DNA of 45,245 bases from Oscillospiraceae bacterium (GTDB taxonomy: Bacteria > Bacillota > Clostridia > Oscillospirales > Oscillospiraceae): positions 1-45,245 of the forward strand of contig JAFSCK010000154.1 of assembly GCA_017436785.1 (NCBI GenBank), written 5' to 3'. A program made the translations under genes and the position numbers. Position 1 is the first letter of the stretch. Every line of letters starts with the position of its first letter. Below are positions 1 through 45,245 of this stretch, one piece after another. Under the pieces are notes generated by a model. It was not told the origin of the DNA. It did no database searches and was given only the letters and a program-made list of their open reading frames with translations.

Positions 1-9
1 AAAACGTAT

Positions 10-135
10 GTCATTGCGAGGAGGCCGTAGGCCGACGTGGCAATCTCCCGCAAATTTGTACTTGCCACCAATTTCTGTTTCTGCGCGGACATTTGATGGG
101 GATTGCCACACCAGCGTGCGCGCTGGTTCGCAATG
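10..135. repeat. Palindromic intergenic repeat, family A, copy 1
   Basis: Inverted repeat of about 126 bp whose ends read GTCATTGCGAG and CGCAATGAC. Inner motifs GACGTGGCAATC and GATTGCCACACCAG are complementary, so the transcript would fold into a long hairpin. There is no open reading frame. Six further copies lie at 14838, 24849, 26223, 28850, 30390 and 36180. This looks like a small non-autonomous, MITE-like element. Confidence 0.9.
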
Positions 136-187
136 ACATGTGTTTTTCAACAGTGCATTAAACGATAATTTACAGGAGGTTTATCCC

Positions 188-799
188 ATGTCCCGTGTGA
201 ACAACTATCTGATCCAAGCCCAGCAGGCCAAGGAGCGGTTTTTGACCTACGATCAGGATGCACTGATCGCCAAGCTGAGGATCCCTTTTGATGAAGACTA
301 TCTCTATGTATCTATGCTGGGGCAGCGGTACCGTCTTGACAGGAGGACGGGAGATCTGGAGCGGCTGGTGGGAGCGGATTGGGTGGATGCCAACACCTTT
401 GGGGAGGTAATGACCTTGCTGGATCTGGTCTGCGACAGCCGGGAGGACCGGTTTCTGGCAGGGCGGTGGAAGAATATGAGTGCCTTTGGGCTGATGTTCC
501 ATCAAAATCTGCTGGAAGGAGCCCGGGACCCTTGGGCAGACCGGGTTGAACAGGATCCGGAGGGCTTCCGCCGGGCCTGCACTGCGCTGAAGGGCCGGGC
601 GCTGGAGATCGGGGACATTGCCTATGCCATTGAAGTGTTTGACGGGCTGGAGATCGTGCTGCAGCTATGGTTCGGGGATGAGGAATTTCCTGCCAGTTTA
701 CGGTTTTTGTGGGACGAGAATGCCCTGATGTACATCAAATACGAGACCATGTATTATGCGAAGGGATTGCTGCTGGAGCGGATCGGGGAATTGATGTAA
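188..799 (+). CDS. DUF3786 domain-containing protein
   Basis: A 203-residue soluble protein. The start at 188 is chosen because an AGGAGG site lies just upstream (about 175-180) and the preceding in-frame ATG at 140 has none and overlaps repeat sequence. No signal peptide or membrane segment is seen. The acidic, aromatic-rich sequence with a central repeated WxD/DRF pattern and a C-terminal stretch on dissimilar substrates (LRFLWDENALMYIKYET) resembles the DUF3786 family, which is common in anaerobic Clostridia and sometimes sits near corrinoid or Fe-S genes. The function is not established. It stands alone, followed by a strong terminator at 814-854. Confidence 0.65.
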   Translation: MSRVNNYLIQAQQAKERFLTYDQDALIAKLRIPFDEDYLYVSMLGQRYRLDRRTGDLERLVGADWVDANTFGEVMTLLDLVCDSREDRFLAGRWKNMSAFGLMFHQNLLEGARDPWADRVEQDPEGFRRACTALKGRALEIGDIAYAIEVFDGLEIVLQLWFGDEEFPASLRFLWDENALMYIKYETMYYAKGLLLERIGELM

Positions 800-813
800 A
801 CAAGGTATAATCT

Positions 814-854
814 AATGCAGGGCGGGGCCACTGACTCTGCCCTGCATTTTTTTT
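814..854 (+). terminator. Rho-independent terminator after the DUF3786 gene
   Basis: Stem AATGCAGGGC / GCCCTGCAT closed by a loop of about 15 nt and followed directly by eight T. It separates the DUF3786 gene from the sigma-factor operon. Confidence 0.9.
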
Positions 855-861
855 GAAATAT

Positions 862-891
862 TGTAACGAATTTCCATTATCACAGTCTTAT
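862..891 (+). promoter_or_regulatory. Possible ECF-type (autoregulated) promoter
   Basis: TGTAAC at 862-867 and GTCTTAT at 885-891 are spaced by 17 nt. They resemble -35/-10 elements read by many Firmicute ECF sigma factors (AAC and CGTC cores). The site lies 20-50 nt before the sigma gene, where an autoregulatory promoter is expected. This is an inference from motif and position only. Confidence 0.45.
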
Positions 892-912
892 GTGTGAAAG
901 AGAGGTGAGAAT

Positions 913-1380
913 GTGACGGATTTTCAAGAGGTCTACGACCTGTATTTTAAGGATGTTTACAAATATGCCCTTTCCTTAAGCCGAGACCCGCAGATGGCAG
1001 AGGAGATTACACAGGAGACCTTTTTCAAGGCGTTGAAAAGCATTGATTCCTTTCGGGGGCAGTGCAGGCTGTACGTCTGGCTGTGTCAGATCGCCAAGAA
1101 CACCTATTTTACCTATTCTCAAAAGAAAAGCCGGGAAGCAGCGGAGGTGGAGAAGGCTTCCGAGGAAAGCATGGAGGAGCGGCTGCTGACCAAGGAATCC
1201 GCCTTTGAAATCCATAAGGTGCTTCACCGTCTTTCGGAGCCGTACAAGGAAGTGTTTTCCCTGCGGGTCTTTGGAGAGCTGTCCTTCTCTCAGATCGGGG
1301 AGCTGTTCGGCAAAACAGAAAGCTGGGCCCGGGTGACCTACCACCGGGCGAGACTGAAAATCAAGGAGGAAATGCCATGA
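913..1380 (+). CDS. ECF-type RNA polymerase sigma factor
   Basis: A 155-residue sigma-70 family protein. Region 2 spans about residues 8-70, with the typical AEEITQETFFKAL segment and a following aromatic WLCQIAKNTY. Region 4 spans about residues 100-155, with a helix-turn-helix (LSFSQIGELFGKTESWARV). Regions 1 and 3 are absent, as in ECF factors. The start is GTG at 913; the ATG at 911 would run straight into a stop. It overlaps the next gene by 4 bp, and that gene is a membrane-anchored zinc-finger protein, so this is a classic sigma/anti-sigma pair that would switch on genes when an envelope signal releases the sigma factor. The stimulus cannot be read from the sequence. Confidence 0.9.
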   Translation: MTDFQEVYDLYFKDVYKYALSLSRDPQMAEEITQETFFKALKSIDSFRGQCRLYVWLCQIAKNTYFTYSQKKSREAAEVEKASEESMEERLLTKESAFEIHKVLHRLSEPYKEVFSLRVFGELSFSQIGELFGKTESWARVTYHRARLKIKEEMP

Positions 1381-2105
1381 AATTACCCTGTGAAATGATC
1401 CAGGACCTACTGCCGCTGTATCACGATGGCGTGTGCAGTGAGGTTAGCAAAACTGTGGTGCAGGAGCATCTGAAGGGGTGCGAAAGCTGTGCAGACTTTT
1501 TGAAAGCAATGGATGCAGAGATTGAAGTGCCCGATCTGGGTGCAGATGAAGGGAAGCCGTTGCAGGGCATCCGGTCAAAATGGGTAAAGCAAAAGAAAAA
1601 ATTGAAATATGTTACGGTTGCCTTTTTAGTTGTCTGTGTCTTGTTTGCAGGGTGGATCACAATGCGGGAGCTGTGTATCGTCCCTATGGGGGCAGAGGAT
1701 CTCATTCTTGAGGATGCCTATCGTTTCTCCGACGGCTCGTACTATATGAAGCACCGGAAGCTGTATTTCAAGTGTGCATCTGACATCCATGTGTTGGAAA
1801 ATGGATCCATCTATTATACGTATAAGCGGCCTCTGCTGGAAAAAAAACTGGAACCATGGGAAGCTGATTCCCATGGCATTCTGATCGATCCGGATGTGGA
1901 TCACTACCTTTCGGAAAATGGCGATTATGTGTACCCCACAGCCCTCTATTTGGGGGAGCCCGGTTCTGAGAATGCCATTTTGCTGTGGGATATTGACATG
2001 GATATTCCTGTGGTCAGCCCCGAAGTGGAAGCGGAATATCAGGATATGATCGACTGCTACCGTCGTGTAAATGCGCTTGTAGAGGAGCGACGGACAGAGA
2101 AGTAG
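1377..2105 (+). CDS. Membrane anti-sigma factor with zinc finger
   Basis: A 242-residue protein. The N-terminal cytoplasmic part carries the anti-sigma zinc-finger signature H31-x3-C35-x2-C38 (HLKGCESC). A single membrane helix lies near residues 78-97 (VTVAFLVVCVLFAGWI), followed by a 140-residue extracytoplasmic domain that I do not recognise. This matches the zf-HC2 anti-sigma architecture: the zinc domain holds the ECF sigma factor at the membrane and the outer domain senses a signal. It is translationally coupled to the sigma gene (ATGA overlap). A bidirectional terminator follows at 2199-2235. Confidence 0.85.
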   Translation: MKLPCEMIQDLLPLYHDGVCSEVSKTVVQEHLKGCESCADFLKAMDAEIEVPDLGADEGKPLQGIRSKWVKQKKKLKYVTVAFLVVCVLFAGWITMRELCIVPMGAEDLILEDAYRFSDGSYYMKHRKLYFKCASDIHVLENGSIYYTYKRPLLEKKLEPWEADSHGILIDPDVDHYLSENGDYVYPTALYLGEPGSENAILLWDIDMDIPVVSPEVEAEYQDMIDCYRRVNALVEERRTEK

Positions 2106-2151
2106 AAAAATTTTGCGTTGGCATGGGCTGCTATCGGTGCTGTTAGGTTAC

Positions 2152-2175
2152 GGCGGGGATATATCCCCGCCCTAC
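2152..2175. repeat. Short palindrome, family B half-element
   Basis: Perfect palindrome with core GGCGGGGATATATCCCCGCC followed by CTAC. It matches the terminal units of family B repeats elsewhere in the window, but only one end is present. Confidence 0.7.
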
Positions 2176-2198
2176 AGTAGCGGGTGCGTAAATTACGG

Positions 2199-2235
2199 AA
2201 AAACGCCCACCTCGGGTTTGAGGTGGGCGTTTTTT
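2199..2235. terminator. Bidirectional terminator between anti-sigma and pot operons
   Basis: Stem AACGCCCACCTC / GAGGTGGGCGTT with a short loop and T-runs on both strands. It can end both the plus-strand sigma operon and the minus-strand polyamine transporter operon, which converge here. Confidence 0.9.
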
Positions 2236-2241
2236 GATGGG

Positions 2242-4152
2242 TCAGCCGTTTCGGACTTCCATAAAGAGGCCTTCTACGTAGCGGGAAATTTCTTCCGGCA
2301 AGTAGGCATAGCTGGAGCCGTTGGCGAGAATCTCGTCGCTGGGGTAGGACACGGGGCTTTCGATGGTCTCCGGGTCCATGTAATCCTTGGCGGCGGAGAT
2401 GGGGGTGGAATAGCAGATCCAGTCCATGTTGGCGCCGGCGATCTCGGGGTCGCAGAGGAAGTTGATGAAGGTTTCTGCGGCCTCCTTCTCTTTGGCGCAG
2501 GTGGGGATGCACATGGCATCGATGAACAGGTTGAAGCCCTGATCCTCCGGCAGGTAGAAGGCGAGGTTCTCATTCTCGTCCATCATGGTCAGGCAGTCGC
2601 CGGCATAGTAGGGGGCGATCCATGCCTCCTCGTTCTGCATGGTGGCGAAGATCTCGTCCATGACGTACTGCTGCAGCACAGGCTTCTGCTCCTTCAGCTT
2701 CTGGGCGGCGGCGGTCAGCTCCGTCTTGTCGGTGGTGTTGACATCGTAACCCAGCAGGTACTGGGCTACGCCGAAGGCATCCCGGGAGTTGCCGAACATC
2801 AGGATCTTGCCGGCGTAATCTTCATTCCACAGCAGCTCCCAGCCGGTGACATCGGCTTCGTCTACGTACTTGGTGTTGTAGAGGATGCCTACGGTGCCCC
2901 AAGTGTAGGGGACGGAGTAGAGGTTTTCCGGGTCGTAGGCGGTGTTCTTGAAGCTTTCGTCAATATACTGGTAGTTGGGGATATTATCAAAGTCCAGAGG
3001 CAGCAGCATGTCTTCCTCGATGAGGCGGGCGATCATGTAGTCGGAGGGAATGATGACATCCACGGTGATGCCGCCGTTGGCCAGTTTGGAGTACATGATC
3101 TCGTTGGAATCATAGGTGGAATAGTTGACCTTGATATGGGGGTAGCGCTTTTCAAACTCGGCGATGACCTCCATGGAGTCGTCACTGCCGTCGGCAATGT
3201 ACTGGCCCCAGTTGTAGACGTTCAAGGTCACCTGCTCTTGGGTATGGGGGGCGATGAACAGGTAACCGAAGCCCAGAAGCAGCGCGAAGGCGCAGAAGCC
3301 GGCGCAGGCCCGCTTGAAATTCCGCATGGCTTTGGATTCCATCTTGCTGCGGCGGGCACCCTTGGTGCGGTCGCTGCGCAGCTGCATCAGGTTCATGGTC
3401 AGCATCAGAATGAAGATCAGGCCGAACAGCAGGGTGAACATGGCGTAGATCTTGGGCTGGATGGGCTTCTTGGTGTAGGAATAGATCTCCACAGGCAGGG
3501 TCACAAAGTCCAGACCGCTGACGAAGTAGCTGATGACGAAGTCGTCCAAGCTCATGGTGAAGGCCATGATGGCACCGGCCACGATGCCGGGCATGATCTC
3601 GTGAAGCGTTACCTTGAAGAAGGCCTGCAAGGGAGTGCAGCCTAAGTCCATGGCGGCGTTGGTCAGAGAAGAGTCCATCTGCTGCAATTTCGGCATCACG
3701 TTCAGAATGACGTAGGGCAGATTGAAGGTGATGTGGGCGATCAGCAGTGTCCAGAAGGTCAGCGCATCCCGCTGGCCCAGCATTTTGGAGCCTACAAAGA
3801 CGAACAGCAAGGATAGGCTGACACCGGTGACGATGTCGGGGTTGGTCATGGGAATGTTGGTCAGGCTCATGACCACCTTGCGCATTTTGGGCTTTAAATT
3901 GTGGATGCCCACGGCGGCCACGGTGCCGAAGGTGGTGGCAATGGCGGTGGACAGTACGCTGATCACGATGGAGTTGCGCAGCAGGTTCAGAAGGTGTTCA
4001 TCCTGAAACAGCTCCACATAGCGGTGGAGGGTGAAGCCCTCGAAATTGGTGATGTCCTTGCCGGTATTAAAGGAGGCCACCACCAGCACAATCATGGGAA
4101 TGTACAGGAAAATGAACATCAAAATGGTGAGGATGCGGTTTGTCTTCTTCAT
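2242..4152 (-). CDS. potCD: Fused spermidine/putrescine ABC permease and substrate-binding protein (PotC-PotD)
   Basis: A 636-residue two-part protein. Residues 1-260 form a PotC-type permease with about six membrane helices and the cytoplasmic EAA loop (near 166-195, AMDLGCTPLQAFFKVTL) that docks the ATPase. A basic linker (261-282) and one extra membrane helix (283-300) lead into a PotD-type periplasmic-binding domain (308-636) beginning LNVYNWGQYIADG, typical of polyamine-binding proteins. In most bacteria these are separate genes, and PotD is a secreted lipoprotein. Here the extra helix tethers the binding domain to the transporter. The gene overlaps potB by 4 bp and is last in the operon. 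Polyamine specificity is inferred from family resemblance. Confidence 0.9.
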   Translation of the reverse strand: MKKTNRILTILMFIFLYIPMIVLVVASFNTGKDITNFEGFTLHRYVELFQDEHLLNLLRNSIVISVLSTAIATTFGTVAAVGIHNLKPKMRKVVMSLTNIPMTNPDIVTGVSLSLLFVFVGSKMLGQRDALTFWTLLIAHITFNLPYVILNVMPKLQQMDSSLTNAAMDLGCTPLQAFFKVTLHEIMPGIVAGAIMAFTMSLDDFVISYFVSGLDFVTLPVEIYSYTKKPIQPKIYAMFTLLFGLIFILMLTMNLMQLRSDRTKGARRSKMESKAMRNFKRACAGFCAFALLLGFGYLFIAPHTQEQVTLNVYNWGQYIADGSDDSMEVIAEFEKRYPHIKVNYSTYDSNEIMYSKLANGGITVDVIIPSDYMIARLIEEDMLLPLDFDNIPNYQYIDESFKNTAYDPENLYSVPYTWGTVGILYNTKYVDEADVTGWELLWNEDYAGKILMFGNSRDAFGVAQYLLGYDVNTTDKTELTAAAQKLKEQKPVLQQYVMDEIFATMQNEEAWIAPYYAGDCLTMMDENENLAFYLPEDQGFNLFIDAMCIPTCAKEKEAAETFINFLCDPEIAGANMDWICYSTPISAAKDYMDPETIESPVSYPSDEILANGSSYAYLPEEISRYVEGLFMEVRNG

Positions 4153-4979
4153 GCGATGACACCGCCTTCCTCGTCAGCGCCGAAGCGGTTCATGATGCCG
4201 GTGCAGACGAATACCAAGACCATCAGCACAAGGCTCAGAGCGGCACCCAGATTGGGGTTGTTGCCCTGCTTGAACTGGCGCTCGATGACGTCGCCAATCA
4301 GCACGGTATCGGTGCCGCCCAGCTTCTGGGAAATGTAGAAGGTGGACACGGCAGGAACAAAGACCATGGTGATGCCGGAGAGAATGCCGGGGACAGACAG
4401 GGGCAGGACCACCTTCCGGAAGACCTGCACGCTGTTGCAGCCAAGGTCCTCGGCGGCCTCGATGAGCCGGTTGTCGATCTTGACGATGGTGGAGTACAGG
4501 GGCAGGATCATATAGGGCAGGTAGTTATAGACCATGCCGAGGATCACGGCCCCGGGAGTGCGGATCAGCTGCTTTCTGCCGATGCCGATAAGCTCCAGAA
4601 AGTCATTGAGGATGCCGGTATCCTGCAGCAGGCCCACCCATGCAAGGGTGCGGAGCAAAAAGCTCATGCACATGGGCAGCATTACCAGCATGTAGAGCAT
4701 TTTCTGGGTCATAGGCTTGCAGTGGGCGATGTAGTAGGCTACGGGGTAGCCCAGCAGCAGGCAGATGAAGGCGGAGATCAGGGAGTACAGAATGGACTCC
4801 CACAGCACGCCCCAATACTGATTCAGAGAATGGATATTCTGGAGGGTAAATTCTCCCGTGGCGGGGTCGGTCAGGGCATAGTAGCCCACCACGCACAAAG
4901 GGATCAGGGTGAAGACCACCATCCAGATAATGTAGGGAGTGCTGAGCAGAACGGAATTATTCTTCTTCATCTTCGGCAT
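4149..4979 (-). CDS. potB: Spermidine/putrescine ABC transporter permease PotB
   Basis: A 276-residue membrane protein with about six helices and an EAA-type loop ([26 protein letters not shown]). It pairs with the PotC half of the downstream fusion to form the import channel. It overlaps potA by 23 bp and potCD by 4 bp, which suggests tight translational coupling and fixed stoichiometry. Length and sequence are ordinary for PotB. Confidence 0.92.
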
Positions 4980-6078
4980 CCTCCGTCAGCTCGTCATACT
5001 CGGCAGAGTAGGAGCTGTAGTCGCCAAAGAGTCCGGAATACTCGCTCTTATGCATGATGTGGATGTCTTCGGGGTTCAGCAGGATGCCGATGGTGGAGCC
5101 AACTGCGTGGAAATCCGTGGTCTGGATCAGCCACTTGAAGCCCCGGAAGTCTACGATGATGTCGTAGTTGAGACCCTTGAAGGTGATGGAGGTGACGGTG
5201 CCCGTCAGATGGCCCTTCTCGGGTTCTACAATGTCGATATCCTCGGGACGGATGACCACGTCCACGGGCTCGTTGGGCGCAAAGCCCGCGTCCACGCACT
5301 GGAAGGTCCGTCCAAAGAATTTAACACGGTAGTCGGACAGCATGACGCCGTCCAGAATGTTACTCTCGCCGATAAAGTCCGCAACAAAGGCGTTTTTCGG
5401 CTCGTTATAGATATCCTCAGGTCTGCCGATCTGCTGGATGCGGCCCTTATCCATGACCACCACGGTATCGGACATGGACAGTGCCTCTTCCTGATCGTGG
5501 GTGACGTAGATGAAGGTGATGCCGGTGGAGCGCTGGATCCGCTTCAGCTCGTTCTGCATATCCTTACGCAGGCGCAGGTCCAGAGCTGCCAGAGGCTCGT
5601 CCAGCAGCAAAACCTTGGGCTGGTTGACAAGGGCCCGGGCAATGGCAACACGCTGCTGCTGGCCGCCGGAAAGGTTGTCGATGCGGCGGTTCTCATAGCC
5701 CTTCAGGCTGACGATCTCCAGCATTTCGTTGACCCGGCGGTCAATTTCGTCCTTAGGAAGCTTTGCTACCTTCAGGCCGAAGGCGATGTTGTCGTACACA
5801 TCCAGATGCGGGAACAGGGCGTAGCGCTGGAACACGGTATTGACCTGACGCTTATAGGGAGGAACGTCGTTGATGACTTTTCCGTCGAAGGTCACGGTAC
5901 CGGAGGTGGGCGTTAAGAAGCCGCCGATGATCCGCAGGGTGGTGGACTTGCCGCAGCCGGAAGGGCCCAGCAGCGTGAGAAATTCATGGTCATTGAAGTA
6001 AAGATTGATGCCGTCGAGAATACGTTCCCCGTCGAACTCCATGGTAAGGTCCCGGAGTCTGATGAGTTCTTTGGACAT
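4957..6078 (-). CDS. potA: Spermidine/putrescine ABC transporter ATPase PotA
   Basis: A 373-residue ATP-binding protein. It has Walker [10 protein letters not shown] (about 38-46), signature LSGGQQQR, Walker B VLLLDEP, and a C-terminal TOBE-like regulatory region after about residue 240. It energises uptake through PotB and the PotC half of PotCD. It is the first gene of the operon, with its ribosome site (GGGGAGGA) just before the start and a good promoter about 60 nt upstream. The acidic C-terminal tail (EDAEDEEE) is encoded in the overlap with potB. Confidence 0.95.
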
Positions 6079-6136
6079 TATCCTCCCCCGTTTCTATAGT
6101 TTAATAGGTTAAAGCGTCAAATTATGACATGATATA

Positions 6137-6164
6137 ACTATAGCGTAAATTTTCCCAATGTCAA
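6137..6164 (-). promoter_or_regulatory. Sigma-A promoter of the pot operon
   Basis: On the minus strand, TTGACA (6164-6159) and TATAGT (6142-6137) are separated by 16 nt. The predicted transcript starts about 50 nt before potA. Confidence 0.75.
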
Positions 6165-6212
6165 TGCGTTTTGCACAAAAAGTCTGTTTATTTTTTGGAA
6201 AAAGGGCATAGA

Positions 6213-6356
6213 AGTGTGGAGTGTGGAGTGTGAAGAGTGGAGTGGAATGTTTTTGAGGGAAAGAAAAAATGTCACCCCGAGCGTACATCGCTCAGGGTGA
6301 CAGCTTATTGGTCAGGAGAGAGAAACTCCACACTCCACTCTCCACACTTCACACTC
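6213..6356. repeat. Composite palindrome: family E arms enclosing a family D hairpin
   Basis: The outer arms are AGTGTGGAGTG-rich (6213-6245) and CACTCCACTC/ACACTTCACACT-rich (6326-6356) and are roughly complementary. Between them at 6271-6301 lies a separate hairpin with ends GTCACCCCGAGCG and GCTCAGGGTGAC, similar to the family D element at 39397. It sits between the pot promoter region and the DUF362 gene, whose stop codon it touches. Confidence 0.75.
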
Positions 6357-7458
6357 AGATAGTGACCAGCTCGTAGGTATCCTCACCTAAGCCGATCTTT
6401 TTGGCGTGGGCGATCTGGCTGCGCCAGCTGGTGTGGGGGAAGTCGGCGGTGAGGTTGTCTAAGTCGGGGCGGTTGGCCTTGGCCAGCTTGGAGCCGGGGT
6501 TGGCTGCCTGTGCGTTGACGGCATCGGCGCAGGCAAGGTCCAGTGCCACGGGATCGAAGGAGGCGAACATGCCCACATCGGGGACGATGGGGATATCATT
6601 TTCTGCGTGGCAGTCGCAGTAGGGGCTCACATCCCGGACGAGGCTGATGTGGAAGTGGGGACGGCCATCGACGACAGCCTTGGCGTATTCGGCGATCTTA
6701 TAATTTAGATACAAGGCGGCATCATGGTCGTCAGCTGCGATGGCCTTTACAGGGCATACATCCAAGCAGCGGCCGCAGCCATAGCACTTGTTCCAGTCCA
6801 CGAACATGGTGCCATCCACCAGATTGGGGGCATCGTGGGCGCAGATATCAGCACAGGCACCGCAGGCGACGCACTTTTCCTTATCCACCACAGGGCGGCA
6901 GGCATCGTGCATGTCCTTCTTGCCGGCCCGGGAGCCGCAGCCCATGCCCAGATTCTTCAGGGCACCGCCGAAGCCGGCTTCCTCGTGACCCTTGAAGTGG
7001 TTCAGAGAGATGACGATATCGGCATCCATAACGGCGCGGCCGATGAGGGCTTCCTTGACGTATTCACCGCCCACAACGGGGACGGCGACTTCATCGGTGC
7101 CCTTCAGGCCGTCGGCGATGATCACATGGGCACCGGTGGAATAGGGGGTAAAGCCGTTGAGATAGGCGGTCTCAATGTGGTCCAGTGCGTTTTTCCGGGA
7201 GCCGCGGTACAGGGTGTTGGCATCGGTCAGGAAGGGCTTGCCGCCCAGGTCCTTGATGATGTCCACCAGAACGCGGGCATAGCCGCTGCGCAGATGGGCC
7301 ATGTTGCCCAGCTCGCCGAAGTGGATCTTGATGGCCACGAACTTGTTCTGGAAATCGATCTGGTCGATGCCTGCGGTGAGGATCAGGCGGGCCAGCTTTT
7401 TGGGCAGGGGTTCCGAGGTGCCAGTGCAGAAGTCGGTGAAATAAACTTTGGGTGCCAT
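6355..7458 (-). CDS. DUF362 protein with two 4Fe-4S centres
   Basis: A 367-residue cytoplasmic protein. A DUF362 domain occupies about residues 1-185 and 255-350. Inserted in it is a bacterial ferredoxin pair: cysteines 196, 199, 202, 206 and 225, 228, 231, 235 (CVACGACADIC and CYGCGRCLDVCPV). The family is widespread in anaerobes and presumed to be redox-related; no substrate is known. It is a single-gene unit transcribed divergently from the metal ATPase, with its own promoter at 7486-7514. The C-terminus ends inside the family E repeat, so that repeat arm may supply the last codons. Confidence 0.85.
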   Translation of the reverse strand: MAPKVYFTDFCTGTSEPLPKKLARLILTAGIDQIDFQNKFVAIKIHFGELGNMAHLRSGYARVLVDIIKDLGGKPFLTDANTLYRGSRKNALDHIETAYLNGFTPYSTGAHVIIADGLKGTDEVAVPVVGGEYVKEALIGRAVMDADIVISLNHFKGHEEAGFGGALKNLGMGCGSRAGKKDMHDACRPVVDKEKCVACGACADICAHDAPNLVDGTMFVDWNKCYGCGRCLDVCPVKAIAADDHDAALYLNYKIAEYAKAVVDGRPHFHISLVRDVSPYCDCHAENDIPIVPDVGMFASFDPVALDLACADAVNAQAANPGSKLAKANRPDLDNLTADFPHTSWRSQIAHAKKIGLGEDTYELVTI

Positions 7459-7485
7459 GGGATTACCTCCTGTGTTTTTTCTTTT

Positions 7486-7514
7486 AGTGTACTGTTTGTG
7501 GGGGAGAAAGTCAA
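7486..7514 (-). promoter_or_regulatory. Sigma-A promoter of the DUF362 gene
   Basis: On the minus strand, TTGACT (7514-7509) and TACACT (7491-7486) have a 17-nt spacer. They lie about 28 nt upstream of the ATG. Confidence 0.7.
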
Positions 7515-7584
7515 GGAGAATCGGATAGGAACGGGGATCAGAAATGTAATGGGAAAATTTTGTTTTCTCCTCCTTTTGAAACTA

Positions 7585-7613
7585 TTGACAGATGGAAGAA
7601 AAGGGGGTATACT
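7585..7613 (+). promoter_or_regulatory. Sigma-A promoter of the metal ATPase operon
   Basis: TTGACA (7585-7590), a 17-nt spacer and TATACT (7608-7613) form a near-consensus promoter. Transcription would begin near 7620, directly in the inverted repeat at 7620-7645. Confidence 0.85.
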
Positions 7614-7619
7614 GGTGTT

Positions 7620-7645
7620 AACAAATGAATGATTGCTCATATGTT
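7620..7645 (+). promoter_or_regulatory. Candidate operator for an ArsR/SmtB-type metal repressor
   Basis: Imperfect inverted repeat AACAAATGA - 8 nt - TCATATGTT (8 of 9 positions paired) at the predicted transcription start. It contains the ATGAA-N6-TCAT-like core usual for ArsR/SmtB metal sensors. A bound repressor here would block the near-consensus promoter. No regulator gene is adjacent, so the cognate protein would be encoded elsewhere. This is an inference. Confidence 0.5.
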
Positions 7646-7669
7646 GAAATATGTAAGGAGGACATTTCC

Positions 7670-10015
7670 ATGGTCAGAAAGAGATATGTGATCGAGAATC
7701 TGGATTGCGCCAACTGTGCGGCGAAGATCGAAAGCAAATTCAACGCCCATGAGAAGGTGCAGGAAGCGGTCATTACCTTTTCCACCAAGCAGCTGCGGCT
7801 GACGGCGGAAGACCCGGATGCCCTGATCCCGGAGCTGGTTCGGATCGCCCGGACAGTGGAGGGAAATGTGGAAATTTATCTTAAGGAGAAGGCCGAAAAG
7901 CATACCCATGCGGAACATCATGGGCATCATCATGAGGAAGACCATGAATGCGGGTGTGGGCACCATCATGAGGAAGACCATGAATGCGGGTGTGGGCACC
8001 ATCATGAGGAAGGCCACGAATGCGGATGCGGGCACCATCATGAGGAAGGTCATGAATGCGGGTGCGGGCATCATCATGAGGAAGGCCACGAATGCGGATG
8101 CGGGCATCATCATGAGGAAGGTCATGAATGCGGCTGCGGACACCATCATGAGCATGATCAGGAATGTGAATGCGGTCATCACCATGACCATCACGAGGGG
8201 CAGGACAAGGAGAAGCGGGAGCTGGTGCTGGGAGTTCTGGCCTTTGGTGCGGCGCTGCTGGTGCAGGCACTGGGCTTCGGCATTGGGGCATTGCTGGGCT
8301 TTGTCTTTGCCTATTGGATCTTGGGCCGGGAGGTATTGAAGACGGCTGCAAGAAATCTGACCAAGGGACATGTGATGGATGAAAATTTCCTGATGTCCCT
8401 GGCCACCATTGGCGCTTTTTTCATCGGAGAATTTCCCGAGGCTGCAGGTGTGATGCTGTTCTACCGGGTGGGCGAGTATTTTGAGCACAGGGCCGTGGAG
8501 CGCAGTCGCAGCCAGATCATGGAGGCGGTGGACCTGCGGCCGGAAGTGGTGCAGCTTCTGGATGGCGAGGAAGTTCGGGAGATCCCGGCGGAGGAGGCCC
8601 GGGTGGGCGATAGGCTGCTGGTACGGCCCGGCGACCGGATCCCGCTGGACGGCATCGTCCTTGACGGCGAAAGCCGCATTGATACGGCTCCCATTACCGG
8701 TGAGCCGGTACCGGTTCGGGTGAAGGTGGGAGACAGTGTGACCTCCGGCTGCGTCAATACCGTGGGACAGCTGACCATCCGGGTGGAAAAGCCCTTGTCC
8801 GAATCTATGGTGACCCGGATCTTGGACAGCGTGGAAAATGCGGCGGCCAGCAAGCCGAAATTTGAGAAATTTATCACCCGGTTTGCAAGGATCTACACCC
8901 CGGTGGTGGTGGGCATCGCCGCGGCGACGGCTCTGATCCCCTCCTTGATTACGGGAGACTGGGGCTACTGGGTGTACACGGCTTTGAACTTCCTCGTTAT
9001 GAGCTGTCCCTGTGCACTGGTGCTGAGCGTGCCGCTGGCCTTCTTTGCGGGCATCGGTGCGGGAAGCAAGAAGGGCATCCTCTTTAAGGGCGGACAGTCC
9101 ATGGAGGCGCTGGCGAAGGTGAAGGCGGTGGTCATGGATAAGACCGGCACCCTGACCAAGGGCGATTTCAAGGTGCAGTCCATTGTGGGCGGTATGCCTC
9201 TCCTGCAATTGTGTGCCAGCTGTGAGCAGACCTCGACCCATCCCATCGCGGCGAGCATCGTGGCGGCAGCGAAGGAACAGAAATTGGAGCTGATGCAGCC
9301 GGAGAAGCTGCTGGAGCTGCCCGGTAAGGGCATCCATGCCATTTTGCAGGGCAATGACATTCTCTGCGGCAACGCCAAGCTGCTGCAGGAGCGGGGCATC
9401 GTCTTTGCGGAGATGAAGGACCCCGGCAGTGTGGTTTATGTGTCCGTCAACGGGCTCTATCAGGGCTGTCTGATCATCAATGACAGTCTGAAGGCTGGTG
9501 CGGAGGTCGCGGTGCGGCAGCTGCGGGACAAGGGGATTGAAACGGTGATGCTGACCGGTGATGCAGAGCGCTCTGCCAAGGCAGTGGCGGGACTGGTGGG
9601 TATCCGGGAGGTCCATGCGGGGCTGCTGCCTCAGCAGAAGCTGGAGCATTTGCAGGCCATCCGGCAGGAAAAGGGTGCGGTGATGTTCGTCGGCGACGGC
9701 ATCAACGATGCGCCGGTGCTGGCAGGTGCGGATGTAGGCGCAGCCATGGGCAGCGGCGCGGATGCGGCCATTGAGGCGGCGGATGTGGTGTTTATGACCT
9801 CCGATGTGGAGGCGGTGCCTCAGGCGCTGGCCATTGCGGAGCAGACCAATCAAATCGCATGGCAGAATGTGGTATTTGCGCTGGCGGTGAAGGCCATTGT
9901 TATGGTGCTGGGATTGCTGGGCCATGCTTCTATGTGGCTGGCAGTGTTTGCAGATTCCGGTGTGGCCATGCTGTGTGTGCTCAATTCCATTCGGCTGCTG
10001 TATCAGAAAAAGTAA
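7670..10015 (+). CDS. Heavy-metal P1B-type ATPase (Zn/Cd/Pb exporter) with His/Cys-rich repeat
   Basis: A 781-residue membrane pump. The start at 7670 follows AAGGAGG; an earlier in-frame ATG at 7625 lies in the operator. An N-terminal heavy-metal domain has C13-x2-C16 (LDCANCAAK). Residues 86-169 are a 12-residue tandem repeat (HHHEEGHECGCG), six regular copies plus one degenerate, ending in a further His cluster. The catalytic core follows: T343-GEP actuator motif, C446-P-C448 in the membrane metal site, phosphorylated D490 in DKTGT, an HP motif (THPIAA) in the nucleotide domain and GDGINDAP. The CPC motif and overall pattern fit CadA/ZntA-type divalent-metal exporters rather than copper pumps. 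It is followed within about a dozen bases by an amidohydrolase gene. Confidence 0.93.
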   Translation: MVRKRYVIENLDCANCAAKIESKFNAHEKVQEAVITFSTKQLRLTAEDPDALIPELVRIARTVEGNVEIYLKEKAEKHTHAEHHGHHHEEDHECGCGHHHEEDHECGCGHHHEEGHECGCGHHHEEGHECGCGHHHEEGHECGCGHHHEEGHECGCGHHHEHDQECECGHHHDHHEGQDKEKRELVLGVLAFGAALLVQALGFGIGALLGFVFAYWILGREVLKTAARNLTKGHVMDENFLMSLATIGAFFIGEFPEAAGVMLFYRVGEYFEHRAVERSRSQIMEAVDLRPEVVQLLDGEEVREIPAEEARVGDRLLVRPGDRIPLDGIVLDGESRIDTAPITGEPVPVRVKVGDSVTSGCVNTVGQLTIRVEKPLSESMVTRILDSVENAAASKPKFEKFITRFARIYTPVVVGIAAATALIPSLITGDWGYWVYTALNFLVMSCPCALVLSVPLAFFAGIGAGSKKGILFKGGQSMEALAKVKAVVMDKTGTLTKGDFKVQSIVGGMPLLQLCASCEQTSTHPIAASIVAAAKEQKLELMQPEKLLELPGKGIHAILQGNDILCGNAKLLQERGIVFAEMKDPGSVVYVSVNGLYQGCLIINDSLKAGAEVAVRQLRDKGIETVMLTGDAERSAKAVAGLVGIREVHAGLLPQQKLEHLQAIRQEKGAVMFVGDGINDAPVLAGADVGAAMGSGADAAIEAADVVFMTSDVEAVPQALAIAEQTNQIAWQNVVFALAVKAIVMVLGLLGHASMWLAVFADSGVAMLCVLNSIRLLYQKK
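7925..8176 (+). repeat. 36-bp coding tandem repeat in the metal ATPase
   Basis: Seven consecutive 36-bp units starting at 7925, 7961, 7997, 8033, 8069, 8105 and 8141. The first six encode HHHEE(D/G)HECGCG and differ by a few synonymous or D/G changes; the seventh is diverged. Near-identity at DNA level suggests recent unit duplication, so copy number may vary between strains. Confidence 0.95.
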
Positions 10016-10027
10016 GGAGTGAATCCG

Positions 10028-10876
10028 GTGCGGTGCGACTGTCATATGCATATGGTTCTGGATGGAGTGGATTGGAAGGCTGCTATTGGGCGGCATTCTG
10101 AGGAAATTCAGGAGGGCTGGATCCGTGGTGTCCTAAAGACCTATCAGGAGCTGGGCTTTACCTATCTGCGGGATGGCGGGGACCGGTGGGGCGTGGGGGC
10201 CAAGGCCCGGGCGTTGGCCGGGGAATACGGCATTACTTACCGTACGCCGCTGGCGAATCTGTGCATGGCGGGGCATTACGGTGCCTTTATTGGAAAAAAA
10301 TATGCTTCCTTCCGGGAATTTGCTGCGCTGGTGCGGCAGCAGCGGGGAGAAGGGGCGGATTTTGTGAAGATCATGATCTCCGGGCTCATGGATTTTGACC
10401 GGTTCGGGGTCCTGTCTGAGGAGCCGCTGGATGCGCAAACCATCCGGGAGCTGATCCACATTGCCCATGAGGAGGGCTGCTCTGTTATGGCTCATGCCAA
10501 TGGGGCGAGGACCGTGGAGGCAGCGGCATCGGCGGGGGTAGACTCTGTGGAGCATGGGGCTTATCTGGATCAGGATGCCCTCCACGCCATGAAAGACAGC
10601 GGTACGGTCTGGGTGCCGACCCTGTCCACGGTGGGAAACCTGAGGGGCAGGGGACGGTTTGACGAGAAGGCGGTCCGGGCGATTCTGGAAAGTGCGCTGG
10701 GTAATGTGGAGGCCTTTGCGGAGCTGGGCGGCCTGATTGCACCGGGTACCGATGCGGGAGCTTGGGCGGTGCCGCATGGCAGCCTGACGGAGTATGCACT
10801 GCTGGAATCGGTGCTGGGAGAAAAGACCGGGGCTGTGCTGGAAAAGGGCATTAGGGAAATCATGCGGAAATTTTAA
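10028..10876 (+). CDS. Amidohydrolase-family metal-dependent hydrolase
   Basis: A 282-residue protein with the amidohydrolase metal ligands: H6-x-H8 (CDCHMHM), a lysine in FVKIMISG, histidines in VMAHANG and SVEHGAY, and aspartate in APGTDAGAW. The fold family includes imidazolonepropionase- and prolidase-like enzymes; the substrate cannot be told. The start is GTG at 10028, since AAGGAG at 10013-10018 is well spaced from it and too close to the GTG at 10019. It is shorter than typical members (about 400), lacking the N-terminal beta-sandwich. It is probably co-transcribed with the metal ATPase. Confidence 0.8.
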   Translation: MRCDCHMHMVLDGVDWKAAIGRHSEEIQEGWIRGVLKTYQELGFTYLRDGGDRWGVGAKARALAGEYGITYRTPLANLCMAGHYGAFIGKKYASFREFAALVRQQRGEGADFVKIMISGLMDFDRFGVLSEEPLDAQTIRELIHIAHEEGCSVMAHANGARTVEAAASAGVDSVEHGAYLDQDALHAMKDSGTVWVPTLSTVGNLRGRGRFDEKAVRAILESALGNVEAFAELGGLIAPGTDAGAWAVPHGSLTEYALLESVLGEKTGAVLEKGIREIMRKF

Positions 10877-10880
10877 GAGA

Positions 10881-10913
10881 AGGGCGGTCCGGAAATGGAC
10901 TGCCCTTTTTTTG
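10881..10913 (+). terminator. Terminator after the amidohydrolase gene
   Basis: Stem GGGCGGTCC / GGACTGCCC with a short loop, followed by T7. It ends the metal ATPase operon. Confidence 0.85.
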
Positions 10914-10932
10914 GTTGAAAAATATTTTTTTC

Positions 10933-10962
10933 AAAAGTTGCCCATTTGTGGGCAACTTTTTT
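10933..10962. terminator. Second hairpin terminator preceding the phage cassette
   Basis: Stem AAAGTTGCCC / GGGCAACTTT with a short loop and a T-run on each side. It isolates the phage genes from upstream transcription. No canonical promoter was seen between this hairpin and the first phage gene at 10998. Confidence 0.8.
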
Positions 10963-10997
10963 GTGTTTTGAGGGTAGGGGTGAAAGGAAGGTTTGGA

Positions 10998-11321
10998 ATG
11001 AAGGGGAAAGGACTGGATAAGGAACTGCGGCAGCGGATCCGGGATGGGACGGTGCGGCGGCAGGATGTGACCCGGCGGCTGGCAGAGCTGGCCTTCGGAC
11101 AGGTCAATGACTGTGTGCGGCTGGTGCTGGAAGCGGAACCGGAACTGGAGAAGCTGGATCTTAGCTTGCTGTGCGAAGTGAAGCGCAATGAAAAGGGGAC
11201 GGTGGAGGTGAAGCTCATTGACCGGCTGCGGGTGCTGGAGCAGCTGGCCCGGGTGGCAGGAGAGGACAAGGAGGGGCTGGACCTGTTTTTAAGGGCCTTG
11301 CAGGGCGGTGAGGAAGCATGA
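10998..11321 (+). CDS. Probable phage terminase small subunit
   Basis: A 107-residue, highly charged helical protein. It sits immediately before the large terminase and overlaps it by 4 bp (ATGA). No clear DNA-binding motif can be named by eye; the role as the DNA-recognition subunit of the packaging motor is inferred from position, size and coupling. The pattern of an N-terminal basic helix, a LAFGxxND segment and an acidic tail is one I associate with small terminase proteins of Clostridial prophages. A weak ribosome site (AAAGGAAGG) precedes the ATG. Confidence 0.65.
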   Translation: MKGKGLDKELRQRIRDGTVRRQDVTRRLAELAFGQVNDCVRLVLEAEPELEKLDLSLLCEVKRNEKGTVEVKLIDRLRVLEQLARVAGEDKEGLDLFLRALQGGEEA

Positions 11322-12568
11322 AGGAAATGGCCTTTTCGTCAAAGCAGCGGCGGGTGCTGACATGGTGGATGCCGGGAAGTCCCGATGAAGGAAAAGAGGC
11401 CATTTTCTGCGATGGGGCGGTGCGGTCGGGGAAGACACTGGCCATGGGGCTGGGCTTTTTTATCTGGGCCCACAGCTGCTTTGATGGGCAGAAGTTCGGT
11501 GTCTGCGGAAAAACCATTGAAGCCCTGCGGCGAAATGTTTTGTCGGAGATCTTGCCCCGGCTGGAGGAGCTGGGGGCGGTATGGAGGGAAAAACGGTCGG
11601 AAAACCTGGTGACGGTGCGGTTTCTGGGGCGGGAGAACCGGTTCTACATCTTTGGAGGGCGGGATGAAAGCTCGGCGGGGCTGATCCAAGGTGTGACCTT
11701 TGCAGGGGTACTGCTGGATGAGGCGGCGCTGATGCCCCGGTCCTTTGTGGAGCAGGCTTGCGCCCGGTGCTCGGTGGCGGGAAGCCGGCTGTGGTTCAAC
11801 TGCAATCCGGCGGGGCCGGGTCATTGGCTGTACAAAAGCTGGGTGCTGGAAGCGGAGCAGCGGAATTGCTTGCGGCTCCATTTTACCATGGAGGATAATC
11901 CGGGCTTGACGGAGGCCATTCGCAGGCGCTATGAGCGGCTGTACAGCGGTGTGTTTTACCAGCGGTATGTGCTGGGGCGGTGGGTGCAGGCGGAGGGACG
12001 GGTCTACGACTTTTTCAGCAGTGAAATGGTAGGAAAGGTGCCGGAAAGCTGCGATAAATGGTACGTTTCCTGTGACTACGGTACGGTCAATCCCATGTCC
12101 ATGGGGCTGTGGGGCCGCTGCGGCGGGGTCTGGTACCGGGTGAAGGAATTCTATTTCAGCTCCCGGAGGGAGATGCGGCAGATGACGGATGAGGAATACG
12201 CGGCTGCGCTGGAAGCATTGGCAGGAGGGCGGGAGATCACGGCGGTGATCGTGGACCCGTCGGCGGCCAGCTTTCTGGAGGTGCTGCGGCGCAGGGGCTG
12301 GCGGGTACGCAAAGCCAGCAACGATGTGTTGGCGGGGATCCGGCTGACGGCGGATCTGCTGAAAAGCGGTAAAATCGTCATCTGCGAGGGCTGTACGGAC
12401 TGCCTGCGGGAGATGGAGGAATATGTGTGGGACCTGAGCGGCGGCGGTCAGGACCGGGTGCGCAAGGAGCATGACCATGCCATGGACGACATGCGGTATT
12501 TTGCAGCCACGGTGCTGGGGGAGAAGACCGGTGGGTTTGCGGCGTGCAGTGTGGCGCGGAGAGGGTGA
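11318..12568 (+). CDS. Phage terminase large subunit (PBSX-type)
   Basis: A 416-residue packaging motor. The ATPase half has Walker A G33-AVRSGKT40 and Walker B VLLDEA (131-136). The C-terminal nuclease half shows acidic residues in CDYGTVNP (about 251), VDPSAASF (about 312) and HDHAMDDMRYF (about 385), the usual RNase H-like metal ligands. The reading frame is intact and of normal length, so the enzyme could be active. It is followed by a palindromic insert at 12571-12616 before the portal gene. Confidence 0.92.
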   Translation: MKEMAFSSKQRRVLTWWMPGSPDEGKEAIFCDGAVRSGKTLAMGLGFFIWAHSCFDGQKFGVCGKTIEALRRNVLSEILPRLEELGAVWREKRSENLVTVRFLGRENRFYIFGGRDESSAGLIQGVTFAGVLLDEAALMPRSFVEQACARCSVAGSRLWFNCNPAGPGHWLYKSWVLEAEQRNCLRLHFTMEDNPGLTEAIRRRYERLYSGVFYQRYVLGRWVQAEGRVYDFFSSEMVGKVPESCDKWYVSCDYGTVNPMSMGLWGRCGGVWYRVKEFYFSSRREMRQMTDEEYAAALEALAGGREITAVIVDPSAASFLEVLRRRGWRVRKASNDVLAGIRLTADLLKSGKIVICEGCTDCLREMEEYVWDLSGGGQDRVRKEHDHAMDDMRYFAATVLGEKTGGFAACSVARRG

Positions 12569-12570
12569 AA

Positions 12571-12616
12571 AAGCCTTCCCCCCCCCGGGGGGGAAGGCTT
12601 TGGGCGCGGACGCGCC
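12571..12616. repeat. Palindrome (family C end) between terminase and portal
   Basis: AAGCCTTCCC and GGGAAGGCTT arms with a C/G-rich centre at 12571-12600, followed by a second small palindrome (GGCGCGGACGCGCC) to 12616. The first matches the end units of family C repeats at 40418 and 43783. It separates two phage genes that abut or overlap in most phages. Confidence 0.8.
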
Positions 12617-12639
12617 AATGTGGAGAAAGGGGCGGTTTT

Positions 12640-13785
12640 TTGAATTGGGGTAAGAAGAAGGAGGCCTCCGGGACGGTGGCGGCGGTTTGTCAGCTGCGCG
12701 GTGGGGATACCCATCCCTTTGGGGCTATGCGGGGGTTTGTGCCTCTGGGTGGCGGGGAGGAACGGATCTACCGGGAGCTGCGGGAGGCCCTTCCGGTGCT
12801 GGATGCGGCTGTTGGGAAGCTGGTGCGGCTGTGCGGCGGATTTCAGGTGCAGTGCCGCAATGAGAATGCCCAGCAGAGGCTGAATGGATTTTTGAAGCGG
12901 ATGCCCTGCGGACGGGGCCAGATGGGGATGGACAGCTTCTTGAATGGATATCTGGACAGCCTGCTGACTTATGGACGGGCCGTGGGAGAACTGGTGGTAG
13001 CCGGGGGAAAGCTGAAGGCGGTCTGCTGGGGAGATGTGACGGCGCTGGAGGTGCAGGAGGGAGAGTCGCCTCTGGATGTGGTGCTGTGGGGCATGGATGA
13101 GCACGGGCTGATGCGGCCGCTGCCTTACCAGCAGCTGCTGCTGTTCACCACATGGCAGCCGGAGCCTGCCCACCCTTATGGGGTCAGCCTGTTCCGGGGG
13201 ATGCCCTTTCTGGCGGAGATCCTGCTGAAGATCTACAACACCATTGGTACCAACTGGGAACGGGCGGGCAATGTCCGCTACAGCGTCATCTGCAAGGGCG
13301 GAGAGGATATGGACCCTGTCACGGCGCAGGAACGGGGCAAGGCGGTGGCGGCAGAATGGGCCAAGGCCATGGAGGACTGCAAGAACGGGACGGTTCGGGA
13401 TTTTGTGGCGGTAGGCGATGTGCAGATCAAGGTCATCGGCGGAGAAGCCCCCATTTTGGATTCGGAAGTGCCGGTGCGGCAGATTTTGGAGCAGCTGGTA
13501 GCCAAGACCGGACTGCCTCCCTTCCTGCTGGGGCTGAGCTGGAGCACCACGGAGCGGATGAGCGCCCAGCAGGCGGACCTGCTGACCTCGGAGCTGTGGG
13601 CCCTGCGGCGAACAGTGGAACCGGTGGTACGGAAGATCTGTGAGACCTTCCTTGCGCTGGAGGGGCTGGACAACCGGGTGGAGATTTTGTGGGAGGATAT
13701 CTCCCTGCAGGACATTCATCAGGAGGCGCAGGCGGAATTGTACCGGGCCCAGGCGGCGAAATATTGGGCAGAGGCTGAGGGGTAA
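12640..13785 (+). CDS. Phage portal protein
   Basis: A 381-residue protein placed directly after the large terminase, where the portal is expected. It has the mixed character of portal proteins: an N-terminal wing, a central clip region, and a long C-terminal helix ending in an acidic QAELYRAQAAKYWAEAEG tail. TTG at 12640 is preferred as start, with AAAGGGG about 8 nt before it. The open frame reaches an ATG at 12544, but those codons run through the palindromic insert and overlap the terminase, so they are unlikely to be translated. It forms the dodecameric DNA entry ring of the capsid (family knowledge). Confidence 0.85.
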   Translation: MNWGKKKEASGTVAAVCQLRGGDTHPFGAMRGFVPLGGGEERIYRELREALPVLDAAVGKLVRLCGGFQVQCRNENAQQRLNGFLKRMPCGRGQMGMDSFLNGYLDSLLTYGRAVGELVVAGGKLKAVCWGDVTALEVQEGESPLDVVLWGMDEHGLMRPLPYQQLLLFTTWQPEPAHPYGVSLFRGMPFLAEILLKIYNTIGTNWERAGNVRYSVICKGGEDMDPVTAQERGKAVAAEWAKAMEDCKNGTVRDFVAVGDVQIKVIGGEAPILDSEVPVRQILEQLVAKTGLPPFLLGLSWSTTERMSAQQADLLTSELWALRRTVEPVVRKICETFLALEGLDNRVEILWEDISLQDIHQEAQAELYRAQAAKYWAEAEG

Positions 13786-13801
13786 ACAGTCGTTTCTCTT
13801 T

Positions 13802-13887
13802 GTAGGGGAGGGAAATAATCATTTATCACCTGCGGTGATCTAATTCTGCAACGCAAAATTACCGGGAGGGGCAAGACCCTCCCCTAC
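13802..13887. repeat. Family B repeat between portal and protease genes
   Basis: An 86-bp element with ends GTAGGGGAGGG and CCCTCCCCTAC. Inside is a smaller palindrome (ATCACCTGCGGTGAT). It lies inside the phage cassette, in a junction with no other function visible. Confidence 0.85.
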
Positions 13888-13934
13888 GAATATACTTTTA
13901 AATGATCATTTTTCTATATTCAAAGGAGGAAATC

Positions 13935-14831
13935 ATGGAAATTCGGAAGGCGGCGGAGGCGGCGGGCAGTGGGGCGCCTACTGCGGTGCAGTTGGAGGCC
14001 ATCAATGCGCTGGCAAAGGCACGGCTGAATGGGGAGCAGGTATATGTATTCTCTGTGCGGCTGTGCGATGACCAGATGGACCGGGATCATGAGCGCTTTG
14101 ACCCCCGGGCGTTGGGGAAGCTTGCCAAGCTGTTCATCGGCAAGACCGGTATTTTGGACCACAAGTGGAGTGCTGGGAATCAGGTGGCCCGGATCTTTGA
14201 AACACAGGTGGTGCAGGAGGAAGGCATCAGCTACATCAAGGCATGGGCCTATATCCGCCGGGGCGGGGCCAACGAGGAGATCATTGCGGACATTGAGGCG
14301 GGGATCAAAAAGGAAGTCTCCGTGGGCTGTGCCATGGGCCGCAGCGTATGCTCCGTCTGCGGCAGTGAGTACGGAACCTGCGGCCATGTGAAGGGCGAGG
14401 TCTATGACGGACAGGTCTGCTGCGCCATTTTGCAGGAGCCGGTGGATGCCTATGAATTTTCCTTCGTGGCGGTGCCTGCCCAGCGGGAGGCCGGGGTCTT
14501 GAAAGGGCTGGGAAGCGGTCAGCGGACCTTGAAGGAGCTGGCGGAGGAATTTGGCGCACAGGCAGAATACCGGGCACTGTTTAAGGAAGCGGAGCTGGGA
14601 CGGCGGTATCAGAAGGAGCTGGAGGACAGCGTGGTACGGCTGGGGCTGACACTGGAGCTGGGTGTTACCGAGCCGGTGCTGCGGAATCTGGCAAAGCGGG
14701 CGGCAGCGGAGGATCTGCTGGCGCTGAAGGAGGCGCTGGAAGCGCGGGTCAATGAGATGCTTCCGGTGTGCACCCAGCTGGGCGGCAGGGTCGGAAAGCA
14801 GGAAATGTTGGAGAGCGGGTTTTTGGTCTAG
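13935..14831 (+). CDS. Probable prohead protease with C-terminal scaffold region
   Basis: A 298-residue protein started at the ATG 7 nt after AAAGGAGG. Residues about 35-185 resemble HK97-type (S78) prohead proteases: H76 in GILDHKW and S129 in KEVSVGCAMG match the expected catalytic His and Ser. A cysteine-rich loop (C139, C142, C149, CC162-163) is unusual and could bind metal. Residues 190-298 are helical and charged, like the scaffolding segment such proteases carry. Placement between portal and capsid supports the call. The assignment is by motif and context, not by strong recognised similarity. Confidence 0.65.
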   Translation: MEIRKAAEAAGSGAPTAVQLEAINALAKARLNGEQVYVFSVRLCDDQMDRDHERFDPRALGKLAKLFIGKTGILDHKWSAGNQVARIFETQVVQEEGISYIKAWAYIRRGGANEEIIADIEAGIKKEVSVGCAMGRSVCSVCGSEYGTCGHVKGEVYDGQVCCAILQEPVDAYEFSFVAVPAQREAGVLKGLGSGQRTLKELAEEFGAQAEYRALFKEAELGRRYQKELEDSVVRLGLTLELGVTEPVLRNLAKRAAAEDLLALKEALEARVNEMLPVCTQLGGRVGKQEMLESGFLV

Positions 14832-14837
14832 AGCGGT

Positions 14838-14938
14838 GTCGTTGCGAGGAGCAAAGCGACGTGGCAATCTCCTTCAGGTTTCTGCGCGGACTTTTGAGGG
14901 GGATTGCCACACCAGTCTGCGGACTGGTTCGCAATGAC
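14838..14938. repeat. Family A repeat, copy 2, inside the phage cassette
   Basis: Ends are GTCGTTGCGAGG (one change from consensus) and TTCGCAATGAC. It begins 6 bp after the protease stop and ends 56 bp before the capsid start. Confidence 0.9.
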
Positions 14939-14994
14939 ATCGTTCTTTCAAGAATACAACGAATAAATTATTTTTATTTAGGAGGATATGTAAA

Positions 14995-16020
14995 ATGGGT
15001 TATGACAATCTGAGACTGGAAAAGGGTATGTATCGGCAGGAAGGCATGAGCTTTACGCAGGTGCTGGAATCTCTGGACCCCAGTGAGAACTACCGGGGTA
15101 CTGCCTTGGAGGGCACCGACGCCTTCCAGCGCCAGCTGAAGCGCTTTGGCATTCGTGCCAAGGGCGCCGGTTCTTCTCCTGTGGAGAAGTTCTTCCGCAC
15201 CATGGATTCTGCGGTGCTGTTCCCTGAGTACATCGCACGGACCGTTCGTCAGGGCATGGAGGAAAATGATATCCTGCCTGCCATCGTGGCCACTACCACT
15301 GTCATCGATGGGCTGGATTACCGCTCCATCTATTCTGACCCCACCGATGAGGACAAGGCGCTGCAGGATGTGGAGGAGGGCGCTGCCATCCCTGAGACTG
15401 CAGTGAAAACCAAGGACCATCTGGTGCACCTGACCAAGCGGGGCAGAATGCTGGTGGCTTCTTATGAGGCGCTGCGGTTCCAGAAGCTGGACCTGTTCGG
15501 TGTCATGCTGCGCCAGATCGGTGCCCACATCCAGAAGCAGCAGCTTAGCGATGCGGTGAATGTGCTCATCAACGGCGACGGCAATGACAATGCCGCTGCT
15601 GCCTACACCATCGGCACCAACCCCATGAGCGGTACCAAGGGCACCCTGACCTATGACCAGCTGGTGGAGTTCTGGGGTCAGTTTGATCCTTACACCATGA
15701 ACACTTTGCTGTGTAACACTGCCACCATGACCAAGCTGCTGAAGGTGCCTGAGCTGCAGAATCCCATGACCGGCCTGAATTTCCAAGGAACCGGCAAGCT
15801 GACCACCCCTCTGGGTGCCCAGCTGCACCGCACCGGTGCCGTTGCGAATGATGTGATCATCGGTTTGGACAACCGCTATGCGCTGGAGCTGGTCCGTGCC
15901 GGGGATGTGCTGGTGGAATATGACAAGCTCATCGACCGGCAGCTGGAGCGTGCCGCTATCACCTCCATCTCCGGCTTTGGCAAGATCTGCGACGGCGCGG
16001 CCTGCGTGCTGAACGTATGA
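14995..16020 (+). CDS. Phage major capsid protein
   Basis: A 341-residue soluble protein right after the protease, with a perfect AGGAGG site 8 nt before the ATG. Codon choice shifts toward GCT, CGT and ACC compared with its phage neighbours, as is usual for a highly expressed structural protein. The sequence shows no cysteine-rich or membrane parts and includes an E-loop-like N-terminal region and a RGRMLVASYEAL segment seen in HK97-fold capsid proteins. The assignment rests mainly on order, size and codon bias. It overlaps the next gene by 4 bp. Confidence 0.8.
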   Translation: MGYDNLRLEKGMYRQEGMSFTQVLESLDPSENYRGTALEGTDAFQRQLKRFGIRAKGAGSSPVEKFFRTMDSAVLFPEYIARTVRQGMEENDILPAIVATTTVIDGLDYRSIYSDPTDEDKALQDVEEGAAIPETAVKTKDHLVHLTKRGRMLVASYEALRFQKLDLFGVMLRQIGAHIQKQQLSDAVNVLINGDGNDNAAAAYTIGTNPMSGTKGTLTYDQLVEFWGQFDPYTMNTLLCNTATMTKLLKVPELQNPMTGLNFQGTGKLTTPLGAQLHRTGAVANDVIIGLDNRYALELVRAGDVLVEYDKLIDRQLERAAITSISGFGKICDGAACVLNV

Positions 16021-16379
16021 TGCTGGAAAATCTGGTCTTTGCCCAGACTGCTCTGCTGGCTGGGGAACTGGACGGGCATCATCAGGCACTGCTGCGGGCC
16101 CTGTGTCAGGGAGCGGTGGCCGTCCTGCGCAGCAGGCTGCGGGAGGGGCTTACGCCGGAGGACTGCAAGGCGGACTTTGTGGCGGCGGCCAGCCTGTTTG
16201 CCCTGTCTTCTTTGAACAGTGCAGAGGACAGCGGGCAGGTGGAGGAATTTAAGGCAGGAGATCTGACGGTAAAACAGGGGGCGGCATCCAAGGATGCCGC
16301 GTCCCGGTGTCTGGAGCGGCAGGCGGAGCAGATCATCCGGCCTTACCTGAAGGACAGCTTCTCTTTTCTGGGGGTGTGA
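16017..16379 (+). CDS. Probable phage head-tail connector (gp6-like)
   Basis: A 120-residue helical protein coupled to the capsid gene (ATGA overlap; a second ATG at 16020 is an equally good start). Its size, helical make-up and position after the capsid gene match the gp6-like DNA-packaging connector that docks on the portal. No catalytic motif. Confidence 0.6.
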   Translation: MMLENLVFAQTALLAGELDGHHQALLRALCQGAVAVLRSRLREGLTPEDCKADFVAAASLFALSSLNSAEDSGQVEEFKAGDLTVKQGAASKDAASRCLERQAEQIIRPYLKDSFSFLGV

Positions 16380-16380
16380 T

Positions 16381-16725
16381 ATGCGCAGTGCGGTGGAACG
16401 GATCTTTGCAAAATACGGTACGGCGCTGACCATCGACAGCGGGGAAAAAAGCATTACCGTCCGGGGCTTTTTCCGGGCGGTAAATTCCAAAAGCTGGCAG
16501 AGTATGGAAAGTGAAGCGTCTTTGCTGGGAGAGATCACCCGGGGCCAGTATGTCTATATGGGCCCTGCGGGGGTTACAATAGGAGAAGGGGATACCCTGC
16601 GGCTGGGAGAAAGGGCCTATGTTTTCCGCCGGGTGGAGCCCTACTATTACGGCGATGAGCCGGTATACCAGTGGGGACTGTGTGTTGAGAAGGGTGTGAA
16701 CGATATTTGGGGCGTTCGATCTTAG
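16381..16725 (+). CDS. Probable phage head-closure or minor structural protein
   Basis: A 114-residue, mostly beta-strand protein (RSAVERIFAKYGTALTI...). It starts one base after the preceding stop. It occupies the place of the head-closure/stopper protein in siphophage gene order. Its end overlaps the next gene by 19 bp. Confidence 0.55.
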   Translation: MRSAVERIFAKYGTALTIDSGEKSITVRGFFRAVNSKSWQSMESEASLLGEITRGQYVYMGPAGVTIGEGDTLRLGERAYVFRRVEPYYYGDEPVYQWGLCVEKGVNDIWGVRS

Positions 16726-17429
16726 ACTATGTGCTGCGGCTGCTGCGGCAGGAGCGGTTTACAGCAGATGTGGCCTATCCCGGCCAGAAATTCCCCCGGA
16801 TCACCGATACGGTGGCGGCGGTCCACATTGAAAGGGTGGACCGGGCCAATATGACGGTGACGGTGGAGATCAGCATTCTTTCGCCTGCCGCCATGGGGGG
16901 CACCGCCTGCGAGATGGAGGCCCTGCGGGCTACCGAGGTACTGCGGTGGAACGGCGGTGTATGTGTCCAGAACGGCTGTACCTACGACGGTGTGGCGCAG
17001 GTGTATGTGGTGCAGATCCTTGCCACCTTTACAGGTGTCACCGATGCAGAGGACTGCACCCTGTGGCCCGGCTTTTACTGCTATGTGGACAATGTGATGC
17101 ATCATCATGCCATTGCATTCGGATCGGAGTATGTCAACTCTGCCAAGCTGGAATATTCCACCGGGGAGGCGCTGCCGGTAAGAAGCAGCCCCGGCAGCGT
17201 GGCGTGGAGCATCTCTATGGAGGAACTGGTTCCCAGCGGTGCTCCGGAGATCGAGGATACCGAAGAGGAATTTGTGCTGGAGCTGGTGACCCAGTGGAAG
17301 ACGGAGCGCTTTACCGGCTGCCGCTGGACCAGCATTGAAAGACAGTTTACCAAGCAGGGCATGAAGCGCATCAGCAAGGGCTTTGCCAGAGGAAGGGAGG
17401 AGGTAGCAGATGCTGCTGTTGAGCTTTAA
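16707..17429 (+). CDS. Phage structural protein, possible tail terminator joined to tail-tube-like domain
   Basis: A 240-residue protein. Start TTG at 16707 is uncertain; GTG at 16731 is an alternative. The N-terminal 110 residues follow the expected size and slot of a tail-completion protein. The C-terminal 120 residues contain an EEEFVLELVTQW...ERFTGCRWTS segment that resembles tail-tube-type beta domains. If so, two usually separate genes are fused. I do not firmly recognise either half. It overlaps the next gene by 20 bp. Confidence 0.4.
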   Translation: MGRSILDYVLRLLRQERFTADVAYPGQKFPRITDTVAAVHIERVDRANMTVTVEISILSPAAMGGTACEMEALRATEVLRWNGGVCVQNGCTYDGVAQVYVVQILATFTGVTDAEDCTLWPGFYCYVDNVMHHHAIAFGSEYVNSAKLEYSTGEALPVRSSPGSVAWSISMEELVPSGAPEIEDTEEEFVLELVTQWKTERFTGCRWTSIERQFTKQGMKRISKGFARGREEVADAAVEL

Positions 17430-17772
17430 GGAATTTGTATTTCCCCAGAATCCCCATACCTATCAGGAAAAGAGTTTCCGGGAGCCCCATTTCCACACGG
17501 AAAGCGGGACTACCTACTATGATGGCATGGGGCAGATGCAGCGTATCATCAGCGGCAGCGGAACCTTCTGCGGGGAAGATGCCTATGCCCAGTTCAAGCA
17601 GCTGCAGCTGCTGATGGAAGAAGGGGAACCGGGAAATCTGGAACACCCCATCTGGGGTATCCGCAAATGCTATCTGACGAAGCTGGAAATGACGCAGGAA
17701 GCCCGGGAGAATGTGGTAAGCTACAATTTTGAATTTACCCAGATCGAGGCCAATGGAACGGTGCCCCGATAA
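17410..17772 (+). CDS. Phage tail/baseplate-type protein, last gene of the cassette
   Basis: A 120-residue beta-rich protein. Its opening (LLSFKEFVFPQNPHTY) and a GxGxF...AYAQFKQL segment resemble the N-terminal domain of phage tail proteins called DNA-circularisation or LysM-linked baseplate proteins, here without the rest of such a protein. It is directly followed by a bidirectional terminator, so the phage transcription unit ends here. No tape measure, tail fibre, holin, lysin or integrase follows. Confidence 0.4.
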   Translation: MLLLSFKEFVFPQNPHTYQEKSFREPHFHTESGTTYYDGMGQMQRIISGSGTFCGEDAYAQFKQLQLLMEEGEPGNLEHPIWGIRKCYLTKLEMTQEARENVVSYNFEFTQIEANGTVPR

Positions 17773-17783
17773 GGGACGCAAAA

Positions 17784-17820
17784 AAACGGTCTGGACTTTT
17801 GGTCCAGACCGTTTCTTTTT
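17784..17820. terminator. Bidirectional terminator between phage cassette and abgT
   Basis: Perfect 13-bp stem AAACGGTCTGGAC / GTCCAGACCGTTT with a 5-nt loop and T-runs on both strands. It ends the phage cassette (+) and the abgT gene (-). Confidence 0.95.
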
Positions 17821-17826
17821 TTGCCA

Positions 17827-19389
17827 TTAAGCGGGGTAGAACAGGGGGGTGTTGATGCCGATGGGCAGGCCGATGGTCAGCCAGATGATCAGCATAACAG
17901 TCCAGCTTACCAGGAAGGCGATGGAGTAGGGCAGCATGGTAGCAGTGATGGTGCCGATGCCGGCCTTCTTATCGTACTTCTGAGCGAAGATGATGATGAC
18001 AGCGTAGTAGGTCATCAGAGGAGTGATGATGTTGGTGCAGCTGTCGCCCACACGGTAGGCCAGCTGGCACAGCTCGGGGCTGTAGCCCAGCAGCATGAAC
18101 ATGGGAACAAAGACGGGGGCCAGAATGTTCCACTTTGCGGAAGCGGAGCCCATGAACAGGTTCATGAAGGCGGAGAACAGCACGAAGATGACCATCAGAG
18201 GGATCAGGCCGATGTTGATGGACTTCAGGAAGGAAGCACCGGACAGGGCGATGATGGTGCCCAGCTTGGTGTAGGAGAAGTAGTTGATGAACTGTGCGGA
18301 AACGAAGGCCAGAGCCAAGAAGGAGCCCATATCAGCCATGGAAGCGGACATAGCACCGGCGATGTCCTTATCAGACTTGAACTTGCCAACGGTCTTGCCG
18401 TAAGCCACAGCGGGGATGAAGAACAGCATGGCGATCAGGACGATGAGGCTGTTGATCAGAGGAGTGGAGCCCAGCAGCTCGCCCTTGTCGTTGCGGAAGA
18501 AGGAGTCGGCGGGGATGCACATTGCCACGATAATGCCGACGAAGACCAGTGCAGCGATGCCGGCGTTGCGCAGGCCCTTGCGCTGGATGTCGGTGACGGT
18601 GGTCAGGGAATGGTCACTCTCGCCATCCACAGTGCCCTCAAACTTGCCCAGACGGGGCTCAACGATCTTGTCGGTGATGATGGTGCCCAGCAGGGTGATC
18701 AGGAAGGTGGACGCGCACATGAAGATGTAGTTGCCCATGATCTGGACTTCGTAAGCGGGATCCAGAATGTCAACGGCAGCCTGTGTGATGCCGCCCAGCA
18801 GGGGGTCCAGAGTGCCCACCAGCAGGTTGGCGGAGAAGCCGCCGGAAACACCGGCGAAGGCAGCAGCGAGGCCCGCAATGGGGTGACGGCCGCAGGCATG
18901 GAACATCATGGCGCCCAGAGGGATCAGGATGACGTAGCCAGCGTCAGAAGCAATGTTGGACATGACGCCAAGGAAGACGATCATGGGGGTCAGCAGCTTC
19001 TTGGGGGTGGACTTGACCACGTTCTTCAGCAGGGTGTCGATCATGCCGGACTTCTCAGCGACGCCGACGCCCAGCATAGCTACCAGAACCATGCCCAGAG
19101 GTGCGTAGGTGGTGAAGTTGTTGACAGCGCTGGTGAAGATGTAGGCGAGGCCTTCCTTGGTCAGCAGGCTGACAGCGGTGACAGTGGTCTCCTTCAGCTC
19201 GCCGCCGGAAACCAGATTACCGGTAGCGGATACGCCGAGGGCGGCGCAGACTGCGGAGATGATGACGACAGCCAGTGCGAAAATGGCAAACAGGGTAACG
19301 GGGTGGGGCAGTGCATTGCCGACGCGCTCAATGGCATTGAGGCTCCGGGTCAGCCAGCTGCCCTGCTTCTTTTCAGGGTTCTTGGACAT
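17827..19389 (-). CDS. AbgT-family transporter (p-aminobenzoyl-glutamate type)
   Basis: A 520-residue membrane protein of normal AbgT length with about 12 hydrophobic segments. It carries the family-typical N-terminal IERVGNALPHPVTLF start and the repeated re-entrant-loop regions (VMSNIASDAGYVILIPL; SASAKWNILAPVFVPM; YRVGDSCTNIITPL). Family members import p-aminobenzoyl-glutamate, a folate breakdown product, or export sulfonamides. It sits on the same strand just downstream of the purine operon but has its own promoter at 19463-19492. The codon usage suggests good expression. Confidence 0.92.
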   Translation of the reverse strand: MSKNPEKKQGSWLTRSLNAIERVGNALPHPVTLFAIFALAVVIISAVCAALGVSATGNLVSGGELKETTVTAVSLLTKEGLAYIFTSAVNNFTTYAPLGMVLVAMLGVGVAEKSGMIDTLLKNVVKSTPKKLLTPMIVFLGVMSNIASDAGYVILIPLGAMMFHACGRHPIAGLAAAFAGVSGGFSANLLVGTLDPLLGGITQAAVDILDPAYEVQIMGNYIFMCASTFLITLLGTIITDKIVEPRLGKFEGTVDGESDHSLTTVTDIQRKGLRNAGIAALVFVGIIVAMCIPADSFFRNDKGELLGSTPLINSLIVLIAMLFFIPAVAYGKTVGKFKSDKDIAGAMSASMADMGSFLALAFVSAQFINYFSYTKLGTIIALSGASFLKSINIGLIPLMVIFVLFSAFMNLFMGSASAKWNILAPVFVPMFMLLGYSPELCQLAYRVGDSCTNIITPLMTYYAVIIIFAQKYDKKAGIGTITATMLPYSIAFLVSWTVMLIIWLTIGLPIGINTPLFYPA

Positions 19390-19462
19390 GGGGATTCTCC
19401 TTTTCTATGATTTTGTCGTGCAAAGTGCCATGGAAAGGGACAAAGGGCACAAACTTACTAAC

Positions 19463-19492
19463 ATTATACCATTCCTTTGCCGATTTGGTCAA
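19463..19492 (-). promoter_or_regulatory. Sigma-A promoter of the AbgT gene
   Basis: On the minus strand, TTGACC (19492-19487) and a perfect TATAAT (19468-19463) have an 18-nt spacer. The leader is about 67 nt. Confidence 0.8.
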
Positions 19493-19629
19493 TAATTATT
19501 CATATTTTTCTTCATTCGGAGACTGTGCATTTTCCTCTTCATATTTGTCTGTTTCTACTGTGACGGCAAGTGTACTTTGTACACGTACAAACTGCGCGTT
19601 TTTGTCTGCGAAATTCCATTTGAATACGC

Positions 19630-19665
19630 GAAACCGCCGGGTGGAATGGATCCATCCGGCGGTTT
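19630..19665 (-). terminator. Hairpin after purL, probable operon terminator
   Basis: Stem AAACCGCCGG(A)TGG / CCA(C)CCGGCGGTTT begins 17 bp after the purL stop. The U-tract on the minus strand is short (TTT), so termination may be partial. It separates the purine operon from the abgT promoter. Confidence 0.55.
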
Positions 19666-19681
19666 CTTATGGGAGGTGGGA

Positions 19682-22600
19682 TTATTTAAAGTACTTGACG
19701 GCGGCCTTGAACATCTGGTTGTCGTATTCACCGGGGACGTTCTTGTACAGGCCCTTGCCGATACGCTCGCTGTGGCCCATCTTACCGAAGACGCGGCCAT
19801 CGGGAGAGGTGATGCCCTCAATGGCGAACAGGGAGCCGTTGGGGTTGAAAGCGGTGTCCATGGTGGGATTGCCCTCCAAGTCAACGTACTGGGTTGCGAT
19901 CTGACCGTTTGCAGCCAGCTGCAGGGCCAGCTCCTCGGAAGCCAGGAACTTGCCTTCGCCGTGGGAGATGGGGACATTGACGATGTCGCCCACATTCATC
20001 AGGCTCAGCCAGGGACTCTTGTTGGAGGCAATCCGGGTCCGGACGATGCGGCTCTGGTGGCGGGCGATGGTGTTAAAGGTCAGGGTGGGGCAGCTGGCGT
20101 CGGTGTCGCGGATCTCGCCGTAGGGTACCAGACCCAGCTTGATGAGGGCCTGGAAGCCGTTGCAGATGCCGCACATCAGACCGTCCCGGTCATTCAGCAG
20201 GCGGGTGACCTGCTCCTTGATGGCGGGATTGCGGAAGAAGGCGGTGATGAACTTGGCGGAGCCGTCGGGCTCGTCGCCGCCGGAGAAGCCGCCGGGGATG
20301 AAAACAATCTGGCTTTCTGCGATCTTGGCAGCCACAGTCTCCACGCTGCGGGCAACGTCTTCAGCGGTCAGGTTACGGATGACCACGATATCGGCCTCGG
20401 CACCGGCATCCATAACGGCACGGGCGGAGTCGTACTCACAGTTGGTGCCGGGGAAGACGGGGATCAGGACCTTGGGCTTGGCCACCTTCACAGCGGGTGC
20501 CAGAGAAACGGTACCGGAGGAGGCGAAAGCGGGGATGGCCTTGTCGGTTTCCTTCGTCTTGGTGGGGTAGACCTTTTCCAGAACGGCAGTGTTCAGCGCA
20601 TACAGCTCGGAAATGGAGACTGTCTCACCGCCGTAGGTAATGGTTTCCTCAGCGGTGGTCCAGCCGATCAGCTCAGCGCCTTCGATCTCCTGAGAAAGCT
20701 CTGCGATGATCTCGCCATAGGCAGGACCGTATTGCAGGGCAGCCTCAGGGTTGGCCTTGAAGCCGATGGCGTTGCCGAAGGACATCTTCATGACGGCCTC
20801 GGCGATGCCGCCGCCGTCTACAGCCCATGCGGCCTTCACCAGACCGGCCTGACACAGGGCGTGGTAGGCTTCCCAGTTCTTTTTCCAGCCCTCGTAATCG
20901 GACAGGCCGCAGCCGCCGAAGCGGTAAACGGGGTGACCGGCTTCCTTAAACTCGTTGGAGATGACCTCGCTGGCCTTGATGGGGGCGATGGCGAAGGAAA
21001 TGACGGTGGGGGGAACGTCCTTATCCAGGAAGGTGCCGGACATGGAGTCCTTGCCGCCGATGGCAGCGGCGTTCAGGCCCAGCTGGACCTCCAGAGCGCC
21101 CAGCAGTGCCTGGAAGGGCTTGCCCCAGCGTGCAGGCTCATTTCTCAGCTTCTCGAAGAACTCCTGCAGCGTCAGGTAGACCTTCTTGTAGTCAGCACCG
21201 GCAGCCACGATCTTGGCGATGGAGGAGATGATGCTGGCCTTGGCACCGGTGTAGGGATTGGCGGACAGCAGGTCGGGATCGCAGCCCCAGCCGAAGAGGC
21301 TTGCCTGATCGGTCTGCTGACCGGGCAGGACAGGCAGCTTGGCAGCCATGGCCTGAGTGGGGGTGGACTGGTTCTTGCCGCCGAAGGGCATCAGGACGGA
21401 GCCTGCGCCGATGGTGGCGTCGAAGCGCTCCACCAGACCCCGCTGGGAAGCGAACTTCAGGTTGGAAGCGATGCTGCGCAGGTCGCCGGAGGAGACGGGG
21501 GCCAGAGCATCCTTGCCCTCGGCAACGGAAACGGCGGTGTGCTTCACGGCACCGTTGGTATTCAGGAAGTCACGGCTCAGGTTGGCAATTTCGTTGCCCT
21601 TCCAGCTCATGACCATCCGGGCCTCCTCGGTGACGACAGCCACACGGTAGGCTTCCAGATTCTCCTGCTGGGCAAAGGCGATGAAAGCGTCGGCGTCCTT
21701 GGCTTCCACCACCACGGCCATACGCTCCTGAGATTCGGAGATGGCCAGCTCGGTGCCGTCCAGACCGTCGTACTTCTTGCGGACAGCATCCAGATCGATC
21801 CGCAGGCCGTCGGCCAGCTCGCCGATGGCAACGGAGACACCGCCTGCGCCGAAGTCGTTGCAGCGCTTGATGAGACGGGTGACTTCAGGGTTACGGAACA
21901 GGCGCTGGATCTTGCGCTCCTCGGGAGCGTTGCCCTTCTGGACCTCGGAGGCCATGGTAGTCAGGGACTTTAGGTTGTGGCTCTTGGAGGAGCCGGTGGC
22001 ACCGCCGATGCCGTCACGGCCGGTACGGCCGCCCAGCAGGATGACCACATCCCCGGCTTCGGGACGCTCCCGGCGGACATTGTAGGCGGGGGCAGCAGCC
22101 ACCACGGCGCCGCATTCCAAGCGCTTGGCGATGAAGCCTTCGTGGTACAGTTCGGCAACATGGCCGGTGGCAAGGCCGATCTGGTTACCGTAGGAGGAAT
22201 AACCGGCGGCAGCAGTCTGGCACAGCTTTCTCTGGGGCAGCTTGCCGGCCAGCGTTTCATTCAGAGCCTTCCGGGGATCACCGGCACCGGTGACGCGCAT
22301 GGCCTGATGGACATAAGCGCGGCCGGACAGGGGATCGCGGATACAGCCGCCGATACAGGTGGCGGCACCGCCGAAGGGCTCGATCTCGGTGGGATGGTTG
22401 TGGGTCTCGTTCTTGAACATCAGCAGCCAATCCTGATCCTCGCCATTGACGGTAGCGGTGACGTGGATGGAGCAGGCGTTGATCTCTTCGGATTCGTCCA
22501 GCTCAGGCAGCAGGCCACGCTTCTTCAGGCACTTGGTGGCGATGGTAGCAATGTCCATCAGGGTCTGGGGCCGGGCAGCGGCCTTCTCCTCGCCGTAAAC

Positions 22601-23362
22601 CTCGATGCGGGAAGCAAGGTAGGTCTCATAGGCCTTCTGGATCTCGGGATCGTCGATGCGGATGTTGTCTAAGTGGGTGGAGAAGGTAGTGTGGCGGCAG
22701 TGGTCGGACCAGTAGGTGTCCACGACGCGGATCTCGGTGATGGTGGGGTCCCGGTGCTCGGTGTCACGGAAGTAGGCCTGCAGGAACTTCAGGTCATCCA
22801 AGTCCATGGCAAGACCCAGCGTGTCCAGCAGATCGGACAGGCCCGCATCGTCCAGCGCAATGAAGCCGCTGATTGTGGCAACGGTTTCGGGGATGGCATA
22901 TTCCACAGCCAGCGTTTCGGGCTTTTCCAGAGCAGCCTCCCGGCTTTCCACGGCGTTGATGACATGCTTCTTGATGGCGGCGATCTCGGCTTCCGTCAGA
23001 GCGCCGGAGAGAACATAGACCTTAGCGGTGTGGATGGTGGGACGGTTTCCCTGAGAGATGATCTGGATGCACTGGGCAGCGGAGTCGGCCCGCTGGTCGT
23101 ACTGGCCGGGCAGGGGCTCCACGGCAAAGACTACATCGCCGGTGGGGACCTCGTAGCTGACGTTGTCAACCTGAGGCTCGGAGAAGACGGTGTTCACGGC
23201 ATAGGAGAACAGGCCTTCTTCGATGTTTTCGGCATCGTAGCGGTTCAGCACCCGGACAGCGGTGAGGCTGTCGATCTGCAGGAAGTCCTTGATTTCCCGC
23301 AGCAGGCTGTCTGCCTCATGGGTCTGACCCAGTTTCTTTTCAACATATACGCGATAAACCAT
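19682..23362 (-). CDS. purL: Phosphoribosylformylglycinamidine synthase, single-chain
   Basis: A 1226-residue enzyme converting FGAR to FGAM with glutamine and ATP. It contains an N-terminal PurS-like region, two ATP-binding halves, and a C-terminal glutaminase domain (about 970-1226) with nucleophile in GLMCGICNGFQ and the catalytic pair in SHGEG. This is the one-chain form, so separate purQ and purS are not needed. The start at 23362 (MVYRVYVEKK) follows a perfect AGGAGG; an upstream ATG at 23413 is rejected because it lies across a repeat. It is the last gene of the purine operon. Confidence 0.97.
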   Translation of the reverse strand: MVYRVYVEKKLGQTHEADSLLREIKDFLQIDSLTAVRVLNRYDAENIEEGLFSYAVNTVFSEPQVDNVSYEVPTGDVVFAVEPLPGQYDQRADSAAQCIQIISQGNRPTIHTAKVYVLSGALTEAEIAAIKKHVINAVESREAALEKPETLAVEYAIPETVATISGFIALDDAGLSDLLDTLGLAMDLDDLKFLQAYFRDTEHRDPTITEIRVVDTYWSDHCRHTTFSTHLDNIRIDDPEIQKAYETYLASRIEVYGEEKAAARPQTLMDIATIATKCLKKRGLLPELDESEEINACSIHVTATVNGEDQDWLLMFKNETHNHPTEIEPFGGAATCIGGCIRDPLSGRAYVHQAMRVTGAGDPRKALNETLAGKLPQRKLCQTAAAGYSSYGNQIGLATGHVAELYHEGFIAKRLECGAVVAAAPAYNVRRERPEAGDVVILLGGRTGRDGIGGATGSSKSHNLKSLTTMASEVQKGNAPEERKIQRLFRNPEVTRLIKRCNDFGAGGVSVAIGELADGLRIDLDAVRKKYDGLDGTELAISESQERMAVVVEAKDADAFIAFAQQENLEAYRVAVVTEEARMVMSWKGNEIANLSRDFLNTNGAVKHTAVSVAEGKDALAPVSSGDLRSIASNLKFASQRGLVERFDATIGAGSVLMPFGGKNQSTPTQAMAAKLPVLPGQQTDQASLFGWGCDPDLLSANPYTGAKASIISSIAKIVAAGADYKKVYLTLQEFFEKLRNEPARWGKPFQALLGALEVQLGLNAAAIGGKDSMSGTFLDKDVPPTVISFAIAPIKASEVISNEFKEAGHPVYRFGGCGLSDYEGWKKNWEAYHALCQAGLVKAAWAVDGGGIAEAVMKMSFGNAIGFKANPEAALQYGPAYGEIIAELSQEIEGAELIGWTTAEETITYGGETVSISELYALNTAVLEKVYPTKTKETDKAIPAFASSGTVSLAPAVKVAKPKVLIPVFPGTNCEYDSARAVMDAGAEADIVVIRNLTAEDVARSVETVAAKIAESQIVFIPGGFSGGDEPDGSAKFITAFFRNPAIKEQVTRLLNDRDGLMCGICNGFQALIKLGLVPYGEIRDTDASCPTLTFNTIARHQSRIVRTRIASNKSPWLSLMNVGDIVNVPISHGEGKFLASEELALQLAANGQIATQYVDLEGNPTMDTAFNPNGSLFAIEGITSPDGRVFGKMGHSERIGKGLYKNVPGEYDNQMFKAAVKYFK

Positions 23363-23398
23363 GGGGTTGTTTCCTCCTAGTTTACAATTTTCAATATC

Positions 23399-23544
23399 GT
23401 AGGGCGGGGTCATGACCCCGCCGAGCAGGTGTGATGATGGCTTTGCTTGCGACGATTGGGATGGATTTGGAATATGCCATCGCCAATCTGGGAAAGCAAG
23501 CGGATAATTGTCAGGTGGTCGGCGGGGTCATGACCCCGCCCTAC
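23399..23544. repeat. Family B repeat between purD and purL
   Basis: A 146-bp element bounded by GTAGGGCGGGGTCATGACCC-CGCC and its inverse. Each end is itself a palindrome. The inner 98 bp contains the tracts GGGAAAGCAAGCGGATAATT and GATGGATTTGGAATATGCC and no gene. Confidence 0.92.
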
Positions 23545-23557
23545 AGTGGCGCTGCGA

Positions 23558-24823
23558 TTACTTCAGGGCCTGCAGGGCGCGCTGGCCGATGTCGCTTCTT
23601 CTGTAAGCGCCTTCAAACTGGACACCGTCGGACAGGCGGTAGGCTTCCTTGATGGCCTCTTCCAGAGAGGAGGCGATGGCGGTGGTGCCGGTGACACGGC
23701 CGCCGGAGGTGACCAGCTTGCCGCCGTCCAGCTTGGCACCGGCCACATAGGTGTGCTCCAGAGCTTCGGGGGTGAAGGTCATTTCAAAGCCCTTCTTGTA
23801 GCTGGTGGGGTAGCCGTTGGATGCCAGAATCACGCAGCAGGCGTGCTTATCGGCAAACTTGACCTCAGTCTCTGCCAGCGTGCCGTTGGTGGTTGCCTGC
23901 ATGACGGTCAGCAGGTCGCTTTCCAGCAGGGGCAGGACCACCTGCGTCTCGGGATCACCGAAGCGGCAGTTGTACTCAATGACCTTGGGACCCTTGGGGG
24001 TCAGCATCAGGCCGAAGTACAGGCAGCCCTTGAAGGTGCGGTTTTCTGCGTTCATGGCAGCGATGGTGGGAAGGAAGATGGCCTTCATGCACTCGTCGGC
24101 AATGTCGGCGGTGTAGTAGGGATTGGGGGCCACGGTGCCCATGCCGCCGGTGTTCAGGCCGGTGTCATTGTCGCCGATGCGCTTGTGGTCCATGGAGGAC
24201 ACCATGGGCTTGACCACATTGCCGTCGGTGAAAGCCAGCACGGAAACTTCGGGGCCGGTGAGAAATTCCTCAATGACCACGCGGCTGCCGGACTTACCGA
24301 AAATGCCGCCTTCCATCATATCAATGACGGCCTGCTTGGCTTCCTCCCGGGTCTGGGCGATGATAACGCCCTTGCCCAGTGCCAGACCGTCGGCCTTGAT
24401 GACGGTGGGGATGGGAGCAGTCTCCAGATAAGCAAGGGCCGCAGCCATATCCTCGAAGACCTCGTATTCGGCGGTGGGGATGCCGTACTTCTTCATCAGG
24501 TTCTTGGAGAAGACCTTGCTGCCCTCGATGATGGCGGCGTTTGCCCGGGGACCGAAGCAGGGGATGCCCTTAGCTTCCAGCGCATCCACGCAGCCAAGGA
24601 CCAGAGGATCGTCGGGAGCCACTACGGCGTAGTCGATGGCGTTTGCCACGGCAAATTCTACGATCTTCTCGATATCCGTAGCACCGATGGCCACGCAGGT
24701 GGCGTCAGCAGCAATGCCGCCGTTGCCGGGACAGGCAAAAATTTCGGTAACGGTGGGGTTCTTTTTCAGACTCTTGATGATGGCATGCTCTCTGCCGCCA
24801 CCACCAACGACCAGTAATTTCAT
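23558..24823 (-). CDS. purD: Phosphoribosylamine-glycine ligase
   Basis: A 421-residue ATP-grasp enzyme joining phosphoribosylamine and glycine. MKLLVVGGGGREHAI at the N-terminus is the classic PurD opening, followed by the ATP-grasp region and the ACCVILASNGYP segment. The start at 24823 has AGGAGG about 7 nt before it; the frame extends into the family A repeat upstream but that part is not coding. Second to last gene of the operon. Confidence 0.97.
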   Translation of the reverse strand: MKLLVVGGGGREHAIIKSLKKNPTVTEIFACPGNGGIAADATCVAIGATDIEKIVEFAVANAIDYAVVAPDDPLVLGCVDALEAKGIPCFGPRANAAIIEGSKVFSKNLMKKYGIPTAEYEVFEDMAAALAYLETAPIPTVIKADGLALGKGVIIAQTREEAKQAVIDMMEGGIFGKSGSRVVIEEFLTGPEVSVLAFTDGNVVKPMVSSMDHKRIGDNDTGLNTGGMGTVAPNPYYTADIADECMKAIFLPTIAAMNAENRTFKGCLYFGLMLTPKGPKVIEYNCRFGDPETQVVLPLLESDLLTVMQATTNGTLAETEVKFADKHACCVILASNGYPTSYKKGFEMTFTPEALEHTYVAGAKLDGGKLVTSGGRVTGTTAIASSLEEAIKEAYRLSDGVQFEGAYRRSDIGQRALQALK

Positions 24824-24848
24824 GGGGGAGTACCTCCTATATCGTGCT

Positions 24849-24944
24849 GTCATTGCGAGGAGCGAAGCGACGTGGCAATCCCCTTCAACAGCGTGAAAAC
24901 TTAGGGAGATTGCCACGCCAGTGTGCGCACTGGCTCGCAATGAC
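24849..24944. repeat. Family A repeat, copy 3, between AICAR transformylase and purD
   Basis: Ends are GTCATTGCGAGGAGCGAAG and GGCTCGCAATGAC, with the central GGCAATCCCC / GGGAGATTGCC pairing. It lies in the transcribed gap ahead of purD. Confidence 0.92.
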
Positions 24945-24973
24945 GTATTTTTGAGGGTTCTTAAAACGCACCG

Positions 24974-25002
24974 ACAGGGGGCAGCCTATTTTGGGCTGTC
25001 CC
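24974..25002. other. Stem-loop after the AICAR transformylase gene
   Basis: Stem CAGGGGACAGCC / GGCTGCCCCCTG with a short loop. The T-run is on the plus strand side (GGTTTTTTC), so it is a poor minus-strand terminator. It may be an mRNA-stability hairpin within the operon, or a remnant. Confidence 0.5.
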
Positions 25003-25015
25003 CTGAGGTTTTTTC

Positions 25016-26200
25016 TTAGTGGTGGAACAGACGCATGCCGGTGAAGGCCATGACGATGCCGTTCTTGTTGCACTCCTCGATGACCAGATCATCGCGGATG
25101 GAGCCGCCGGGCTCGGCGATGTACTTGACACCGGAAGCAACGCCGCGCTTGACGGAGTCGGGGAAGGGGAAGAAGGCGTCGGAGCCCAGAGCAACTGCGT
25201 CACGGGAATCCAGCCATGCCCGCTTTTCCTCGGCAGTCAGAGGCTCGGGACGGGTGGTGAAGTAGTTCTGCCAGATGCCCTCAGCGCAGACATCCTCTTC
25301 GTTGCCGTTGATGTAGCCGTCAATGACGTTGTCGCGGCCGGGACGGCCCAGATCGGGGCGGAAGGGCAGGTTCAACGTCTTGGGATGCTGGCGCAGGAAC
25401 CAGGTATCGGCCTTGCCGCCGGCAAGACGGACACAGTGCACTCTGGACTGCTGACCGGCACCGACACCGATGGCCTGACCGTCGTAGGCAAAGCAGACGG
25501 AGTTGGACTGGGTGTACTTCAGGGTGATGAGGGACACGATCAGGTCGATCTTGGCATCCTCAGGCAGCTCCTTGTTCTCGGTGACGATGTTCTGCAGCAG
25601 GTGCTCGCCGATCTTAAAGTTGTTGCGGCCCTGCTCGAAGGTGATGCCGAAGATCTGCTTGCGCTCCTGTGCATCGGGAACATAGTTGGGATCGATGGCC
25701 ACCACGTTGTAGCCGCCCTTGCGCTTAGCCTTCAGAATGGCCAGAGCCTCGTCGGTGTAGCCGGGGGCGATAACGCCGTCGGAGACCTCGGGAGCGATGA
25801 GCTTGGCGGTCATTTCGTCGCAGACATCGGACAGAGCGACCCAGTCGCCGAAGGAGCACAGACGGTCAGCACCGCGGGCGCGGACGTAAGCGCAGGCCAG
25901 AGGATTCTCGTCCAGACCCTCCACATCTTCCACGAAGCAGGCCTTCTTCAGCTCCAGAGGCAGCACCTTGCCGACAGCGGCGGAGGTGGGAGAAACGTGC
26001 TTGAAGGAGGTGGCACAGGCCATGCCGGTGGCTTCCTTCAGTTCCTTGACCAGCTGCCAGGAGTTCAGGGCATCCATGAAGTTGATGTAGCCGGGACGGC
26101 CGTTGAGAATGGTGATGGGCAGCTCGCTGCCGTCGTGCATGTACAGGGAAGCAGGCTTCTGATTGGGGTTGCAGCCATACTTCAGTTCAAAATTAGTCAT
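25016..26200 (-). CDS. Stand-alone AICAR formyltransferase (PurH C-terminal-type)
   Basis: A 394-residue enzyme that formylates AICAR to FAICAR with 10-formyl-tetrahydrofolate. It covers only the transformylase portion of bifunctional PurH, including the catalytic K67-H68 in SFKHVSP. The cyclohydrolase (MGS-like) domain is missing and is supplied by the neighbouring PurO. The start at 26200 is preceded by GGAGG; an earlier in-frame ATG at 26227 lies in the repeat flank. This split arrangement is known in some Firmicutes and archaea. Confidence 0.93.
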   Translation of the reverse strand: MTNFELKYGCNPNQKPASLYMHDGSELPITILNGRPGYINFMDALNSWQLVKELKEATGMACATSFKHVSPTSAAVGKVLPLELKKACFVEDVEGLDENPLACAYVRARGADRLCSFGDWVALSDVCDEMTAKLIAPEVSDGVIAPGYTDEALAILKAKRKGGYNVVAIDPNYVPDAQERKQIFGITFEQGRNNFKIGEHLLQNIVTENKELPEDAKIDLIVSLITLKYTQSNSVCFAYDGQAIGVGAGQQSRVHCVRLAGGKADTWFLRQHPKTLNLPFRPDLGRPGRDNVIDGYINGNEEDVCAEGIWQNYFTTRPEPLTAEEKRAWLDSRDAVALGSDAFFPFPDSVKRGVASGVKYIAEPGGSIRDDLVIEECNKNGIVMAFTGMRLFHH

Positions 26201-26222
26201 TTGTAGTCCTCCAAAAGAAAGT

Positions 26223-26319
26223 GTCATTGCGAGGAGCGTAGCGACGTGGCAATCTCCATCAAATCAGCAGAAAGTTGGAGGGGATTGCCACACCAGTCTG
26301 CGGACTGGTTCGCAATGAC
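26223..26319. repeat. Family A repeat, copy 4, between purO and AICAR transformylase
   Basis: Ends GTCATTGCGAGGAGCGTAG and GGTTCGCAATGAC. It fills nearly all of the 129-bp gap. Confidence 0.92.
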
Positions 26320-26329
26320 AGTTGATGAT

Positions 26330-27043
26330 TTAGCAATGCTTATTGATAATGCGCTGCTCCACCTCGCGGGTGGCGATGTCGGTGTAGCGGACAAACAGGG
26401 AGATCTTGTTATTCTCGTCCAGATTGGTCCACAGCTCCTGAGTGAAGGCATCGATATTAGCGGGGATGGTGACCCGCTCAGGCTCGCCCTGGAAGGTGGG
26501 GATCACGGGATTGCCATCGCAGACATAGGTGTGCAGGAAGTGGCCCAGACCGGCAGTGGCGGGATACTCCCAGAAGAAACGGGCACAGGTGTTGCCCTCG
26601 GGGTCGGCGGCCTTCAGAATGGACATCTTGTAGGAGCCGTCGTTTGCCTGAATGCCGGAAATACGGGGGGTCCAGTTGGGGCCGTCGTCCTCAAACTGAC
26701 GGGTCCGCAGGGCAGCCTCCCAGCTTTCGCCCCGGGCAGCGAACTCCCAGATGGTGTCGGTCTGGTCACCGTTGGTGACGATCAGGCCGTTGCCCAGCTC
26801 CCGGACGGGATGGTAGATGATCAGGTGGGGGTCCTTCATCAGTGCGGGATCGTGTGCCTCGGTACGGATGCCGTCCTTCTCCTGAATGAAGACACGGTTC
26901 CGGGAATTGACGGAGCGGCCCATGATGAAGTAAGCGGCGACAGCCTTCTTGCCGTCGGGGGTGATGCCCAGCACAATGCCGCGGCCGGGATAGGTGTTGC
27001 CATCCAGACGCTCGGCCATGGTCTTGGTTTCGTAAACGTTCAT
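26330..27043 (-). CDS. purO: IMP cyclohydrolase, PurO family
   Basis: A 237-residue enzyme closing FAICAR to IMP, the last step of the pathway. The sequence follows the IMP_cyclohyd (PurO) family first found in archaea: YPGRGIVLGITPDG at the N-terminus, then FIMGRSVNSRNRVF and a conserved FLHTYVCDGNP toward the C-terminus. It sits next to a transformylase lacking the cyclohydrolase domain, so the two genes together replace purH. The start at 27043 has a modest GGAG site. Confidence 0.9.
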   Translation of the reverse strand: MNVYETKTMAERLDGNTYPGRGIVLGITPDGKKAVAAYFIMGRSVNSRNRVFIQEKDGIRTEAHDPALMKDPHLIIYHPVRELGNGLIVTNGDQTDTIWEFAARGESWEAALRTRQFEDDGPNWTPRISGIQANDGSYKMSILKAADPEGNTCARFFWEYPATAGLGHFLHTYVCDGNPVIPTFQGEPERVTIPANIDAFTQELWTNLDENNKISLFVRYTDIATREVEQRIINKHC

Positions 27044-27058
27044 GTTATTTCTCCATTC

Positions 27059-27129
27059 GTAGGGGCCGATGCCCACATCGGCCCTGTTGTAGGGTTGCCC
27101 CAAGGGCCGATGTAGGCATCGGCCCCTAC
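27059..27129. repeat. Family B repeat between purN and purO
   Basis: Ends GTAGGGGCCGATGCCC and GGCATCGGCCCCTAC, with inner GGGCCGATG repeat and a short variable centre; 71 bp in total. Confidence 0.9.
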
Positions 27130-27138
27130 GGGGATGAT

Positions 27139-27765
27139 TTATTTGATGATAACGGTGCGTCCTTCCACGCTGATCCGGTCCTGACAGAACAGGGCTACGG
27201 CTTCGGGAAGGAGCTTCCACTCGGCCTGCTCCATGATCCGCTTCTGCAGCACCTCGGGGGTGTCGTCGTGGCGGACTTCCACTGCCCTCTGGGCAATGAT
27301 GGGGCCGCCGTCGCATTCGGCGCTGACGAAATGGACCGTTGCGCCGGAGAGCTTCACGCCGTATTCCAGTGCCTTCTCGTGGACGTGGAGGCCGTAGTAG
27401 CCTTCGCCGCAGAAGGAGGGGATCAGGGCGGGATGGACGTTCATAATGGCGTTGGGGTAGCTTTCCACCAGCTCCTCGGTGAAGATGACCATGCAGCCGG
27501 CCAGCACCACCAGATCGATGGACAGCGTTTTCAGCTGCTCCACCATGGCGGCGGTAAAGGCCCGGTTGGAGGGGTATTCCTTCCGGGGCACCACAAAGCC
27601 GGGGATGCCGGCCTTGGCGGCCCGCTCCAGTGCATAGGCACCGGCCTTGGTGGAGATAACGGCTGCGATCTGCCCGCCGCCCAGCTCACCGCGCTGCTGC
27701 GCATCGATGAGAGCCTGCAGGTTGGTGCCGCCGCCGGAAACCAGAACTGCGATTCTCTTGCCCAT
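27139..27765 (-). CDS. purN: Phosphoribosylglycinamide formyltransferase
   Basis: A 208-residue enzyme transferring a formyl group from 10-formyl-THF to GAR. It shows the opening VLVSGGGTNLQALI and the catalytic Asn/His stretch NVHPALIPSF (N106, H108) and a downstream Asp in the SAECDGGPII segment. The stop codon of purM shares a base with its start codon, so translation is coupled. Confidence 0.96.
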   Translation of the reverse strand: MGKRIAVLVSGGGTNLQALIDAQQRGELGGGQIAAVISTKAGAYALERAAKAGIPGFVVPRKEYPSNRAFTAAMVEQLKTLSIDLVVLAGCMVIFTEELVESYPNAIMNVHPALIPSFCGEGYYGLHVHEKALEYGVKLSGATVHFVSAECDGGPIIAQRAVEVRHDDTPEVLQKRIMEQAEWKLLPEAVALFCQDRISVEGRTVIIK

Positions 27766-28814
27766 TACAGGATCACCTTTTCCTCGCCCTCGACGATCTC
27801 GCCGATGACGTAGGCATCCTCACCGTGGGCCTTCAGGATCTCCAGCGCGGTCTCCACTTCGGCTGCGGGAACCACGATGCTCATGCCGACACCCATGTTG
27901 TAGGTGTTGAACATGTCGCGCTCGGGGATGTTGCCCCAAGCAGCGATCTCCTCGAAGATGGGCAGGATTTTGATGGCAGACTTGTCGATCTTGGCGCACA
28001 GGCCGTCGGGGATGGAACGGGGAATGTTCTCGTAGAAGCCGCCGCCGGTGATGTGGCTGATGCCCTTGACGTTGACCTTTTCCAGCAGAGCCAGAACGGG
28101 CTTGACGTAGATCTTGGTGGGGGTCAGCAGAGCTTCGGCAATGGTCTTGCCGCCCAGAGAATCCCGGGGAACATACAGCTCGGGGTTGTTGTTATCAATA
28201 TCGAAGACCTTGCGGCACAGGGAGAAGCCGTTGGAGTGGATACCGGTGGAGGGCAGAGCGATGACCACATCGCCCACTGCCATCTTGGCGTTGTCCAGAA
28301 TCTTCTTCTTGTCCACGATGCCCACAGCGAAGCCTGCCAGATCGTAGTCCTCCACAGGCATCATGCCGGGATGCTCGGCAGTCTCGCCGCCGATGAGGGC
28401 AGCGCCGGACTGGACACAGCCCTCAGCTACGCCGCCGACGATCTCAGCGATCTTCTCAGGGATGTTCTTGCCGCAGGCGATATAGTCCAGGAAGAACAGG
28501 GGCTTTGCGCCGACGCAGATGATGTCGTTGACGCACATGGCAACGGCATCGATGCCGATGGTGTCGTGCTTGTCCATGAGGATGGCCAGCTTGACCTTGG
28601 TGCCGCAGCCGTCGGTGCCGGAGACCAGAACAGGCTCCTCCATACCGGCGATGGGCAGACCGAAGCAGCCGCCGAAGCCGCCCACATCATCCAGACAGCC
28701 TTCGTTGCGGGTGCGGGCAACATGCTTCTTCATCAGCTCCACAGCACGGTAGCCGGCGGTGATGTCCACGCCTGCAGCCGCATAGCTGGCGGAGTAGGAA
28801 TTCTTGTGATCCAT
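27765..28814 (-). CDS. purM: Phosphoribosylformylglycinamidine cyclo-ligase
   Basis: A 349-residue enzyme making AIR from FGAM and ATP. Family landmarks visible are YAAAGVDITAGYRAVEL, GVGTD-like VSGTDGCGTKVKLA, GGETAEHPGM and SHITGGGFYENIPR. Normal length and start (after AGGAG). It overlaps purN by one base. Confidence 0.97.
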   Translation of the reverse strand: MDHKNSYSASYAAAGVDITAGYRAVELMKKHVARTRNEGCLDDVGGFGGCFGLPIAGMEEPVLVSGTDGCGTKVKLAILMDKHDTIGIDAVAMCVNDIICVGAKPLFFLDYIACGKNIPEKIAEIVGGVAEGCVQSGAALIGGETAEHPGMMPVEDYDLAGFAVGIVDKKKILDNAKMAVGDVVIALPSTGIHSNGFSLCRKVFDIDNNNPELYVPRDSLGGKTIAEALLTPTKIYVKPVLALLEKVNVKGISHITGGGFYENIPRSIPDGLCAKIDKSAIKILPIFEEIAAWGNIPERDMFNTYNMGVGMSIVVPAAEVETALEILKAHGEDAYVIGEIVEGEEKVIL

Positions 28815-28849
28815 GATTATGTAGCTCCTTTTCAGAAGTTATTTTTACT

Positions 28850-28933
28850 GTCATTGCGAGGAGCGAAGCGACGTGGCAATCCCCTGAATCGAAGAAGATT
28901 GCCACACCAGTGTGCGCACTGGCTCGCAATGAC
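28850..28933. repeat. Family A repeat, copy 5, between purF and purM
   Basis: A short 84-bp copy with ends GTCATTGCGAGGAGCGAAG and GGCTCGCAATGAC. The centre is shorter than in other copies. Confidence 0.92.
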
Positions 28934-28943
28934 ATGCTAATGT

Positions 28944-30365
28944 TTATTCCTCGCCGGTCCAGCAGTAGGTGCAGACCTTGTCCCGGTCCAGACCGATGGC
29001 TTCCAGCAGGCCGTCCAGAGTCTGGTAGCCCAGAGAGTCAAAGCCCATTTCTTCACAGATGGACTTCAGCAGGCACTGACCGCGCTCGGTCTTGGCGTCG
29101 GCGTATTCCGCCAGATGCTGCTGTCCGACGTTGCCTTCCAGATTCTGGATGGTCTTGCGGGTCAGCAGTTCCATTTCAGAATTGCTCCGGGAGAAATTCA
29201 GGAACTTGCAGCTGTACATGATGGGGGGACAGGCGGAGCGCATATGCACTTCCTTGGCACCGGACTTGTACAGGAAATCCACTGTTTCCCGCAGCTGGGT
29301 GCCGCGAACGATGGAGTCGTCCACCAGCAGCAGCTTCTTGTCCTCAATGAGCTCGGGGACGGGGATCTGCTTCATTTCTGCGATCAGGTTGCGCATCTCC
29401 TGATTGCTGGGGGTAAAGGACCGGGCCCAAGTGGGGGTATACTTAACGAAGGGCCGGGCAAAGGGCTTGTGGGAGTGGTTGGCATAGCCGATGGCGTGGG
29501 GCAGGCCGGAGTCAGGGACACCGGCGATGTAGTCCACATCGGGCATGGTGCCGTGCTTTTCTTCTTCCCGGGCCATGATCTCGCCGTTGCGGCAGCGCAT
29601 GACCTCCACGTTCATGCCCTCGTAGTTGGAGTTGGGGTAGCCGTAGTAGCTCCACAGGAAGGCGCAGATCTTCATCTTGTCGCCGGGAGCAGCCAGCTGA
29701 GTAAAGCCGTCGGCGGTGATCTTCATGATCTCGCCGGGACCCAGGTTGTAAACAGGGCTGTAGCCCAGCTTCTGGCAGGCAAAGGACTCCATGGATACGC
29801 AGCAGCCATTTTCGTTCTGACCGATGACGATGGGCAGGCGGCCCAGCTTGTCCCGGGCGGCGATAATGCCGCTGTCAGTCAGCAGCAGGATGGTGCAGGT
29901 GCCCTCAATCAGGTTTTGTGCGTACTTGATGCCTTCCACCAGATCACCGCAGCGGTTGATCAGTGCTGCGATCAGCTCGGAATCGTTGACCTTGCCGGAG
30001 GACATGGCCATGAAGTAATGGCCGGGAGCAGCAAAGGTCTCCTCCACGATCTTTTCGGCATTGTTGATGATGCCTACATTGGCGATGGCGAACATGCCCA
30101 GATGGCTGCGGACCAGCAGCGGCTGGGGATCGGTATCGGAAATGCAGCCGATACCGGCAGTGCCATCCATTTTGGCAAGATCGCCTTCGAATTTGGTGCG
30201 GAAGGGCGTGTTGGAAATGTTATGGATCTGACGGTCAAATCCCTTGACCTCGTCGTAAAAGGCCAGACCGCCCCGCTTGGTGCCCAGATGGGAGTGGTAG
30301 TCTGTGCCGAAGAAAACGTCGTATTTGCAGTTTTTACGGGAAATCGCCCCGAAGAAACCACCCAT
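28944..30365 (-). CDS. purF: PurF-like amidophosphoribosyltransferase lacking the catalytic cysteine
   Basis: A 473-residue homologue of the enzyme starting purine synthesis (PRPP + amide to phosphoribosylamine). The PRPP domain is intact: KLLLVDDSIVRGTQLRETV toward the C-terminus. The glutaminase half is not. Mature PurF needs an N-terminal Cys (CGVFGI or CGIVGI); here it reads MGGFFGAIS, with Gly in that place. The HxRYxT loop is replaced by GIGCISDTDPQPLL (71-84), and the oxyanion NG pair by a NVG/II segment (96-100). The first cysteine is C13. The protein may use free ammonia or get it from a partner. No second purF is in the window. Start 30365 follows AGGAGG. Confidence 0.9.
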   Translation of the reverse strand: MGGFFGAISRKNCKYDVFFGTDYHSHLGTKRGGLAFYDEVKGFDRQIHNISNTPFRTKFEGDLAKMDGTAGIGCISDTDPQPLLVRSHLGMFAIANVGIINNAEKIVEETFAAPGHYFMAMSSGKVNDSELIAALINRCGDLVEGIKYAQNLIEGTCTILLLTDSGIIAARDKLGRLPIVIGQNENGCCVSMESFACQKLGYSPVYNLGPGEIMKITADGFTQLAAPGDKMKICAFLWSYYGYPNSNYEGMNVEVMRCRNGEIMAREEEKHGTMPDVDYIAGVPDSGLPHAIGYANHSHKPFARPFVKYTPTWARSFTPSNQEMRNLIAEMKQIPVPELIEDKKLLLVDDSIVRGTQLRETVDFLYKSGAKEVHMRSACPPIMYSCKFLNFSRSNSEMELLTRKTIQNLEGNVGQQHLAEYADAKTERGQCLLKSICEEMGFDSLGYQTLDGLLEAIGLDRDKVCTYCWTGEE

Positions 30366-30389
30366 AAAAGGTATCCTCCTTATGTATGT

Positions 30390-30496
30390 GTCATTGCGAG
30401 GAGCAAAGCGACGTGGCAATCCCCAACATCAAAGGAGATTGCACCACAGGCATTCCCTTCGGTTCCACGCCAGCGTGCACGCTGGCTCGCAATGAC
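30390..30496. repeat. Family A repeat, copy 6, with a 24-nt internal insertion
   Basis: Ends GTCATTGCGAGGAGCAAAG and GGCTCGCAATGAC. The usual GATTGCCACGCC is interrupted by about 24 nt (ACCACAGGCATTCCCTTCGG plus TTCC), giving a variant. It lies between purC and purF. Confidence 0.9.
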
Positions 30497-30514
30497 ATGA
30501 CAAAAAACGGAAAT

Positions 30515-31204
30515 TTAAGCGAAGAACAGGCCGTTCAGGGTCATGGGATCGATGTACTGGCCGTCCTTGTAGACGCGCATATTGCCGGAAGCGACTTCGT
30601 CGATCAGCATGACATTGCCCTCGGGATCGTAGCCGAACTCGAACTTAATGTCGTACAGCTCCAGACCCTTTGCAGCCAGATCGTCAGCCACGATCTTGGT
30701 GATGGCCTGAGTCTGGGCCTTCAGGGACTCGTACTGCTCGGCGGTCATGACGCCCAGATCCACCAGACCGTCCTTGGTGACCAGAGGATCGCCCAGAGCG
30801 TCGTTCTTGAAGGTGGTCTCTACGTAGTAGGGCAGATCCTGACCCTCGGTGCAGTACTGGTTGTAGCGGCGGAAGAAGGAGCCAACGGCCTTGCGGCGGC
30901 AGATGACCTCCAGACCCTTGCCAAAGACCTTGGCGGGCAGGACTTCCATGGTGGTGTTGGCCAGATCAGCGGAAACGTAGTGGGTGCGGATGCCGGCGGC
31001 ATTGATCTTTTCGAAGTAGTAGATGGACATGCGCAGGTTCACATCGCCCACGCCCTCGATGGTCAGGCCCACGGAGTTCTCGCCGGGATCAAACACGCCG
31101 TCCTTGCCGGTGCAGTCATCCTTGAACAGCAGCAGGCAGTTGCCGTTGGGCAGTTCGTAAACATTCTTGGTCTTACCGGTGTACAGCAGCTTCAGGTTTT
31201 CCAT
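30515..31204 (-). CDS. purC: SAICAR synthase
   Basis: A 229-residue enzyme ligating CAIR and aspartate. It opens [12 protein letters not shown], and has [16 protein letters not shown] and [12 protein letters not shown] segments of the ATP and substrate sites. The usual SPDxxR end motif is replaced by a [14 protein letters not shown] segment, as in shorter Clostridial versions. The start at 31204 has AGAGG. Second gene of the operon. Confidence 0.94.
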
Positions 31205-31255
31205 AGTTAAATTACCTCTTTCTGAAAATGTAGGTGTATGAATCAAAAAATGAAT

Positions 31256-31366
31256 GTAGGGGACGGCGTCCTCGACGTCCCGTGGGGCAACACAGTTCCT
31301 TTGCGCCCGGCGCTGCAGCGAAATCGCGGCTGCTTCTGCCGGGGCGTCGAGGACGCCGCCCCCTAC
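31256..31366. repeat. Family B repeat between purE and purC
   Basis: Ends GTAGGGGACGGCGTCCTCGA and TCGAGGACGCCGCCCCCTAC. 111 bp. The inner part contains a GC-rich palindrome (GCGCCCGGCGC) and further self-complementary blocks. Confidence 0.9.
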
Positions 31367-31376
31367 AAGGGATTAC

Positions 31377-31871
31377 TTACTTATTCAGCTCGGCCTGCAA
31401 TGCAGCGTCCTTTTCCAGAACCTTGGCGGCATCGGCCTTGCGCTTGGCATCCAGCTTGGCGGCCAGCTCGGCATCCTCCACAGCCAGAATCTGAGCGGAC
31501 AACAAAGCGGCATTGACACCTCCGTTGATGGCTACGGTGGCAACAGGGATACCGGAGGGCATCATGACCGTAGAAAGGAGTGCGTCCATGCCGTCGAGAC
31601 AGGTAGACTTGCAGGGGATGCCGATGACAGGCAGGGTGGTGTTGGCTGCAATGGCACCGGCAAGGTGCGCAGCCATACCGGCTGCGGCGATCATCACGCC
31701 AAAGCCGTTTTTGCGGGCGTTTACAGCAAAATCCCGTGCTTCCTCGGGGGTGCGGTGTGCGGAAAAGACGTGGCACTCAAAGGGAATGCCCAGAGAGGAC
31801 AGGGTGTCCATGGTCTTGCGCAGGATCGGCAGATCGCTGTCGCTGCCCATGACGATACCAACTTTTTTCAT
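31377..31871 (-). CDS. purE: N5-carboxyaminoimidazole ribonucleotide mutase (class I PurE)
   Basis: A 164-residue enzyme moving the carboxylate of N5-CAIR to CAIR. GSDSDLP, SAHRTPE, AAGMAAHLAGAIAA and LSTVMMPSGIPVATVAI are the class I landmarks, and class I normally needs PurK, which is not found in this window. First gene of the purine operon, with AGGAGG at the start and the ZTP-type leader ahead of it. Confidence 0.95.
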   Translation of the reverse strand: MKKVGIVMGSDSDLPILRKTMDTLSSLGIPFECHVFSAHRTPEEARDFAVNARKNGFGVMIAAAGMAAHLAGAIAANTTLPVIGIPCKSTCLDGMDALLSTVMMPSGIPVATVAINGGVNAALLSAQILAVEDAELAAKLDAKRKADAAKVLEKDAALQAELNK

Positions 31872-31896
31872 GCGTTACCTCCTGATAAAATCAAAT

Positions 31897-31937
31897 AAAA
31901 AATGAGCGCACTTGTCCCAAACAAAGGAAAAGTGTGC
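31897..31937 (-). terminator. Conditional terminator of the purE leader
   Basis: On the minus strand, stem GCACACTT / AAGTGCGC (one mismatch) with a 16-nt loop, then TCATTTTTT. Its 5' arm overlaps the last three bases of the conserved riboswitch 3' motif, so ligand binding can prevent it from forming. Confidence 0.75.
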
Positions 31938-32004
31938 CCAGACGGTCGGCTATTGCTGCCCTTACTCCGTGTGGTGCTCCACTGATCCGTCAGTCATAAG
32001 GGAC
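31933..32004 (-). promoter_or_regulatory. ZTP (pfl-type) riboswitch upstream of purE
   Basis: On the minus strand: CCCTTA / TAAGGG closing helix, ACTGACGG...CAGTGG, CACCACACGGAGT, then GCCGACCGTCTGGGCA. The end matches the highly conserved CCGxCUGGGCA of ZTP riboswitches, and the ACUGACG / GGAG internal part agrees too. ZTP accumulates when 10-formyl-THF is short, and binding then turns on purine and one-carbon genes. A terminator follows (31897-31937). Assignment is from sequence pattern; a covariance search was not run. Confidence 0.82.
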
Positions 32005-32022
32005 GAAAAAAATTACAAGAAG

Positions 32023-32051
32023 ATTATACCATGGCAATGGGAAAGAATCAA
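32023..32051 (-). promoter_or_regulatory. Sigma-A promoter of the purine operon
   Basis: On the minus strand, TTGATT (32051-32046), 17-nt spacer, perfect TATAAT (32028-32023). The start is about 10-15 nt before the riboswitch. Confidence 0.85.
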
Positions 32052-32114
32052 GAAAGCAGATAACCAATTCTTGCCGAATTTTAAAACGTTTCCATGTGAA
32101 AGTTGACAAAAGGA

Positions 32115-32172
32115 CAGAAAAAAGTGCTGTTTTCTGCAAAGGAACAGGCGGTTCTGATAACCGCCCCAACAT
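32115..32172 (-). ncRNA. Possible short RNA upstream of the purine promoter
   Basis: From the predicted start near 32170, the minus strand forms GGCGGTT / AACCGCC (32147-32165), then CTGTT / AACAG followed by TTTTTT (near 32118-32147). This is a promoter, one hairpin and a weak terminator in under 100 bp, enough for a transcript of about 55 nt. No reading frame of note. No family is recognised. Confidence 0.35.
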
Positions 32173-32176
32173 AATC

Positions 32177-32205
32177 AGCATACCACAGATGTTTCGCAAA
32201 GTCAA
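32177..32205 (-). promoter_or_regulatory. Second minus-strand promoter, upstream of the purine promoter
   Basis: TTGACT (32205-32200), 17 nt, TATGCT (32182-32177). It would start the short candidate RNA and, if read through, add a second input to the purine operon. Confidence 0.55.
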
Positions 32206-32280
32206 CAGGAAAATGAACAAAATGACGGAAATCTACACATTGCAAAAATAAAAAATGGTAATTTTATACAACATCCCAAC

Positions 32281-32308
32281 TTGCGTTTTTGAAAAAATCT
32301 GGTATGAT
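32281..32308 (+). promoter_or_regulatory. Promoter of the candidate structured RNA
   Basis: TTGCGT (32281-32286), 16 nt, TATGAT (32303-32308). The -35 is weak, the -10 good. Confidence 0.5.
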
Positions 32309-32314
32309 AAAGGC

Positions 32315-32583
32315 ACAAAGAGGTGATACCAATGATCTCTTAACAAACGGCTTCTATCCATAACTGGAAGCCGAACAGACATGCTTTCCATAATTTCTTC
32401 CGTTCATATATGAATTTGAACAAAACAAAAATCAATACCGGAAGTGATTCAATTTTTGTCAGAGGAAGGTATGGCTGAACCTGAGAAAGCGAGGTTAACC
32501 AATGATGTTAGATATCAAGAGTTCAATGAAGTGATCCTTGACTGATTCGGAAAAAACGAAACAGTCAAGGGTCACTTCATTTT
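32315..32583 (+). ncRNA. Candidate structured non-coding RNA, about 270 nt
   Basis: Between a promoter and a strong terminator lie about 210 nt without a coding frame but with many helices: AGAG/CTCT near the 5' end, CGGCTTC/GAAGCCG (32348-32373), CTTCCG/CGGAAG (32398-32444) around a TTCATATATGAA hairpin, ACAAAAAT/ATTTTTGT (32425-32459) interleaved with the last so as to suggest a pseudoknot, AACCT/AGGTT (about 32478-32495) inside TGAAC/GTTCA, and GAT/ATC. ACCAATGAT occurs twice. Length and make-up suggest a large RNA of the raiA-motif kind, but I cannot confirm a family by eye. Confidence 0.6.
32526..32583 (+). terminator. Terminator of the candidate structured RNA
   Basis: Long stem TGAAGTGATCCTTGACTG / CAGTCAAGGGTCACTTCA (one mismatch) with a loop of about 16 nt, then TTTT. 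The strength of this stem argues that the sequence ahead of it is a real transcript. Confidence 0.85.
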
Positions 32584-32654
32584 CAGTTGACAGTTGACAA
32601 TGGACAATGAACAGTTATAATGAATAAAAATTGTCCACTGTCAATTGTCAATTG
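32584..32654. repeat. Family F palindromic repeat carrying a promoter
   Basis: Arms CAGTTGACAGTTGACAATGG and its approximate inverse (ATTGTCCACTGTCAATTGTC). The left arm supplies TTGACA and the centre supplies TATAAT (see the promoter at 32594-32621). Confidence 0.85.
32594..32621 (+). promoter_or_regulatory. Consensus sigma-A promoter inside repeat F
   Basis: TTGACA (32594-32599), 16 nt, TATAAT (32616-32621). It points toward the TraX-like gene starting at 32665, which has no other visible promoter. Confidence 0.7.
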
Positions 32655-32664
32655 AGGGTTCCTT

Positions 32665-33339
32665 ATGTCGATTAACATACAAAAACAAACCGGCCTCACC
32701 GGCAACCAGCTGAAGATCCTTGCCATGATCGCCATGACCTGCGACCATGTGGGGCTGCAATTGTTCCCGCAGGCGGTATGGCTGCGCTGGATTGGCCGTC
32801 TGGCGCTGCCCATTTACGCATTTCTGATCGCCGAGGGCTGCCGCCATACCCGCAGCCGGAAGCGCTACCTTTCGCGCCTTGCCGCCATGGCGGCGCTGTG
32901 TCAGGTGGTCTATTTTGTGGCAATGGGCTCGCTGTATCAATGTATCTTCGTAACGTTTTCCCTCTCGGTGTGGCTCATCGATTTGGCAGAAAAGGCAGAA
33001 AAGGGGAAGACGCTGCCCCTGTATGCGGCAATGGCTGCGGTGTTCTTCCTGACTACGGTGCTGCCGGATCTGTGGAAGGGGACGGATTTTGCCATTGACT
33101 ACGGCCTGAGCGGTGTCCTGCTGCCGCTGTTTCTTTATTTTGGCGGAACAAAAGGAATGCTGGCAGGCCTTACCGTTCTGGCGCTGGCCCATGGGGGAAA
33201 CCAATGGCTGGCCTTTGCCGCCGTACCGCTGCTACTTCTCTATAACGGTCAGCGGGGAAAAGCCAACATCGGATGGCTGTTCTACTGGTACTACCCGCTG
33301 CATCTGGTGGCCATTTATGGGATCAGCCTGATGTTTTAA
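32665..33339 (+). CDS. TraX-family integral membrane protein
   Basis: A 224-residue protein with about seven hydrophobic segments. It opens TGLTGNQLKILAMIAMTCDHVG, the TraX family signature, and ends WYYPLHLVAIYGIS. TraX proteins are distantly related to membrane acyltransferases; in conjugative plasmids TraX acetylates pilin, while chromosomal copies like this one are of unknown role and no conjugation genes are near. The start ATG at 32665 has a poor ribosome site. A probable promoter lies in the repeat just upstream. Confidence 0.85.
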   Translation: MSINIQKQTGLTGNQLKILAMIAMTCDHVGLQLFPQAVWLRWIGRLALPIYAFLIAEGCRHTRSRKRYLSRLAAMAALCQVVYFVAMGSLYQCIFVTFSLSVWLIDLAEKAEKGKTLPLYAAMAAVFFLTTVLPDLWKGTDFAIDYGLSGVLLPLFLYFGGTKGMLAGLTVLALAHGGNQWLAFAAVPLLLLYNGQRGKANIGWLFYWYYPLHLVAIYGISLMF

Positions 33340-33346
33340 AAATATT

Positions 33347-33539
33347 GTAGGGCGGGCATGTATTCCAATGTCATTCTGTTAACAGGATTGTAGGGTGCGG
33401 ATATATCCGCACCGGGCAGTTTCAATCATTGGGCGTTTGGTTTATACGCTCAGTTTTCGGAGGTTCCCGGTTGAGATATATCTCAACCCTACATCGGACT
33501 TTTTAACGTAATGACGTTGGCATATATGCCCGCCCTGCG
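33347..33539. repeat. Family B repeat with a second one nested inside
   Basis: Outer ends GTAGGGCGGGCATGTAT and ATATGCCCGCCCTGC, with TIR similarity extending about 38 nt (GTCATT...GTTAA shared). Inner element 33390-33492 has ends GTAGGGTGCGGATATATCC and GATATATCTCAACCCTAC. The inner pair splits the outer. Confidence 0.88.
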
Positions 33540-33550
33540 TTTTTATTTCC

Positions 33551-34309
33551 TTAGTCGAAAGCAAACCCGAAATATTCGGGGACCACAGCATCCTCCGTCA
33601 GAGGATGGATCATGGCAAAGGGCGTTTCCGTACCGGAGGTGCGGAAATGTCCTTTTTTGCATTCCAGCGTGCTTACGATGCCCGGCGCTGCAGACCTGTC
33701 TCCCAGCAGTTCCATGCCATGAAGGGTTTCCTCCTCGGTATAAGCTGCCAGCAGGAAGTCTTCTCCGGTGTAAAACTGAGCCTGCTGGGAGAGAAAGGCC
33801 AGATTTTCCCCCTCCTGTACCACACCGCCTGCCGGGAGAAATTCCCGCCGCAGGGCAGCGTATTCTTCGGGACCGATAGCCCGAAGGGAAAGGGGCGCAT
33901 CTGAGGCACCGCAGGAAAGCTCCGATACCCAGGTGGCATCCCGGTAGCCCAGCTTGCGGTACATTTCCCGCAGGGCTTCCTCTGCCGGGACCAGCAGCAC
34001 GGCGGCGTAGCCCTGTGCTTTCAGAAAGGTGTGGAGATCTGCCAACAAAGCGCGGCACAGTCCCCGGCCCCGGTGGTCCGGATGGGTCAGGACGGCATAG
34101 ACATAGGCCTGTCTCTGATTGCCGCACTGGCAGTCAAACCAGCAGAGGGAGGCGGTGACCTGTCCCTTTTCCACCGTGCAGCGGCAGCGGCTGGGAGAGA
34201 ATCCGTGCTCCAGAAACAGCTCCCAAAATCCGTCATATTCTCCGAAAACCGTCTTCCACAGCTGCAGAAGCGCCGGGATTTGGGATGGGGCGGGATGGTC
34301 AAAGGTCAT
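33551..34309 (-). CDS. GNAT-family N-acetyltransferase
   Basis: A 252-residue protein. The acetyl-CoA-binding motif is clear near residues 70-95 (VLTHPDHRGRGLCRALLADL; R/Q-x-x-G-x-G/A form). The second half (130-252) is less conserved and resembles a SCP2-like or substrate-pocket extension found in some GNAT proteins. Substrate unknown. It overlaps the upstream DUF2156 gene by 11 bp, so the two are co-translated. Confidence 0.85.
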   Translation of the reverse strand: MTFDHPAPSQIPALLQLWKTVFGEYDGFWELFLEHGFSPSRCRCTVEKGQVTASLCWFDCQCGNQRQAYVYAVLTHPDHRGRGLCRALLADLHTFLKAQGYAAVLLVPAEEALREMYRKLGYRDATWVSELSCGASDAPLSLRAIGPEEYAALRREFLPAGGVVQEGENLAFLSQQAQFYTGEDFLLAAYTEEETLHGMELLGDRSAAPGIVSTLECKKGHFRTSGTETPFAMIHPLTEDAVVPEYFGFAFD

Positions 34310-35210
34310 ACAGGTCCTCCGACAAGGTTGCCTGATATTTTTCGATCAGATGGTGGGGATTGTAGCTGAGCTTGGCCTTGCGCAGGCCCTCCAGCCCCAT
34401 GTCGTCCTCCCGGTCCAGATAGGCAGCTTCGGGATATTTCAGCCGCAGATACCGGGCAAATTCCTGATTGACAGCAGTGTAGGCACCGTCTACATCCTCT
34501 CTGGCCTTTTCAAAGTGGATATCGAAGGTATCCGGAGACAGCCGGCTGCCCATGGTGACGGCAAGGACCTCGCCTCCGTCCATCAGCAAAATGCCCTCCA
34601 TCCCCAGAGCCGTATAATTCCGGCAGGCCCGGGCCAGTGCCAGATTTTCCAGCAGGTAATCTCCCTCCGGGTCCTCCTTCATCCGCTTGTGATACCAGTC
34701 GTTGACCATATGCTGGGCCAGCGGCATGTTGCACACCGTCAGAGGCACCACCTCGTAGAGCGGGTGCTCTGCGCGGAACCGGTTGACATGGTTCCGCTTT
34801 TTCTGGAACTTCCGTCCCTTCAGGTCCGCAAGATCGTCTATGGCGTAGACATAGTCAAAGCCGTCCCGGCTGGAGCGGATCAGGAACCGGTCCGGGAACC
34901 ACTCTGCCAGCTCCGCCCGGTCTGTCTCTGTCAGGCCGGTGAGGCGGCAGGGGATGCCCCGCTCCTTGGCATCCAGCAGGATCTCCTCCAGAACTGCCCG
35001 GCGGTCCCCATTTCCGATGGGGTAGGGATACACGCTGCGTCCGTAAAAGTGGGCAAAAAAGGCTACACAGCCATGCAGAAATGCCGCCTCCTGCCGTCCC
35101 CACAGGACCAGATTGGCGAAGGAATATTCACAGCCCCGAGGCGGGCAGGAGAATAAAACAGCTTCATATTTTTCTTTCTGAGAAAGGTTCAACCGTTGAA
35201 AATCGATCAT
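34299..35210 (-). CDS. DUF2156 (phosphatidylglycerol lysyltransferase C-terminal-like) protein
   Basis: A 303-residue soluble protein with the GNAT-like fold found in the C-terminal part of MprF. Landmarks are CPPRGCEYSFANLVLWG near the start, KGRKFQKKRNHVNRF in the middle and NREDDMGLEGLRKAKLSY-like end (LDREDDMGLEGLRKAKLSY). Without the membrane part, it is likely a tRNA-dependent or acyl-CoA-dependent transferase, but that is not proven. The start at 35210 is chosen as the family-typical MIDF opening; the longer frame upstream is antisense to queT and repeats. Confidence 0.8.
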   Translation of the reverse strand: MIDFQRLNLSQKEKYEAVLFSCPPRGCEYSFANLVLWGRQEAAFLHGCVAFFAHFYGRSVYPYPIGNGDRRAVLEEILLDAKERGIPCRLTGLTETDRAELAEWFPDRFLIRSSRDGFDYVYAIDDLADLKGRKFQKKRNHVNRFRAEHPLYEVVPLTVCNMPLAQHMVNDWYHKRMKEDPEGDYLLENLALARACRNYTALGMEGILLMDGGEVLAVTMGSRLSPDTFDIHFEKAREDVDGAYTAVNQEFARYLRLKYPEAAYLDREDDMGLEGLRKAKLSYNPHHLIEKYQATLSEDLYDL

Positions 35211-35234
35211 AAAAATCACATCCTTTGTGGAAAC

Positions 35235-35263
35235 ATCATACCATAGTCTGCCCCAAAAAACAA
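35235..35263 (-). promoter_or_regulatory. Promoter of the DUF2156-GNAT operon
   Basis: On the minus strand, TTGTTT (35263-35258), 17 nt, TATGAT (35240-35235), about 25 nt before the start. Confidence 0.5.
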
Positions 35264-35315
35264 CCACAGAACCGGTAGCGATCCTGTGGTATAAGGGGGT
35301 GTTGATCGCAGGAGC

Positions 35316-35455
35316 GTAGGGGGCGGCGTCCCCGACGCCCCGACCGGAAATCCGACCTCGATGGGCGGATTTTCGGGTCCATGATCGGAAAAGAAACGAT
35401 TTTGCCCCGTCGAGGTGCAAAATCGTTTCGGGGCGTCGAGGACGCCGCCCCCTAC
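35316..35455. repeat. Family B repeat after queT
   Basis: Ends GTAGGGGGCGGCGTCCCCGA and TCGAGGACGCCGCCCCCTAC, enclosing a second inverted pair (ATTTTGC...GCAAAAT). 140 bp. Confidence 0.88.
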
Positions 35456-35458
35456 AGT

Positions 35459-35968
35459 TCACCGTCCAAACAGCAGCACATCCAGCTTCCGGTTTTTCAT
35501 GGCCCAGTACAGGGCGGTGCCCAGGGTCAGCAGCACGGCGGCTTCCCCGATGGCCACATATGACGCATTCATCCAGAAGCCGCCGCCGATGTAGACCGCT
35601 AGCTCCCAGCCCACGAAGATCCCGTTGAACAGGGCGGGCATCAGCAGCCCCGGCAGAGGAATGCCCTTTATAGTGACATTTCGGGTCAGCCACATGAGCT
35701 TTGCGGCAAGGTAGCTTGCCAGTGTGCCCACCAGAAAATCCAGCGGCAGGGCTGCGGCAAAGGTCAGATTGAAAATCAGACAGCCGATACTGAGGCCCAT
35801 GGCGGCGGCAGGAGTGAAAAAGGCCAGCACACATAAGGCCTCCGAAATACGCATCTGGATGGCCCAGCTGGCGGAACCGGGAAGCAGGATATTCTGAAAA
35901 TGGGTCAGCACGGCGTACAGTGCGGCAATGATGGCCGCATGGGCAAGATGGCGGGTGTGTTTTTTCAT
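35459..35968 (-). CDS. queT: QueT-family queuosine-precursor transporter
   Basis: A 169-residue membrane protein with about five helices. It opens KKHTRHLAHAAIIAALYAVL and has the MRISEALCVLAFF segment typical of QueT, the substrate-binding (S) component of an ECF-type importer for the queuosine precursor preQ1 or preQ0. The shared energising components are not in the window. The leader carries a preQ1-I-like riboswitch and two tandem terminators, agreeing with the function. Confidence 0.9.
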   Translation of the reverse strand: MKKHTRHLAHAAIIAALYAVLTHFQNILLPGSASWAIQMRISEALCVLAFFTPAAAMGLSIGCLIFNLTFAAALPLDFLVGTLASYLAAKLMWLTRNVTIKGIPLPGLLMPALFNGIFVGWELAVYIGGGFWMNASYVAIGEAAVLLTLGTALYWAMKNRKLDVLLFGR

Positions 35969-35980
35969 AAAAATGCTCCG

Positions 35981-36012
35981 AAAAAAGAAAAATGGGCGCA
36001 GTTCCCGCCCAT
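35981..36012 (-). terminator. Second leader terminator of queT
   Basis: On the minus strand, stem ATGGGCG / CGCCCAT with a 7-nt loop followed by TTTTCTTTTTT. It lies directly ahead of queT. Confidence 0.8.
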
Positions 36013-36018
36013 ACAAAA

Positions 36019-36043
36019 CAAAAAATGAGCGCACTGCGCCCAT
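36019..36043 (-). terminator. First leader terminator of queT
   Basis: On the minus strand, stem ATGGGCGC / GCGCTCAT with a 3-nt loop, then T6. The 16-nt end of this terminator is identical to that of the purE leader. Confidence 0.75.
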
Positions 36044-36048
36044 CTGAT

Positions 36049-36090
36049 TCCCTAGTTTTGTTTACCGACAGGATGGTCACGAACTGTCCT
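36049..36090 (-). promoter_or_regulatory. preQ1-I-type riboswitch upstream of queT
   Basis: On the minus strand, GACAG / CTGTC stem with 12-nt loop (TTCGTGACCATC), then the A-rich tail GGTAAACAAAACTAGGGA. The stem, C-containing loop and AACAAAAC tail match the small H-type pseudoknot of preQ1-I riboswitches. It lies between promoter and two terminators ahead of a preQ1-transporter gene. Confidence 0.75.
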
Positions 36091-36106
36091 ATGTGATTGT
36101 GGGGAT

Positions 36107-36135
36107 AGTATACACCATTTGAAGGAGATTGTCAA
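36107..36135 (-). promoter_or_regulatory. Sigma-A promoter of queT
   Basis: On the minus strand, TTGACA (36135-36130), 17 nt, TATACT (36112-36107). Confidence 0.85.
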
Positions 36136-36179
36136 ATGGTGTGGGCATATATTGTAGGGCGGGGATGTCAAAAAAATAT

Positions 36180-36281
36180 GTCATTGCGAGCCAGTGCGCA
36201 CACTGGCGTGGCAATCCCCTTCAAGTTTGCGGAATCTTGACGGAGATTGCCACACCAGCCTGCGGGCTGGTTCGCAATGAC
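36180..36281. repeat. Family A repeat, copy 7, symmetric variant
   Basis: Both ends carry the GCGAGCCAGTGCGCACACTGGC-type arm (left: GTCATTGCGAGCCAGTGCGC; right: GCGGGCTGGTTCGCAATGAC), unlike other copies that have GCGAGGAGCGAAGCGACG on the left. It lies just after the M18 gene stop. Confidence 0.9.
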
Positions 36282-36292
36282 AGGTGCTTCCT

Positions 36293-37678
36293 TTATGCCA
36301 GATAAATGGCCTTGCATGCCAGCATGGTCATATAGCAGTCCAGCTTGGAGGCCAGCTCCCAAGGGGCGTGCATGTTCAGCACGGGGACACCGGCATCCAC
36401 GGTGACGATGTTGCGGTTTGCCATATAGGCTGCTACCGTGCCGCCGCCGCCCACATCCACCTTACCGATGGTGTTGATCTGCCACAGGACACCGGCCCGG
36501 TCCATGACACTGCGGACATGGCCCATGGCCTCTGCGGAAGCGTCGGAGGCACGGCTCTTGCCGTTGCCGCCGGTGTACTTCATGATGGCAACACCGTAAT
36601 TCAGCTTGGAATTGTTGCGGACGTCATGAACATCGGCAAAGGTGGGGTCATAGGCGTTGGCAACGTCAGCAGACAGACAGAAGGAATTTGCAAAGCAGTC
36701 TGCCAGCTTCACACCCTGCGCATCGCACAGGCCGCCGATGAAATGTTCAAAGAACTGGCTCTGCATACCGGAGATGCCGATGGAGCCGATCTCTTCTTTG
36801 TCTGCCAGAATGCAGACAGCGGTCTTGGAGGGGGTGTCGATGGAGAAAAGGGCATCCAGCTCCGCATAGGCGCAGACCCGGTCGTCGTGACCGTAGGCGG
36901 CAATGAGACTCCGGTCCAGACCCACCTCCCGGCAGCGGCCTGCGGGGACCATGGTCAGCTCAGCGGAGAGGAAATCCTCCTCAATGAGGCCGTAGTGCTC
37001 GTTGAGCCACTTGAGGATGTTCAGCTTCACAAGGTCAGCACCCTCGCCCTCAAGAGGCTCGGTGCCTAAGATCACATTCAGCTGCTCAGCTACGATGCCG
37101 GTGGCAAGGGGCTTCTTCATCTGCTCGGAGGACAGGTGGATCAGCAGGTCGGAGATCATCAGCACAGGCTCGTCTTCCTTTTCACCGATGGTGATGGTGA
37201 CGGTGGTGCCGTCCTTCCGGGTGACGACACCATGAATGGCCAGAGGGGTGATGGGCCACTGGTACTTCTTGACACCGCCATAGTAATGGGTCTTGAAATA
37301 GGCGATCTCCGCATCCTCATACAGGGGATTGGGCTTCAGGTCCAGCCGGGGAGAGTCCACATGGGCGGCGCAGATATTGGCGCCTTTGGAAAGAGCTTCC
37401 TTGCCGATGATAGCCAGCGCCACAGCCTTGTTTCGGTTGTTGTAGTAGATCTTGTCGCCGGGTTTGGCATCCATACCGGGGGTAAAGGGCTTGAAGCCCA
37501 GCTTTTCCGCTTCGGCAACAGCCCAAGCGGTGGCCTCCCGCTCGGTTTTGCTTGCATCCATGAAGGCCATGTAGCGCTTGGCGTAGGCATTCATTTCGCC
37601 GCGCTGGTCATCGGTGAGCTTGGTATATCCATTTTTTGGGGACAGCATCAGTGCTTCCCGCAGTTCTTCTGTGGTCAT
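36293..37678 (-). CDS. M18-family metalloaminopeptidase
   Basis: A 461-residue cytoplasmic zinc peptidase. Family metal ligands are visible: AAHVDSPRLDLK (His, Asp), the catalytic glutamates in ADKEEIGSIG, a SADVANAYDP aspartate, and a C-terminal NMHAPWELASK histidine. It removes N-terminal, mostly acidic or neutral, residues from peptides. Normal length. Upstream is a coaE terminator; no clear own promoter is seen. Confidence 0.94.
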   Translation of the reverse strand: MTTEELREALMLSPKNGYTKLTDDQRGEMNAYAKRYMAFMDASKTEREATAWAVAEAEKLGFKPFTPGMDAKPGDKIYYNNRNKAVALAIIGKEALSKGANICAAHVDSPRLDLKPNPLYEDAEIAYFKTHYYGGVKKYQWPITPLAIHGVVTRKDGTTVTITIGEKEDEPVLMISDLLIHLSSEQMKKPLATGIVAEQLNVILGTEPLEGEGADLVKLNILKWLNEHYGLIEEDFLSAELTMVPAGRCREVGLDRSLIAAYGHDDRVCAYAELDALFSIDTPSKTAVCILADKEEIGSIGISGMQSQFFEHFIGGLCDAQGVKLADCFANSFCLSADVANAYDPTFADVHDVRNNSKLNYGVAIMKYTGGNGKSRASDASAEAMGHVRSVMDRAGVLWQINTIGKVDVGGGGTVAAYMANRNIVTVDAGVPVLNMHAPWELASKLDCYMTMLACKAIYLA

Positions 37679-37704
37679 AGGTCGTTTCTCTCCTTTTGCT
37701 CGGG

Positions 37705-37733
37705 ATAAAAAATAAGCGGGAGAAACCTCCCGC
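37705..37733 (-). terminator. Terminator after coaE
   Basis: On the minus strand, stem AGCGGGA / TCCCGCT followed by TATTTTTT, starting 7 bp after the coaE stop. Confidence 0.85.
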
Positions 37734-37739
37734 TGTCGG

Positions 37740-38324
37740 TCATTTTTCTATTATACCCAGTTCCTCTAAAAATGCAATACATTTATAATAAAATTGCATC
37801 TCGGTGCCATTGTTTTCCAGTATACAATCGCACCGCTGCCGGAACCAGTCTGCATCATGCTGGGCAGCAATGCGTTTTTTTGCATATTCCTCGGAAATAT
37901 TATCCCGTTTTTGCAATCTTTGAACCCTGTCTGCAAAGGGTGCAGTAACGGCTACGGTAATATTGCAAAATTGAGAAAGATTTCCTTCAAAAAGGGCAAT
38001 GGCATCAATGGCGGCGAGGGCTGGTTTTTCCGCAGAAAGCCGGCGCGCCACCTCCTGCCCCACTGCGCCATGGGTGATTTCATTCAGGTCCAGCAGGGCC
38101 TTTTCATCGGCGAAGACGATGGCACCCAGCTTTTTCCGCTGCAAAACCCCATTTTCCACGGTGCCGGGGAAACGGTTTTCGATATCAGACAGCAATTTTG
38201 CATCTGTTTTTAATAGCTCATGGTAAATGGCATCGCAGTCTAAGACCAGACCGCCCTGTGCTTCGATGACCTTCAGCAGGGTGGTCTTGCCGCAGCCGGT
38301 ACCGCCGGTGATTCCTAGGATCAT
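37740..38324 (-). CDS. coaE: Dephospho-CoA kinase
   Basis: A 194-residue kinase completing coenzyme A synthesis. P-loop GITGGTGCGKTTLLK near the N-terminus, DCDAIYHELL and AIDAIALFEG follow. The start at 38324 is MILGITGG; the frame extends upstream into tsaC sequence but that is antisense-like extension. It overlaps tsaC by 4 bp. Confidence 0.94.
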   Translation of the reverse strand: MILGITGGTGCGKTTLLKVIEAQGGLVLDCDAIYHELLKTDAKLLSDIENRFPGTVENGVLQRKKLGAIVFADEKALLDLNEITHGAVGQEVARRLSAEKPALAAIDAIALFEGNLSQFCNITVAVTAPFADRVQRLQKRDNISEEYAKKRIAAQHDADWFRQRCDCILENNGTEMQFYYKCIAFLEELGIIEK

Positions 38325-39355
38325 AGCTCCGCCTCCGCGTCCACAATGTGGAAGGCAGCGGCCTTCTTCAGCCGGTTCTGCACCGCATAGGCCACACCGC
38401 CGCCCACCGGGCACCGGGCGTAGACCTGATGGATTTTCGGATCATCCAGCTCCCGCAATGCGGCGAACAGGCCGGCAGACAGGGTATTCACATCGGCCTC
38501 TTGACCATAGGACAAGGGATCGCAGCCGGCGTACAGGGGAAGCTCCTCCTCAAAGCACAGCACCCGGTCGCCGGGCTCAAAATGGGCGTGGATGTACCGG
38601 GCAGCAGCCTCCCGGCTGCCGGAAACGATGACCACCGGCTCCGAGGGCGCATAGTGGCGGTATTTCATGCCGGGGGCTTTCACCACTTCGTCCTTGTCGA
38701 TCTGGGCGGTGACGGCCTTGTCCACCACAAGGTCTCCCAGCACGGCGATCAATTCCTCGGGACCGATGCCGCCGGGGCGCAGCAGCCGGGGGCGCTTCTC
38801 CGTCAGGTCCACGATGGTGGATTCTACACCCACCCGGCAGGGCCCCCCGTCTACCACAGCGGCGATCTTGCCGTCATGGTCGTGAAGGACATGCTCTGCG
38901 GTGGTGGTGGAGGGCTTGCCGGAAATGTTGGCAGAGGGTGCCGCAATGGGGACACCGGACAGACGGATGATCTCCCGGGTCACGGCATTATCTGGGCACC
39001 GGACAGCCACGGTGCTGAGGCCGCCGGTGGTCCGCTTGGGCACGATGTCCCGGGCCGGAAGTACGATAGTCAGGGGACCGGGCCAGAATTTTTCTGCAAG
39101 GTCATAGGCCTTCTGGGGGATATGGTGGCAGAACAGCTCCATCTGCTCCGGGCCGGAGATGTGCAGGATGAGGGGGTTGTCCTGCGGACGGCCCTTGGCC
39201 TCAAAAATTCTGGCAACCGCCTCTTCGTCCAAGCCGTTGGCACCCAGACCATAGACCGTTTCCGTGGGAATGGCAACCAGCTGCCCGTTCATGATAAGAT
39301 TTGCCGCAGTCGGTGGGGTGATGGGATCGGATGCGGAAAGCAATAAGGTATGCAT
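38321..39355 (-). CDS. Threonylcarbamoyl-AMP synthase (Sua5-type)
   Basis: A 344-residue enzyme making the threonylcarbamoyl-AMP used for t6A37 of tRNAs. The YrdC-like domain spans about 1-205 (IPTETVYGLGANG, KGRPQDNPLILH, SANISGKPST, GVESTIVDL). The additional C-terminal Sua5 domain (about 230-344) makes it the long form, as in YwlC/Sua5 proteins rather than short TsaC. It is the first gene of a pair with coaE. Confidence 0.93.
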   Translation of the reverse strand: MHTLLLSASDPITPPTAANLIMNGQLVAIPTETVYGLGANGLDEEAVARIFEAKGRPQDNPLILHISGPEQMELFCHHIPQKAYDLAEKFWPGPLTIVLPARDIVPKRTTGGLSTVAVRCPDNAVTREIIRLSGVPIAAPSANISGKPSTTTAEHVLHDHDGKIAAVVDGGPCRVGVESTIVDLTEKRPRLLRPGGIGPEELIAVLGDLVVDKAVTAQIDKDEVVKAPGMKYRHYAPSEPVVIVSGSREAAARYIHAHFEPGDRVLCFEEELPLYAGCDPLSYGQEADVNTLSAGLFAALRELDDPKIHQVYARCPVGGGVAYAVQNRLKKAAAFHIVDAEAEL

Positions 39356-39396
39356 ATTGATAACCTCCAGCCTGTGGATGGAAAATGAAAAGCGTT

Positions 39397-39506
39397 GTCA
39401 TCCTGAGCGAGCAAAGCGAGTCGAAGGATCTTGGCACTTTTGATACCGTTCGGGGAAACGATAGTGCGTAGATCCTTCGACTCCACTTCGTTTCGCTCAG
39501 GATGAC
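39397..39506. repeat. Family D palindromic repeat
   Basis: Ends GTCATCCTGAGCGAGCAAAG and CGTTTCGCTCAGGATGAC, with inner GAAGGATCT/AGATCCTTC. 110 bp between tpiA and tsaC. A shorter relative lies at 6271. Confidence 0.92.
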
Positions 39507-39527
39507 AGCGTTTTTGGCTTATGGGAA

Positions 39528-39556
39528 AGGCAGCTGCGAATGATCGCAGCTGCCCG
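39528..39556 (-). terminator. Hairpin after tpiA
   Basis: GGCAGCTGCGA / TCGCAGCTGCC stem with a 4-nt loop, then TTTCC on the minus strand. The U-tract is short. It ends the trmL-pgk-tpiA unit, before repeat D. Confidence 0.65.
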
Positions 39557-39571
39557 TAGGTACAAGCGAAA

Positions 39572-40351
39572 TTAGGCGGTGGGCTGGTTAGCTGCCTCGA
39601 TGATCTTGACGAACTTCTCGGGAACCAGAGAGGCGCCGCCGATGAGGCCGCCGTCGATGTCGGGCTGAGCCAGCAGCTCGAAGGCGTTCTTGTCGTTCAT
39701 GGAGCCGCCGTACAGGATGGAGATAGCGCGGGCATTCTTGGAGGAGTACAGCTTGCGGACAACGCTGCGGATCATCTCGCAGACTTCCTCGGCCTGCTCG
39801 GGGGTGGCGGTCAGGCCGGTGCCGATGGCCCAGATGGGCTCGTAAGCGATGATGACCTTGCGGATCTTGTCTTCGGGAACGCCAGCCAGACCCAGCTTGA
39901 TCTGCATGGTGATGTGCTCGGCAGTGATGCCAGCCTCACGCTGTGCCAGAGTCTCGCCGCAGCACATGATGGGGATCAGGCCTGCTTCCAGAGCAGCCAG
40001 AACCTTGGCATTGACATCAGCGTCAGTCTCACCGTACATCTCACGGCGCTCGGAGTGGCCGATGATGACGTACTTGCAGCCTGCGTCGGTCAGCATGGCG
40101 GTGGACAGCTCGCCGGTGTAGGCACCGCTTGCGTTGGCGTTGCAGTTCTCAGCGCCGATGCCCACGCGGGTCTCACGCATGGCGCGGACAGCAGCGGGGA
40201 TGCAGACAGCGGGAACGCACAGGGCGACATCGCACCAGCGGCCCTTGGGCATAATGGCCTTCAGCTGGGTCATAAACTCCTTGGTTTCGGAGGGAGTCTT
40301 GTTCATCTTCCAGTTACCGGCAATAACGGTCTTACGATACTTTCTGTTCAT
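39572..40351 (-). CDS. tpiA: Triose-phosphate isomerase
   Basis: A 259-residue glycolytic enzyme interconverting DHAP and GAP. GNWKMNK (Lys), IIGHSERR (catalytic His), AYEPIWAIGTG (catalytic Glu) and ILYGGSMN phosphate loop are all present. Slightly longer than average because of a few extra N-terminal residues. It follows pgk. Confidence 0.98.
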   Translation of the reverse strand: MNRKYRKTVIAGNWKMNKTPSETKEFMTQLKAIMPKGRWCDVALCVPAVCIPAAVRAMRETRVGIGAENCNANASGAYTGELSTAMLTDAGCKYVIIGHSERREMYGETDADVNAKVLAALEAGLIPIMCCGETLAQREAGITAEHITMQIKLGLAGVPEDKIRKVIIAYEPIWAIGTGLTATPEQAEEVCEMIRSVVRKLYSSKNARAISILYGGSMNDKNAFELLAQPDIDGGLIGGASLVPEKFVKIIEAANQPTA

Positions 40352-40417
40352 ATTTCCTTTTCTCCTTTATTACAACATCCAAAGCCGGGGTGGGGCTTGA
40401 TGTGAATTGACGAAGTA

Positions 40418-40595
40418 AGGCTTCTCCTTGAGGAGAAGCTGTCAAAAATCTGCGATTTTTGACTGATGAGGTGTGCGGGATAGGGCGATGTAAAGAAAAA
40501 GGGAGGCGAATCCGCAACGGTTTTACGCCGCTGTGCGGCTACACCTCATCCGACCCGGCTTGCGCCGGGCCACCTTCCCCTCAAGGGGAAGGCTT
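40418..40595. repeat. Family C repeat between tpiA and pgk
   Basis: About 178 bp. Left end GGCTTCTCCTTGAGGAGAAG then TGTC...GATTTTTGACTGATGAGG; right end CACCTCATCCGAC...CTTCCCCTCAAGGGGAAGGC. Both ends are hairpins; the GATGAGGTG / CACCTCATC pair closes the middle. A second full copy lies at 43783. Confidence 0.9.
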
Positions 40596-40617
40596 TGGCC
40601 TCAGCGTTATATAAAAA

Positions 40618-41814
40618 TTACTTATCCTGCAGGCAGGCAATACCGGGGAGCTCCAGACCTTCCAGGAACTCCAGAGAAGCGCCGCCGCCGGTGGAGATGT
40701 GGGTGATCTCGTTTGCGAAGCCCAGCTGCTCGCAGGCTGCTGCGCTGTCGCCGCCGCCGACGATGGTGATGGCGTCGGAATCTGCCAGAGCCTGAGCCAT
40801 GGCGATGGTGCCCTTAGCCAGAGTGGGGTTCTCGAAGACACCCATGGGACCGTTCCAGACAACGGTCTTGGCATTCTTCACAGCGTCAGCGAAGATCTTG
40901 CGGGTCTCCTCACCGATGTCCATGCCCTCCAGCTCGTCGGGGATCTGGGAAACGGGAACGGTCTTCACATCCACGGGGCCGTCGATGGGGGAGGGGAAGT
41001 TGCCCACGACGCAGTCAACGGGCAGCAGCAGGTTGACGCCCTTAGCCTCAGCCTTGGCCATCATTTCCTTGCAGTAGTCGATCTTGCTCTCGTCCAGCAG
41101 GGACTTACCCACGGTGTAGCCCTGAGCTGCAGCGAAGGTATAGGCCATGCCGCCGCCGATGATCAGGGTGTCCACTTTCTCCAGCAGGTTGTTGATAACG
41201 TTCAGCTTGTCAGCGACCTTAGCGCCGCCCAGAATGGCGACGAAGGGACGCTCGGGGTTGGCCAGAGCCTTGCCCATGATGGAGACTTCCTTCTGAACCA
41301 GATAGCCGCAGACAGCGGGCAGATGGTCAGCCACGCCGGCGGTGGAGGAGTGAGCGCGGTGTGCGGTGCCGAAGGCATCGTTGACGAAAACGTCAGCCAG
41401 ATCGGCCAGAGCCTTGCTCAGCTCGGGATCGTTCTTGGTCTCACCCTTGATGTAGCGGGTGTTCTCCAGCAGCATGACCTGACCCTCCTGCAGGGCAGCA
41501 GCCTTGGCCTTGGCATCCTCGCCGGCAACGTCAGCAGCCATGATGACTTCCTGACCCAGCAGCTCGGACAGGCGGTCAGCAACGATCTTCAGGCTCAGCT
41601 CGGGCTTCCACTCACCCTTGGGCTTGCCCATGTGGGAGCACAGGATGACCTTGGCCTTGTTGGCGATCAGGTACTGGATGGTGGGCAGAGCGGCAACGAT
41701 ACGCTTGTCGGAAGTGATCTTGCCGGCCTTGGTGGGAACGTTGAAGTCGCAGCGGCACAGAACGCGCTTGCCGGCTACTTCGATATCCTCAATGGACTTC
41801 TTGTTGTAGTTCAT
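40618..41814 (-). CDS. pgk: Phosphoglycerate kinase
   Basis: A 398-residue glycolytic enzyme. [21 protein letters not shown], the GGGMAYTF region, and the C-terminal [14 protein letters not shown] and [14 protein letters not shown] nucleotide-binding stretches are intact. Standard length. It lies downstream of trmL and upstream of tpiA on the same strand. Confidence 0.98.
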
Positions 41815-41850
41815 GGTAAATCCTCCATACTATAATTAAATAAATGGGAA

Positions 41851-42333
41851 TCAAGTTCGCATTTTTCCAAAATCCTGCAAGCCGGGGAAGGAAATCTGCC
41901 GCAGGGCTTCGTACACGGTAATGGCCACCGCATTGCTCAGGTTCAGGCTCCGGGCCTCGGCCTTCATGGGGATGCGGACGCACTGCTCATAATGCTCCGC
42001 AAGAAAGCTTTCCGGAAGTCCCTTGGTCTCCTTGCCGAAGAAGAGATAGCAGCCGTCGTGGAACTCCGCTTCCACATAGCACCGGGGTGCTTTCGTGGAC
42101 AGACACCACATTTCCTGCACGTCATTCTTCCGGAAGAAATCCTCAAGACTATCATAGTCCAGAACCTCCACCATATGCCAGTAATCCAGTCCCGCCCGGC
42201 GGACCGCTTTCTCAGAGATGTCAAATCCCAGCGGACGGATCAGATGGAGCCGGCAGCCGGTGGCTGCACAGGTGCGGGCAATATTGCCGCAGTTCTGGGG
42301 GATTTCGGGTTCCACCAGCACGATGTTCAGCAA
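41851..42333 (-). CDS. trmL: tRNA (cytidine/uridine(34)-2'-O)-methyltransferase TrmL
   Basis: A 160-residue SPOUT methyltransferase. NIVLVEPEIPQNCGNIARTC at the N-terminus, then the C-terminal knot motifs (LFFGKETKGLPESF; RIPMKAEARSLNLSNAVAI). The start TTG at 42333 puts LLNIVLVEPEIPQN at the family's usual N-terminus; a GTG at 42342 is an alternative. A longer frame to 42426 passes through the promoter. It modifies the wobble base ribose of certain leucine tRNAs. Confidence 0.93.
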   Translation of the reverse strand: MLNIVLVEPEIPQNCGNIARTCAATGCRLHLIRPLGFDISEKAVRRAGLDYWHMVEVLDYDSLEDFFRKNDVQEMWCLSTKAPRCYVEAEFHDGCYLFFGKETKGLPESFLAEHYEQCVRIPMKAEARSLNLSNAVAITVYEALRQISFPGLQDFGKMRT

Positions 42334-42391
42334 ATTCCTCACCTCAGTACAAAGACGCTGCGGATAGGCTTCCGCTACCCGCTCAATGCCT

Positions 42392-42420
42392 ATTGTATGC
42401 CAAATGAAACGTAAAATCAA
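42392..42420 (-). promoter_or_regulatory. Promoter of trmL-pgk-tpiA
   Basis: On the minus strand, TTGATT (42420-42415), 17 nt, TACAAT (42397-42392). About 50 nt before trmL. Confidence 0.6.
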
Positions 42421-42426
42421 TCTCAA

Positions 42427-42598
42427 AATAAACGTTTTCGGAACTTTTTTATACTATTCACATAAAAAAGAGTGCAGGGAGCAGAAATTTGTGGAAATTG
42501 CGCCTAAATGGATTATTGACAAGCAGAAACTGGGGGAATGGCATGTATAATGAGGGAAATAAGAAGAAAACCGTAGGATTTTTGTGCATTCCTTTGCT
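42427..42598. other. Gene-free AT-richer spacer
   Basis: About 170 bp upstream of the trmL promoter contain no convincing coding frame, hairpin or repeat that I can identify. Confidence 0.5.
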
Positions 42599-42624
42599 GG
42601 GGCGGGGATATATCCCCGTCCCAG
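42599..42624. repeat. Short palindrome (family B unit)
   Basis: CTGGGGCGGGGATATATCCC and CGTCCCAG form a palindrome of 26 bp. Confidence 0.7.
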
Positions 42625-42653
42625 TGTGTCAATAAAGTCTGAATTACAAAATC

Positions 42654-42810
42654 GTAGGGGGCGATGCCCACATCGCCCCGCAGTCAAACATACGGTATTT
42701 GCAGCCGTTACGGCGAAATCATGACATTGTGTTAAGGGCCGATGTCTTAGCGACCGTTGCTGCAAAGCAGCTTACGGACGCTTAGTGCATAGCTGGGCAT
42801 CGGCCCCTAC
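42654..42810. repeat. Composite family B repeat
   Basis: Starts GTAGGGGGCGATGCCC...GGGCGATG-type palindrome (42654-42680) and ends GGGCATCGGCCCCTAC at 42810. Inside, 42735-42810 is itself bounded by GGGCCGATG and CATCGGCCC and contains TGCAAAGCAGC hairpin. Together about 157 bp. Confidence 0.7.
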
Positions 42811-42868
42811 GGCTAAGTTTTTCGACAATCTGCGGTGGAGCTCTGACCCCGCCCGACAGTAAAAAAAC

Positions 42869-42894
42869 GCAGGCCCTGTTATGGGGCCTGCGGT
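42869..42894 (-). terminator. Terminator after the lipoprotein gene
   Basis: On the minus strand, CGCAGGCCCC / GGGCCTGCG stem followed by T7. It starts 14 bp after the stop codon. Confidence 0.9.
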
Positions 42895-42907
42895 GCATAT
42901 TCGGTGA

Positions 42908-43723
42908 TCAGCCTACAGCGGTGAGCAGCTCGCCGTCGTTATAGAAGAAGGTGCTGCCGGTGTCGGTGAGGGTCTGGCCGTTGGAGAGAGTGACGTTCAG
43001 CATCAGGATGACCTGCTCGTCATTTTCCAGTTCGGGAATTTCAAATTCCAGTTCGGGCAGTGCCTGCGTATGCAGTCCGTCTTCTCCGGCGGGCAGGTTC
43101 AGGAAATCCATGGAAGCGATCTCCCCGCCATTGTGGGTCAGGATCAGCTGGGCTTTGGAAACGGTGATGGCTTCGCCGTCGTTGGTGATCCGGGGCAGCT
43201 GGATCTGGAGGGTACCGGAGGTGATGGTCAGCTTGCCGTCCTGAAATTCCGAGGCCTCCACCATCACATTGCAGTAGCTTTCCAGAGAGGAAGCCAGATT
43301 GACATAGATCTCCTCTGCCGCAAGGGGGATGGTGGCAGTGTTGCCGCCGTCCTCGGCCATGCGGACCTTGTAGCTGAGGCCGTCAGCGGCATTCAGCTCC
43401 ACGGAAGCGGTCCAGACACTACCGTCCCAAGTGCAGGGCTCGTTGGCGATCTCCTCTTCACCCAGCAGGACGACGAAGGAGGCGCTGCGGCCTTCAGCGT
43501 AGCCCCAAGAGGTGGCGGTCAGATGGATGGTGGCACCGTTGGGGCTGGACCAAGTGGAAGCGGACAGGGAATAATCCTGCAGACCCAGCGGGGGAACTTC
43601 GCCGTAGGGAATGGTTTCCTCACTGGCGGCAGGCTTCTCGGGTTCTGCCTTGCTGCCGCAGCCGGTCAGAAGCAGGGCAAAGACAGAAAGCAGGGCGATG
43701 CAGAGAATCAGATTCTTTTTCAT
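42908..43723 (-). CDS. Secreted lipoprotein of unknown function
   Basis: A 271-residue protein. A typical lipoprotein signal: charged start, hydrophobic core and lipobox LLTGC with the lipidated cysteine at residue 22. The mature part begins with a Ser/Glu/Pro-rich spacer and continues as beta-rich sequence with Ig- or carbohydrate-binding-like look (repeated SLxxxTW, GATIHLTATSW, NVTLSNGQ). No enzyme motif is seen. I do not recognise a family. The perfect AAGGAGG ribosome site lies about 8 nt before the start. A good promoter is on the far side of a family C repeat. Confidence 0.85.
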   Translation of the reverse strand: MKKNLILCIALLSVFALLLTGCGSKAEPEKPAASEETIPYGEVPPLGLQDYSLSASTWSSPNGATIHLTATSWGYAEGRSASFVVLLGEEEIANEPCTWDGSVWTASVELNAADGLSYKVRMAEDGGNTATIPLAAEEIYVNLASSLESYCNVMVEASEFQDGKLTITSGTLQIQLPRITNDGEAITVSKAQLILTHNGGEIASMDFLNLPAGEDGLHTQALPELEFEIPELENDEQVILMLNVTLSNGQTLTDTGSTFFYNDGELLTAVG

Positions 43724-43782
43724 ATGAAGTCCTCCTTGGTATGAAGAATGGTCGGCGAATGCATTGGCGCGGGAGCGCCCCT

Positions 43783-43953
43783 GGCTTCCCCCGGGGGGAA
43801 GCTGGCAAAAATCTTTGATTTTTGACTGATGAGGAGTGCGGGCGGTAATGTTGAAGTTTGTATGCAGTATCAGACCTATTTATAGGTTGAAACTGCACGC
43901 CATCCCTCATCCGACCTCGCTTGCGCTCGGCCACCTTCCCCCCGGGGGAAGGC
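43783..43953. repeat. Family C repeat, copy 2, in the lipoprotein leader
   Basis: GGCTTCCCCCGGGGGGAAGC...GATTTTTGACTGATGAGG on the left, CCTCATCCGAC...CTTCCCCCCGGGGGAAGGC on the right. It lies between the lipoprotein promoter and start codon. Confidence 0.9.
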
Positions 43954-43963
43954 GTTTGCTGCC

Positions 43964-43992
43964 ATTATACCGAATTTTCTGGCTGGTTGCAA
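43964..43992 (-). promoter_or_regulatory. Probable promoter of the lipoprotein gene
   Basis: On the minus strand, TTGCAA (43992-43987), 17 nt, perfect TATAAT (43969-43964). A transcript from here has a leader of about 230 nt containing the whole repeat. Confidence 0.65.
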
Positions 43993-44008
43993 CTGGGTTT
44001 ACAATAAT

Positions 44009-45049
44009 TTAAAGAACGGCCTTCTGTCTGCGCCATTTTTTCCATTTGGCGACCATGGTCATGGTCACCACGGAGCAGGCGGTGAGCAGGAGAAAATACA
44101 CCGCATTTTTCTGCCACAGGGGGGCGGGGGTCCCGGCGTTTTCCAGCGGGATGTAGACCCGGGCCAGCAGGAACCGGGAAACAAGGGCGTGGTTCATGTA
44201 CACGGCGAGAGAAAGGTCGCCGCAAAACCGGAAGATCCTGTGGTTGAACAGCCGGTTGACCCAGCTGCGTTCCTCCCAGAAGCCCCACAGCAGAACTACG
44301 GTGGTGACGAGGAAGATATTGCGGTACTCGGCATAGATGAAAATGGAAACCAGAGCATACAAAACTGCCAGATTGAAGGCGAAGCGGTGCTTCGTCAGGC
44401 TTTTATAATAAGGCAGGGTGGTGAAATAATAGGCCAGCACGCCGATGCACATGGGACCGAAGGCCCGCAGCAGGGGGAGGAAGAACAGACCGTAATTTCC
44501 CCAGATGTCCACACCGGTGCTGAGCAAAGACTGGATCATCAGAATAGCGGCGGGGAACAGAAGGGTGCGGGACAGCTTCTCGTTATGGCACAGCAGACCG
44601 TAGACGAAATAGCCCGCGATCAGCAGTGCGGAGATCTGCCACAGGGGATAGTTCAGGGGATCGTACCAAGTGTGGGAGGTATGCAGCAGGGTCAGCTCCG
44701 GGATCAGCTCATAAAGCCGCAGGAAGATGTCCTGCAAAGCCTCCCAGCTGGGGTCCTTCACCAGATACACCAGCGCCCGGGCCAGATTGTAGCCGAAGAG
44801 CATCCCGAGGGACAGCAGGTAGTGGGGATACAGGGCTTTTACATGGTCCAGCGTGTAGTCCCACTGGGTATAGCCCTCCCGGCCATGGGACCGGGCATAA
44901 TATTTCCGGGCCAGAAAAAAGCCGGAAAGAATGAAAAAAATCTGCACCGCCGCTGTAGGACCGGGAGAAATGGTGGTGCCGTAATGGAAAAAGGCGATGA
45001 TATAGGCAAAGACCAGCTTATATAGGTCGATGGAGTAGATTCGTTTCAT
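44009..45049 (-). CDS. Membrane acyltransferase (acyltransferase-3 family)
   Basis: A 346-residue integral membrane protein with about ten helices. The opening RIYSIDLYKLVFAYIIAFFHYG with His and the FFILSGFFLARKYY segment are the marks of acyltransferase-3/OafA-type enzymes, which O-acylate cell-surface sugars or peptidoglycan. The acceptor is not known. The start is 45049 (MKRIYS), with GAGGTTGCTGCC before it, a weak site. It has its own promoter at 45081-45109. Confidence 0.88.
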   Translation of the reverse strand: MKRIYSIDLYKLVFAYIIAFFHYGTTISPGPTAAVQIFFILSGFFLARKYYARSHGREGYTQWDYTLDHVKALYPHYLLSLGMLFGYNLARALVYLVKDPSWEALQDIFLRLYELIPELTLLHTSHTWYDPLNYPLWQISALLIAGYFVYGLLCHNEKLSRTLLFPAAILMIQSLLSTGVDIWGNYGLFFLPLLRAFGPMCIGVLAYYFTTLPYYKSLTKHRFAFNLAVLYALVSIFIYAEYRNIFLVTTVVLLWGFWEERSWVNRLFNHRIFRFCGDLSLAVYMNHALVSRFLLARVYIPLENAGTPAPLWQKNAVYFLLLTACSVVTMTMVAKWKKWRRQKAVL

Positions 45050-45080
45050 GGCAGCAACCTCAAAACCATAGGATAGGAAT

Positions 45081-45109
45081 AGTTTAGGGGATTTGGGGGA
45101 GATTGTCAA
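45081..45109 (-). promoter_or_regulatory. Promoter of the acyltransferase gene
   Basis: On the minus strand, TTGACA (45109-45104), 17 nt, TAAACT (45086-45081), about 32 nt before the start. Confidence 0.65.
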
Positions 45110-45125
45110 TAAAAATACGCTGCTG

Positions 45126-45245
45126 TAGGGCGGGGTCATGACCCCGCCGACGCACCATCTGTGTTGGGATGTTTATCTTTTCAGAAAATGTGACAATTCT
45201 GCATCTATCATCGCTGGACAATCGTTGTTACCTGATCGGCGGGGT
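45126..45245. repeat. Family B repeat running off the window end
   Basis: Begins with the same GTAGGGCGGGGTCATGACCC end as the repeat at 23399 and reaches GGCGGGGT at the window edge, evidently the start of its right end. The inner part differs from the 23399 copy. Confidence 0.85.

Follow-up and report, generated by a model that had tools for sequence, protein, structure and literature searches.

A PurF homologue without the glutaminase nucleophile in a clostridial purine operon, and the case for its dependence on ammonia

PurF, a textbook glutamine amidotransferase, catalyses the step of purine synthesis at which the pathway is committed and regulated. The purine operon on contig JAFSCK010000154.1 of an Oscillospiraceae genome (GCA_017436785.1) raises the question of how this step proceeds where the PurF homologue has glycine in place of the nucleophilic cysteine: which reaction this protein, here PurF', carries out, and from where it takes its nitrogen. 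The stretch analysed, referred to as the window, comprises 45,245 nucleotides.

The purF' gene and its operon

The reverse complement of positions 28944-30365 encodes a protein of 473 residues that begins with MGGFFGAISRKNCKYD and is terminated by a stop codon (Table 1). The original prediction gave the correct coordinates but left the strand unstated; the gene lies on the minus strand, and the plus frame is not the gene. Its placement inside a purine operon holds, in the order purE, purC, purF', purM, purN, purO, AICAR formyltransferase, purD and purL. The protein scores 174 bits against TIGR01134, half the cut-off of 350; the nearest NCBIfam family is purF, and the top sequence match in the PDB is the PurF of B. 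subtilis. The loss of glutaminase function looks specific to the PurF step, because the PurL encoded alongside it still has its glutaminase motifs.

Table 1. Features of the purine operon and of the purF' gene (window positions)
Feature	Position	Strand	Remarks
purE	31377..31871	minus	
purC	30515..31246	minus	114 bits, TIGR00081 cut-off 190
Likely ribosome-binding site of purF', AAGGAGG	30375..30381	minus	just upstream of ATG
purF', PurF homologue without glutaminase nucleophile	28944..30365	minus	473 aa + stop
purF' start codon and Gly codon at the Cys1 position	30360..30365	minus	
Site of the glutamine-loop deletion (canonical R73-Y74-x-T76), residues 74-76	30138..30146	minus	
PRPP loop DDSIVRGTQ, residues 349-357	29295..29321	minus	
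purM	27765..28814	minus	TIGR00878, 424 bits
purN	27139..27765	minus	TIGR00639, 204 bits
purO-like IMP cyclohydrolase	26330..27055	minus	40-44 bits, below purO cut-offs
AICAR formyltransferase, stand-alone	25016..26227	minus	NF005492
purD	23558..24940	minus	family match starts at residue 40 of open frame
purL, long form	19682..23413	minus	own class I glutaminase with Cys motif GICNGF and HGEG motif

Three further features of the region may be recorded. The open frame of purO reaches 27316 and so overlaps purN with some 87 upstream codons; since most relatives align only from about residue 88 of the frame, translation more likely starts near 27055. An AbgT-family transporter (17830-19389) lies on the same strand just downstream of purL. 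Lastly, CATTGCGAGGAGCGAAGCGACGTGGCAATC occurs in five near-identical copies (0-2 mismatches; positions 14840, 24851, 26225, 28852 and 30392; chance expectation 0), four of them at or near gene junctions of the operon; the copies at 28852 and 30392 are followed by the partly inverted end CTCGCAATGACA, and given this end and the junction placement the repeat is probably a small palindromic REP-like or mobile element.

The glutaminase site and the synthase half

The residues are compared in an alignment of 137 clade members (the window protein included; two rows, G020 and L213, are near-copies) with 32 canonical PurF sequences, in E. coli PurF numbering; the purF' of G009, cut at a contig end, is excluded from N-terminus counts. 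As predicted, Cys1 is Gly in the window protein: its position 2 aligns with E. coli Cys1 and is the first aligned residue in the fold alignment, opposite residue 1 of 1ao0, 1gph and 1ecb. This position is Gly in 129/137 and Ser in the other 8; the N-terminal Cys nucleophile of PurF (TIGR01134) is thus missing from the window protein and from the whole clade. Cys1 is present in 31 of the 32 canonical rows, the remaining one (L067) having had its start clipped in extraction, with ECGLFG upstream. A Cys1 hidden behind an earlier start is rejected, as no in-frame CG[VIL] motif precedes any of 32 clade sequences, the window's included, within 15 codons upstream or up to the first stop; over the same stretch an isolated Cys codon occurs in L051, L053, L057, L061 and L063, and none in the window.

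The remainder of the glutaminase site is dismantled as well. The HxRYxT loop, originally described as replaced, is indeed lost, through a deletion in 137/137 instead of a substitution; of the 'NG' oxyanion pair, also reported as replaced, Asn101 is (Val97 here; V, I, T or L throughout the 137), but Gly102 is kept here (126/137 overall). R26 is Leu or Met, and H71 is C, V, S, I, A or M, in every clade member; H100 is replaced in at least 135/137, and D127 is lost in 133/137, the four that keep Asp including the window protein. R26, the R73 loop, N101 and D127 are what we take to be the glutamine-binding residues of PurF; the first three are gone in 137/137.

The synthase half presents a different picture. 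The PRPP loop, predicted to be intact, is kept save for its last residue, T374, which is Gln in 137/137; K326, R332, D367, S368, V370, R371, G372 and T373 are unchanged in all 137, and the only other variation in the loop is Glu for D366 (8/137) and a differing I369 (3/137). The four cysteines presumably equivalent to the [4Fe-4S] ligands of B. subtilis-type PurF are also kept (C234 and C386 in 137/137, C465 and C468 in 136/137, one row being gapped), and the predicted fold of the window protein is the two-domain fold of PurF. The flexible loop KNRYVGRTF has become KYTPTWxRSF in the clade, one residue longer, with Pro for Y329 in 135/137. Y329 and I335 of E. coli PurF are, we assume, part of a loop that shuts over the active site and lines the ammonia channel, and their joint change would fit a rewired ammonia route; given the changed loop and the Gln at T374, substrate handling may differ from that of canonical PurF. 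One purF' (L064, in G085), on a long branch, carries a 16-residue insertion right after EG 410-411.

Taken together, PurF' resembles the canonical Fe-S PurF of B. subtilis (EC 2.4.2.14; 1ao0, 1gph) in its full-length fold, PRPP loop, Lys326 and Arg332 equivalents, Fe-S cysteines and operon setting, and differs from it in the absence of Cys1, the glutamine loop, Arg26, Arg73 and Asn101, in the extended flexible loop, in residue 374 and in its low family score. Its fold and very probably its reaction are PurF-like, but the defining feature of a glutamine amidotransferase is missing. The beta-lactam and carbapenam synthetases (1jgt, 1q15) are also among the comparable systems, with a different synthetase domain and pathway and no PRPP chemistry.

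A separate lineage and its distribution

PurF' and its relatives form a deep sister clade of canonical PurF, a point that the original prediction had put up for checking: a single branch with SH-aLRT 100 separates the two, in a tree with a total length of more than 4 changes per site (built by a quick method, which may pull E. coli, a long row, closer to the Cys-less clade). Among the best 80 of 546 matches, relatives at 49-75% identity occur in nine bacterial phyla (Bacillota, Actinomycetota, Spirochaetota, Lentisphaerota, Planctomycetota, Acidobacteriota, Gemmatimonadota, Thermodesulfobacteriota and Bacteroidota) and on a contig labelled Heimdallarchaeota; single phylum placements may be misbinned, since many of these relatives sit on MAG contigs. 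The matches include the isolates Evtepia gabavorous and Adlercreutzia equolifaciens.

Both domains are under constraint. Mean pairwise identity is 57% in the N-terminal domain and 67% in the synthase domain of 40 random clade members, against 60% and 69% in canonical PurF (without E. coli). The N-terminal domain has residues of its own, D22 and D77 being invariant and Y23, S25, H48 and R56 nearly so. Its dN/dS is 0.015-0.064 in 12 close pairs outside the window's lineage (dS >1 in several; a 13th pair is saturated at synonymous sites) and is higher in two pairs within it, 0.18 (dS 1.6) and 0.30, so that constraint on the domain looks looser there. The low dN/dS of both domains reflects purifying selection, and PurF' is therefore not a product of decay; full-length open frames are found in 83/85 class carriers, while in the other two (G009, G235) the frame is cut short at or close to the end of a contig.

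A canonical purF elsewhere in the window genome, as the original prediction had allowed for, was not found in the rest of its 3.05 Mb (174 contigs, 91.4% complete, 7.3% contaminated), where the PurF family model matches only one other place, a glutaminase domain within an AsnB-like frame of 637 codons. The class to which the window belongs was sampled evenly with 293 genomes; 226 of them have a canonical PurF over the cut-off and 85 have the Cys-less form. Of these carriers, 27 have no detectable canonical PurF (canonical fragments below 1e-15 would go undetected), 57 have one (assigned by best E-value, 1e-143 or better), and one intermediate, G139, is omitted from both counts. Intermediate genomes number six in all (G048, G071, G139, G177, G221, G282), each with purM; with the 27 and the 35 that have neither PurF type they make 68, against 67 below the cut-off, as one intermediate counts as over it. 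The match in G071 (1.8e-44) lies outside the Cys-less clade, with no clade-query match at 1e-30, and may represent a fragment or another type of PurF.

Genome incompleteness predicts 2.5 carriers without canonical PurF, where 27 are observed; one of these (G211) is a single contig, and four belong to one genus (g58). Gaps in the assemblies may account for some of the 27 absences, and same-genus sisters with canonical PurF exist for G171, G042 and G132/G218/G279; the window's family sisters G029 and G273 have it too. The pathway itself follows the presence of a PurF: purM is found in 27/27 genomes with PurF' alone and in 1/35 with neither type (Fisher 1e-16, uncorrected for relatedness), p-values being here descriptive, because related genomes are not independent and some absences have canonical sisters in the same genus. 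As a positive control, purM was matched in five of six canonical-PurF genomes, all but G050, and among 14 controls Bacteroides ihuae gave no match. In a draw of 46 genomes of the family, the window genome being counted in both samples, 25 have canonical PurF, 12 only the Cys-less form (window included) and 9 neither; the other 11 sole genes all have Gly at position 1, and purM is present in 11/12 of the sole-PurF' genomes (the miss is a 70% complete genome) versus 0/9 of those with neither. Two single genomes depart from these patterns, G249 with purM and purO and neither PurF type, and G050 with canonical PurF and PurO and no purM match; missing contigs or divergent genes are possible in both.

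Genomes in which the Cys-less form is the sole PurF found retain the pathway, and those in which no PurF is found have lost it, so that the simplest reading is that PurF' does the PurF step. A capacity to replace PurF is suggested by the clade and by the pathway, neither of which specifies the nitrogen donor. The original view of a selected form and not decay is upheld by the deep clade, the low dN/dS, the lack of a second PurF in the genome and the retention of the pathway.

The setting of the gene varies. purM lies within the fetched stretch at 24/85 purF' loci, typically in the order purE-(purC)-purF'-purM-purN-purO-AICARft-purD-purL; the 61/85 loci with no purM in the stretch are an upper bound, as some contigs end. 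In 11 sole-PurF' genomes with purF' elsewhere, the fetched purM stretches contain other purine genes and no purF. A constant association of the clade with purO, raised earlier as a point to check, is rejected: purO is matched in 68/85 carriers and missing from 17, and 59 genomes with PurO are without the clade.

Nitrogen source and competing readings

No glutaminase stood out as a recurrent neighbour of purF' among 151 loci with a called purF', four genes being taken on either side. Around stand-alone purF' no family recurs at more than 8 of 112 loci, the number reached by carB, by MATE and by an unnamed cluster, in a count that is rough: 17/168 loci dropped out where gene calling passed over purF', presumably in favour of long antisense frames, and this also misplaced at least the window and L148 among the 112 'solo' loci. 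carB, MATE, pyrB, purB and pepT are all seen next to purF', none of them generally. A search for an orphan Ntn glutaminase (PF13537) in 8 sole-PurF' genomes gave no candidate common to them; besides purF' the matches are GlmS- or AsnB-like (by eye), with one extra match each in G000, G132 and G211 (hits L263, L271, L272). The search covered the Ntn type only, as distinct from class I glutaminases such as CarA and PurL. E. coli PurF mutants in which Ala or Ser takes the place of Cys1 can use ammonia but no longer glutamine, as cited in PMC3261824. With no widely recurring neighbour family in the rough count, no orphan Ntn glutaminase shared by the 8 genomes and the behaviour of these mutants, free ammonia is the most likely donor. 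The ammonia-dependent or partner-dependent form first proposed stays an inference, and of the two we favour ammonia.

The reading we favour, with a probability of about 0.7 and built on sequence comparison, is that PurF' is an ammonia-dependent PRPP aminotransferase able to replace glutamine-dependent PurF. Its C-terminal phosphoribosyltransferase domain would form 5-phosphoribosylamine from PRPP and free NH3, to be taken on by PurD from the same operon; the N-terminal Ntn-hydrolase domain would keep its fold without hydrolysing glutamine, and would serve structure, contacts within the oligomer or regulation. Carriers of PurF' in anaerobic habitats rich in ammonia could dispense with glutamine-dependent PurF, and canonical PurF would have been lost more than once among the carriers.

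Against this counts the N-terminal domain, whose near-canonical level of identity and own invariant residues exceed the needs of a dead domain. A tentative and rather unlikely variant is that in this ancient lineage the former glutaminase domain has been remade, around D22 and D77 with Y23, S25, H48 and R56, into a site that senses or delivers ammonia; if so, the committed purine step would be tied to ammonium instead of glutamine supply.

The same constraint and new invariant residues could also speak for a PurF' that depends on a partner, namely a distinct glutaminase that docks in trans and hands over NH3 or, where canonical PurF is present, the canonical subunits of a mixed oligomer, which would contribute the glutaminase activity. 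Canonical purF adjoins or lies near purF' in four carriers (G081, G166, G169, G175), and G313 looks alike; this, and the 57/85 carriers that keep canonical PurF, suggest a joint role there. Crenarchaeal purF and purF' likewise lie close together (PMC3261824, in excerpt). As a general account, however, partner dependence is unlikely in view of the 27 carriers without a detectable canonical subunit, the scarcity of recurring neighbours (at most 8 of 112, roughly counted) and the GlmS- or AsnB-like nature of the Ntn matches in the 8 genomes searched, apart from the three extra ones.

A further step down in probability is a PurF' that acts as a regulator or as a different phosphoribosyltransferase, phosphoribosylamine arising by another route, for example from ribose-5-phosphate and ammonia. 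The altered flexible loop and the Gln at T374 would suit such a protein, as would the canonical PurF of 57/85 carriers and the many loci with no purM nearby (61/85, an upper bound); but purM is present in all 27 sole-PurF' genomes and absent from 34/35 with neither type, and the PRPP residues are kept in 137/137 except for T374 and, in 8, D366. In Salmonella, moreover, no PurF-independent mechanism made enough phosphoribosylamine for purines, as stated in excerpts of PMC3485032. That route shares with PurF' the formation of phosphoribosylamine without glutamine-dependent PurF, sometimes from ammonia, but is described in these excerpts as non-enzymatic or promiscuous TrpD chemistry, whereas PurF' is a dedicated gene of the PurF family.

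It is very improbable that PurF' is still a glutamine amidotransferase with another nucleophile, either C13, which the original prediction had singled out, or Ser at position 1. The window protein has both C13, as do 64/84 class sequences, and an Asp at D127, and Ser occurs in 8/137; C13, however, is Ala or Val in 9/27 sole-PurF' genomes and is rejected as a replacement for lack of conservation, R26, R73 and N101 are gone throughout and D127 nearly so, and Ser in place of Cys1 abolishes glutamine use in E. coli, as does Ala (PMC3261824, in excerpt). That the gene is a pseudogene in decay or an artefact of the MAG, the genuine purF having escaped assembly, is largely refuted and retains next to no probability: the incomplete, contaminated and fragmented assembly, the canonical PurF of sisters G029 and G273 and the looser N-domain dN/dS of the window's lineage are outweighed by open frames in 83/85 class carriers, 27 absences against 2.5 expected, a sole Cys-less PurF in 12/46 family genomes and dN/dS far below 1.

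The closest known counterpart of the favoured ammonia-dependent enzyme is the crenarchaeal PurF' (Brown et al., 2011), a Cys-less paralogue for which, in the excerpted text of PMC3261824, ammonia dependence is put forward as an untested proposal. The bacterial protein is likened to it by the missing Cys1 and the proximity to purine genes, and by these features only. According to the same excerpts, a Cys1 PurF accompanies PurF' in every crenarchaeon studied, and position 1 is Ala or Val in many crenarchaeal PurF' proteins; the bacterial clade differs in having Gly or Ser there and in being often the sole PurF found, coexistence with Cys1 PurF being seen neither in the window genome nor in 27/85 carriers. 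A search of the open-licence literature, outside which most subscription papers lie, gave no report of a bacterial Cys-less PurF clade; Cys-less PurF is described there, as far as the excerpted texts go, only in PMC3261824, and the excerpts of PMC10912719 hold nothing on it.

If the ammonia reading is true, ammonia-dependent purine synthesis would be a normal strategy in many gut and rumen anaerobes, the nitrogen control of purine synthesis there would have to be modelled differently, and annotations as 'amidophosphoribosyltransferase' would need correcting. Organisms with PurF' alone offer a direct test of the 2011 archaeal proposal, free of confusion by canonical PurF.

Cys-less purF is also found beside pepT in records of a plasmid collection (L005, L006, L007), the pepT-linked hosts being Peptoclostridium acidaminophilum (809-kb plasmid) and Parabacteroides and Phocaeicola records; the 117-kb Parabacteroides 'plasmid' may be a chromosomal piece, because rplU-rpmA adjoins purF' on it.
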